Shown here piece after piece: positions 1 through 41,991 of a DNA stretch of 41,991 bases (position 1 is its first letter; each line of letters opens with the position of its first letter). The translations under genes were made by a program, and so were the position numbers. Source of the stretch: Gammaproteobacteria bacterium (lineage in GTDB: Bacteria; Pseudomonadota; Gammaproteobacteria; Xanthomonadales; Xanthomonadaceae); NCBI GenBank assembly GCA_025356635.1, contig JANXRY010000034.1, positions 1 through 41,991 on the forward strand. The letters are read 5' to 3'. Below the pieces are notes generated by a model. That model saw only the letters and a program-made list of their open reading frames with translations. It had not been told where the DNA came from and did not search any database.

Positions 1-1
1 A

Positions 2-1621
2 TTTTCTGGCGGCGTGGAAGATTTCGTCTGGTCGCCAGACAGCCAACGACTCGCGGTCATCGTGCCTGATCCCGAGTTGCAGCCTGGTACCGACAAGCCG
101 AAAAACCCGCCGCCGATCGTCACCGAGCGCTACCAGTTCAAGAACGACGAAGATGGTTTCCTCGGCACGCGCCACAAGCACTTGTACTTGTTCGTCATCG
201 CCACTGGTAAATCGGAAGCGCTGACTTCCGGATTGCACGATGAGCAATTGCCGGCCTGGTCGCCAGACGGTCGATTGATTGCCTATGTCACCAAGCGTGG
301 CGCCGATCCCGACCGCACCTTGAATTACGACATCTACGTGATCGAACCGAAGGCAGGCGCCAGCGAGCGGCAGCTCACGACCTTCCCGGGATCGGATCTC
401 GACCCGTATTGGGAAACCCGACCGGCCTGGAGTCCGGACAGCAACCGCATTGCCTATTTGCGGAGCGGCGAGGACAAGTGGATCTACTACGCGCCCTGGC
501 AACTGGCGGTGATCGACGTCGCCAGCGGCAAGGCGAGCATTCCCGCGCCGATCGATCGCTGCTTCTACAAGCCGCACTGGGCGCCGGATGGCAGGAGTAT
601 TTATGCACTGATCGAACAGAAACAGGTAACGCACCTGTCGCGCATCGATCTTGCCAACGGCAAGATTCGCGATGTCGACACCGGTGATCGTTTCGACTTT
701 GATCTGGATGTCGCGGCGAATGGCCGCGTCGTTGTGCTCGGTGGCACCGACTTGCGGCCTTACGAACTCTCCGCAGTGGATGCTTCCGGCTTGCGGCCCT
801 TGAGCGATCACAATGCCTTCCTCGATGACCGGCAGCTCGCGAGCGCCGAGAACATCCGCTTCAAGAGCGCTGATGGCACCGAGATCGAAGGCTTGTTACT
901 GAAACCGATCGACTACCAACCGGGCAAGCGCTATCCGACCATTCTGCGCATCCACGGCGGGCCGGCCTACCAGTTCAGCCATGAATTCATGGTTGACTGG
1001 CAGTACTACGTGGCGCAGGGTTATGCCGTCGTTGCCGCCAATCCGCGTGGCAGCACTGGGCGCGGCTTCGATTTCTCTCGCGCCATCTACGCCGACTGGG
1101 GCAACAAGGACGTGCAGGATGTGCTGGCGGCGGTGGACTACGCCGTGGCTATCGGCGTTGCCGATCCGCAGCGTCTTGGCATTGGCGGGCGCAGTTATGG
1201 TTCGATCCTCACCAATTACGTGATTGCCAGCGATCCGCGCTTCAAGGCGGCCGTGAGTGGTTCCGGTACTTCGAACATGTTCGCCATGTACGGCGACGAT
1301 GAGTACATCCGCGAATACGAGTTGGAACTCGGCACGCCCTGGAAGAATTACGACGCCTACGCGCGGGTCAGCTATCCATTCCTGCACGCCGACCGCATCC
1401 ATACGCCGACCCAGTTCTACTGTGCGCAGATTGACTTCAACGTGCCCTGCATCGGCGCCGAGCAGATGTATCAAGCCTTGCGTTCACTCAATATACCAAC
1501 GCAATTGGTGCTCTATCCCGGTGAGCATCACGGCATGGTGGTGCCGAGTTATTTGCGCGATCGGATGGAGCGCGCCGGCCAGTGGTACGACAGATTTGTG
1601 AAAAACGACGGCCCGAAGTAA
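2..1621 (+). CDS. S9 family prolyl oligopeptidase-type peptidase, 5' truncated
   Basis: This is the 3' part of a serine peptidase of the S9 (prolyl oligopeptidase/acylaminoacyl peptidase) family. The reading frame is open from base 2, so the true start lies before the window; the GTG at 14 is inside the gene. The first half has WD40-like/TolB-like propeller blades with repeated 'aWSPDg/s' motifs. The second half is an alpha/beta hydrolase. The nucleophile Ser is in GGRSYGS (Ser codon 1193-1195), the Asp is in QIDFNVP (about 1433), and the His is in GEHHGM (about 1526-1531). The HGGP oxyanion motif sits near 954. Such enzymes cleave peptides or acyl-peptides, often in the periplasm; whether this one has a signal peptide cannot be seen. 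It ends with TAA, 6 nt before the convergent P1 peptidase. Confidence 0.92.
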   Translation, partial: FSGGVEDFVWSPDSQRLAVIVPDPELQPGTDKPKNPPPIVTERYQFKNDEDGFLGTRHKHLYLFVIATGKSEALTSGLHDEQLPAWSPDGRLIAYVTKRGADPDRTLNYDIYVIEPKAGASERQLTTFPGSDLDPYWETRPAWSPDSNRIAYLRSGEDKWIYYAPWQLAVIDVASGKASIPAPIDRCFYKPHWAPDGRSIYALIEQKQVTHLSRIDLANGKIRDVDTGDRFDFDLDVAANGRVVVLGGTDLRPYELSAVDASGLRPLSDHNAFLDDRQLASAENIRFKSADGTEIEGLLLKPIDYQPGKRYPTILRIHGGPAYQFSHEFMVDWQYYVAQGYAVVAANPRGSTGRGFDFSRAIYADWGNKDVQDVLAAVDYAVAIGVADPQRLGIGGRSYGSILTNYVIASDPRFKAAVSGSGTSNMFAMYGDDEYIREYELELGTPWKNYDAYARVSYPFLHADRIHTPTQFYCAQIDFNVPCIGAEQMYQALRSLNIPTQLVLYPGEHHGMVVPSYLRDRMERAGQWYDRFVKNDGPK

Positions 1622-1627
1622 TGACTG

Positions 1628-2767
1628 CTACTTCCTGGCGTAGCGATGGAATTGCTTGAGCAGGCGCACGAGTTGGTCGTGCGGCAAAGCTTTGGCGACG
1701 ATGCCGCTTTGGCCACTCATGTCGCGGGCCGCGACCATGGCGTTGACGATGGCTTCTTCGGTCGCTTGCACCGTCGCGGCGAATAGTGGGTCGAGGTAGT
1801 CATTGCCGATAAAGCTGGCCTGTTCGAGTGGCTTGCCCTTGAGCGCATCGGTGTTGGCGGTCGAGAAAGCGATGAAAATGTCGCCGGAACCGTTGCCCGC
1901 GAAGCTGCCCATCCGCGCCAGGCCCATGCCGGCGCGCTTGGCAAGGCGCTTGAGCTGCTGCGGCAGCAGCGGCGCGTCGGTGGCGATGACGATAATGATC
2001 GAACCGGTGTCGCCCTTCGATCGATCCGGCGCGATCGCGAGTTGCTGCACTGGAAGGAATTGCCCAACTGGTACGCCAGCGATGCGCAGGCTTTCGCGCA
2101 GGCCGTAGTTGGCCTGCACCAGCGCGCCTAGGGTGTAGTCGTGCCCGGCCGCAGTGACACGTCGCGAAGCGGTGCCGATGCCGCATTTGAATTCGTGGCA
2201 GATCATGCCGGTGCCGCCGCCGACATTGCCTTCGGCGACCGGTCCGGATGTCGCGCTGTCAAGCGCTTGTTTCGCGTGCTCGGGTTTGACGTGGAAACCG
2301 TTGATGTCATTGAGGTCGCCGTCCCAAGTCTCGGCCACGACCGGCAACGACCACCAGTAGCCGCTGGCATCGGCGCCGCCTTGGGCAACGCGCCAGGCGA
2401 TGGTGGCATCGCGCACCACGCCGACGCTGTGGGTATTGGTCAGCATCACCGGGCCTTCGAGCTGGCCGGATTCGTCGAGCCAAGCGGTGCCGGTCATTTC
2501 GCCATTGCCATTGAGCGCAAACCAGCCGGCGAAGGCGGGCGTGTTCAAGCTGTCGCGGCCGCGCGGCAGGATAGCGGTGACGCCGGTGCGCACCTTGTTG
2601 CCATCGGCGTGGTCTTCGATCAGTGTGACCTGGCCAACAGTCACGCCGGCGACATCGGTGATCGCGTTCAGCGGGCCGGGTTGACCGTCGAAGGGCACGC
2701 CGAGGTCGCGGGCGCGCTCGTGCGCAGCGGTCGCGGCGAGGGTGGCGGCGAGTATGATCGCGAACAT
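1628..2767 (-). CDS. P1 family peptidase (DmpA-type aminopeptidase)
   Basis: This is a 379-residue member of the P1/DmpA family: self-processing N-terminal-nucleophile aminopeptidases that act on small peptides, D-amino-acid amides or beta-peptides. The expected autocleavage site is the Gly-Ser bond in GNGSGD, with Ser at about residue 294. The family stretches GNVGGGTGM and the N-terminal 'DVAGVTVGQVT' are present. I chose the ATG at 2767 over a TTG at 2797. It has a GGAAA ribosome site 6 nt upstream, and the protein then opens with a signal-peptide-like segment (MFAIILAATLAATAA, then HERARDLG). The enzyme is therefore probably periplasmic. It converges with the S9 peptidase, so two exported peptidases lie side by side, and it is divergent from the antiporter gene. 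Its exact substrate cannot be read from sequence. Confidence 0.9.
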   Translation of the reverse strand: MFAIILAATLAATAAHERARDLGVPFDGQPGPLNAITDVAGVTVGQVTLIEDHADGNKVRTGVTAILPRGRDSLNTPAFAGWFALNGNGEMTGTAWLDESGQLEGPVMLTNTHSVGVVRDATIAWRVAQGGADASGYWWSLPVVAETWDGDLNDINGFHVKPEHAKQALDSATSGPVAEGNVGGGTGMICHEFKCGIGTASRRVTAAGHDYTLGALVQANYGLRESLRIAGVPVGQFLPVQQLAIAPDRSKGDTGSIIIVIATDAPLLPQQLKRLAKRAGMGLARMGSFAGNGSGDIFIAFSTANTDALKGKPLEQASFIGNDYLDPLFAATVQATEEAIVNAMVAARDMSGQSGIVAKALPHDQLVRLLKQFHRYARK

Positions 2768-2827
2768 GTCGGTTTCCGACAGCAGGCCAGGGTCCAAGCA
2801 TACTAACGATCGACAAGGGGAGCGGGA

Positions 2828-4150
2828 ATGGCGAAGGACAACAAGCTCGGTTTCTGGATGGCGGTTGCGTTGGTAGTCGGCAACATCATCGGTTCGGGAA
2901 TCTTCCTGCTGCCGTCATCGCTGGCGCCGTTTGGATTCAACAGCGTCTGGGGCTGGCTGGTGACCAGCACCGGCGCGGTCATGCTGGCGCTGGTGTTCGC
3001 GGGCCTGAGCCGGGGATTGCCCAACGCGGAAGGCCCCTATGGCTATACCCGCCAGGCATTCGGTGACCTGGCGGCCGCGGTGGTCCTGTGGGGCTATTGG
3101 GTCGGGAACTGGGTGGGAAACGCGGCGGTCGCCACCGCCGCGGTCAGTTACCTTAGCGACCTGCAGCCGTGGATCAAGGAGATTCAAGGCGCTTCGACGA
3201 TCGTCACCGTGTTCTTCGTGTGGCTCCTGACCGCCGTCAACATCCACGGACTGCGCGCCGCCGGCACTGTGCAATTGGTCAGTTCGATCCTGAAACTCAT
3301 TCCGCTGGTCGGCATTGTCGGTCTAGGCGTTTTCCTTGCGTCGACCGGAAGTCCGCAATTGCATAACGCCAATCTTGGCGCCACGACGTTCAAGATGAGC
3401 GATGTGACTGCCGCCGCGACCCTGACTCTCTGGGCGATGGTCGGTCTGGAGTCGGCCGCGGTGCTTTCGAAAAAGGTCCGCGATCCCGAACGTAATGTCG
3501 GCCGTGCCACTTTGATCGGCACGATCATGTCGGCGGTAGTCTTCATCGTCGCCTGCACCACGGTGATGGTATTGATTCCGGGCGACACGCTTGCCCATTC
3601 CAACGCACCGTTCGCCGATGCGGCCAGCATGTTCTGGGGCAGCGCGGCGGCACACTGGCTCGCATTGTTTGCCGCGATCAGCGCGCTTGGCGCCCTGAAT
3701 GGCTGGACGCTGTTGAACGGCGAGCTGACCTTCCTGCTCGCGAAGAACCGCATCATCCCGAGCTTTTTCGCTCGGGAATCGAGCCGAATGACGCCGACGA
3801 ACGCCATTTGTCTGACCAGTGCCCTGAGCACGATCATGGTGCTGATGAACTTCGGCAAAGGTATGGTCGAGGTGTTCACGTTCATGATCCTGTTGTCGAC
3901 CACGGCGATCCTCTTCATGTACTTGATGTGCTCGTTGGCTCTACTGAAGCTGCTTGCCACCGACGAGATCGATGCGTCCGTGGGACGCGTGGTCCTGGCG
4001 ATCGCAGGCGTGTTCGCCACTGCTTATTCGATTTGGGCGCTAATTGGTGCGGGGCAGGAGGCAGTGCTGTGGGGCTTTGCCCTTCTGGCGGTCGCGGTGC
4101 CGGTGTACTACTTCATGCGCAGGGGAAAACGCGAGCCGGCGTTGCCTTGA
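2828..4150 (+). CDS. AdiC-like amino acid antiporter (APC superfamily)
   Basis: This 440-residue inner-membrane transporter has about 12 hydrophobic helices and fits the basic amino acid/polyamine antiporter group of the APC superfamily. The unwound TM1 substrate motif is GNIIGSGIF (residues 18-26). Two tryptophans fall at residues 202 (TLWAMVGLES) and 293 (NGWTLLNG), the same numbers as the substrate-gating W202 and W293 of E. coli arginine:agmatine antiporter AdiC. Family length is about 445. The ATG follows a GGGGAGCGGGA ribosome site. The same window carries agmatine deiminase and N-carbamoylputrescine amidase, which makes arginine/agmatine exchange a reasonable guess, but PotE/CadB-like or other amino acid exchange is also possible. 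The family is sure; the substrate is not. Confidence 0.88.
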   Translation: MAKDNKLGFWMAVALVVGNIIGSGIFLLPSSLAPFGFNSVWGWLVTSTGAVMLALVFAGLSRGLPNAEGPYGYTRQAFGDLAAAVVLWGYWVGNWVGNAAVATAAVSYLSDLQPWIKEIQGASTIVTVFFVWLLTAVNIHGLRAAGTVQLVSSILKLIPLVGIVGLGVFLASTGSPQLHNANLGATTFKMSDVTAAATLTLWAMVGLESAAVLSKKVRDPERNVGRATLIGTIMSAVVFIVACTTVMVLIPGDTLAHSNAPFADAASMFWGSAAAHWLALFAAISALGALNGWTLLNGELTFLLAKNRIIPSFFARESSRMTPTNAICLTSALSTIMVLMNFGKGMVEVFTFMILLSTTAILFMYLMCSLALLKLLATDEIDASVGRVVLAIAGVFATAYSIWALIGAGQEAVLWGFALLAVAVPVYYFMRRGKREPALP

Positions 4151-4200
4151 TCGGTCGACAAGCTCATCATCGGCAATAACAGAGCACCAGGAGCAGGGCC

Positions 4201-4512
4201 ATGACCCGTACCGCGAATCCCGACGAGAACGCCATCCTGTCCGATCTGCAGGCGGCGCTCGAGGATACCGAGGCCATGCTCAAGGACCTGGCTGACCAGG
4301 GCAGCGCGATCAGCGAATCGGTTCGCGAACGGATCGGTGCAAACCTGAAGGGCGTGAAAGAAAAATTGCAGGAGACCGAAGCCCTGGTTACCGACCAAGC
4401 CAAGGCGGCGGCCAAGGCCACCGACGAGTACGTGCGTGAGAATCCGTGGCAGTCGATCGGCATCGCTGCCGGTGTCGGCTTTCTGATCGGCCTGATGATC
4501 TCGCGTCGTTGA
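4201..4512 (+). CDS. DUF883 family protein (YqjD/ElaB-like)
   Basis: This is a small (103 aa) C-tail-anchored protein of the ElaB/YqjD/YgaM (DUF883) family. Residues about 10-75 are charged and helical. They are followed by the typical 'ENPWQSIGIAAGVGFLIGLM' anchor (about 79-98) and a short basic tail. E. coli YqjD is an inner-membrane protein reported to bind stationary-phase ribosomes. Start: ATG at 4201 after an AGGAGCAGG ribosome site. It heads a cluster of three: the next ATG is 2 nt past its stop, and the third gene overlaps the second. This matches the yqjD-yqjE-yqjK order of enterobacteria. Confidence 0.88.
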   Translation: MTRTANPDENAILSDLQAALEDTEAMLKDLADQGSAISESVRERIGANLKGVKEKLQETEALVTDQAKAAAKATDEYVRENPWQSIGIAAGVGFLIGLMISRR

Positions 4513-4514
4513 CC

Positions 4515-4895
4515 ATGAGCCAAGACGAAACCACGCCGCATTCGCCCGGCCCGTTCCAGCGGCTCACGGCGAGTTTCATCGCCTTGTTGCAGGCGCACCT
4601 GGGCCTGCTCAGCATCGAAGTCGAGGAAGAGCGCGAGCGTCTGGTCCGTTTGCTGACGCTGTCGGTGATTGGCGCCGGCGCCGTGTTGTTGAGCCTGCTG
4701 ACCTTGACGCTGGCGGTGATCTTGCTGGTTGACGATGCCCATCGCCTGATCGCGGTCATCGTCCTGCTGTCCACCTTTCTGATCATCGCCGTCGTTTGCC
4801 TAAGTTTGGCCTGGCGCGGCATTCGACACGGATCGCCGCCATTCGAAGCGACCCTGGAAGAATTGCGTCGCGATCGCGAGCGACTGCTGCCATGA
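4515..4895 (+). CDS. phage-holin-family membrane protein (YqjE-like)
   Basis: This 126-residue protein has an acidic/basic amphipathic N-terminal helix (about 15-48, ending EVEEERERLVRLL). Two closely spaced hydrophobic helices follow (about 49-72 and 76-98), then a charged tail. This is the layout of the YqjE/holin superfamily III proteins encoded next to DUF883 proteins. The open frame extends upstream to 4446, but the ATG at 4515 is right after the previous stop and gives the family-typical N-terminus. Its stop overlaps the next start (ATGA). The molecular role is unknown; despite the family name there is no sign of a phage here. Confidence 0.82.
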   Translation: MSQDETTPHSPGPFQRLTASFIALLQAHLGLLSIEVEEERERLVRLLTLSVIGAGAVLLSLLTLTLAVILLVDDAHRLIAVIVLLSTFLIIAVVCLSLAWRGIRHGSPPFEATLEELRRDRERLLP

Positions 4896-5221
4896 GTGCG
4901 AACTCACGCAGCGAAGCCCGTGAATTGCGCAAGCGTGTGGTGCGTCTCGAAGCCGAAACCGCGCGCCTGGAATTGATCGCCACACTTGGAGAACTGCGCC
5001 GGCCGCGACGCGGAATACAACTCGACCTGCCTTCGATGTTCGAAGCCGTCACTACCGGGAAGGGCGGCTGGATCGCGGCCGCTACCGCGTTGCTCGGCGG
5101 TCAGCGCCTGCAATGGATACTCAAGGTGATCCCGATGGCACTGGCTGGATGGCGTGTCGCGCAGTTGGTGCATGGCATGGTCGAGAAACGCAGGGCCAAG
5201 GCCTCAGCGCAAGCGAAATAG
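4892..5221 (+). CDS. hypothetical protein, third gene of yqjD-yqjE cluster
   Basis: This is a 109-residue basic protein. Residues 1-36 form a charged helix (EARELRKRVVRLEAETARLE), probably coiled-coil. The C-terminal half has weak hydrophobic segments (about 59-68 and 78-97) and a lysine/arginine-rich tail. It starts at the ATG overlapping the YqjE-like stop by 4 nt, so it is translationally coupled. By position it corresponds to yqjK of E. coli, but I cannot claim homology from sequence alone. The operon is closed by the terminator at 5252-5281. Confidence 0.75.
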   Translation: MSANSRSEARELRKRVVRLEAETARLELIATLGELRRPRRGIQLDLPSMFEAVTTGKGGWIAAATALLGGQRLQWILKVIPMALAGWRVAQLVHGMVEKRRAKASAQAK

Positions 5222-5248
5222 CGGTTGTAGCGCGCTCGCGCCGTAAAC

Positions 5249-5281
5249 AAGAACGCCACCGGATGGGTGGCGTTTTCGTTT
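5249..5281. terminator. bidirectional rho-independent terminator
   Basis: A 9-bp perfect stem, AACGCCACC/GGTGGCGTT (5252-5260 and 5266-5274) with loop ggatg, is followed on the + strand by TTTTCGTTT. On the - strand it is followed by TTCTTGTTT. It can end both the yqjD-like operon (+) and the tRNA-Ser transcript (-), which converge here. Confidence 0.8.
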
Positions 5282-5282
5282 C

Positions 5283-5372
<90 letters not shown>

Positions 5373-5390
5373 GTGCTGGCACGGCAGCAT

Positions 5391-5419
5391 ATTCTAGCGC
5401 CCGTAATGCAGGGTAGGAA
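5391..5419 (-). promoter_or_regulatory. candidate promoter of tRNA-Ser
   Basis: On the - strand a good -10 (TAGAAT, 5391-5396) lies 18 nt upstream of the mature tRNA 5' end. A weak -35 (TTCCTA, 5414-5419) lies 17 bp further up. The distance fits a short 5' leader trimmed by RNase P. Only the -10 is convincing. Confidence 0.45.
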
Positions 5420-5506
5420 ATTCCCGACAACAGATTGGGAATCCCCGCCTTGTCCAGCTGCTGGTTCCCGATTAGTCTGGTGGAGCCAGATAACAGGGGA
5501 TGGCCA

Positions 5507-6148
5507 ATGATTCGTGTATTCCTGCTCGATGACCACGCGTTGATCCGAACCGGCTACCGGCTCACTTTGCAACAGGAAGTGGACATGGACGTGGTCGGTG
5601 AATCCGGATCTGCCGAAGAAGGTCTGCCGTTGATTCGAAAACTCAAGCCCGATGTCGTGCTCTGCGATTTGCACATGCCGGGGCTCAGTGGCCTTGACGT
5701 CACGGAGCGACTGACTCGCAGCGGTGACGGGCCGAAGGTCGTGATCGTTTCCGTGCAGGAAGACGGACCGATGCCCAAGCGCTTGCTCGCCGCTGGCGCC
5801 AGTGGTTACCTGGGCAAGGGCTGCGATGCTCAGGAACTGTTCCGGGCCATTCGCGAAGCGGCACGTGGGCGTCGCTACCTGGGGGGCGAGATTGCACAGC
5901 GCATGGCCTTGGCCGGCGCGAGCGAGTCGCCGTTCGAGATCCTGTCGCCACGCGAACTGGAAATTGCGATGCTGTTCTGTCGTGGTATCCGCGCCGAGGA
6001 CATCGCTCGCAAGCTATGCCTCAGCGGCAAGACCGTGGCTACGCACAAATACCGATTATTCGAGAAGCTGGGCATCAAGGACACGGTGGCCTTGGCGCGC
6101 TTGGCCGCCCAGTATGGCGTGACCGATCCTGCGCAAGCGGTTGGCTGA
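5507..6148 (+). CDS. GacA/UvrY-type response regulator
   Basis: This is a 213-residue two-component response regulator, the same length as GacA. The receiver domain (1-120) has acidic residues D8-D9, phospho-acceptor Asp54 (LCDLHMPG) and Lys104 (YLGKG). The C-terminal LuxR/NarL HTH begins at LSPRELEIAMLF and holds the recognition helix LSGKTVATHKYRLFEKL. The run 'ESPFEILSPRELEIA' and the overall layout match GacA/UvrY/SirA rather than generic NarL-type regulators. In gammaproteobacteria GacA pairs with the GacS/BarA kinase and activates Rsm/Csr small RNAs; neither is visible here. Start: ATG at 5507 behind GGGGA. The open frame extends upstream to 5435, but that part lacks family sequence. 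Confidence 0.88.
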   Translation: MIRVFLLDDHALIRTGYRLTLQQEVDMDVVGESGSAEEGLPLIRKLKPDVVLCDLHMPGLSGLDVTERLTRSGDGPKVVIVSVQEDGPMPKRLLAAGASGYLGKGCDAQELFRAIREAARGRRYLGGEIAQRMALAGASESPFEILSPRELEIAMLFCRGIRAEDIARKLCLSGKTVATHKYRLFEKLGIKDTVALARLAAQYGVTDPAQAVG

Positions 6149-6164
6149 AACTCCGGTTCCGAAA

Positions 6165-6194
6165 CAGCGAAGGCGTCCTGCGGCGCCTTCGCTG
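6165..6194 (-). terminator. hairpin between gacA-like gene and rne, probable rne terminator
   Basis: An 11-bp perfect stem (CAGCGAAGGCG/CGCCTTCGCTG; 6165-6175 and 6184-6194) with an 8-nt loop lies in the 65-bp gap between two convergent genes. On the - strand the stem is followed by TTTCGG, a short U-run, so it may end rne. The + strand side has no T-run. Confidence 0.5.
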
Positions 6195-6213
6195 CGATCC
6201 AGTACTTCGAAAC

Positions 6214-9036
6214 TCAGGTCTGCTCGGAGTTGGCTTGCGTGTTCTCGCTGGCATTTTCTGCCACAACTGGCATTTCCTCAGTGGTTGTTGGCGCCAACTC
6301 GGTGATCCGTGCCTGGGTTTCCGGCGCCATCTCTATATGCGTTGCTACTGCCGGCGCCGTTACAGCGATGGCGTCGGTGAGATCGTAGGCAGCGAGTTCT
6401 GTCGATTGCGCGGTAGCCATAACTGCTTCCGGTGCATTGGTTGGGTCCACAGTTTCGATCACGACCTCGGTCATCGGTTTGGCGACCGGCTTGGCCGCGA
6501 CCGGGACGGAGACCTCGACGGGTTCAGCAGCCACGATTGAGGCAGCATGTTGCACTGGCGCGGCGATGACTATCGGCGCAGCCGGTAGATCGTCAAATTC
6601 CGATTCCGAGCTGGAGAGCGTCGAGATCATGCTGGTAGACCTATTGACCGGCGCCGCCGAAGCCATCGCCTGTCCCACATCCTCTTCGGAAGTCTCGAGC
6701 GCATCGTCGCGGTTTTCATCGTCGTCGAGATCCATCGGAACCATCAGTCCGGTTTTGGCATCGATCGTGCCGGGTGCGGCATCGCCTTCCTGACGGCGGC
6801 GGCGGCGGCCACCGCGACGACCACGGCGACGACGGGCGCCTTCGCCCGCGGTAGCTTCTGCGGTTGCCGGGGCGGCATCGGCAGTGCCATCAACAACAGC
6901 AGCGATCGGCGCAGTGGCGGTAGTTGCGACAGCGGTCGTCGGCTCCGGCTGGCCCGCCGCCTGACGTGCTTCACGGGCAGCGCGACGCTCGGCTTCGCGC
7001 TTGATGTTTTCCTGGCGCTGAGCTTCGCGACGCTCGGTTTCCTTGCGCTGCTGCTCCAGGCGACGTTGTTCGTCCTGCAGCTTCTGCTCTTCAGTACGTT
7101 CCGGCTTGGGCGGCTGCGCAGTGTTCTGCGGCTTGACCTGTTGCGGCTGCGCGGGCTTTTGCCCTTGCTGCTGCGGACGGCTACCGCCTTGGCCACGGCC
7201 TTGCTGGCCACGGTCGCCGCGATCACGGTCGCGACCATGACGATTGCGGTCGCCGCGATCATTGCGGCCACGCGGCTCGCGGGCTTCCGGCACCGGCGTG
7301 GCTTCGGCTTTCTCGGAACTGCCGAACAGGAACGCCATCAGACGTGCGAACAGGCCCGGGCGCGTCGGCGTAGCCGCGACTACTGTTTCAGCCATCGGTG
7401 CCGTGGACTCTTCGCGTGGCTCGCGCACCGGCGCCGGTTGCGGCGGCGTGACTTGGGTGACCATCGGCAGCACCGGCACGTTCAACTGCGCCTTGGTCAG
7501 CGCGCGTACTTCGAGTTTGCGCGGGGTGGTGCGGTGGTAACTGGGCTTGTTGGTTTCTTCGCCGACTTCGCCTTCGCGGATGCGGGAAACGTTGTAATGC
7601 GGCGTCTCCAGGTGTTCGTCAGCGACGATGATGATCGGCGACACGTGCCGCTGCTCGATTTCGGTCAGGGCGCGGCGCTTTTCGTTGAGCAGGTAGTTTG
7701 CGATCTGGGTCGGCGCCTGCACCAGCACCTGCACCGTGTTCTCCTTCATCGCGTGCTCTTCGGCCACGCGCAGGATCGACAGCGACAACGATTCCACGCT
7801 GCGCATGCGGCCGTGGCCGTCGCAGCGCGGGCAGACGATCTGGCTGGATTCGCCCAGACTCGGACGCAGGCGTTGGCGCGACATCTCCAGCAGGCCGAAG
7901 CGTGAGATCTTGCCGATCTGCACGCGCGCACGATCGTGGCGCAGGGCTTGCTGCAAACGGTCTTCGACCTGGCGTTGGTGCTTGCCCGAACCCATGTCAA
8001 TGAAATCGATCACCACCAGGCCGCCGAGATCGCGCAGGCGCATCTGCCGCGCCACTTCGTCGGCCGCTTCGAGATTGGTGTTGAGCGCGGTTTCCTCGAT
8101 GTCGCTGCCCTTGGTGGCACGCGAGGAGTTGACGTCGACCGCGGTCAGCGCTTCGGTCTGGTCGACCACGATCGAGCCGCCCGAGGGCAGGCGAACCTGG
8201 CGCTCGTAGACGTCCTCGATCTGCGATTCGATCTGGAAGCGGTTGAACAGCGGGATGTCGTCGGTGTAGTGCTTGAGTTTGCGCAGGTTCTGCGGCATCA
8301 CCGAGGCCATGAACTCGCGCGCCTGGTCATACATGGGTTGCGTGTCGACCAGGATTTCGCCGATGTCGGCGCGCAGGTAATCGCGCAGGGCGCGGATGAT
8401 CAGGCGCGATTCCTGGTAGATCAAAAAGGCGGCGGGCTTGGACAGCGCTGCGTCGGTGATCGCCTTCCACACGTGCAAGAGATAGTCGAGATCCCACTGA
8501 AGCTCTTCGGCATCGCGACCGACGCCAGCGGTGCGAATGATCACGCCCATGTCATCGGGGATGGTCAGCGCGTCCATCGCTTCTTTCAGCGCCTGGCGAT
8601 CGTCGCCTTCGATCCGGCGCGAAACGCCGCCGGCGGTCGGCGAGTTCGGCATCAGCACCATGTAACGGCCGGCCAAGGAAATGAACGTGGTCAAGGCCGC
8701 GCCCTTGTTGCCGCGTTCTTCCTTGTCGACCTGAACGACCACTTCCTGGCCTTCGCGCAGGAGTTCCTTCATGCCGGCCTTGTCGGGATTCACACCGGGG
8801 ATGAAGTAGTCGCGGGAGATTTCCTTCAGCGGCAGGAAGCCGTGGCGGTCGCCGTCGTAATCGACGAAGGCCGCTTCGAGGGAGGGTTCGAGCCGAACGA
8901 TGCGGCCCTTGTAGATGTTGGACTTCTTCTGTTCTTTCGAGGGCTGCTCGATGTCGATGTCGTACAGGGACTGGCCATCGACGATCGCCACGCGCAGTTC
9001 TTCGGCCTGCGTGGCATTGATCAACATACGCTTCAT
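6214..9036 (-). CDS. rne: ribonuclease E
   Basis: This is the 940-residue endoribonuclease that organises the RNA degradosome. The N-terminal catalytic half has the S1 domain (about 38-120), metal-binding Asp301 (TAVDVNS) and Asp344 (VVIDFIDM), and the Zn-link CPRC (402-405). These correspond to D303, D346 and C404/C407 of E. coli. After about residue 520 the protein is low-complexity. It has an amphipathic segment [14 protein letters not shown] (561-574) that looks like the membrane-targeting helix. An Arg/Asp/Gly-rich stretch (589-620), a Q/E/R-rich helix (about 645-695), an Arg cluster (735-748) and an acidic/Ala-Val tail follow. It is divergent from rluC, as in E. coli, with a long leader that may serve autoregulation. 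ATG at 9036 follows GAGGAA. Confidence 0.97.
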
Positions 9037-9396
9037 TGTCGGTTCCTCACGCGCTCAACCGCGAGGAACGCCGGGGTCCGCGCCCTTGTTGCAACAGCCC
9101 GTGGCGCATGGCGCCGGGGCCTGGCAGGAACTTCCAGCGCTACAAAACCTTGGGCGAACCCACGGGAGCGCTTGATTGTTTGTTTCGTTAAAGGGCCCGG
9201 AGGACGCCGAGCGTCTTCCGGTATGGCCCGTGCAAGCACGGGGCGATGGCGCGTTCGCCCTTCCGACCGACTAACATGGTCACCCCCGCGGGGTGTGGTA
9301 GCGGCCTGTCGGGAATCGCGGAGGGCAGGCTTTCGGCCGACGCCCCAGCGAAATCAAAACGTTATCTCGCGCACTTAGTGTATCGGATGGGAACCC
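9037..9396. promoter_or_regulatory. rne-rluC divergent intergenic region / structured rne leader
   Basis: These 360 bases hold no convincing gene. Read on the - strand as an rne leader, they contain several strong hairpins. There is a 6-bp stem CCCGTG/CACGGG with a 4-nt loop (9227-9242), an imperfect GGAAGACGC/GCGTCCTCC stem around 9190-9219, gggcga/tcgccc (9241-9260) and caccccc/ggggtg (9281-9295), plus the ribosome-site hairpin. E. coli rne also has a structured leader of about 360 nt through which RNase E feeds back on its own mRNA; similar use here is inference. Promoters for both genes must lie in the right part, but I could not pick a clean -35/-10 pair. Confidence 0.55.
9043..9068 (-). 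promoter_or_regulatory. hairpin sequestering the rne ribosome binding site
   Basis: On the - strand the ribosome site GAGGAA (9043-9048) sits 6 nt before the rne ATG. It forms the 3' arm of a stem with TTCCTC (9063-9068). Inside it, CGC/GCG pairs continue the helix after a 2-nt bulge, and the loop is about GTTGAG. The leader can therefore hide its own Shine-Dalgarno sequence. The pairing is directly visible; a regulatory role is inferred. Confidence 0.6.
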
Positions 9397-10359
9397 ATGG
9401 CCGCAAATGATGCTGTCTCAGGCGGCGTGAAACAGGTAAAAGTGCCCCAGGACCGCGACGGACAGCGCCTGGACAACTTCCTTCTGGGACAGCTCAAAGG
9501 CGCCCCGCGCAGCCTGATCTACAAGATCGTGCGCAGCGGCCAGGTCCGGATCAACGGCAAACGGGCCAAGCCGGACAGCCGGCTGGCCGGCGGTGATGAG
9601 GTCCGGATTCCACCGGTTCGGCTCGACGCCCCGGGGGAGTCCCGGGCCCCGCCCAAGAGCATGCTCGATCGCCTCGCCGCCAGCATCGTGTTCGAGGACA
9701 AGGCCCTGCTTGCCTTGAACAAGCCCAGTGGTATCGCCGTGCACGGCGGCAGTGGCGTCAGCTTCGGGGTAATCGAAGGCCTGCGGGCGCTGCGGCCTGA
9801 TGAGCCGTTTGAGCTCGTGCATCGGCTCGATCGCGATACCAGCGGTGTGCTTGTGGTCGCCAAGAAGCGCTCGGCCTTGTTGGAGATACAGGCCCTGTTG
9901 CGCGAAGGCGAAGACGAGGAAGCGCCGAACAAGAAATACCTGACCCTGCTGGTCGGCAAGATGCCCTCGGGCACCATGACCGTGGACGCGCCCTTGCAGA
10001 AGTCGGTGTTGCAGGGCGGCGAGCGCATGGTCCGCGTCGATCCGGCCGGCAAAGCCTCGGTCAGCCACTTCAAATTGATCGAGCGCCGCGGCGGCCACAG
10101 CTTCTGCGAGGTCACCATCGAAACCGGGCGCACTCACCAGATTCGCGTGCACGCCGCGCATCTCGGGCATCCGGTAGCTGGCGACGAAAAATACGGTGAC
10201 CGCGAGGCCAACAAGCGCCTGGTGGAGCAGGCTGGCTTGAAGCGGCTGTTCCTGCACGCCGCCTCGATGGAGTTCGCTCTCGAAGGCGGCGCCAAGCCCT
10301 ATCTTTTGAACGCGCCGCTGGCCGATGATTTGCGCACGGCGTTGGATCGGCTTGCGTAG
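9397..10359 (+). CDS. rluC: 23S rRNA pseudouridine synthase RluC
   Basis: This is a 320-residue pseudouridine synthase of the RluA family. The N-terminal S4 RNA-binding domain (about 22-70) carries RLDNFLLGQL and 'IVRSGQVRINGKR'. The catalytic domain has HRLDRDTSG with catalytic Asp145, 'NKPSGIAVHGG' (108-118) and the C-terminal GRTHQIRVHAAHLGHP motif. RluC modifies U955, U2504 and U2580 of E. coli 23S rRNA. The divergent placement beside rne is the classical rluC context and separates it from RluD. Its TAG stop (10357-10359) lies inside the left arm of the 62-bp palindrome. Confidence 0.93.
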   Translation: MAANDAVSGGVKQVKVPQDRDGQRLDNFLLGQLKGAPRSLIYKIVRSGQVRINGKRAKPDSRLAGGDEVRIPPVRLDAPGESRAPPKSMLDRLAASIVFEDKALLALNKPSGIAVHGGSGVSFGVIEGLRALRPDEPFELVHRLDRDTSGVLVVAKKRSALLEIQALLREGEDEEAPNKKYLTLLVGKMPSGTMTVDAPLQKSVLQGGERMVRVDPAGKASVSHFKLIERRGGHSFCEVTIETGRTHQIRVHAAHLGHPVAGDEKYGDREANKRLVEQAGLKRLFLHAASMEFALEGGAKPYLLNAPLADDLRTALDRLA

Positions 10360-10417
10360 GAGCGATGGAAATCGCGACTTTATCGCGGCTCCTGGCCGCG
10401 ATTTCCATCGCTCCTAC
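10356..10417. repeat. REP-like palindrome between convergent rluC and phhB
   Basis: Two perfectly complementary 21-bp arms (10356-10376 and 10397-10417) enclose a 20-nt loop that itself contains cgcgg/ccgcg-type pairs. The outer ends are gtaggagcg/cgctcctac, the form common in REP-type repeats of Pseudomonas and Lysobacterales. Only one copy is seen in the window. The arms contain the TAG stop codons of both flanking genes. As RNA it is a very stable hairpin on either strand and could stop or protect both 3' ends. Confidence 0.8.
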
Positions 10418-10749
10418 AACAACTCGGCCTTCGCGGCGCAAATGAAATCGTTAACGCTCAGCCCGCCGACATCGTGCGTGGAGTAGCGCACCACGCAGTG
10501 GTTGTAGTGCACGCCGAGGTCGGGATGGTGGTCTTCGCGATGGGCGACGAAGGCGAGTGCATTCACGAAGGCCATCGTCCGGTAGTAGTCGTCGAAACGA
10601 AACGTCTTGGTGATGGCCGCACCGTCCTCGACCAATTCCCAGCCAGGCAGGGTGGCCAACCATTCCCGGCATTGCGACGGCGGCAGCAGGTTTTCGGCGC
10701 CGCGCAACGGCGAGCAGTGGCGGGCGGCGAGATCGGCGAGCTGGGACAT
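10414..10749 (-). CDS. phhB: 4a-hydroxytetrahydrobiopterin dehydratase (pterin-4a-carbinolamine dehydratase)
   Basis: This is a 111-residue member of the PCD/DCoH family, which recycles the carbinolamine form of tetrahydrobiopterin made by phenylalanine hydroxylase. Active-site signature: 'FVNALAFVAHREDHHPDLGVHYNHCVVRYSTHD' region, with the HH-P pair and the later His typical of the family. An in-frame ATG at 10764 would add five residues. The ATG at 10749 has GGAAA 4 nt upstream and is preferred. No phenylalanine hydroxylase gene is next to it here. Its stop codon lies in the right arm of the palindrome shared with rluC. Confidence 0.9.
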   Translation of the reverse strand: MSQLADLAARHCSPLRGAENLLPPSQCREWLATLPGWELVEDGAAITKTFRFDDYYRTMAFVNALAFVAHREDHHPDLGVHYNHCVVRYSTHDVGGLSVNDFICAAKAELL

Positions 10750-10796
10750 GGGGTTTCCACTCATTCGTAGGGGCAGGGCGAGGGTAGAATAGCGCC

Positions 10797-11381
10797 ATGA
10801 TCCAGATATCCGAATCCGCCCAGACCCATTTTCGCCGTTTGCTGCAAACCCAGGGCGGCGATGCGGTGGGAATCCGCATTGCTGCGATCCATCCGGGCAC
10901 GCCCCGTGCTGACGCCAGGCTCGAGTTTGCCGAACAAGGCGACCTGCTCGGTGACGAGTGGGAAGTCCAGTGTGAAGGCTTCATGCTTTACGTCGACGCC
11001 ACCAGCGCGCGTTTCCTCGATGGTGCCGAAATCGACATCAGCACTTTGCCAGCCGGCAGCCAGCTTTCCATCCGCGCGCCGAAGATCAAGGGCGAAGTAC
11101 CTGCCGAGGACGGCCCACTGGTCCAGCGTGTGCAATGGCTACTCGATTCGGAAATCAATCCGCAGTTGGTCTCGCACAAGGGCCTGGTCTCGCTCGATTC
11201 CATCGGTTCGGATGGCATCGTCTACCTGCGCTTCGGCGGCGGCTGCCATGGTTGCGGCATGGCGGACGTCACGCTCAAACAGGGCATCGAGAAGACCATG
11301 ATGGCGCGACTTCCGGAAATTACCGGCGTTCGCGATGCCACCGACCATTCGACTGGGCAAGCGCCGTATATGCCGCGTTGA
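10797..11381 (+). CDS. nfuA: Fe-S biogenesis protein NfuA
   Basis: This 194-residue iron-sulfur carrier delivers [4Fe-4S] clusters to target enzymes. The N-terminal part (1-95) is a degenerate A-type domain lacking the usual cysteines. The C-terminal NifU-like domain has the CxxC pair Cys150/Cys153 in [17 protein letters not shown], close to C149/C152 of E. coli NfuA, and ends with the [11 protein letters not shown] segment typical of NfuA. It is divergent from phhB, with 47 bp between the chosen starts. No other isc/suf genes are nearby. Confidence 0.95.
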
Positions 11382-11434
11382 CGATCGCCGGTTGAACTTT
11401 CGCCGGTTCATTGTGACTAATCGGCTCACCATTC

Positions 11435-12256
11435 ATGAGTCGCCACATGCAGGTTAAATTTTCGTGGCGCATGCTGGTGCTGGCAGGGGTGATTGCGCTA
11501 CACGGGTTCGTTTTGATTTGGCTGTCGCGAAACGCAGTGTCGACGCTGCACGAAGATGACGCCGCCATGCGGGTCGAATTCATTGATGCACCGATCGTGA
11601 TTCGGCCGCTACCGACGAGGCCAGAACTGCCGACACCAAAGCCACGCCATCAGTCGCGCGTTGCGCCGTTGCGGCTCGTCGCGGCGCAGGCGTTGCAAAT
11701 GGTGGAGCCGGCGGCACAGTCGCCCGCGACAGTTCACGAATCACTCTACGGGCCGGATGGTCGGCTGCGGCTGCCCGCTGATTTGATGGCGCAAATTGAT
11801 CGCAAGTTCGGCGACGACCGGACTTTCAGCTACCAGATTCCGCATCTTGACGATGCGCAGAAGTTGTTCTATCGGCCGAAGGCCTTGAGTTACGAGCCCA
11901 CCCGTTTTGCGCAGTACTGGAAGCCTGACCAGGACCTGCTGACCGAGCTGTTGACCAAGGCGGTTGAGGCGACCACCAAGGAAGTGCGCATTCCGGTCCC
12001 GGGCAATCCGCGCGACACACTGGTTTGCCAGGTATCGATCCTGGCCATGGGAGGAGGCTGCGGGATCGAAGTCAATGGCTCGGATTATACCGGCCCGAAA
12101 GACGACCCCAATACGCTCAGCCCGGAAGAAGACCGCCAGTGCCAGGCTTGGTGGGAGAAGATCGTCAATACAAAAACGCAGGACGAATGGCGCGCGACCC
12201 GGAAAATCTACGAGCAGGAATGCCGCAAGCAGCTGGAACGGAAGCCTTCCGGCTGA
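11435..12256 (+). CDS. hypothetical membrane-anchored protein with Pro-rich linker
   Basis: I do not recognise this 273-residue protein. It has a short basic N-terminus and one transmembrane helix (about 13-31). A proline- and basic-rich linker follows (about 53-75, IRPLPTRPELPTPKPRHQ), then a soluble domain (about 100-262) with four cysteines: 'LVCQVSIL', 'GGCGIEV', 'RQCQAWW' and 'EQECRKQ'. The topology is like TonB, with an inner-membrane anchor and periplasmic domain, but no TonB C-terminal motif is seen. The four cysteines could form two disulfides in the periplasm. An in-frame ATG at 11447 is an alternative start; neither has a strong ribosome site. It follows nfuA by 53 nt. Confidence 0.75.
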   Translation: MSRHMQVKFSWRMLVLAGVIALHGFVLIWLSRNAVSTLHEDDAAMRVEFIDAPIVIRPLPTRPELPTPKPRHQSRVAPLRLVAAQALQMVEPAAQSPATVHESLYGPDGRLRLPADLMAQIDRKFGDDRTFSYQIPHLDDAQKLFYRPKALSYEPTRFAQYWKPDQDLLTELLTKAVEATTKEVRIPVPGNPRDTLVCQVSILAMGGGCGIEVNGSDYTGPKDDPNTLSPEEDRQCQAWWEKIVNTKTQDEWRATRKIYEQECRKQLERKPSG

Positions 12257-12260
12257 ACCC

Positions 12261-12608
12261 TCAGCGCTGGTGTCCGCTCAGGTCATGGATCTGCGCCGGC
12301 AACGAACCAAAGTACGCGGCCAAGTCGGCGATTTCCTGATCACTCAGGCCTTGCGCCTGGCCCATCATGATCGGGTTCTTGCGCTTGCCCGCTTTGTAGT
12401 CGTGCAAGGCTTTGGCGAGATAATCCGGGTATTGGCCGGCGAGGCGCGGGTACGTTCCATCGAGTGTCTTGTTGCCATCGGAACCATGGCAGGCGGAGCA
12501 GACCGTGGTGGCTTTGGCCTTGCCTGTGGCGGCGTTGCCGGTAACGCCCGCCTGGGCGGTAGCAGAGAACACGAAAGCAAGCAGGGCGGCGGTGCGGATG
12601 ATCGTCAT
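12261..12608 (-). CDS. class I c-type cytochrome (periplasmic)
   Basis: This is a 115-residue c-type cytochrome. The signal peptide (MTIIRTAALLAFVFSATAQA) is followed by a single haem-binding CxxCH at residues 37-41 (CSACH) and a distal Met at 81 or 82 (NPIMMGQ). The helix 'LSDQEIADLAAYFGSLP' is typical of cytochrome c4/c5-like electron carriers. The open frame runs upstream to 12971, but that part is the other-frame shadow of the neighbouring cytochrome gene; the ATG at 12608 begins the signal peptide. It lies 14 nt downstream of a second cytochrome gene of the same fold, so the two form a pair resembling a split cytochrome c4. Confidence 0.88.
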   Translation of the reverse strand: MTIIRTAALLAFVFSATAQAGVTGNAATGKAKATTVCSACHGSDGNKTLDGTYPRLAGQYPDYLAKALHDYKAGKRKNPIMMGQAQGLSDQEIADLAAYFGSLPAQIHDLSGHQR

Positions 12609-12622
12609 GTTGGTCGGTTCCC

Positions 12623-12955
12623 TTACTTCGCGGCAGGCTTGAGGCTGGACAGATAGGCAGCGATGTCGGCGATGTCCTGCGCCGAGAAGCTCGAGGCCTG
12701 CGCCGACATGGTCGGATGACTGCGCTCGCCCTTGGAATATTCGGTCAGCGCGGCGACGATGTACTGCTCGTTCTGGCCGCCAATCTTGGGCACGCGATAG
12801 CTCGGGTAGGCATTCTTGTATTCGACAATGCCGTGGCAACCGGTGCAGGTATAGGCCAGGGTCTTGCCCTTGGCAGGATCGCCTTTGGCATGTGCGGGAA
12901 CCGAGGCAATAGCCAAGGCAAGGCTGATGGCGAACAAGAGTGGTGTTTTCATCAT
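12623..12955 (-). CDS. class I c-type cytochrome (periplasmic)
   Basis: This is a 110-residue c-type cytochrome with a signal peptide (about 1-23, ending PAHA) and haem motif CTGCH at 37-41. The distal Met is about residue 83 (HPTMSAQ), and the C-terminal helix is 'FSAQDIADIAAYLSSLKP'. There are two adjacent Met codons; the second (12952) is better spaced from GGAAA. The aligned spacing of CxxCH and the C-terminal helix in this and the next gene suggests a tandem duplication. Likely role: periplasmic electron transfer in the respiratory chain; the partner oxidase is not in the window. A perfect TATAAT lies upstream. Confidence 0.88.
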   Translation of the reverse strand: MMKTPLLFAISLALAIASVPAHAKGDPAKGKTLAYTCTGCHGIVEYKNAYPSYRVPKIGGQNEQYIVAALTEYSKGERSHPTMSAQASSFSAQDIADIAAYLSSLKPAAK

Positions 12956-12997
12956 GGGTTTCCGGCGGCAAGGGCCAAACGTGGGTGCAAAGATGAA

Positions 12998-13003
12998 ATT
13001 ATA
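12998..13003 (-). promoter_or_regulatory. candidate -10 element for the cytochrome pair
   Basis: A perfect TATAAT on the - strand lies about 43 nt before the first ATG of the cytochrome operon, giving a leader of roughly 35 nt. No good -35 is seen at 16-18 bp, so an activator may be needed or the match may be chance. Confidence 0.4.
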
Positions 13004-13147
13004 GCTTGCGTGCCACCGGGCAGACAGTGGGGCCGGCGCTGCCCGATTTAATAGGCGGCTGTTTGACCATGGACTTTCGGCACATACGCTGCCCCAGTGA
13101 CTTGCGTTACTGTTCTATGCAACTACAACACCAGCCCGAGCATCCTC

Positions 13148-14308
13148 ATGTCGCAATACCGCCACAACCCTTCCGTACCCGTTTGGCGTCTTGTTGGCGC
13201 GATCGCAGTCACGGCTTTGGCCCTCTCGCTCGGTGCCTGCAACAAAGGTTCCGGGGACGCGCCCAAGGCGGGTGACGACAGCGCCAAACTCGACAAGGAC
13301 GGCAAACCGATCTTGCCCGATTCGGTGCCGGTGGAAGTCTCACTGGTGGCTAGGCGCTCGATTGCCGCCAGCTATGCCGGCACTGCCAGCCTTGAAGCCC
13401 CGCAGGAAGCGCAAGTCGTAGCCAAGACGTCCGGCGTGTTGCTGCAACTGCTTGCCGAAGAGGGCGATAGCGTCAAGGCCGGGCAAGTGTTGGCCCGCAT
13501 CGATCCGGAACAGACCCGGCTTGAAGTCCAGCGCCAGCAGGCCACGGTCAACAAGCTGAGCAACAACTATCGCCGCTCCAAGGAACTGCTTGCCCAACGT
13601 CTGGTGAGCACCGATTCCAGCGACCAGATCCGCTATGACTTGGAATCGGCGCAGGCCAGTCTGGACATGGCCAAGTTGCAGTTGTCCTATACCAATATCA
13701 CCGCGCCGATCGGTGGCGTCATTGCCCAGCGCATGGTCAAGGCCGGCAACTTGGTCGCGCTGAATTCGCCGGTGTTTCGTGTTGTCAACACCACCCACCT
13801 CGAAGGTGTATTGAACGTGCCCGAGCGCGAAACCGGCCGGCTCAAGGCCGGATTGCCGGTGCGCATGGCGGTGGATGCGGTTAGCGGCAAGTTCTTCGAA
13901 GGCAAGGTCGACCGGATCAGCCCGGTCGTGGATGCCGGCAGCGGTACCTTCCGCGTGGTTTGTGCTTTCGAAAATGCCGCCGAACTGCGCCCGGGCATGT
14001 TCGGTCGCATGGAAATCGTTTACGACCAACGCGCCGACGTACTCACCCTGCCGCGCACGGCCTTGCTGGAAGACGAAGGCGAGTCCGCCGTGTATATCGT
14101 GCGCAACAAGAAGGCGGTTCGGGTGCCGGTGCAATTGGGCTATATGGACGGCGAACTCGCCGAAGTCCGCTCCGGTCTGCGTCTCGGCGACCAGGTGATC
14201 ACTGCCGGCAAGGTCGCCGTGCGCGATGGCACTCTGGTTGAAGTGCTCAAGCCTGCCAGCCCCGTGCCGGTCACTACAACCGGTACCAAGCCAGCGGCAG
14301 GCAAGTAA
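13148..14308 (+). CDS. RND efflux membrane fusion (adaptor) lipoprotein
   Basis: This 386-residue periplasmic adaptor of the HlyD/AcrA (MFP) family links the RND permeases to an outer-membrane channel. The signal peptide ends in lipobox LGAC with Cys31 as the acylated residue. Then come a barrel-sandwich (lipoyl) half near 'QVVAKTSGVLLQLLAEEGDSVKAGQVLARID', an alpha-hairpin 'QRQQATVNKLSNNYRRSKELLAQRLVS', and the second lipoyl half 'ITAPIGGVIAQRMVKAGNLV'. Beta-barrel and membrane-proximal domains follow. A GTG at 13097 would extend it by 17 residues and spoil the lipoprotein N-terminus, so the ATG at 13148 is chosen. It is the first gene of a three-gene operon; no TolC-like gene is present. 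Confidence 0.9.
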   Translation: MSQYRHNPSVPVWRLVGAIAVTALALSLGACNKGSGDAPKAGDDSAKLDKDGKPILPDSVPVEVSLVARRSIAASYAGTASLEAPQEAQVVAKTSGVLLQLLAEEGDSVKAGQVLARIDPEQTRLEVQRQQATVNKLSNNYRRSKELLAQRLVSTDSSDQIRYDLESAQASLDMAKLQLSYTNITAPIGGVIAQRMVKAGNLVALNSPVFRVVNTTHLEGVLNVPERETGRLKAGLPVRMAVDAVSGKFFEGKVDRISPVVDAGSGTFRVVCAFENAAELRPGMFGRMEIVYDQRADVLTLPRTALLEDEGESAVYIVRNKKAVRVPVQLGYMDGELAEVRSGLRLGDQVITAGKVAVRDGTLVEVLKPASPVPVTTTGTKPAAGK

Positions 14309-17300
14309 ATGAGCTTGATCGAATTCTCCACCCGGCGGCGTGTCAGCGTCGCGATGTTCACGCTGACTCTGGTGCTATTCGGCCTGATCAGCTGGAGCAG
14401 CCTCAAGGTCAACTTGCTGCCAGACCTCAGCTACCCGACCCTGACCGTGCGCACCGAGTACACCGGTGCGGCACCCTCGGAGATCGAGAATCTGGTCACT
14501 GAGCCGGTTGAAGAAGCGGTCGGCGTGGTCAAGGGTCTGCGCAAACTGCACTCGATCTCGCGTCCGGGCCAGAGCGATGTCGTGCTTGAATTCGCCTGGG
14601 GCACCGACATGGACCAGGCCAGCCTCGATGTGCGCGAGAAGCTCCAGAACCTCAATCTCCCGCTCGATGTGCTGCCGCCAGTGTTGCTGCGTTTCAACCC
14701 CTCGACCGAGCCAATCATGCGTCTGGTGCTGAGCGTGCCGGCGGATTTCAAGGGCGACGTGGAAGCGGAACTGATCCGCCTGCGTCGTTATGCCGATGAC
14801 GAATTGAAGAAGTCGCTGGAACCGGTCGAAGGTGTGGCCGCGGTGAAGGTCGGCGGCGGTCTGGAAGATGAAGTCCAGGTACGTCTCGACGAGCGCCGGC
14901 TGGCCGAACTCAACCTGCCGGCAAGCACGGTGATCGATCGCCTCGCCCAGGAAAACGTCAATATTTCCGGCGGTCGCATCGCCGAAGGCAGCGAGCGTTA
15001 CCTGGTTCGCACCGTCAACCAGTTCCGCAGCCTTGACGAAATGCGCGGCCTGTTGATCAGCAACCAGAATGGCGTGCCGATCCGGCTGCGTGATGTTGCC
15101 GAGGTGGTGCAGAGCCACAAGGAACGCGAGTCGATCATCCGGCTGCGCGGATCGGAAGCGGTCGAGCTGGCCATCTACAAGGAAGGCGACGCCAACGCGG
15201 TGACCGTTGCGCATGCCGTGCGCGACCGATTGGCGCAGCTGCAGAAGGCCGGTGAACCCGCGCAGCAGGGCGGCAGTGGCTTCGGGAAACCCGCTGCACC
15301 GACGTCAGCGGCGGCGGCGCTTGAGGTGGATGATTACCTGCTCGGCGCCTACACTCTGCGCACGATCCAGGACACTTCGGTCTTCATCGAGAATGCGATC
15401 CATGAAGTTCGCAACGAAGCGATTCTCGGTGGTTTGCTGGCGGTATTGATCATCTTCCTGTTCCTGCGCGACGGCTGGAGCACGCTGGTGATCAGCTTGT
15501 CGCTGCCGGTGTCGATCATCGCGACATTCTTCTTCATGGATCGGCTCAAGTTGAGTCTGAACGTGATGTCGTTGGCGGGCCTGGCGCTGGCCACAGGCAT
15601 GGTCGTTGATGATTCCATCGTCGTACTCGAGAGTATCGCCAAGGCCCGCGAGCGTGGCTTGGGCATCCTGCAATCGGCGATCGCCGGCACCAAGGAGGTC
15701 AGCATGGCGGTAGTCGCGTCCACGCTGACGACCGTTGCCGTGTTCTTCCCATTGGTGTTCGTGCAGGGCGTGGCGGGTCAGTTGTTCAAGGACCAGGCTC
15801 TGACGGTGTCGATCGCGATGATCATCTCGCTGGTCGTGTCGCTGACACTGATTCCGATGTTGAGTTCGGTCAAGGCCAAGGCGCCGATGGCGTTCAAGGA
15901 CGAAAACGGCGATAACTCCCCGGCTTGGAAGCAGGCGCTGCATTTCCTCAAGGAATTCGGCAAGTTTCCGCTGGCATGTTTCCACTTTTGCGATGCCAAG
16001 ATCGAAGCCAGGACATCGGACGCGATCGGGAAAGTTGTCGGCGGATTGCTGACGGCGCTGATCATCCCAGTCTGGCTGGCCTGTCTGTTGTTGATGATGG
16101 CCCTTGCGTTGATCCTAGTCCCGACGATCGTGGTCATTTCGTTCTTGTCGATTGTCGTCCTCGCTGGTTTTCGGCTTACCACGACATACGCTGGTCCATG
16201 GGCGGTCAAGGCATCGGAAATTGCTATGTGGCCTTACGAATGGGCTGCTGGCCGGTACCACAGTATTTTGCCTTCTGCGCTTTCGCGCCCCTGGCTGGTG
16301 CTGGGCAGTGCCGCAGGTGCTTTCCTGGTCAGTCTGTTGTTGCTGTCCACGCTGGGTGCCGACCTGATCCCGCAGCTGGCCCAGGATCGATTCGAAGTGA
16401 CCCTGCGCTTGCCGGCGGGTACCCGCCTTGCCGATACCGATGCCCTGGTGCGTGCCTTCCAGAACAAGCACCAGGACGATCCGGAGATCAAGGCGCTGTA
16501 CGGCGTCAGCGGTACCGGCACGCGCCTGGATGCGAGTCCAACCGAGTCTGGCGAGAACATCGCCAAGCTGACCGTAGTGCTCAAGCATTTCAGCCCGGAA
16601 AGCGAGGCCAAGTTGACCGAACGCATGCGCGCGACGGCGGCCAGGTACCCGGGCGTGCAGGTCAAGTTCGGGCGGCCGCAATTGCTGAGTTTTTCCTCGC
16701 CATTAGAAGTGGAAATACGCGGCCCCAACTTGCCAGCGATCGAGCAGGCAGCGCGACGGCTCGCTGCGCGCATGGCTGAGCGGCCACAGTTCGCTGACGT
16801 CAAGACCTCGGTGCAGGACGGCTACCCGGAAATCCAGATTCTGTTCGATCAGGAACGGGCCGCTGCGCTCGGCCTGACCGACCGGCAGATATCCGACCAG
16901 GTAGTTCGCCAGGTTCGCGGCGAAGTCGCGACCCGCTATAGCTTCCGTGACCGCAAGATCGATGTGCGCGTTCGTGCCCGCGAATCCGACCGCGCCAGCG
17001 TCGAGGCGATTCGTAATCTGATCGTCAATCCGCAAAGCGCGACGCCGATTACGCTTGGTTCGGTCGCCGAAGTGCGTGAAACGCTTGGTCCTGGCGAAAT
17101 CAATCGTGTCGAGCAGGATCGCGTGGCGATTGTGTCATCGAACCTGCGCGACGTCGATTTGGGCAGCGCGGTCGCCGAGGTCCGGCGCATCGTCCGCGAG
17201 CAGCCGCTCGGCGCCGACATCCAGTTGACCTTTGGTGGCCAGAGTGAAGAACTCGATGCTTCGCGAACCTCGTTGATGTTTGCATTCGGTCTGGCGATCT

Positions 17301-17812
17301 TCCTGGTCTATCTGGTCATGGCCTCGCAGTTTGAATCCTTGCTGCACCCGTTCGTGATCATGTTCTCGGTGCCGCTGGCGATCGTCGGTGCCGCGGCTGC
17401 ATTGTTCCTGGTGGGCTCGCCGATCTCCGTGGTTGTGTTCATCGGCTTGATCTTGTTGGTAGGCATCGTGGTGAAGAACGCGATCGTGCTGATCGACAAG
17501 GTCAACCAGTTGCGTGAGGAAGGAGTGGCCAAGACCGAGGCAATCTGTCGAGCGGCCGAGTCGCGCCTGCGGCCGATCATCATGACCACGCTGACCACAT
17601 TGTTCGGTTTCGCGCCGCTGGCTTTTTTCTCGGGCGAGGGCGCCGAGGTTCGGCAACCGATGGCAATCACCGTGATTGGTGGACTGCTGGTATCTACCTT
17701 GTTGACGCTGGTGGTCATTCCGGTGGTTTACCAACTATTGGATCGCCGCGGTGATGGTTGGTATCGGGAGCGTGGCCAGCGCCATCGTGGCGAACTGGAG
17801 AGCGCGGCATGA
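14309..17812 (+). CDS. RND efflux permease, first of tandem pair, with extra membrane insertion
   Basis: This is a 1167-residue permease of the AcrB/HAE1-like RND superfamily, about 120 residues longer than usual. The TM4 proton-relay pair is intact (Asp434-Asp435 in GMVVDDSIVVLES). The TM10 lysine is present (Lys1056 in VVKNAIVLID). A stretch of about 130 residues (about 520-650) between TM6 and the second periplasmic half carries two extra hydrophobic helices (about 576-621). A low-complexity linker (about 312-332, PAQQGGSGFGKPAAPTS) precedes TM2. It follows the adaptor gene directly and overlaps the next permease by ATGA, so all three are co-translated. Likely substrates are drugs, detergents or metabolites; sequence does not say which. 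Confidence 0.92.
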   Translation: MSLIEFSTRRRVSVAMFTLTLVLFGLISWSSLKVNLLPDLSYPTLTVRTEYTGAAPSEIENLVTEPVEEAVGVVKGLRKLHSISRPGQSDVVLEFAWGTDMDQASLDVREKLQNLNLPLDVLPPVLLRFNPSTEPIMRLVLSVPADFKGDVEAELIRLRRYADDELKKSLEPVEGVAAVKVGGGLEDEVQVRLDERRLAELNLPASTVIDRLAQENVNISGGRIAEGSERYLVRTVNQFRSLDEMRGLLISNQNGVPIRLRDVAEVVQSHKERESIIRLRGSEAVELAIYKEGDANAVTVAHAVRDRLAQLQKAGEPAQQGGSGFGKPAAPTSAAAALEVDDYLLGAYTLRTIQDTSVFIENAIHEVRNEAILGGLLAVLIIFLFLRDGWSTLVISLSLPVSIIATFFFMDRLKLSLNVMSLAGLALATGMVVDDSIVVLESIAKARERGLGILQSAIAGTKEVSMAVVASTLTTVAVFFPLVFVQGVAGQLFKDQALTVSIAMIISLVVSLTLIPMLSSVKAKAPMAFKDENGDNSPAWKQALHFLKEFGKFPLACFHFCDAKIEARTSDAIGKVVGGLLTALIIPVWLACLLLMMALALILVPTIVVISFLSIVVLAGFRLTTTYAGPWAVKASEIAMWPYEWAAGRYHSILPSALSRPWLVLGSAAGAFLVSLLLLSTLGADLIPQLAQDRFEVTLRLPAGTRLADTDALVRAFQNKHQDDPEIKALYGVSGTGTRLDASPTESGENIAKLTVVLKHFSPESEAKLTERMRATAARYPGVQVKFGRPQLLSFSSPLEVEIRGPNLPAIEQAARRLAARMAERPQFADVKTSVQDGYPEIQILFDQERAAALGLTDRQISDQVVRQVRGEVATRYSFRDRKIDVRVRARESDRASVEAIRNLIVNPQSATPITLGSVAEVRETLGPGEINRVEQDRVAIVSSNLRDVDLGSAVAEVRRIVREQPLGADIQLTFGGQSEELDASRTSLMFAFGLAIFLVYLVMASQFESLLHPFVIMFSVPLAIVGAAAALFLVGSPISVVVFIGLILLVGIVVKNAIVLIDKVNQLREEGVAKTEAICRAAESRLRPIIMTTLTTLFGFAPLAFFSGEGAEVRQPMAITVIGGLLVSTLLTLVVIPVVYQLLDRRGDGWYRERGQRHRGELESAA

Positions 17813-20800
17813 TGACGATGGCCGAGCTGAGCCTTCGCCGGCCGGTTACGGCAGTGATGTTTTACATCTCGATGGTGGTGATCGGGCTGATCGCCGCTGT
17901 CCGTTTGCCGCTGGAACAGTTCCCGGACATCAGCTTCCCCTTCATCTTCGTGCAGATGCCATACGCCAATTCGACGCCTTCCGAGGTGGAGCGGATCATC
18001 ACCCGTCCGGCCGAAGAGGCTCTGTCCACGGTCGAGGGCGTCAAGCGAATCGACTCCAACAGCCGCACCGACGGCGCCGATATCTTCATGCAGTTCTCTG
18101 ACATGAGTCGCGACATTGGCGTCGCCGCCACCCAGGTGCGTGATCGTCTCGATGCCATCCGTCACGATCTGCCTAGCGATTTCCAACGCTATGCGGTGCT
18201 GCAGTTCTCGCCTGGTGACCAGGCGATGCTGCAGATCCGGTTCGCCTCGCCGCGCGACCTGAGCAACCAGTACGAGATGATCCGCACCCGCATCGCCCGC
18301 CGGTTGGAGCGGGTGCCTGGTGTTGCCCGTGTCGACATCAGTGGCGCGCAGCCACCGGAAGTCGAAATTGCCATCGATCCGATCCGGCTTACGGCGCACA
18401 ACCTGAGTTTGAACGAGCTCGCCGTCAAGTTGCGATCGGTCAATTTTTCGGTTTCGGGCGGCGAAATCGACGAAGGCGAGAGACGCCTGCGCGTACAGCC
18501 GGTCGGCGAGATCCGCGATCTGGACCAACTGCGTAGCCTGGTCATCGACGCGCGTGGATTGCGCTTGTCCGATATCGCCGACATCCGGCTGAAACCACAG
18601 CGTACCCAGATCATGCGCCGGCTCGACGGCACGCCAGCCGTCGGCATCGACGTTTTTCGCGAGAACAGCGCAAATCTAGTGGAAGTCGCCCGGGCGGTCT
18701 GGGCGGAAGTTGCACTGATCCAGCAGGACCAGGCACTGCAGGGCATCCGTTTCATCACCATCGGCGATCAGGCCGAGAGCGTCACCAGTTCGATCAACGA
18801 ACTGGTCCAGGCGGGCTGGATCGGCTCGGCGCTGTCGTTGCTCGTATTGTTCTATTTTCTACGCCATTGGCCATCGACCTTGATGGTGTCGTTGGCGATT
18901 CCGATCTGCATCATCATGACACTCGGAGCGATGTACTTCCTTGGCCTCACCCTGAACGTGCTGACCATGATGGGCTTGCTGCTCGGAATCGGCATGTTGG
19001 TGGACAATGCCGTGGTGGTAGTGGAGTCGATATACCAATATCGGGAAAAATTCCCTGATGATCCAATGCGCTGTGCCATCGAGGGTACGCGGGCGGTGCA
19101 ATTGGCGATCAGCGCCGGCACCCTGACCAGTGTCATCGTGTTCGCGCCGAACATCTTCGGGGAGCGCAATGAAATCAGCGTCTATCTCGCACAAATCGCT
19201 TATACGATAACCATATCGCTGCTGTGCTCATGGCTGGTGGCAGTGAGCTTGATTCCGATGATCTCGGCGCGGCTGCGGACGCCGCCAGCGATTGGTGCCG
19301 AGCATGGTTTCGTGCCCAGCCTGACTCGTCGCTACGCCGGCTTGCTCGGCTGGACGCTGCGCCATCGGGGGTGGTCGCTCATTGCCATCCTGCTGATTAG
19401 CGCCGTCAGCATGGTGCCATTTTCGTTGATGAAAAAGGACATGTTCCCGAACGAAGCCAGTCGCGAATTGAACATCAACTTCAATTGGCGCGGCTCCTAT
19501 ACGCTTGAGCAGATGTCTGGCGAGATCGCCAAAGTCGAGGCGTTTTTCCAGCCGCGACGGGAGCTTTACCAGCTCAAGCAGGTTTATGTTTTCTTCGGTG
19601 AACAGGGCTTCGCCGGCGTTCGACTGACACTCAAGGACCAGGGCTACTCCTGCGACACCGTTGCTTCGAAGGTATTGATGACGGTCGGTATCCGCGACCA
19701 CAACCTGTGCCTGCGTGCACCTGACGACATCCAGGAACAGATCCGCAAGGACTTGCCCAAGCTGGCCCGTGCTGAGCTGAATTTCGGTGGTGGCAACGGC
19801 CCGGGCGGCAACCAGAGCAAGACCGACAAGACCGTGCAGGTCAGTATCGAAGGTGATTCCAGCGAGAAGCTGCAGGAAATTGGTCGGCAGCTGGTGCCAC
19901 TGTTCTCGACGCTCAAGGAACTGCGCGACGTTCGCCTCGACGTCGGCGACGTCAATTCCGAAGTACGGGTTACCGTGGACCGCGAGCGTGCCGCTGCCTA
20001 TGGATTCAGCACCAGCGACGTGGCGCAGTACATCGGTATCGCCCTGCGCGGCACGCCCTTGCGCGAATTCCGCAATGGCGACCAGAACGTGCCGGTATGG
20101 GTTCGCTTCGCGGGTGCCGAAAAATTCCGGGTCGAAGATTTGGCAGCCCTGAATCTGCGTCGTGCCGACGGCAGCACTGTGCCGTTGATGTCGCTGGTGA
20201 ATGTCCGTATCGAGCAGGCGCCCAGCCAGGTTGGCCGGTCGAACCGGCAGACCGCCCTGACCATCACCGCAAATCTGGCGCCCGGTGTTGAGATCGACAA
20301 AGCCCGGGATGCGCTCATGGCCAAGGCCCGGACACTCGAACTGGAACCCGGATACACGATCGGGTTGGGTGCTGATTTCGATTTCGGCCAGGATGCGGGC
20401 AAACAGATGATGAAGAACACGGGGCTAGCGTTCCTGCTCATCTTCATCATCATGGCCGCCTTGTTCGAATCGATGATGCAGCCGATGGCGATCCTGAGTG
20501 GCGTGATGTTCTCGATCCTGGGTGTCGGCTGGCTATTCTGGCTGACCGGCACGACCTTCTCGATCATGGCTTTCATCGGCATCCTGGTATTGATGGGCGT
20601 GGTGGTGAACAACGGTATCGTGATGGTCGAGCACATCAACAGCCATCGCCGTCACGGCATCGGCAGGACCGAGGCATTGGTGATCGGCAGCACCGAACGC
20701 CTGCGGCCGATCCTGATGACCATGGGAACCACGATCCTGGGCATGCTGCCGCTATGCTTTGGCAGCACCGGCATTGGCGGCGACGGTCCGCCGTATTATC

Positions 20801-20970
20801 CGATGGCGCGGGCCATTGCCGGCGGCCTGGCGTTCTCGACGATCGTCAGCCTACTATTCCTGCCGACGGTATATGCCTTGTTCGATGATATCCACGACTG
20901 GTCCAGCCGGTGGTTTGGCACGATGAAGGAATGGTTGCAACGATGGGCGGCGCCGAAACAGTTGGCCTGA
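17809..20970 (+). CDS. RND efflux permease, second of tandem pair, altered ion-relay residues
   Basis: This is a 1053-residue RND permease of normal length with 12 predicted helices and two large periplasmic loops. Unlike its partner, the TM4 motif reads Asp399-Asn400 (GMLVDNAVVVVES), and the TM10 lysine position is Asn934 (VVVNNGIVMVEHIN). Two of the three classical AcrB relay residues (D407, D408, K940) are therefore replaced. The DN/NN form occurs in other RND proteins as I recall, so it need not mean loss of function. ATG at 17809 overlaps the previous stop; the open frame upstream to 17758 lies inside that gene. One adaptor plus two permeases recalls MdtABC, where the two permeases form mixed trimers. 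Confidence 0.92.
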   Translation: MMTMAELSLRRPVTAVMFYISMVVIGLIAAVRLPLEQFPDISFPFIFVQMPYANSTPSEVERIITRPAEEALSTVEGVKRIDSNSRTDGADIFMQFSDMSRDIGVAATQVRDRLDAIRHDLPSDFQRYAVLQFSPGDQAMLQIRFASPRDLSNQYEMIRTRIARRLERVPGVARVDISGAQPPEVEIAIDPIRLTAHNLSLNELAVKLRSVNFSVSGGEIDEGERRLRVQPVGEIRDLDQLRSLVIDARGLRLSDIADIRLKPQRTQIMRRLDGTPAVGIDVFRENSANLVEVARAVWAEVALIQQDQALQGIRFITIGDQAESVTSSINELVQAGWIGSALSLLVLFYFLRHWPSTLMVSLAIPICIIMTLGAMYFLGLTLNVLTMMGLLLGIGMLVDNAVVVVESIYQYREKFPDDPMRCAIEGTRAVQLAISAGTLTSVIVFAPNIFGERNEISVYLAQIAYTITISLLCSWLVAVSLIPMISARLRTPPAIGAEHGFVPSLTRRYAGLLGWTLRHRGWSLIAILLISAVSMVPFSLMKKDMFPNEASRELNINFNWRGSYTLEQMSGEIAKVEAFFQPRRELYQLKQVYVFFGEQGFAGVRLTLKDQGYSCDTVASKVLMTVGIRDHNLCLRAPDDIQEQIRKDLPKLARAELNFGGGNGPGGNQSKTDKTVQVSIEGDSSEKLQEIGRQLVPLFSTLKELRDVRLDVGDVNSEVRVTVDRERAAAYGFSTSDVAQYIGIALRGTPLREFRNGDQNVPVWVRFAGAEKFRVEDLAALNLRRADGSTVPLMSLVNVRIEQAPSQVGRSNRQTALTITANLAPGVEIDKARDALMAKARTLELEPGYTIGLGADFDFGQDAGKQMMKNTGLAFLLIFIIMAALFESMMQPMAILSGVMFSILGVGWLFWLTGTTFSIMAFIGILVLMGVVVNNGIVMVEHINSHRRHGIGRTEALVIGSTERLRPILMTMGTTILGMLPLCFGSTGIGGDGPPYYPMARAIAGGLAFSTIVSLLFLPTVYALFDDIHDWSSRWFGTMKEWLQRWAAPKQLA

Positions 20971-20985
20971 GCCAACGCAAGAGGT

Positions 20986-22206
20986 TTAGATCAACTTGCT
21001 CAGGATCGCCGCGCCGGCGATCCACACACCAATCATGGTGCCAAGGTTGGTCAACAGGAAATTCAACAGCACGCGGGTAACGCGATTTCGCCACCAGCCG
21101 CGGATCTGGCTGGCGTCGTCGCGGACATTCAGGAAATCCGCGTAGGTTGGTTTGCGCAGGCGAGCCTCGACCCAGGCGCTGAAGGCGCCAGCGGGTACGC
21201 CGGGGTGGAACGGTTTGAGCGGAGCCATCACCGTTGCCGTGAGAATGCTCAATGGGTGTCCGCCAGCAATCGTGCAACCTAGGGCTGCCAACAAGCCGGT
21301 GGTCAGTACCCAACGCAGTAACAGGCCGGTGCCGAGCGTGGCGCCGCCGTGGTAATAACCCCAGCCAATGGCGCTCGCGAACAGTACGGTGAGGGCGATG
21401 GTGAACCACGGGATAGCGCTCTTGCGCGGCACTGTGTCGAGTTCGATCAGTGCGGAATCGGTGGCATCAACGTCGTTGCGCAGGTGTTCGGCCAGACCCT
21501 TCAGGTGGCCGGCGCCGATTACCGCCAGCACTTCGCGGGCTTTGCCTGCGTCGCCGAGTTGGCGGAGTTTTGCGGCCATGTAACGGTCGCGCTCGCCGAT
21601 CACCGCCTCGAAAAGTTCCGGTGTCTGTTGCGCGAATTCGCCGAAACTCGATTCCAGCAAATCGCCCTGCTTGAGTTTTTCGATCTCGCCTTCTTCGATG
21701 TTCTCGTTGACCAGCAAACTGCCGCCGAGGCCGGCCATGAGCTTGCTACGGCCCCAGAAACCCAACCGACCCCAGGCGCGCTTGAAAGTGATGCCGACAT
21801 CGCGGTCAATCGTTACCAGTTCCAGATCGCGCTGCTTTGCTCCAACAGCCGCCGCTTTCAGTTCGGCGCCAGGCTCGATGCCCAGCTGCTCCGCGAGCCG
21901 ACGCTGATACGCGGCCAAGGCCAGGTTCGCCGCGACCAGGCCGATCTTGCCTTCGCGAATGATCTGGAACAGATCGAGCTTGTGCAACATGTCCGGCTCG
22001 GTCAATGCGCGCAGTCGGTTGCCATCCAATTCCACGGCAATGGTGTCGTAGGCGCCACTGGCAACGCAGTGTTCGACCGCATCGACGCTGGCGCGGGAGA
22101 CGTGCGCGGTGCCGAGCAAGGTATAGCGAACGCCACCGCGTTCGACGATGGCGTGCGGTTGCCCGGCGAGGACGTCGGAGCATGTTTCAGGGATCGGAAT
22201 GTTCAA
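20986..22206 (-). CDS. TraB/PrgY-family membrane protein
   Basis: This is a TraB-domain protein (pheromone-shutdown TraB/PrgY family, also in archaea and eukaryotes). The N-terminal soluble domain has the conserved GTAHVS motif near the start and VIGAGHLKGLAEHL near residue 230. Both carry the His/Gly residues thought to form a metal-type active site related to the TIKI/GumN group. The C-terminal 140 residues hold about four to five membrane helices. No ATG precedes the conserved domain. A TTG at 22206 overlaps the aguB stop (TTGA) and gives LNIPIPETCSD as N-terminus; a GTG at 22269 inside aguB is the alternative. It is last in the run with aguA-aguB and convergent with the RND operon. Its cellular role is unknown. 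Confidence 0.82.
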   Translation of the reverse strand: MNIPIPETCSDVLAGQPHAIVERGGVRYTLLGTAHVSRASVDAVEHCVASGAYDTIAVELDGNRLRALTEPDMLHKLDLFQIIREGKIGLVAANLALAAYQRRLAEQLGIEPGAELKAAAVGAKQRDLELVTIDRDVGITFKRAWGRLGFWGRSKLMAGLGGSLLVNENIEEGEIEKLKQGDLLESSFGEFAQQTPELFEAVIGERDRYMAAKLRQLGDAGKAREVLAVIGAGHLKGLAEHLRNDVDATDSALIELDTVPRKSAIPWFTIALTVLFASAIGWGYYHGGATLGTGLLLRWVLTTGLLAALGCTIAGGHPLSILTATVMAPLKPFHPGVPAGAFSAWVEARLRKPTYADFLNVRDDASQIRGWWRNRVTRVLLNFLLTNLGTMIGVWIAGAAILSKLI

Positions 22207-23087
22207 TCGCGGTACCGCCGGAGCAAATCCTGGTAAGCATCGATACGCCGGTCGCGTAGAAACGGCCACATGCGACGCACGTTTTCGCTTCGCGCAAGGT
22301 CGATCTCGTGGATCAGCAACTCCGGCGCGTCGATGCCGGCTTCGGCGAGCAATTCGCCTTGTGGCCCTAGGATATGGCTGCTACCCCAGAAGCGGATACC
22401 GGCGGCACCTAGCGGCGACGGCTCATGGCCCGTGCGATTGCAGCTCAGCACCGGCAGGCCGTTGGCCACGGCGTGGCCGCGATGACTGAGCATCCAGGCA
22501 TCGCGTTGGCGAGCGTTCTCGGCAGTATCATCGCTTGGGTCCCAGCCAATCGCGGTGGGGTAGAGCAGCAGGTCGGCGCCAGCCAGCGCCATCATCCGCG
22601 CGGCTTCTGGATACCACTGATCCCAGCAGACCAGCACGCCCAGACGACCGACGCTGGTGTTGATCGGCGTGAAGCCGAGATCACCTGGGGTGAAGTAGAA
22701 TTTTTCGTAGAAGCCCGGATCATCCGGGATGTGCATCTTGCGGTACTTGCCGGCCAGCGTGCCGTCGCTTTCCAGAACCACTGCCGTATTGTGATAAAGC
22801 CCGGCGGCGCGCCGCTCGAACACCGAGCCGACGATCACCACGCCATTCTGTTTCGCCAACTGGCCCAACCGCTCGGTAGTTGGGCCTGGCACGGCCTCGG
22901 CGCGATCGAATTCGGCCACGCTTTCGTGTTGGCAGAAGTAGGCGCTGTTGTGCAGTTCCTGCAACAGCACGAGTTTCGCGCCGCGTGCTGCGGCTTCGGC
23001 GACACGCTGTTCGATCACCGCGAGGTTGGCCTCGGTGCTGCCGTGGTCGGTTTCCTGCACCAGCGCAACAGTGAGCATTTTGTTCAT
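22203..23087 (-). CDS. aguB: N-carbamoylputrescine amidase
   Basis: This is a 294-residue nitrilase-superfamily amidase that converts N-carbamoylputrescine to putrescine, CO2 and ammonia. The catalytic triad is visible as Glu44 (LLQELHNS), Lys117 (YRKMHIP) and Cys154 (VLVCWDQWYPE). The WDQWYPEAAR context is characteristic of AguB among nitrilases. It starts 4 nt inside the aguA stop (overlap 23084-23087), so the two enzymes of the agmatine route are translationally coupled. Confidence 0.95.
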   Translation of the reverse strand: MNKMLTVALVQETDHGSTEANLAVIEQRVAEAAARGAKLVLLQELHNSAYFCQHESVAEFDRAEAVPGPTTERLGQLAKQNGVVIVGSVFERRAAGLYHNTAVVLESDGTLAGKYRKMHIPDDPGFYEKFYFTPGDLGFTPINTSVGRLGVLVCWDQWYPEAARMMALAGADLLLYPTAIGWDPSDDTAENARQRDAWMLSHRGHAVANGLPVLSCNRTGHEPSPLGAAGIRFWGSSHILGPQGELLAEAGIDAPELLIHEIDLARSENVRRMWPFLRDRRIDAYQDLLRRYRD

Positions 23088-24115
23088 GCGATCAGGCCTT
23101 CAGGAAGTTGCATGGTCAGGCAGTGCAGGCTGCCGTTTTGCCAGATCAGTGGCCGGCAGGGAATCGCGACGATCTCGCGATCCGGGAACGCCGTGCCAAG
23201 CACGGCAGCGGCGCGGCCATCGGCTTCGTCGCCATAGGCTGGCATCAGCACTGCGCCGTTGACGATCAGGAAATTCGCATACGAGGCCGCAAGCCGGCGA
23301 CCATTGTCGAGAATGGGTTTTGCCCAGGGCAATTCGAATAACCGATACGACCTGCCATCAGGCGTCTTGAATGCAGAGAGTTCCGACGCCATGGCCTGCA
23401 ACTCGGGGAAGTGCGAATCGGTTTGATCCTGACAGCCCTGGTAAACGATGGCATCAACGGCGGCGAAGCGGGCCAGGGTGTCGATATGCGCGTCGGTGTC
23501 GTCGCCTTCCAGATATCCGTGATCAAGCCAGAGCGTGCGGGTTTGCGCCAGCGAGGATTCGAGTAGGCCGGTGATGTCGGCGCGAGAAAGGTTCGGATGG
23601 CGTTCGTGCAGGCAATGCCAGGTCGAAAGCAGCGTGCCGAGGCCGTCGGTTTCGATGGCGCCGCCTTCGAGTGCGAAATCGATCCGCTCGCGCCGCGCGT
23701 GTTGGAAAATTCCGCGTTCGAAAAGTGTCACGACGATCCGATCATCCAGTCCGGCCTCGAACTTGCCGCCCCAGGCCGTGAACTGGAAATCGAGCATGCG
23801 GAACCCTTGGTTTTCGCGCAGGCTGATCGGGCCGGAATCGCGCAGCCAGGTGTCGTCGTAGGGCAACTCGACGAATTGCACTCGATCCAGATCAACACCA
23901 GCGGCGGCAAGCAAGCCGGACGCATGCGAGCGCAAGTCATCGTTTGCCACGCAGATCAGCGCGCGTTCGAAGCGAGTGATCGCCGCCACCAGGGCGACAT
24001 ACGCCGCCTCGACCTCAGTCAGTCGGGCCGCCCAGTCGGTGCCGGCATGCGGCCAAGCCATCAGGACGGCGGATTGGGATTCCCATTCCGCCGGGAAACG
24101 AAGGCTGGCGGTCAT
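23084..24115 (-). CDS. aguA: agmatine deiminase
   Basis: This is a 343-residue member of the peptidylarginine-deiminase-like family. It hydrolyses agmatine to N-carbamoylputrescine and ammonia. The likely nucleophile is Cys332 near the C-terminus (NGSLHCLTM). The family's Trp/Asp/Glu/His stretches are present: 'DDTWLRDSGPISL', 'FQFTAWGGKF', 'LEGGAIETDGLGTLL' and 'WLDHGYLEGDDTDAHID'. Together with aguB it gives a putrescine route from arginine via agmatine; arginine decarboxylase is not in the window. The ATG at 24115 lies 3 nt after the upstream small exported-protein gene, so it is probably part of the same transcript. Confidence 0.95.
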   Translation of the reverse strand: MTASLRFPAEWESQSAVLMAWPHAGTDWAARLTEVEAAYVALVAAITRFERALICVANDDLRSHASGLLAAAGVDLDRVQFVELPYDDTWLRDSGPISLRENQGFRMLDFQFTAWGGKFEAGLDDRIVVTLFERGIFQHARRERIDFALEGGAIETDGLGTLLSTWHCLHERHPNLSRADITGLLESSLAQTRTLWLDHGYLEGDDTDAHIDTLARFAAVDAIVYQGCQDQTDSHFPELQAMASELSAFKTPDGRSYRLFELPWAKPILDNGRRLAASYANFLIVNGAVLMPAYGDEADGRAAAVLGTAFPDREIVAIPCRPLIWQNGSLHCLTMQLPEGLIA

Positions 24116-24118
24116 TCC

Positions 24119-24451
24119 TCAGTTCTTGACGGGCGCCGGGCCGATCTCTTCTGCGCTGGACTTGGTCAGCACCGCATCAACGACGTGGGTGTTTTCGAAG
24201 TAGACGCTGAATTGACCGTACTGCCAGCGGGTGATCGGCGGGGTCTTCGGGCTGCCACCGCCGACGGCGGCAAATTTTTGCTGCGGTGCCCCGAATTGCG
24301 CCTCGACCTGAGACATCGAACTGCCACGCTTGGGCAAGTGGGCGCCTTGTTCGGCCTGGACGCGCTGGATCAGCAAGGTATCGGCAAAGGCCGGGGCTGC
24401 CTGAAAGGCAACGCCGGCGGTGACGGCAAACAGGAGGGCAATGATTTTCAT
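24119..24451 (-). CDS. small exported protein, BamE/SmpA-like pattern
   Basis: This is a 110-residue protein of unknown function. It has a clear signal peptide (MKIIALLFAVTAGVAFQAAPAFA, cleavage before DT). The mature part has 'GSSMSQVEAQFGAP...ITRWQYGQFSVYFENTHVVDAVL'. This spacing (small Ser/Met turn, V..xxGxP, then W.Y..f.VYFe) resembles the BamE/SmpA-OmlA fold, but no lipobox Cys is present, so it would be a soluble periplasmic relative. It lies 3 nt upstream of aguA; a functional link to agmatine is not evident. Confidence 0.75.
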   Translation of the reverse strand: MKIIALLFAVTAGVAFQAAPAFADTLLIQRVQAEQGAHLPKRGSSMSQVEAQFGAPQQKFAAVGGGSPKTPPITRWQYGQFSVYFENTHVVDAVLTKSSAEEIGPAPVKN

Positions 24452-24531
24452 GGGGCACCTCGGTGGGGGAGTCGCGCGACCGGCAAGTCCGGGGAATCGA
24501 ATCTTCGCAAATCGCCCGGTCGGGCGCCAGC

Positions 24532-24559
24532 AAACGAAAACGCCGGCGAGCGCCGGCGT
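24532..24559 (-). terminator. rho-independent terminator of rpmJ
   Basis: On the - strand an 8-bp stem ACGCCGGC/GCCGGCGT with loop GCTC is followed by TTTCGTTTG. It starts 26 nt after the rpmJ stop. Confidence 0.8.
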
Positions 24560-24584
24560 CTGGTACCCGCAAGACTGGCCGCGC

Positions 24585-24710
24585 TTAGCGCTGGCGGGCC
24601 TTGAAGCGCGGGTTGGACTTGCAGATCACGAAGACCTTGCCGCGCCGACGGACGACCTTGCAGTCGCGGTGACGGGTCTTGGCCGACTTGAGGGAGTTGA
24701 GGACTTTCAT
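24585..24710 (-). CDS. rpmJ: 50S ribosomal protein L36, YkgO-type
   Basis: This 41-residue ribosomal protein is too short for routine ORF calling. It reads [20 protein letters not shown] and goes on through the [10 protein letters not shown] motif, a close match to the YkgO (L36 type B) pattern. The standard L36 zinc ligands are C11, C14, C27 and H33. Here only two Cys (17 and 30) remain; the other positions are His14 and Phe, as in zinc-independent paralogues. In E. coli ykgO is a Zur-controlled alternative. Here it stands alone with a strong ordinary promoter, so it may be the only L36. AGGAA lies 7 nt before the ATG. Confidence 0.95.
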
Positions 24711-24746
24711 GACAGGTTCCTGAGAACGGGCGAACAAAGAAGCAGA

Positions 24747-24775
24747 AGTATAAGGCAGCCAATGTGCGCTTGCAA
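24747..24775 (-). promoter_or_regulatory. sigma70-type promoter of rpmJ
   Basis: On the - strand -35 TTGCAA (24770-24775), a 17-bp spacer and -10 TATACT (24747-24752) precede the rpmJ ATG by 36 nt. This is the best promoter match in the window. No Zur-like AT-rich dyad overlaps it. Confidence 0.65.
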
Positions 24776-24803
24776 TACAAGCACTTGCATTCCGGCGGGG
24801 CGG

Positions 24804-25430
24804 CTAGGGCAGGTAGGCCCGGGTCAGGGTGTTGAGATGCAAGCGTTCATCGTCGCGCATGAACGGTGAGACCAGCATCATCACCTGGACGATGCCCATG
24901 CGGATGGCCTCCTGTTCATCCTTGTCGCCGCGAACGCTGGAGTAATTGAGCCAGAACGTGGCCAGCACCAGGATATTGGTGGCGGTCGCCTCGATTTCGG
25001 TCGCCGACGCGCGCATCACGCCGGCCTGGACCAGGCCGCGCATCACCGTGGTGGCATTGCCCGCCGCCCGCTTGAGGATGCGGGCAAAGCGTATCCGCAG
25101 CTGCCGATTGCGCGACAGGATGTCCACCAGGTCGCGATAGAGGAAGCGATATTCCCAGATGCACTCGAATACCCGGTGCAGTTGCAGCCAGATGTCTTCC
25201 AGCGTCGGTAGCCGGCCTTCCGGGGCGACCAGGGCAGAGTCCATGCGCTCTTCGTAGCGCTGGAACAGGTGCTCGATGATGTCGTCCTTGTTGCGGAAGT
25301 GGTAGTACAAATTGCCGGGGCTGATCTCCAGCTCGTCGGCGATATGGTTGGTCGTGACATTGGGCTCGCCCTGTTCGTTGAACAGAGCCAGGGAGGTATC
25401 CAGGATGCGTTGCCGGGTCTGCCGCGCCAT
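24804..25430 (-). CDS. TetR/AcrR family transcriptional regulator
   Basis: This is a 208-residue one-component repressor. The N-terminal TetR helix-turn-helix lies at about 5-50: RQRILDTSLALFNEQG, then NHIADELEISPGNLYYHFRNKDDI. The C-terminal ligand domain is mostly helical. The frame is open far upstream, but that is chance; ATG at 25430 begins the family N-terminus, 5 nt after the acyl-CoA-binding protein stop, so the two are one operon. With a divergent fatty acyl-CoA reductase 415 bp away, an acyl-CoA or fatty-acid ligand is a reasonable guess (compare FadR-type TetR regulators), but the ligand is not visible in sequence. Confidence 0.9.
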   Translation of the reverse strand: MARQTRQRILDTSLALFNEQGEPNVTTNHIADELEISPGNLYYHFRNKDDIIEHLFQRYEERMDSALVAPEGRLPTLEDIWLQLHRVFECIWEYRFLYRDLVDILSRNRQLRIRFARILKRAAGNATTVMRGLVQAGVMRASATEIEATATNILVLATFWLNYSSVRGDKDEQEAIRMGIVQVMMLVSPFMRDDERLHLNTLTRAYLP

Positions 25431-25435
25431 GGCGA

Positions 25436-25693
25436 TCAGCCGGCCAGCTTCTTGACCATGTCCACGTATTTCTTCATCGCCTGCTCCTGCGACGTGCCCT
25501 CGAGCTTTTCCCAGGCCTCGTACTTGGCACTGCCGACGAAGTCGAAGAAACCCGGTTTGGGGCCTTTCACGTCGCCTTCGGAGCCCTGCTTGTAGAGGGC
25601 ATACAGGCGCAGCATGGTGTCGTTGTCGGGGCGTTCGGCCAGGGACATGACGTCCTTGGCGGCCTTCTCGAACAGTTTCTGGAGGTCGGACAT
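25436..25693 (-). CDS. acyl-CoA-binding protein
   Basis: This is an 85-residue four-helix ACBP. Hallmarks: FEKAAKDVMSL in helix 1, 'LRLYALYKQGSEGDVKGPKPG' (helix 2 and the acyl-CoA loop), 'KYEAWEKLEGTSQEQAMKKYVDMVKKL' (helices 3-4). The Tyr and Lys contacts of the CoA pocket (YKQ, K in KYEAW) are kept. ACBPs carry long-chain acyl-CoA in the cytosol. They are universal in eukaryotes and scattered in bacteria. ATG at 25693 is preferred over the open frame up to 25846; GGAAA lies upstream. It is directly followed by the TetR gene and is divergent from the acyl-CoA reductase, pointing to a shared acyl-CoA pool. Confidence 0.92.
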   Translation of the reverse strand: MSDLQKLFEKAAKDVMSLAERPDNDTMLRLYALYKQGSEGDVKGPKPGFFDFVGSAKYEAWEKLEGTSQEQAMKKYVDMVKKLAG

Positions 25694-25707
25694 GACGTTG
25701 GTTTCCA

Positions 25708-25720
25708 GGCAGTGACTGCC
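25708..25720. promoter_or_regulatory. palindrome upstream of ACBP, candidate TetR operator
   Basis: GGCAGT-g-ACTGCC is a 13-bp palindrome 14 bp upstream of the ACBP start, inside the 151-bp divergent region. Its position fits an operator for the TetR protein encoded in the same operon. No second copy is seen on the reductase side, and the arms are only 6 bp, so this is tentative. Confidence 0.35.
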
Positions 25721-25844
25721 GTTGGTGATACCACGGCCCCCGGGGTCGGTCAACGCAATCCCAGTCTCGTTTGTCAGCGTCGGTCCAGTCTGGCAAGTTA
25801 GACGCTTGGGGCGGCGCTGCCAGCCCGGGAAAAGTGAGACCACC

Positions 25845-27833
25845 ATGAGCTATTTCGTCACCGGCGCAACCGGATTTCTGGGCCGTTTCCTGGTCAGCAA
25901 GCTGCTCGCGCGCAAGGGCACTATCCACGTGCTGGTGCGCAAAGGCTCGGAAAAGAAACTCGAAGCCATCGGCGCCAAGATGGGCTGGGACCGCAAGCGG
26001 ATCGTGCCGGTGATCGGCGACCTCGGCCAACCCAGGCTCGGCCTGAGCGCGGCGCAGATCAAGACCTTGTCCGGCAAGGTCACGCACTTCTTCCATCTGG
26101 CGGCCATCTACGACTTGTCTGCCAGCGCTGAATCCCAACGCGTCGCCAATATCGAAGGCACGCGCCACGCCATTGAGCTCGCGACCGCGATCAAGGCCGG
26201 CTGCTTCCACCACACCAGTTCTATTGCGGCGGCTGGCTTGTATCCGGGCGTGTTCCGCGAAGACATGTTCGAAGAGGCCGAAGGCCTGAAAGACCCGTAT
26301 CTCAAGACCAAGCATGAGTCCGAGGGGCTGGTGCGCAAGGAATGCAAGATTCCGTTCCGGATCTATCGCCCATCGATGGTGATCGGCCATTCGCAAACCG
26401 GCGAGATCGATAAAATCGACGGCCCGTACTACCTGTTCACGCTGATCAAGAAGATCCGCGAGACATTGCCGCAATGGGTGCCAACGCTGGGCATCGAAGG
26501 CGGGCGCATCAACGTGGTGCCGGTGGATTTTGTGGTTGATGCGATGGATTACATCGCCCACAAGCGTGGTCTAGACGGCAAGTGCTTCCATCTGGTCGAC
26601 CCGAATCCGATGCGCTTCGGCGAACTGATGAACACCTTCTCGCGCGCCGCCCACGCGCCGGAAATGACCATGCGCCTCGACGCGCGAATGCTGGCGGTCA
26701 TCCCAGGCGCGGTGCGCAGTGCCGTGGTCAACCTGCCGCCAGTGAAGCGTTTCACCGATTTGATACTGCGCGACCTGAAAATCCCGCGCTCGACCCTTTC
26801 CTTCATCACCTATCCGACCCGATTCGATACCCGCGAAGTCGAACGCGCGCTCAAGGGCAGCAAGATCGTGGTGCCAGCGTTGGGCGAATACGCCTGGCGG
26901 ATCTGGGATTACTGGGAGCGCCACCTCGACCCGGACCTGTTCGTCGATCGTTCGCTGCGCGGCAAGGTTGAGAACCGGGTCGTGCTGATCACCGGCGGTT
27001 CTTCTGGTATTGGCAAAGCGTCGGCGATCAAGGTTGCCGAGGCTGGGGCCAAGGTCATCATCGTCGCTCGTGGCGAAAAAGAATTACACGAAACCCGCGA
27101 CGAAATCATCGCGCTCGGCGGCAAATGCTGGGCCTACACCAGCGATCTCACCGACCTTGCCAGTTGCGATGAATTGGTCAAGAAAGTCCTGAGCGAGCAC
27201 AAGCACGTGGACATTCTGGTCAACAACGCCGGCCGCTCGATTCGCCGCTCGGTCGAGGCCAGCTACGATCGTTTCCATGATTTCGAGCGCACCATGCAGC
27301 TGAATTATTTCGGCAGCCTGCGCCTGATCATGGGTTTCCTGCCGACCATGACGCAACGCCGCAAGGGCCATATCGTCAACATCAGCTCGATCGGCGTGCT
27401 GGCCAGTTCGCCGCGCTTTTCCGCCTACGTCGCTTCGAAAGCAGCGCTCGATGCGTTCAGCCGCTGCGCCCAGGCCGAGTTCAGCGGCAAGAACATCGCC
27501 TTCACCACCATCAACATGCCGCTGGTGAAAACGCCGATGATCGCGCCGACCAAGATGTACGACTCGGTACCAACGCTGACTCCGGACGAGGCCGCCGACC
27601 TCGTAGTCAAGGCGATCATCGAGCGGCCGAGCCGCGTCGCCACGCGTACCGGCATCTTCGCCGCAACCTTGAACGCCTTGGTACCGAAGGCCTACGAGGT
27701 GATCATGAACACCGCGTTCGAGATGTTCCCGGATTCAGCAGCGGCCAAGGGCGATCGCAAGGCCCTCAAGAGCGAGCACTCCACCAACGAACAGGTCGCG
27801 TTTGCCGCGCTGATGCGCGGCGTGCATTGGTGA
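25845..27833 (+). CDS. two-domain fatty acyl-CoA reductase (alcohol-forming), Marinobacter type
   Basis: This is a 662-residue fusion of two Rossmann modules. The N-terminal half is an extended SDR/thioester-reductase module: NADPH motif GATGFLG (7-13), YxxxK at Tyr152/Lys156 (YLKTK), and the FRIYRPSMVIGHS segment. The C-terminal half is a classical SDR: GGSSGIG (384-390), NNAGRSIRRS, and YVASK with Tyr528/Lys532. The order, length and long shared phrases match, from memory, the Marinobacter fatty acyl-CoA reductase that makes fatty alcohol from acyl-CoA via the aldehyde, the first step to wax esters. These phrases include 'NIEGTRHAIELA', the LPQWVPTLGIEGGR run, the GRSIRRS to FERTMQLNYFG stretch and the final FAALMRGVHW. 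ATG at 25845 is preferred over an open frame from 25722. It is divergent from ACBP-TetR. Confidence 0.9.
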   Translation: MSYFVTGATGFLGRFLVSKLLARKGTIHVLVRKGSEKKLEAIGAKMGWDRKRIVPVIGDLGQPRLGLSAAQIKTLSGKVTHFFHLAAIYDLSASAESQRVANIEGTRHAIELATAIKAGCFHHTSSIAAAGLYPGVFREDMFEEAEGLKDPYLKTKHESEGLVRKECKIPFRIYRPSMVIGHSQTGEIDKIDGPYYLFTLIKKIRETLPQWVPTLGIEGGRINVVPVDFVVDAMDYIAHKRGLDGKCFHLVDPNPMRFGELMNTFSRAAHAPEMTMRLDARMLAVIPGAVRSAVVNLPPVKRFTDLILRDLKIPRSTLSFITYPTRFDTREVERALKGSKIVVPALGEYAWRIWDYWERHLDPDLFVDRSLRGKVENRVVLITGGSSGIGKASAIKVAEAGAKVIIVARGEKELHETRDEIIALGGKCWAYTSDLTDLASCDELVKKVLSEHKHVDILVNNAGRSIRRSVEASYDRFHDFERTMQLNYFGSLRLIMGFLPTMTQRRKGHIVNISSIGVLASSPRFSAYVASKAALDAFSRCAQAEFSGKNIAFTTINMPLVKTPMIAPTKMYDSVPTLTPDEAADLVVKAIIERPSRVATRTGIFAATLNALVPKAYEVIMNTAFEMFPDSAAAKGDRKALKSEHSTNEQVAFAALMRGVHW

Positions 27834-27855
27834 TGCGTCCGGCTGCGCCGAACGC

Positions 27856-28833
27856 TCAGTTGCACTGCTGCCAGCGAACCGGCAGGGCGGAGTCCTGTGG
27901 TGGGTCGAGTTGCAGGCGCGAGTAACGCAGCTCTTCGTAGCCGACCAGCACCCGGCAGGCTTCATCGATCAAGTGCTGGTCCTTGCCGTCGGACTGCGAC
28001 AGCGTCACCAGCATGGTTGATTGGGCCGACCATACTGCAGTTTCAACTTGCGTGATCGAGGAAATCTGCTTGGCCGCCTCGGCGCGTCGTCGCGCCCGGT
28101 CCTGGTCGGTCAGGCTGGCGATTTCGGCCAAGGCCTTGCGCGCCTCATCGAGTTGTAGGCGAGTGGCATTTTCGGCCTCGCTGGGCTTCGCAGCTGGCGC
28201 CGCAGACTCTGTCCGGAGCGAATCAGCGGCAGCGCCACCACCGGAAGGCAACTGCATGTTGACGACCAGGAATACGCCGATGCCAAGCCCGAGGCTGGCA
28301 AATGCGCCGTTGGTCAGGCCCTTGCGCGACTGTGCAAGCGCTTGGCTGGCGACCGCTGCCTGCGTGGATTCAGGAAGGTACGACTTGAGTTTCGACCAGA
28401 GCGTGGCGCCATCGAGTATTTCCACGTCATGGCGCGTAGCGATTGCGGTCGCGGTTGCATCGGTGCTGCCGAGCGTGATCAGGAGTCCACGCACAGCACC
28501 TTTCAAGCCCAATTGGTTGGCGAAGTCGCGAACATCAGTCGCACTGATCTGGTAGGCAGTGCCGTGTTTGTAGGCCAGTAATACTTTTTTGCCATCGCGT
28601 AGCAACAGGTGTTCGCTATCTTCACTGGCGGATGGCTCCTTGGATTCAGCTGCATAGCCTTCACGAATCAACGCCTCCAGCACCAAGCTGATGCATTGCC
28701 GCCACTTCATGTTGGCCAGTGCCTGGATCCCGAGCGTGGTCTCTTCTTTCCGGCGCCGGTTTACTCCGAACCAGATGCCCGTCGCTGCCAAGCCAAGCAG
28801 GGTTACTGCCACCGCCAGGAACGCTGCTGACAT
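27856..28833 (-). CDS. membrane-anchored protein with degenerate Mrr-like nuclease domain
   Basis: This 325-residue protein has an N-terminal membrane helix (about 3-23). A domain at about 40-150 resembles the Mrr_cat restriction-endonuclease fold. 'LVLEALIREGYAAE', then 'EHLLLRDGKKVLLAYKHG' (Lys89 at the ExK position), then 'VRDFANQLGLKGAVRGLLITLG' follow the Mrr pattern. The usual Asp of the D-G-x-D strand is absent (SEH instead), and the Gln before the Lys is Ala, so nuclease activity is doubtful. A second membrane helix lies at about 172-192. The C-terminal 130 residues form an Ala/Arg-rich coiled coil, then a domain ending VRWQQCN. GGAG precedes the ATG by 7 nt. It converges with the reductase gene. 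Function unknown. Confidence 0.72.
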   Translation of the reverse strand: MSAAFLAVAVTLLGLAATGIWFGVNRRRKEETTLGIQALANMKWRQCISLVLEALIREGYAAESKEPSASEDSEHLLLRDGKKVLLAYKHGTAYQISATDVRDFANQLGLKGAVRGLLITLGSTDATATAIATRHDVEILDGATLWSKLKSYLPESTQAAVASQALAQSRKGLTNGAFASLGLGIGVFLVVNMQLPSGGGAAADSLRTESAAPAAKPSEAENATRLQLDEARKALAEIASLTDQDRARRRAEAAKQISSITQVETAVWSAQSTMLVTLSQSDGKDQHLIDEACRVLVGYEELRYSRLQLDPPQDSALPVRWQQCN

Positions 28834-28920
28834 CCATGTGCTCCAATCTTTGGGATGCTTAGGATAACGCGGTAGAGAGCCATTTCAGGACGCGCCCGGC
28901 CCTCGCCCCGAAAGTCGCAA

Positions 28921-28950
28921 AGCAAGACGCCCGGCAGGACCGGGCGTTTG
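28921..28950 (-). terminator. terminator downstream of phasin gene
   Basis: An 8-bp stem ACGCCCGG/CCGGGCGT (28927-28934 and 28940-28947) with a 5-nt loop is followed on the - strand by CTTGCTTTGC. Between it and the phasin stop lies an 11-bp inverted repeat (28961-28971 and 29011-29021) separated by 39 bp. The rest of 28834-29037 holds nothing recognisable. Confidence 0.6.
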
Positions 28951-29037
28951 CTGATGGATGGCCCGCCAGCCAGCGGGTCGTGAGGGGAGGGATCTTACGA
29001 CGTCAACTCAGGCTGGCGGGCACAAGCTTGCCGAACA

Positions 29038-29625
29038 TCAACCCTGCGGTGAAACCGGCTTCCGGGCCTTGGGCAACGCCGGGCGGGCCGACTTGCGGGT
29101 CTTTGCAGCGGGCTTGGCGATCGCTTTCTTGGCAGGTCTCGTGGCTTTCTTGGCTACTGCTACGGCTTGGGTCGCCGGGGCCGCGCCTTTCTTCAGGGCC
29201 GCCGTCAGTGCATCGACGCGGGCACTGAGCGCGTTGATCTCGTCGCGTCCGGGTATGCCGAGGCGGTTGAGTGCGCGTTGCACGCGATCCTCGAAGACTT
29301 TCTCGAGCTTGTCCCAGGTATCAATGGTGCGTTCGCGCACCACGCCGACCCGGCCTTCGACGGCATCGCGCACGGCATCGACCCTGCCGGTCGCCAGCTG
29401 ACGGGTGGTCTTTTCGATGTTCATGCCTTCCTTGACCAGCGCCTCGAACATTTTCGATCCTTCGCCCTGAGCACGGGTGAATGCGCCAACGCCGGCCATC
29501 CAGATCTGCTGGGCGGATTCGACTAGCGAACGGGAAACCTGTTCGGCCTTGGCCTGAAGCTCGGCGGCAGGGGACTGTGCGGCATTCGCCGTCTTGGCGC
29601 GAACGGTTTTCTTGAGCTTGGCCAT
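29038..29625 (-). CDS. phasin family protein (PhaF/PhaI-like)
   Basis: This is a 195-residue polyhydroxyalkanoate granule-associated protein. After a basic start it has the phasin helix region (about 25-130: QIWMAGVGAFTRAQGEGSKMFEALVKEG, and so on). A short coiled-coil (DEINALSARVDALTAAL) follows. The C-terminal tail is Lys/Ala/Pro-rich (AKKATRPAKKAIAKPAAKTRK) like the histone-like tail of PhaF, which binds DNA and helps granule segregation. I start at the ATG at 29625 (MAKLKKTVRAK). A GTG at 29703, 8 nt after the lipase stop, would add 26 residues and cannot be excluded. It probably shares a transcript with the upstream patatin gene. Confidence 0.85.
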   Translation of the reverse strand: MAKLKKTVRAKTANAAQSPAAELQAKAEQVSRSLVESAQQIWMAGVGAFTRAQGEGSKMFEALVKEGMNIEKTTRQLATGRVDAVRDAVEGRVGVVRERTIDTWDKLEKVFEDRVQRALNRLGIPGRDEINALSARVDALTAALKKGAAPATQAVAVAKKATRPAKKAIAKPAAKTRKSARPALPKARKPVSPQG

Positions 29626-29711
29626 GGTCTTGGTCTCGTTGGTGTCAGTGCGGACGGATGCCGCAGATGAGACCAATCTGACGATCTTGTCTAGAGCATT
29701 CACACCATTGC

Positions 29712-30959
29712 CTAGGCCGATGTCCTGGATCGCCGATGGCGGTCAGTCGAAAGGTCCCGCTCAATCTCATCCAGTGCACGGTGCAGGCGCGCGGTTGCTT
29801 CAGTGTGTCGCGGTGGTCGCTGCAGCCCATCCGCGACTGATCGCGTTGCCGCATCCAGCACTTCATCGCGCAGGCGCAGGCCGTGGCGCGCGAGCATTGG
29901 CGCCAAGACCGCCCGGCGCCGGCGCAGGTCGTCAAGCGTACGCCGGAACGCGTGTTCGCACAGGCGCTGGCGGGACGAGTAGCTGAAAATATTGGTGAAG
30001 AACATTTCGCCATCGTCGTCGTCAGGTTCAAGGACCATCTGGTCGACGGCAGGATACTGCTGCGCGTATTTGGCCAGGCCAACCTGCATCCGTGATTGCA
30101 GCAGCGTTCGGAAAGTCTGCGACAACACCACGGGCAGACCTGCCTCGGAGAGTTTGTCCATGCCATTGGGGCGTTGCCCGCCACGGCGGGCATTGAAGGG
30201 TACCAACGGGTTGATGCCGAGCATTAGGTCGATGCCGTGGTCGAGCACGACCGAGGCATGCATGGTCCGGCGCAAGGCTCCATCGACGAAATGGCGGCCG
30301 CGAATTTCCACGGGAGGATACAGGCCGGGCAGGGCGGCACTGGCCTGGATGGCGCGCGAAATCGGCACATCCTCCCAGTCGGGGCTGCCGAAGCGGACGG
30401 CCTCGCCTGAATCTAGGTCCACGGCGACCAAAAACAGGCGATGTTCCAGTTCGCGAAAATCGTTGCTGCGACCATGCCGGCTGAAGACTTCGCGCAGGAA
30501 TTTCTCGATTGCCGCGTTGTCGAACAAGCCGGTCGGCACCAGCCCGCCCAGGCTTCGGAACAGTTCGCCCAGGTGCGAACCCGTAGGATTGGCGAGCGCG
30601 TCGATTCCCCAACGCCAGGCCAGCCCGGGCAGGTTGGCGGCGCGCCGCGCATATTCGAGGAAAGCCGGGCGCAGGAAGATTTCCGGTTGGAACTTCACTT
30701 CGTGGCTGTCGCCGGTGATGAAGATGCGATACATCTCGGCCGTGCTCAGGCCGTTGGCCAGGCCTGCTGCCAGGAACGAGCCGGAACTTACGCCAACATA
30801 GACTTCCAGCCGGGTCGGGTCGAAGCCTTCGATCGCTTCGTCCAGCGCACGCAAGGCGCCAAGTTCGTACATTCCCCCGATCGGTCCGCCGCCGGCGATC
30901 GCGAGGCCTATACGTCCCTGGCTTAGGCGCGGCTTTCGGGCAGGTTGTAGTACGAGCAT
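29712..30959 (-). CDS. patatin-like phospholipase family protein
   Basis: This is a 415-residue patatin-domain lipid acyl hydrolase. The oxyanion loop is GGGPIGGMYELGAL (23-36), the nucleophile is Ser58 in GVSSG, and the dyad Asp is Asp226 in VDGAL, so all catalytic parts are intact. Start: ATG at 30959 with GGAGA upstream; a longer frame to 31001 lacks support. No signal peptide is visible, so it is cytoplasmic or granule-associated. Because the next genes encode a phasin and, nearby, a PHA-system protein, a role in storage polymer or lipid turnover is plausible, but the substrate could equally be phospholipid. Confidence 0.9.
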   Translation of the reverse strand: MLVLQPARKPRLSQGRIGLAIAGGGPIGGMYELGALRALDEAIEGFDPTRLEVYVGVSSGSFLAAGLANGLSTAEMYRIFITGDSHEVKFQPEIFLRPAFLEYARRAANLPGLAWRWGIDALANPTGSHLGELFRSLGGLVPTGLFDNAAIEKFLREVFSRHGRSNDFRELEHRLFLVAVDLDSGEAVRFGSPDWEDVPISRAIQASAALPGLYPPVEIRGRHFVDGALRRTMHASVVLDHGIDLMLGINPLVPFNARRGGQRPNGMDKLSEAGLPVVLSQTFRTLLQSRMQVGLAKYAQQYPAVDQMVLEPDDDDGEMFFTNIFSYSSRQRLCEHAFRRTLDDLRRRRAVLAPMLARHGLRLRDEVLDAATRSVADGLQRPPRHTEATARLHRALDEIERDLSTDRHRRSRTSA

Positions 30960-31079
30960 GCTATGTCGGTCTCCAGAAGGCGTCCGGATTGTAGCCCGCA
31001 ACTATTTCCGGGCAAGGGGACCGGGGTCACGGAGTTTCAATGGGCCAGGCAAATTGAGCCAGGAAGCGAGTCAAAACGG

Positions 31080-31808
31080 ATGAGTCAGGAAACACGACAG
31101 AAGCTGGCACGCCGGTTGGCTTGGCAAAAAGCTGTCAACGATCCCGTCAAGGAGCCACGCAACCGCTTGGCGATCCTGCCGCAGCTCAGGCGTTGGCAAG
31201 CTGCCCGCCTGGCGGTGGACTTCGGAGATTTCCTGGCCGATCCGGCCATGCGGCCGGCAGCCGAGTTCTTCCTCAGCGACCTTTATGGCGACCGCGATTT
31301 TTCTGCGCGCGACCGCGACGCAGCGCGCGTACTGCCAGCCATGGCGCGCTTCCTGCCCGACTCCTTGTTGCGGGCGGCGGCTGATGCGATCGAATTGGCG
31401 GTATTGAGCCACGCGCTCGACCTGCGTATGGCCGCGATCCTGATGTGCCGCCCGGTTCCCGGGGCCGCTATCAGCGTTGAAGACTATGCCAACGCCTACC
31501 GTGAGACCGGGTTTCCACGCCTGCGCCAGCACCAGATCGGGCTGATCCTGAAAGTTGGTGAAGCGTTGGACTCGGCGGTCAAGAAACACGGCGTCGCAAA
31601 AATCCTGCGTGCTTCCCGGTTGCCGGCTCAACTGGCCGGGCTGTCCGAATTGCAGAAATTCCTCGAACGGGGTTTCACGGCATTCGCGGCCCTGGGAGGC
31701 GCCGAAGGGTTCCTCAAGGCGATCGGCCAGCGCGAAGAAGCCGTTGCAGGCCGCCTGTTCTCGGGCGATCCGCAGCCTTTCGCTCAGGCGAACTCTTCAT
31801 CCAGATAG
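31080..31808 (+). CDS. FFLEELY-motif-type protein
   Basis: This is a 242-residue, mostly helical protein. It contains FFLSDLYGDRDFSARDRDAAR (about 63-83), a variant of the FFLEELY motif that names a family seen in Xanthomonadales and pseudomonads. The C-terminal half has 'FPRLRQHQIGLILKVGEALDSAV' and a helix 'FLERGFTAFAALGG'. ATG at 31080 gives the expected basic N-terminus; the open frame back to 30963 lacks family sequence. The 3' end overlaps the convergent PHA-system gene by 25 nt. Function unknown. Location between patatin/phasin and the PHA-system gene suggests a link with granules. Confidence 0.75.
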   Translation: MSQETRQKLARRLAWQKAVNDPVKEPRNRLAILPQLRRWQAARLAVDFGDFLADPAMRPAAEFFLSDLYGDRDFSARDRDAARVLPAMARFLPDSLLRAAADAIELAVLSHALDLRMAAILMCRPVPGAAISVEDYANAYRETGFPRLRQHQIGLILKVGEALDSAVKKHGVAKILRASRLPAQLAGLSELQKFLERGFTAFAALGGAEGFLKAIGQREEAVAGRLFSGDPQPFAQANSSSR

Positions 31809-32059
31809 CGGTTGATCTCACGCTCGACGTTGCCCTGGATGGCCATGAGCAGGAAGCCCAGCCGCGCAGTGACATGGACCTGCTTGGCGTTCACCTCGAT
31901 GTGCCCGTCAACGCCGCTGCGTTCGAAATGCAGGGTATTGCCTTGCCAGTGGCAGCGGACGGCGAATTTCTCGGCGATATGGTCGGCCACGCGTTGCACA
32001 GCTTGCCGGGCCTCGGCCATGGTGCGGGAATGCGCACGTCTGATGTCGATGCTGGACAT
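31784..32059 (-). CDS. polyhydroxyalkanoic acid system family protein
   Basis: This is a 91-residue protein of the PHA_gran_rgn type, often encoded near PHA synthesis genes. Sequence: N-terminal 'IDIRRAHSRTMAEARQAVQRVADHIAEKF', then a beta-rich part 'HWQGNTLHFERSGVDGHIEVNAKQVHVTARLGFLLMAI' and a helical end 'VEREINRYLDEEFA'. The 'RRAHSRTMAEAR' start is characteristic. ATG at 32059 is chosen over a frame open to 32125. No PHA synthase is in the window. Its last 25 nt overlap the end of the convergent FFLEELY-type gene. Confidence 0.85.
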   Translation of the reverse strand: MSSIDIRRAHSRTMAEARQAVQRVADHIAEKFAVRCHWQGNTLHFERSGVDGHIEVNAKQVHVTARLGFLLMAIQGNVEREINRYLDEEFA

Positions 32060-32182
32060 GGAGGGATCCGGTATTCTGCCGTGACGGCAATGCCCCATTC
32101 TGGCGTCATTTCCCGTTTTGACCAATATCCCATCAATATCGGGGTATGGCCTGTGCTAGATTCGGCCGCCGGAGGAGTGCGG

Positions 32183-33064
32183 ATGCAGCTTACGTTTCCC
32201 AATGGCGAACACCCGCCGGTCCCGTTCGAGCACGGCGAGCTGAGTATCGGCAGCCGGAACGACCAGCGGGTAAGCCTGCCCGGCAGTGCGCTCGCGGCGC
32301 ACCATGCCAGCATCATCGCCGATCGTCGCGGCCTGTGGCTGCGGGTGCCGGCCGGCGTCGCTGGCGTGCATCTCAATGCCCGTCCGGTTCGCCGCAGCGC
32401 ACTGCTAAGGGTTGGCGACCTGGTCTGTCTTGGCCCCCTGCAAATCCTGCTCGGCGAAGACGATGCTGCCCGGATTGACCGCCGCATCCCGCCGACACCG
32501 CCCCTGCCGCTGGCGGAAGCCCAAAGGCTCAGTGCCAGCCGTGTGCTGTTGCGGGCAGTTTCGGGGAGCCTGTTCGGACGCAGCTATACCTTGACCGAGC
32601 CCCGGTCGATCGGACGCGGTGCCGCTTGCGACATCCGGATCGATGATCCTGCCCTGGCCGAACGGCATGCTCAGTTTGAACTCCATGGCGATCGCGTCGT
32701 CTTGCGTGCCCTGGACCCCGCCGAGGGATCGGCGGTCAATGGCGTACCCGTGCGCGATGCCGTGCTGGCGCCGGGCGATCAGATCGTGGTTGACCAGTAC
32801 CGGTTCGTGCTGGAGGCGCCGGGTTTGCCGGCCCGTGGCCAGGATGCGGGCCGGCGTGGCCCGAGCGTCACCCATACCCAGACGATCAAGGCGATTCGGA
32901 ACAGCGCAGCCAATACGCCCTATGTCGCGCCCATGCCAGAGCCGGATAAGCCAGCATCGCCGCTGGATCCCGGCGCCTTGTGGTGGCTCATTGCCGCAGC
33001 TGCGGTGCTTGCGGCCGCGATGACCGCACTTTTGGTGTATTCCCCGCACCTGGGCGCAGCCTAA
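32183..33064 (+). CDS. double FHA-domain membrane protein
   Basis: This is a 293-residue protein with two forkhead-associated modules. FHA1 (about 1-90) keeps the beta-sandwich pattern (LSIGSRND, then ALAAHHASI) but lacks the usual GR-S-H set. FHA2 (about 128-210) has SIGRGAACDIRIDDPALAERHAQFEL and AVNGVPV, giving Gly144-Arg145, the Arg161-His162 pair and Asn186-Gly187, as needed for phosphothreonine binding. A linker and one C-terminal transmembrane helix (about 267-288, WWLIAAAAVLAAAMTALLVY) follow, so it is tail-anchored with the FHA domains in the cytosol. ATG at 32183 has a strong GGAGGAG site; the open frame back to 31874 is chance. No Ser/Thr kinase is nearby. Confidence 0.85.
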   Translation: MQLTFPNGEHPPVPFEHGELSIGSRNDQRVSLPGSALAAHHASIIADRRGLWLRVPAGVAGVHLNARPVRRSALLRVGDLVCLGPLQILLGEDDAARIDRRIPPTPPLPLAEAQRLSASRVLLRAVSGSLFGRSYTLTEPRSIGRGAACDIRIDDPALAERHAQFELHGDRVVLRALDPAEGSAVNGVPVRDAVLAPGDQIVVDQYRFVLEAPGLPARGQDAGRRGPSVTHTQTIKAIRNSAANTPYVAPMPEPDKPASPLDPGALWWLIAAAAVLAAAMTALLVYSPHLGAA

Positions 33065-33107
33065 CCGGTATCGCGTTCCCCTAGGCGCTGGCTGGAGTGG
33101 GAGCTAT

Positions 33108-33126
33108 CCTGCCCTGAGTTGGCAGG
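33108..33126 (+). promoter_or_regulatory. hairpin at the ribosome site of the GGDEF/EAL gene
   Basis: CCTGCC-ctgagtt-GGCAGG is a perfect 6-bp stem-loop. Its 3' arm runs into AGGGGA, the likely ribosome site of the ATG at 33137, so translation could be damped by it. Visible pairing; role inferred. Confidence 0.35.
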
Positions 33127-33136
33127 GGATCCCGGA

Positions 33137-35929
33137 ATGCGCCTGTTGGAGGCGTTCAGTGCGTCGGAAAGTATCGTGGCTCTGCTCACCGCGGGCGACG
33201 GCCTTTTCGTGGACGTCAATCCTGCGTTCGAGCGCATCACCGGACACCGCCTCGAACAAGTAGTCGGCCGGGCGCCGATGGAAATCGGTTTGTGGCGCGA
33301 CCTCGAGTTCCGGGCGCGCCTGTGGGAAAGTTTGTCGGTCGAACGCCGCATCGCTGCTGCGCCGACACTGCTTACCTGCGCCGATGGTCGTGTCCTCGAC
33401 TGCTGGTTGCACGTCGAACTCATCCACGGCGGCGGCAAAGCGCAACTGTTCTGCCTTCTGCAGGTCCTGCCCGAAGGGCATGCACAGACTGTTTCAACCC
33501 GCTACGAAAGTCTGTATCGGGAGCTGTTCCTGTCAGCCGCGGAAGGCATCTATCGCAGCTTGCCGGACGGCGGGTTTATCGACGCCAACCCGGCGATGGC
33601 CCGGATCCTGGGTTACGACTCGCCGGCGGAAATGCTGTTGGCTCTGGGCCGGCGTGCCCGCGACATCTACGTTGACCAGGACGAGGATCTGCGCGACAAC
33701 CAGCTGCTTCAGGAACAGGGGCACCTGGAACAGAATCGAGTGCAAGTCTATCGGCGCGATGGCAGTGCCATCTGGGTCAGCGAAAATGCCCGTATCGTCC
33801 GTGACGCCGGCGGTCTTCCGGTGTTCATAGAAGGGTCGCTGGAGGACATTACTGCGCAAGTCGAGGCGGAAATTGCCTTGCAGCGGTCCCAGCGGCTATA
33901 CCGGGACTTGTTCGAGGATTCGCCCGTCGGGCTGTTTCGCACCAGCCTCGCGGGCGAGATACTGGAAGTCAACCAGGCGCTGACGCGCATGCTCGGATTC
34001 CGCAATACCGAGCACCTGAAGTCGGGCTATCGCAATATGCTGGAGGTTTACGCCGAGCCTGAGCAGCGCAAGCTGCTAGTCGAGCGCGCCATCAGTGATA
34101 GCTCTTTCAACCATCACGAGTTGGAGGTAATAGACATCAACGGCCGGCGCCGCTGGGTCAGCGCCAGCGTGCGCCTGGTGCGGGATGAACAGGAACGGCC
34201 ACTGTATTTTTCCGGCTCAGCCATGGATATCCAGGATCGGCGCGAAATGCAGCAGGCGCTGGTCCGCTCGGAGACCCGTTATCGCACGTTGGTCGAGGAC
34301 AGCCACGTGGGCGTCTTCATCATGGATCGAAGTGGCTTGGTCTACGTCAATCATGCGCTGGCGCAGATGGTCGGGCTGGACGAACTGGAACTACTGCGCA
34401 GCAATTACCGCGACCTGCTGGCTCCCGAGTTTCGCGACGAGGTGGGCCAGATTCGCCGGCAGTTCCTGATGACGGGCGAGTTGTCCGGGGATTTCGAAAG
34501 TTGCCTGCTGCACTACAGCGGCCAGCGTGTGCATGTCAGGGTCAGCGTCTCCAGGGTCGAGATCGATGGTGCCCGGCACGCGTCGGGGACGGTCCTGGAT
34601 ATCACCCGCCAGCGTGAAGCCGAGCTGCGCCTGCGCTTTCACGCCACCCACGATCCGCTGACCGGGCTACCGAACCGGTCGCTGTTCAACCTGCGCCTCG
34701 CCGAGCGCTTGCAGCCGGAACCGCAGGATGAAGCCGAAGGTTCGCCGTATGCAGTCCTGTTTCTTGATCTGGATGGGTTCAAGTGGGTCAATGACAGTCT
34801 CGGCCATGGCGCTGGCGATCGCCTGCTGCTGGAAATAGCCCGGCGACTGGAATCCGAGCTGATCGCCGAAGTCATGATCGCCCGCTATGGCGGCGATGAG
34901 TTCACCCTGATGCCGGAGGGCCGTTGTGACGGTGCGCGCGCGGTCGCGATCGCCAGGCGGGTGCTGTCGTTGTTCGAACGCCCCTTCGACATTGGCGTCC
35001 AGCAGGTGTTCTCGGCGGTGAGCATCGGCATTGTGCTTGGCCGGCCTGACTATGAGTCCCCCGATCAGGTGTTGCGTGATGCCGACAATGCGATGTATCG
35101 CGCCAAGGCCGCCGGGAAATCCGGATTCGTGGTGTTCGATGAGGGCATGCACGCCGAAGCGCGACTGCGCCTGCGCATGGAAACCGATTTTCGCCTGGCG
35201 TTCGAACACGGCGAATTCAGCCTGGATTACCAGCCGATCGTCGATTTGAACAACCGCCGCCTGGTCGGGGTCGAGGCGCTGGTGCGCTGGCGGCATCCGA
35301 TCCGCGGGGTGATCCCACCCTCGCAGTTCTTGCCTCTGGCCGAGGAGACTGGCCTGATCACCGAACTCGATCGCTGGGTCCTGATCGAGGCCTGCCGCCA
35401 GCTGGGGGCCTGGCGGCGACTCCGTCCGGATTGGCAGAACCTGGTGATGAACGTGAACGTCGACGAACGCCAGGTCGGCTCGCCGCAGATCCTTGCCGAA
35501 GTCGCGCGGGCGCTTGAGGCGCATGCTATCCCGGCTTCCTGCCTGCGCCTGGAAATCACCGAGACTGTTTTCCGGTCGGGCAGCGGCTTCGCGCAGAATC
35601 ATTTGTCGGCACTGAAAGATCTTGGCGTCGGGCTGGCGGTGGACGATTTCGGGACCGGCTATTCCTCGCTCGAAGCATTTGCTGCCTCGCCATTCGACGC
35701 TCTCAAGATAGACCAGAGTTTCGTTCGCGACATCTCCTTCAACTCCCGGCATCGCGCGATCGTCAAGACCGTGATTGGTTTCGCCAACGATCTCGGGCTG
35801 CTGCTGACGGCTGAGGGTATCGAAACCGAGGAGCAGCGCCAGCTGTTGATTTCCCTTGGTTGCCAGTACGGGCAGGGCTTTCTGTTCGCCAAACCGTTGT
35901 CACCGGATGAATTCGAGCAACAGCTCTAG
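33137..35929 (+). CDS. PAS-GGDEF-EAL c-di-GMP turnover protein
   Basis: This is a 930-residue soluble signalling protein with four PAS/PAC modules (roughly 5-115, 125-245, 250-370 and 375-495), a GGDEF cyclase domain and an EAL phosphodiesterase domain. The GGDEF motif is intact (585-589, ARYGGDEFTLM). The RxxD inhibitory site expected just before it is missing (IAEV instead). The EAL set is complete: EAL 713-715, the Asn of MNVNVDE, LEITETV, VDDFGTGYSSL, KIDQSF and AEGIETEEQ. Both activities are therefore chemically possible. No membrane helix is seen; the PAS domains probably sense a cytosolic signal. The ATG at 33137 is preferred to a TTG at 33119. Confidence 0.93.
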   Translation: MRLLEAFSASESIVALLTAGDGLFVDVNPAFERITGHRLEQVVGRAPMEIGLWRDLEFRARLWESLSVERRIAAAPTLLTCADGRVLDCWLHVELIHGGGKAQLFCLLQVLPEGHAQTVSTRYESLYRELFLSAAEGIYRSLPDGGFIDANPAMARILGYDSPAEMLLALGRRARDIYVDQDEDLRDNQLLQEQGHLEQNRVQVYRRDGSAIWVSENARIVRDAGGLPVFIEGSLEDITAQVEAEIALQRSQRLYRDLFEDSPVGLFRTSLAGEILEVNQALTRMLGFRNTEHLKSGYRNMLEVYAEPEQRKLLVERAISDSSFNHHELEVIDINGRRRWVSASVRLVRDEQERPLYFSGSAMDIQDRREMQQALVRSETRYRTLVEDSHVGVFIMDRSGLVYVNHALAQMVGLDELELLRSNYRDLLAPEFRDEVGQIRRQFLMTGELSGDFESCLLHYSGQRVHVRVSVSRVEIDGARHASGTVLDITRQREAELRLRFHATHDPLTGLPNRSLFNLRLAERLQPEPQDEAEGSPYAVLFLDLDGFKWVNDSLGHGAGDRLLLEIARRLESELIAEVMIARYGGDEFTLMPEGRCDGARAVAIARRVLSLFERPFDIGVQQVFSAVSIGIVLGRPDYESPDQVLRDADNAMYRAKAAGKSGFVVFDEGMHAEARLRLRMETDFRLAFEHGEFSLDYQPIVDLNNRRLVGVEALVRWRHPIRGVIPPSQFLPLAEETGLITELDRWVLIEACRQLGAWRRLRPDWQNLVMNVNVDERQVGSPQILAEVARALEAHAIPASCLRLEITETVFRSGSGFAQNHLSALKDLGVGLAVDDFGTGYSSLEAFAASPFDALKIDQSFVRDISFNSRHRAIVKTVIGFANDLGLLLTAEGIETEEQRQLLISLGCQYGQGFLFAKPLSPDEFEQQL

Positions 35930-36004
35930 TTTTCATCGGCCATGAGTGGCTTCCGGCATGATCAGGCCGCGTGCTAGCCTGACTCGTCAATCACGAGGTT
36001 ATCC

Positions 36005-37090
36005 ATGTCGCGTGCCTTCAATTTCAGCGCCGGCCCGGCCGCGCTGCCCGAGCCCGTTCTGCGTCAAGTCCAGGAAGAAATGCTTGAATGGAAGGGCGAG
36101 CGCGCTTCCGTCATGGAGGTCAGCCATCGCGGCCAGGCCTTCATTGATTGCGCAGCTGAAGCTGACCACGACCTGCGCGAATTGATGGCTGTTCCGGACG
36201 ACTATGCGGTGCTGTTCATGCAGGGTGGGGCGACTACGTTGGCGGCGTTGCTGCCGATGAATCTCGCCGGCCCCGAGCAGAGCGCGGATTACATCCTCAC
36301 CGGGCACTGGGGCGAGAAGGCACTTGAGAACGCCAAGCCACTGCTGCAAACCCATGTTGCAGCGAGCGCCCGGGATTCCGGTTACAAGTCCATTCCGCTA
36401 CGTGACCAGTGGCAGCTGACGCCAGGAGCAGCGTTCGTCCATTACACGCCGAACGAAACCATCCACGGGGTCGAGTTTTTCGATATTCCGGACGTTGGCA
36501 ACGTCCCGCTGGTAGCGGATTTCTCCTCCAACCTGCTCTCCCGGCCGGTGGATGTATCACGCTTCGGCGTCATCTACGGCGGTGCGCAGAAGAACCTCGG
36601 CCCGTCCGGCCTGGTGATCGTTATTGTCCGCAAGGACTTGCTCGGCAAGCATGGCCGCAACCTGCCGCCGATCTTCGAGCTGCAGAACCAGGTCAAGAAT
36701 GATTCGATGTTCAACACGCCGGCGACGTTCTCCTGGTACGTCGTTGGTCTGGTGCTGAAGTGGCTGAAGGCGCAAGGCGGCACGTCGGCGATGGAGCAGC
36801 AAAATCGGGCGAAAGCCGAGCTCCTTTACAGCAAGATCGACAAGTCGGGTGGCTTCTACGTGAATTCGGTTGACCGGGTTTGCCGCTCGCGGATGAACGT
36901 TCCCTTTATGCTGCCCAGCGCCGACCTCGACAAACCCTTCCTGAAGGAAGCAGAGGCTGCCGGACTGCTTGGTCTGAAGGGCCATCGCGCCCTTGGCGGC
37001 ATGCGGGCCTCCATCTACAACGCCATGCCGTTGGCGGGCGTGCAAGCGCTGACGGATTTCATGGACGATTTTGCCAGGCGCAATGGTTGA
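36005..37090 (+). CDS. serC: phosphoserine aminotransferase
   Basis: This is a 361-residue PLP enzyme converting 3-phosphohydroxypyruvate to phosphoserine (serine route), also active on the pyridoxine precursor. It begins with the diagnostic FNFSAGPAALP. The PLP lysine is Lys196 in YGGAQKNLGPSG, and the C-terminal LKGHRALGGMRASIYNAM phosphate-binding segment is present. A GAGG site lies before the ATG. It is the first gene of serC-pheA-hisC-aroA-cmk, with gaps of a few bases, as in other gammaproteobacteria. Confidence 0.97.
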   Translation: MSRAFNFSAGPAALPEPVLRQVQEEMLEWKGERASVMEVSHRGQAFIDCAAEADHDLRELMAVPDDYAVLFMQGGATTLAALLPMNLAGPEQSADYILTGHWGEKALENAKPLLQTHVAASARDSGYKSIPLRDQWQLTPGAAFVHYTPNETIHGVEFFDIPDVGNVPLVADFSSNLLSRPVDVSRFGVIYGGAQKNLGPSGLVIVIVRKDLLGKHGRNLPPIFELQNQVKNDSMFNTPATFSWYVVGLVLKWLKAQGGTSAMEQQNRAKAELLYSKIDKSGGFYVNSVDRVCRSRMNVPFMLPSADLDKPFLKEAEAAGLLGLKGHRALGGMRASIYNAMPLAGVQALTDFMDDFARRNG

Positions 37091-37093
37091 GCC

Positions 37094-38239
37094 ATGGCCG
37101 CGAAGCGAATACCGAAAAAAGCCGCTGGCAAACCCGGCGTTGTCGCGACCAAAGCGGCGACGCCATCGGCATTGTCGGAGGCGCGGGCGCGCATCGATGG
37201 CATTGACCAGCAGATCCAGGGCCTGATTGCCGAGCGTGCGCGCTGGGCGCACCAGGTCGGCAAGGCCAAGGGGCCATTGAAGGCCGCGATCGATTACTAC
37301 CGGCCGGAGCGCGAGGCGCAGGTATTGCGACAAGTGCTCGACCGCAACGACGGGCCACTGAGTGACGAAGTTCTGTTGCGCCTGTTCCGGGAAATCATGT
37401 CCGCTTGCCTGGCCCAGCAGGAGCCATTGACGATCGGTTACCTCGGCCCGGAGGGAACCTTCTCGCAGCAGGCGATGATCAAACATTTCGGCCACTCGGC
37501 CCGCGGCCTGCCACTGTCGAGCGTCGAAGAGGTCTTCGAGGAAGTCGAAGCCGGACATGCCGACTTTGGCGTTGTGCCGGTCGAGAACTCGGGACAGGGC
37601 ACCATCCAGTCGACCCTGGACATGTTCCTGACTTCGCATCTGAAGATCTGTGGCGAAGTCGAATTGCATGTCCATCAATACCTGCTGTCACGAACCGGTC
37701 GGATCGAGGACATCGAGCGCGTCTATTCGCATCCGATGTCGCTGGCGCAGTGCAAGGCCTGGTTGCGCCAGAACCTGCCCAATGCCGAGAAGATTGCAGC
37801 TGCCAGCAACGCCGAAGCGGCGCGCCGTTCGCGCATTGCTGACGATGCCGCCGCGATCGCTGGCGAATCTGCCGGGCACGTCTACGGGCTGAAGGTGGTC
37901 GCTGGTCCGATCGAGGACCGGGCCGACAACACCACCCGCTTTCTGGTACTCGGCCGCGAGCTGTTCACGCACTCCGGCCATGACCGCACCTCGCTGCTGG
38001 TGTTCGTGCGCGATCGTCCCGGCGCGCTCTACAACGTGCTCAGCCCCTTCGCCAAACATGGCGTGAGCATGAATCGGATCGAGTCCCGGCCGGCGCATTC
38101 CGGGCGTTGGCAATACGGATTCTTCATTGATGTCAGCGGCCATGTCGAAGACGCCCCGGTGAAGCAGGCTCTGTCCGAACTCGGCGAATACGCGACTGAC
38201 GTCAAGATCCTCGGTTCCTATCCGGTGGCGTTGCTCTGA
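37094..38239 (+). CDS. pheA: chorismate mutase / prephenate dehydratase (P-protein)
   Basis: This is a 381-residue bifunctional enzyme of phenylalanine synthesis. An AroQ chorismate mutase domain (about 27-107; RARIDGIDQQIQGLIAERA) is joined to the prephenate dehydratase domain (about 112-290; IGYLGPEGTFSQQA, with the catalytic TTRF at 280-283). A C-terminal ACT domain (about 300-378) has GALYNVL and ESRP, the phenylalanine-binding motifs for feedback control. The first 25 residues are a Lys/Ala/Pro-rich extension before the mutase domain. It starts 3 nt after serC. Confidence 0.96.
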   Translation: MAAKRIPKKAAGKPGVVATKAATPSALSEARARIDGIDQQIQGLIAERARWAHQVGKAKGPLKAAIDYYRPEREAQVLRQVLDRNDGPLSDEVLLRLFREIMSACLAQQEPLTIGYLGPEGTFSQQAMIKHFGHSARGLPLSSVEEVFEEVEAGHADFGVVPVENSGQGTIQSTLDMFLTSHLKICGEVELHVHQYLLSRTGRIEDIERVYSHPMSLAQCKAWLRQNLPNAEKIAAASNAEAARRSRIADDAAAIAGESAGHVYGLKVVAGPIEDRADNTTRFLVLGRELFTHSGHDRTSLLVFVRDRPGALYNVLSPFAKHGVSMNRIESRPAHSGRWQYGFFIDVSGHVEDAPVKQALSELGEYATDVKILGSYPVALL

Positions 38240-38241
38240 CG

Positions 38242-39369
38242 ATGTCCGCCCCGAATTTCAACGCGCTTGCGCAGTCCGGCATACAGCGCCTGCGCGCCTA
38301 TGATCCGGGTCACGATCTGGTGGCGCTTCGGCGCGAGGCGGAAGCGTCGCGGCGTGTGCTCGTCGAGTTGGGCTCGAACGAAAATTCGCATGGCCCCAGC
38401 CCGCGCGCACGGCAGGCAGTACTCGATTGCCTGCACGAGATCTATCGCTATCCCGATCCGCTGGGCGGTGATCTGAAGTTGGCGCTGGCTTCGTACCATG
38501 GCCTCGATACTGCGCAGATACTACTGGGCAATGGTTCGCACGAACTGCTGATGATGCTGGCCCAGGTGTTCGCCGGGCCAGGCACGGAGATCGTAGCCTC
38601 GCAATACGGATTCGCGGTCTACGCACTGGCGGCTCAGGCCGCGGGCGCACAACTGCGCATCGCACCGGCGCTGCCGGTTGATCACGCCATGTCGCGCGGA
38701 CACGATCTCGATGCGGTGCGTCGGGAAGTGGCGTATCGGACCCGGCTGGTCTTTCTGGCCAATCCGAACAATCCGACCGGAACCTGGTTTTCCAACGAAG
38801 CATTGATCGGGTTCCTTTCCGAAATTCCGGCAAGCACGATCGTGGTGCTGGACGAGGCCTATCACGAGTACGTCACCGATCCGGCGCTGCCATCGGCCTT
38901 GCCGTTGCTCGAGCGCTTTCCCAACCTGGTCGTAGCCCGGACTTTTTCCAAGGGCTATGGCCTGGCCGGGCTGCGCGTCGGCTTCATTGCCGCGCACCCG
39001 GAATTGGTGGCGGTGATGGAGCGGGTGCGCGAGTCGTTCAACGTCAACCTGCCAGCGCTGGCAGCGGCGCGCGTCGCTCTTTACGACCAGGATCATCTCG
39101 ACAGGGTGCGCGAGCAGAACACCTTGCTTCGGAGCGAGCTGCTTGCCCAGCTACGAAAGCGCGGATTGTCCGTGCCGGATTCACAGACCAATTTCCTGCT
39201 GGTCGATTTTGGTCGTCCAGCCATCCCGATCGAGTCGGCCATGGTCCAACGCGGCGTGGTGCCCCGGCCTATGTCGGGCTATGGCTTGCCGACCTGTCTG
39301 CGGATCACTGTCGGTAATCGGGATGAGAACCGCCGGCTACTTCAGGTACTGGATGAGGTTCTGGCGTGA
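38242..39369 (+). CDS. hisC: HisC-family aminotransferase, probably aromatic
   Basis: This is a 375-residue class I/II PLP aminotransferase of the histidinol-phosphate type. LGSNENSHGPSP (43-54), the NPNNPTGT motif (174-181), DEAYHEY (204-210), PLP Lys237 in ARTFSKGYGLAGLR, and the C-terminal LRITVG arginine segment are visible. Its place between pheA and aroA, away from other his genes, argues for phenylpyruvate/hydroxyphenylpyruvate amination (HisC2/HisHb-like); a dual role is possible. It begins 2 nt after pheA, and its TGA overlaps the aroA GTG. Confidence 0.92.
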   Translation: MSAPNFNALAQSGIQRLRAYDPGHDLVALRREAEASRRVLVELGSNENSHGPSPRARQAVLDCLHEIYRYPDPLGGDLKLALASYHGLDTAQILLGNGSHELLMMLAQVFAGPGTEIVASQYGFAVYALAAQAAGAQLRIAPALPVDHAMSRGHDLDAVRREVAYRTRLVFLANPNNPTGTWFSNEALIGFLSEIPASTIVVLDEAYHEYVTDPALPSALPLLERFPNLVVARTFSKGYGLAGLRVGFIAAHPELVAVMERVRESFNVNLPALAAARVALYDQDHLDRVREQNTLLRSELLAQLRKRGLSVPDSQTNFLLVDFGRPAIPIESAMVQRGVVPRPMSGYGLPTCLRITVGNRDENRRLLQVLDEVLA

Positions 39370-40670
39370 GCCTGGGCTGGCTCGCACGGCCGGGATCGGC
39401 CTTGCGTGGCGAGCTGGCCATTCCTGGCGACAAGTCGATTTCGCACCGCGCGATCATGTTGGCGGCGATTGCCGATGGCACGTCCCGGGTATCGGGTTTT
39501 CTTGAAGGCGAAGACACCCGGGCGACGGCAAGGATTTTCGGCCAGCTCGGCGTTGCCATCGAATCGCCAAGCCCGAGCGAGCGGATTGTGCACGGCGTTG
39601 GCTTGTACGGATTGACCGGCAGTGCCGAACCCCTCGATTGCGGTAATGCCGGCACCGGCATGCGCTTGTTGAGTGGCCTGCTCGCTGGGCAGGGCTTCGA
39701 CTCGATCCTGGCCGGCGATGAGTCGCTGTCGAGGCGGCCGATGCGTCGCGTCATCGAACCCCTGATGGCCATGGGAGCGCGCATCGAGTCAGAATCAGGC
39801 GGGTTGCCACCACTTAGAATTCACTCGAATAATAACCTTCAATCCATTGATTATGAATTACAAATTGCTAGCGCTCAGGTAAAATCTGCTGTGCTTCTGG
39901 CGGGGCTGTACGCACAGGGCGACACGATTGTTCGCGAAGCGCATCCGACCCGCGACTACACCGAACGGATGCTGGCGGCGCTCGGTTGGCCGATTGAGTT
40001 CCGGCCTGGATTCGCACGATTGAGCGGGGGGCATCGCTTGCGGGCAACCAATATCCAGGTGCCGGCGGATTTTTCCTCGGCAGCGTTTTTCCTCGTGGCC
40101 GCCACATTGGTGCCGGGCTCGGATCTGCTGTTGCGCCGGGTCGGGATGAATCCGCGGCGCACTGGGTTGCTCACGGCGTTGCGCCTGATGGGGGCGGACA
40201 TCACCCTCGAAAACGCGGGCAAGCAGGGCGGCGAAGCAGTTGCCGATCTGCGCGTTTGTCACACGCCGCTGCGCGGAATCATCGTGCCCGAGGCCTTGGT
40301 TCCGGACATGATTGATGAATTCCCCGCCTTGTTCGCGGCCGCCGCTTTGGCCGACGGCGAAACCAGAATCACTGGCGCGGCCGAACTTCGACTCAAGGAA
40401 ACCGACCGGATTGCCGCAATGACTGCCGCGTTGCAGTTACTCGGCGCGGACATCGCTGAAACGCCGGATGGTGCCGTCATTCAGGGCGGTAATCTGCATG
40501 GCGGTTCGGTCGGCAGTCGGGGCGATCACCGCGTCGCCATGAGCCTGGCGATCGCTGCCCAGCGAGCGTCCGGCGAAGTTCGGATTGGCGACTGCGCCAA
40601 CGTGGCAACCTCATTCCCGGGTTTTCTGGAACTGGCGTCGGCGTCGGGCTTCGGCCTGCGCCTGGCCTAG
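39366..40670 (+). CDS. aroA: 3-phosphoshikimate 1-carboxyvinyltransferase (EPSP synthase)
   Basis: This is the 434-residue enzyme of the shikimate pathway. It joins shikimate-3-phosphate and phosphoenolpyruvate. Its substrate motifs are [11 protein letters not shown] (Lys23), [11 protein letters not shown] (93-102), SRRPMRR (122-128), [12 protein letters not shown] (169-180), and LRLKETDRI near the C-terminus. GDKS, RPMRR and SAQVK are of the class II type rather than the class I E. coli type. Gly96 is kept, unlike the Ala of the CP4 enzyme. A GTG start overlaps the hisC stop (GTGA). Bases 39811-39890 are strikingly AT-rich (34% GC) with codons unlike the rest of the gene. Confidence 0.96.
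39858..39885 (+). promoter_or_regulatory. possible internal promoter within aroA
   Basis: TTACAA (39858-39863), a 16-bp spacer and TAAAAT (39880-39885) lie in the AT-rich island of aroA, about 800 bp before cmk. The -10 matches 5 of 6 consensus bases, the -35 only 3. It could supply extra cmk-rpsA transcript; chance in an AT-rich patch is also likely. Confidence 0.3.
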
Positions 40671-40680
40671 AATCACGAGC

Positions 40681-41364
40681 ATGACTTCCGTCCCCGTGCT
40701 CACCATTGATGGCCCATCCGGTTCCGGCAAGGGCACGATCTGCCGGGCCGTCGCCGACCGCCTGGGCTGGCATTACCTGGATTCCGGGGCGCTGTACCGG
40801 GCCGTGGGCCTCGCTTCGGCCTGGGAGGGCGTGGACCTGAGCGATCCCGAAGCAGTGGCTGCCTGCGCCGCCCGGACCGAGATCCGCTTCGAGGACGACG
40901 CATCAGGCGAACCCCGGGTGATCGTCAACGGCAAGGATGCGACCCATCAACTGCGCATGGAAACCGCCGGGGCCGCTGCTTCGGCGATCGCCGCCCACCC
41001 GCCGGTCCGGGCCGTCCTGTTGGCTTTACAGAAGGGATTCCGGCGCCCACCCGGCCTGATCGCGGATGGTCGGGACATGGGAACGGTGGTGTTCCCGGAT
41101 TCCCGCTACAAGGTATTCCTGACTGCCAGTGCCGCTGAACGAGCGAAAAGGCGTCATAAGCAGTTGAAAGACAAAGGGGTTTCCGTTAATCTTGACAGTC
41201 TGCTGCACGAAATCGCCGCTCGCGACGAGCGCGATGCCGGACGTGCCGTGGCGCCCCTGAGGCCCGCCGAAGACGCGGTCATCGTGGACTCCACCGGTAT
41301 GCCGATCACCGAGGTGATCGAACGCGTGCTTGCGGTGCTGCCGGATTCCCTGCGGCGCCGCTAG
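40681..41364 (+). CDS. cmk: cytidylate kinase
   Basis: This is a 227-residue (d)CMP kinase using ATP. The P-loop is GPSGSGKGT (11-19), followed by [12 protein letters not shown] (33-44) and the [11 protein letters not shown] motif. The lid is '[18 protein letters not shown]', and the C-terminal '[25 protein letters not shown]' binds CMP. ATG at 40681 is 10 nt after the aroA stop; the frame back to 40585 is inside aroA. cmk before rpsA is the usual proteobacterial order. Confidence 0.96.
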
Positions 41365-41416
41365 CGCCGTCTCCGTCTTCGCAAAGTCCGAAGCAATTTC
41401 CCAAGCAGAACAAACG

Positions 41417-41436
41417 CCTTCGCCATCCGGCGAAGG
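41417..41436 (+). promoter_or_regulatory. hairpin in the rpsA leader
   Basis: CCTTCGCC-atcc-GGCGAAGG is a perfect 8-bp stem in the 150-bp cmk-rpsA gap. A weaker CTTCG/CGAAG pair lies just upstream (about 41373-41393). No T-run follows, so it is not a terminator. E. coli rpsA has a leader of successive hairpins used for autoregulation by S1; this may be the counterpart, by inference. Confidence 0.45.
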
Positions 41437-41514
41437 TCCAACCACGCGCGCAAGCGCACAACAGGTGGGCCCGGCATTGCTGGTAGCCCGTGTGTTCAAC
41501 CGAGATAGACAAAC

Positions 41515-41991
41515 ATGAACGAATCTTTCATGACCGAATCTTTTGCTGAATTGTTCGAACAAAGCCAGATCGCCATCGCCAAGCTCAAGCCTGGCGCGAT
41601 CGTCAAGGGCATCGTGGTCGAGATCCGCACCGACGTCGTAGTCATCAACGCCGGCCTGAAGTCCGAGGGCATCGTCCCGATCGAACAATTCCGCAACGAA
41701 CAGGGTGAGCTGGAGTGCGCCGTCGGCGACGAAGTCAAGGTCGCGCTCGACTCTCTGGAAAACGGCTTCGGCGAGACCGTGCTGTCGCGCGAGAAGGCCA
41801 AGCGCGCCATGGTCTGGGACGAGCTGGAAACCTCGATGGAAGCCGGCGAGATCGTCACCGGCCGGATCAGCGGCAAGGTCAAGGGCGGTTTCACCGTCGA
41901 CATCCGCGACGTCCGCGCGTTCCTGCCCGGTTCCCTGGTGGATGTGCGCCCCGTGCGCGACCCGGGTTACCTGGAAGGCAAGGAACTCGAG
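41515..41991 (+). CDS. rpsA: 30S ribosomal protein S1, 3' truncated by window
   Basis: These are the first 159 residues of S1, which helps mRNAs dock to the 30S subunit. [12 protein letters not shown] matches the E. coli N-terminus. The first two OB/S1 domains follow: '[27 protein letters not shown]' and '[20 protein letters not shown]', then [16 protein letters not shown]. The gene runs off the end. There are two start candidates 15 nt apart (41515 and 41530) made by a 15-bp tandem duplication; the second gives the family-standard protein. Neither has a strong ribosome site (GAGATAG about 10 nt before the first), which is usual for rpsA. Confidence 0.96.

Follow-up and report, generated by a model that had tools for sequence, protein, structure and literature searches.

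A probable neutral-lipid storage locus around a two-domain fatty acyl-CoA reductase, with a TetR-family protein as its putative regulator

The window, which is the whole stretch of 41,991 nucleotides that was analysed, carries a two-domain fatty acyl-CoA reductase (FAR) divergent from an acyl-CoA-binding protein (ACBP) and a TetR-family regulator, and our results suggest that these genes, together with a phasin and a patatin-like lipase, are probably a locus for neutral-lipid (wax-ester) storage, with the TetR protein as its regulator and a palindromic element as its likely operator. The protein families, active-site residues, linkage, co-inheritance and the element were computed, and from these we infer the biochemical and regulatory steps.

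Layout of the locus and its proteins

The genes are ordered TetR (-), 5 nt, ACBP (-), a divergent gap and FAR (+) (Table 1). A sequence-only reading had proposed this arrangement of a TetR protein, an ACBP, a gap of 151 bp and a 662-aa double-SDR protein, and all of its coordinates and families were borne out. It had also taken the trio for a compact unit; the trio is real, but the span 24804-27833 is too narrow, since the phasin and patatin genes at 29038-31001 are part of the same conserved locus. The Mrr_cat-domain protein was judged to be a neighbour outside the storage unit, and a gene similar to it in length and start occupies the same position in three congeners. For the phasin, the probable start is ATG 29625 and not the listed GTG 29703, with which the coding region would extend into the operator-like element; loci L198 and L199 have this methionine too.

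Table 1. Features of the locus (positions in the window)
Feature	Position	Strand	Remarks
TetR-family regulator, PF13972 type, 208 aa	24804-25430	-	second gene of the ACBP operon
Acyl-CoA-binding protein (ACBP), 85 aa	25436-25693	-	PF00887 match
Divergent promoter region, exactly 151 bp	25694-25844		without a copy of the operator-like element
Putative promoter pair of ACBP-TetR: TTGACC 25748-25753, 17 nt, TATCAC 25725-25730	25725-25753	-	conserved motif; weak
Putative promoter pair of FAR: TTGTCA 25771-25776, 17 nt, CAAGTT 25794-25799	25771-25799	+	second conserved motif and family alignment; weak
Fatty acyl-CoA reductase (FAR), 662 aa	25845-27833	+	NF005539/PRK07201, two SDR domains
Mrr_cat-domain protein between FAR and phasin	27856-28833	-	profile match
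Phasin (PF05597), probable ATG start at 29625, 195 aa	29038-29625	-	profile match; locus conservation
Operator-like element ATGGTGTGAATGCTCTAGAC, core 29692-29707	29689-29708	-	66 bp before the probable ATG of the phasin
Patatin-like lipase (PF01734), 429 aa	29712-31001	-	upstream of the phasin, codirectional

FAR matches NF005539/PRK07201 along its full length (residues 1-662) with 1000.3 bits, against a cut-off of 549, and consists of an N-terminal NAD_binding_4 domain and a C-terminal Acr1-like SDR domain. Both nucleotide-binding glycine motifs are present, and both active sites (S126/Y152/K156 and S514/Y528/K532) are intact and invariant in 54/54 sequences. Its assignment as a Marinobacter-type reductase is upheld by the family match and by 64% identity over 661 columns to the 661-aa FAR of a Marinobacter-labelled genome (L118), which serves as a stand-in for MAQU_2507, its label as given. 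The phylogenetic refutation test set by the sequence-only reading was survived only in part: the family model agrees with a grouping among FARs, and the tree speaks to it within FARs, as its 54 rows are all NF005539 members; there the window FAR nests within its own order and the Marinobacter-labelled FAR falls in a neighbouring clade. MAQU_2507 of Marinobacter aquaeolei VT8 and FCR1/Rv3391 of Mycobacterium tuberculosis belong to the same two-domain family, and a mycobacterial FAR (L127) is 42% identical to the window FAR over 620 columns. Residues 374-662 of the window FAR share 53% identity with a 296-aa Acinetobacter baumannii protein that we take to be Acr1, an acyl-CoA reductase involved in making wax esters. 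Excerpts of PMC3522743 describe Acr1 as a single-domain, aldehyde-forming enzyme, whereas the window FAR has a second SDR domain, and report that FCR1 expressed in Escherichia coli reduced acyl-CoA to aldehyde and alcohol. By homology, the C-terminal Acr1-like half of FAR would convert acyl-CoA to aldehyde and the N-terminal half would convert the aldehyde to alcohol. Searches of plasmids with FAR and ACBP returned only remote relatives, including an Acinetobacter Acr1-like gene.

The ACBP matches PF00887 with 108.2 bits (cut-off 28.3), and residues Y31, K35, K57 and Y76, whose roles in acyl-CoA contact we take over from bovine ACBP, are kept in 47/47 sequences, while position Y34 is tyrosine in 36 and phenylalanine in 11 of the 47. 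The protein would hold acyl-CoA; the part of PMC8174751 that treats the question calls it unclear whether prokaryotic ACBPs act like the eukaryotic ones. The regulator scores 143.8 bits against PF13972 and 48.9 bits against the helix-turn-helix model PF00440, has the solved structural relatives 3nnr and 3rh2, and would act as the local regulator of the lipid store, with an acyl-CoA or fatty-acid signal as its plausible ligand.

Linkage and co-inheritance

ACBP and FAR occur together in 97 of the 151 genomes sampled from the order and lie next to each other in divergent orientation in 90 of these 97, across nine families of this one order, so the pairing is not due to chance. Adjacency in related genomes had been set beforehand as a refutation test, which the proposed unit survived. 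The sample holds 103 FAR genomes, 98 over the cut-off and five with a partial FAR, counted without SDR matches weaker than about 260 bits and with each split gene entered only once. A wax-ester synthase (WS/DGAT) is present in 103/103 of them and, among the matches listed, in one other genome only. WS is absent from the window; its presence elsewhere in the genome was confirmed by two proteins of 425.6 and 424.0 bits (TIGR02946 cut-off 309.95). Distances of WS from the FAR locus are to be read as at least the values obtained.

The survey of neighbours covered 101 of the 103 FAR loci (G149 and G150 left out) and found TetR at 90, ACBP at 89, phasin at 62, patatin at 43, a TPR protein at 43 and WS at 30, so that relatives' loci also include the last two; these counts are lower bounds, because many stretches stop at contig ends. 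Chance would account for about 1 phasin, 2.4 patatin and 0.9 WS neighbours, with copy numbers rounded by eye from the matches listed, and none of the seven families occurred at 64 unrelated SDR loci of other taxa, a weaker control than random stretches of the same genomes. Where the locus is split, the ACBP arm (L099, L100, L205, L209) retains TetR and phasin, and the FAR arm (G011 = L204, G101, G141) retains phasin and patatin. These genes are also clustered outside the order (L119, L123, L121, L124, L064, L067). Within the stretches examined, phasin and patatin were absent from all 22 f8 loci, and FAR had neither of them nearby in G005, G091 and G026, the last at a contig end.

The TetR gene lies downstream of ACBP on the same strand in 57 of the 58 ACBP loci examined, some of which share a genome. 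Its co-inheritance was followed in a hand-picked sample of 72 genomes; of the 18 FAR genomes in it, six lack ACBP and the other 12 have a known or a split locus. The TetR gene was found in 1/48 FAR-less genomes and in 0/18 genomes with ACBP only. The pairing of ACBP with TetR that had been put forward is therefore correct as far as the shared operon goes, but not in inheritance, as TetR is inherited along with FAR and not along with ACBP.

The ACBP itself is not pathway-specific, because 18 genomes of the order sample have it without FAR or WS (WS among the matches listed). It is possible, if not the reading that we would favour, that ACBP buffers acyl-CoA in general and that its place beside FAR was inherited, with no functional tie to the reductase: the same 18 genomes also retain it without TetR, and another family has an ACBP fused with a beta-oxidation enzyme. 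This is opposed by the class-level counts, in which ACBP co-occurs with FAR in 10/12 class genomes versus 11/357 others (FAR and WS likewise in 10/12), and by loci outside the order where ACBP adjoins WS/DGAT divergently (L063, L067, L069).

The operator-like element and the divergent gap

An element of the form TAGTGTG-N4-YTCTA was found upstream of 68 of the 69 locus phasins that have more than 150 bp of upstream sequence, using a matrix trained on these same upstream regions, and 15 of the 68 are within two mismatches of a palindrome from Acinetobacter. In Acinetobacter this palindromic form, TTTAGAGT-N4-ACTCTAAA, is found next to a TetR homologue and next to the Acr1-like gene, and in the Marinobacter-labelled genome it is found upstream of FAR. 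In A. baumannii a perfect palindrome, TTTAGAGTAAATACTCTAAA, is located in the 112-bp divergent gap of the TetR homologue itself, TTTAGAGTTTTTACTCTAAA is found 158 bp before the annotated start of the Acr1-like gene, and the homologue carries ISPGNLYYHFRNK, the presumed recognition helix, identical to that of the window TetR. Upstream of FAR, there are two sites in L118 and two overlapping ones in L071, and only 2/17 FAR upstream regions outside the order have a site. A scan with the palindrome gave 26 sites in 3.63 Mb versus 8 in the shuffle, all shuffle comparisons for the element being single mononucleotide shuffles. The palindrome, with the merged consensus TTTAGWGT-N4-ACWCTAAA, is the most likely operator of TetR, as suggested by the conservation of the element and by the Acinetobacter site. 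The check for prior publication of the palindrome or of an acr1 regulator covered two Acinetobacter papers, in which 'TetR' had no occurrences.

The conserved element could instead be the site of another factor, which we consider unlikely. Such a factor would fit the lack of the element in TetR's own promoter within the order, the locus L064, which has TetR and phasin and no site, the weak site of L121, with no TetR in the locus, and the TetR homologues of Cupriavidus (L318) and Aeromonas (L319), with no palindrome nearby. It would leave aside the perfect palindrome adjoining the homologous TetR of A. baumannii, the identity of the presumed recognition helices, and the lack of both TetR and site at the phasin-bearing loci L083 and L124. 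No strong motif comparable to the phasin one emerged from the regions upstream of WS, and all six WS loci examined (two in the window genome, four in relatives) lack the element.

The sequence-only reading had placed the binding site of TetR in the gap at 25694-25844, where the regulator would repress both divergent promoters until released by acyl-CoA, with ACBP as a dedicated carrier for FAR. The conserved divergent arrangement with its short gap, the location of TetR within the ACBP operon and the two conserved promoter-like elements that face each other are what might be expected from such a switch. Of 43 distinct intergenic regions, 34 share the motif of ACBP-TetR, and that of FAR is the second conserved motif once the first is masked and is seen in the family alignment; both were graded weak, because a strict sigma-70 scan of the gap reported no promoter. 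However, neither the operator-like element nor the palindrome occurs in the gap; the element lies at the phasin, with its core at 29692-29707, and a palindromic expectation-maximisation search of the 43 regions returned promoter-like elements as its best motifs and no convincing operator. Moreover, the regulator is far under the cut-offs of the NCBIfam models of known fatty-acyl regulators (28.9 of 300 for PsrA, 26.4 of 200 for FadR of Bacillus) and was not found in the genomes that retain ACBP without FAR, so this earlier scheme now appears doubtful. For FAR, a sigma-54 promoter (TGGCA...GC) was also weighed and then dismissed, as its GC is not conserved in the family alignment.

Storage model and known systems

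In the storage model that we favour, WS/DGAT, encoded elsewhere in the window genome but within the locus in many relatives, would combine the alcohol with a second acyl-CoA; the phasin would coat the droplet and the patatin protein would hydrolyse it when the store is used. The TetR operator would sit at the phasin in the window lineage and in relatives also at a divergent TPR gene, and in some other lineages such a site would be at FAR, at the Acr1-like gene or at the regulator's own gene. A broader reading is that a TetR protein of the PF13972 type switches wax-ester and neutral-lipid storage widely among bacteria. It would act through the consensus, which would sit at the phasin in Xanthomonadales-like bacteria, at FAR in the Marinobacter-labelled genome and, in Acinetobacter, both at the Acr1-like gene and at the regulator's own gene, and the phasins of these loci would coat wax-ester droplets and not polyhydroxyalkanoate (PHA). 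We put this forward tentatively and at somewhat less than even chances, its probability having been lowered because so few FAR upstream regions outside the order have a site. Our literature search found no dedicated regulator of bacterial wax-ester genes named, and a 20-bp operator candidate common to loci in several families makes both wax-ester regulation and the role of prokaryotic ACBPs testable; it also offers a candidate native switch for fatty-alcohol and wax-ester engineering.

Comparison with known loci shows partial likeness. L118 has no ACBP or TetR within the 9.1 kb examined, unlike the window. Excerpts of PMC10351704, on Antarctic and Subantarctic sediment metagenomes, describe ACBP adjoining ws/dgat, SDRs that share 49.5-61.9% identity with MAQU_2507 and, on a few scaffolds of Betaproteobacteria and Gammaproteobacteria, a gene for a phasin or of the PHA system. 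The terms TetR and patatin have 0 occurrences in its main text, whereas the window locus has both proteins, and those excerpts describe neither a divergent ACBP-TetR|FAR arrangement nor an operator and give no counts of co-inheritance. The regulatory logic resembles that of PhaD in Pseudomonas putida, a TetR-like regulator in a storage-granule cluster that acts at a phasin promoter according to excerpts of PMC9049629. The likeness is one of role; that circuit serves a PHA store with a PHA synthase, whereas window-type loci have wax-ester genes and mostly no PhaC_N.

It is very improbable that the locus serves PHA granules, with a PhaD-like TetR and with FAR and ACBP as passengers, even though PF05597 is the PHA phasin family and PhaD controls phasin genes in Pseudomonas. 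PhaC_N had no match in the window genome (G000, a draft of 97% completeness), where class III synthases might escape the model. In a hand-picked sample of 64 genomes, whose 60 FAR genomes were chosen mostly for completeness, it was present in 9/60 FAR genomes and was not found in the other 51/60, nor in 3/3 congeners tested, and the occurrence of WS/DGAT in every FAR genome of the order sample also speaks against a PHA locus. Because no PHA synthase was found here or in those 51 genomes, the droplets that the phasin covers are probably of wax ester or triacylglycerol. Phasins are not wax-specific, since they also occur in FAR-less genomes without PhaC_N (G013, G061, G106, G031), and their presence where no PHA synthase was detected points to a coat protein for lipid droplets in bacteria.

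The core genes and their conservation

Re-annotation of the window placed the TetR regulator, the acyl-CoA-binding protein (ACBP) and the double-SDR fatty acyl-CoA reductase (FAR) at the sites given by the sequence-only reading, with a gap of 151 bp between ACBP and FAR. Family scans matched ACBP at 108.2 bits (cut-off 28.3), the TetR protein to PF13972 at 143.8 bits, and FAR over its full length to NF005539/PRK07201 at 1000.3 bits (cut-off 549). This last match and the 64% identity of the whole protein to the 661-aa FAR of a Marinobacter sp.-labelled genome (locus L118) support its assignment to the Marinobacter type. An Acr1-like protein from Acinetobacter baumannii shares 53% identity with the C-terminal half of FAR. 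The two SDR active sites and the two glycine motifs show no variation in 54 of 54 relatives. Four of the ACBP residues that we take to be acyl-CoA contacts are kept in 47/47 sequences, and the fifth position, Y34, has tyrosine in 36 and phenylalanine in 11.

Coordinates of the core genes, the operator-like element and flanking genes in the window
Feature	Position	Strand	Remarks
TetR	24804-25430	minus	208 aa; downstream of ACBP, 5 nt between
ACBP	25436-25693	minus	85 aa
FAR	start 25845		662 aa; divergent from ACBP
Operator-like element	29692-29707	minus	66 bp before probable phasin start 29625
Mrr_cat protein	27856-28833		between FAR and phasin
Putrescine-type gene pair	22203-24115		beside ACBP-TetR operon; 4-base overlap

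Our survey of 151 genomes of the window's order found FAR in 103 (98 above the cut-off, plus 5 with a partial FAR), ACBP in 115 and both in 97. The adjacency of the pair is kept in related genomes, with ACBP and FAR as divergent neighbours in 90 of these 97 (38 genera, 9 families) and a median HMM-to-HMM gap of 167.5 bp (range 81-635). Of 58 ACBP loci examined, 57 have TetR downstream in the same orientation; some of these loci share a genome. Wax-ester synthase (WS/DGAT) was found in 104 of the 151 genomes, including all 103 with FAR, and the synthase that the sequence-only reading would look for elsewhere in the window's genome is present twice, in both cases on a contig other than that of the window (425.6 and 424.0 bits vs 309.95). 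A class-level sample of 369 genomes gave FAR in 12, ACBP in 21 and WS in 21; ACBP and WS were each present in 10 of the 12 FAR genomes. In the FAR tree, a Lysobacterales-labelled locus (L117) nests among FARs of the window's order, which is thus probably Xanthomonadales/Lysobacterales. The FAR of a Solirubrobacterales-labelled MAG (L122), 59% identical to that of the window, adjoins the proteobacterial group, which reflects either transfer or mis-binning. In two loci (L241 and L312), the FAR sequence falls into two pieces in different frames, through either a genuine split or faulty assembly.

A larger locus with phasin and patatin

The sequence-only reading described a compact unit of ACBP, TetR and FAR. 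The linkage of the three stands, but the locus is larger, including phasin and patatin genes and, in relatives, genes for a TPR protein and WS. Three other species of the genus have patatin, phasin, FAR, ACBP and TetR in the window's gene order. We examined the surroundings of 101 FAR loci, that of the window plus 100 of the 102 others. TetR was a neighbour in 90 of them and ACBP in 89; phasin was found in 62, patatin and the TPR protein in 43 each, and WS in 30, against an expectation, with copy numbers rounded by eye, of about one locus for phasin, two to three for patatin and about one for WS. The fullest gene order, WS> <TPR phasin> <TetR <ACBP | FAR> <phasin <patatin, was found in G059, G066 and L117. 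Where FAR and ACBP are split, TetR and phasin stay with ACBP in four loci (L099, L100, L205, L209), joined by TPR in L099 and L209 and by WS in L209; phasin and patatin stay with FAR in three genomes (G011, G101, G141), and FAR is alone in G005, G091 and G026, the last at a contig end. Outside the order, two betaproteobacterial loci (L119, L123) hold WS (cut by the stretch edge), TPR, TetR, patatin, phasin and FAR, and L064 combines FAR with phasin, patatin, TetR and TPR; in L067, L063 and L069, ACBP is divergent from WS in place of FAR. However, all 22 loci of family f8 have at most FAR, ACBP and TetR within the stretches examined, which counts against the larger unit.

Phasins could point to polyhydroxyalkanoate (PHA) rather than wax. 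The PHA synthase domain PhaC_N was found in 9 of 60 FAR genomes tested (of the 103), one match being weak and partial. It was found neither in the genome of the window nor in those of the three congeners, although class III PHA synthases could escape this model. This rarity and the presence of WS in all FAR genomes suggest that the phasins of FAR loci coat wax-ester or triacylglycerol droplets. PhaC_N was likewise not found in four FAR-less genomes with phasin, so phasin uses in the order extend beyond wax.

The TetR regulator and its candidate operator

A TetR-alignment search of 72 hand-picked genomes gave matches in 13 of 18 FAR genomes of the order, the five misses being draft assemblies (300 to 610 contigs) that lack ACBP, and in 5 of 6 FAR genomes from other orders. 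Only one of 48 FAR-less genomes (G106) had a match, and none of the 18 among them with ACBP only. TetR is therefore inherited together with the reductase locus; of TetR and ACBP, the latter is the more independent. In G106, which has no FAR, ACBP or WS, the TetR orthologue and a phasin lie 1.5 kb apart on the same strand (C1:1065323-1067803), possibly as a relic of the locus or in a wax-independent role. ACBP adjoins phasin on the same strand in L083, in a genome without FAR, WS or TetR, and the operator-like element is absent there. In L111 (1510-4206), ACBP is fused N-terminally to a FadJ-like 3-hydroxyacyl-CoA dehydrogenase/enoyl-CoA hydratase in an 898-aa protein whose gene immediately follows that of an acyl-CoA dehydrogenase. 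This is a natural ACBP-beta-oxidation fusion; G198 and G440 perhaps have the same one, judged by open-frame length only.

EM on regions upstream of phasin yielded a very strong element, TAGTGTG-N4-YTCTA, in 68 of 69, spanning the eight families that have phasin at these loci. A threshold of 13 bits gave 73 sites in 1.70 Mb, compared with 7 in a shuffle. Of the 73, 69 lie by phasin, 3 by the TPR gene (in two cases, G032 and G146, that side yielded no phasin) and the remaining one elsewhere. The FAR/ACBP gap, where the sequence-only reading had expected the TetR site, gave promoter-like elements for which a strict sigma-70 scan provided no confirmation, and the gap holds no copy of the element; the copy in the window lies at phasin, where predicted TetR control would be placed. 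Fifteen of the phasin copies differ from the palindrome TTTAGAG-N6-CTCTAAA at no more than 2 positions, and over all loci collected this palindrome scan returned 26 sites in 3.63 Mb (8 in a shuffle). Three loci have a TPR-repeat protein divergent from phasin, with an operator-like region common to both (L117 3292-4263, L200 7298-8128, L214 6205-7080).

The A. baumannii TetR homologue is 34% identical, with an identical segment ISPGNLYYHFRNK, presumed to be the recognition helix. It is divergent from an annotated coniferyl aldehyde dehydrogenase gene (L317 4425-5985), and the 112-bp gap contains a perfect TTTAGAGTAAATACTCTAAA, which suggests that this gene encodes a fatty-aldehyde dehydrogenase of the same regulon. 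Upstream of the A. baumannii Acr1-like gene, TTTAGAGTTTTTACTCTAAA lies 158 bp from the annotated start. Outside the order, 17 regions upstream of FAR were examined, and two have palindrome sites: L118 has two, and L071 has two that overlap, with a weaker TetR match elsewhere in its genome. The element precedes phasin in L066, L067, L119 (inside the phasin/FAR divergent gap) and L123, and was not found in L083 and L124, which have phasin and no TetR. The exceptions are L064, with TetR and no site, and L121, with a weak site and no TetR in the locus; no palindrome was found near the Cupriavidus and Aeromonas TetR homologues. We infer that this TetR clade uses the palindrome as its operator.

Proposed pathway, known systems and flanking genes

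In the pathway that we propose, ACBP would buffer acyl-CoA, the Acr1-like half of FAR would convert it to aldehyde and the N-terminal half aldehyde to alcohol, and WS/DGAT would form the ester. Phasin would serve as the droplet coat, the patatin protein may set fatty acid free, and TetR would place the coat under the control of a lipid signal, in some other lineages together with the reductase. Every protein family of the locus is already known. Acyl-CoA reduction has been reported for mycobacterial FCR1, which is 40% identical to MAQU_2507 (PMC3522743), PhaD is described as a TetR-like activator at phasin promoters (PMC9049629), and whether the functions of prokaryotic ACBPs resemble eukaryotic ones is considered unclear (PMC8174751). 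ACBP, a MAQU_2507-like SDR and a phasin/PHA-system gene have been noted near ws/dgat on a few metagenome scaffolds (PMC10351704); the main text of that paper mentions neither TetR nor patatin. The literature, surveyed mostly by titles and abstract openings, yielded no description of the divergent ACBP-TetR/FAR unit. As for the candidate operator, two Acinetobacter papers checked for the word TetR do not contain it.

The Mrr_cat (restriction-endonuclease-like) protein has an apparent N-terminal membrane segment by eye, and the three congeners have a gene of similar length in its place. On the other side of the locus, the agmatine-deiminase-type and N-carbamoylputrescine-amidase-type genes, below NCBIfam equivalog cut-offs, form an apparent putrescine-forming pair, at whose place the three congeners have genes of similar length and start.
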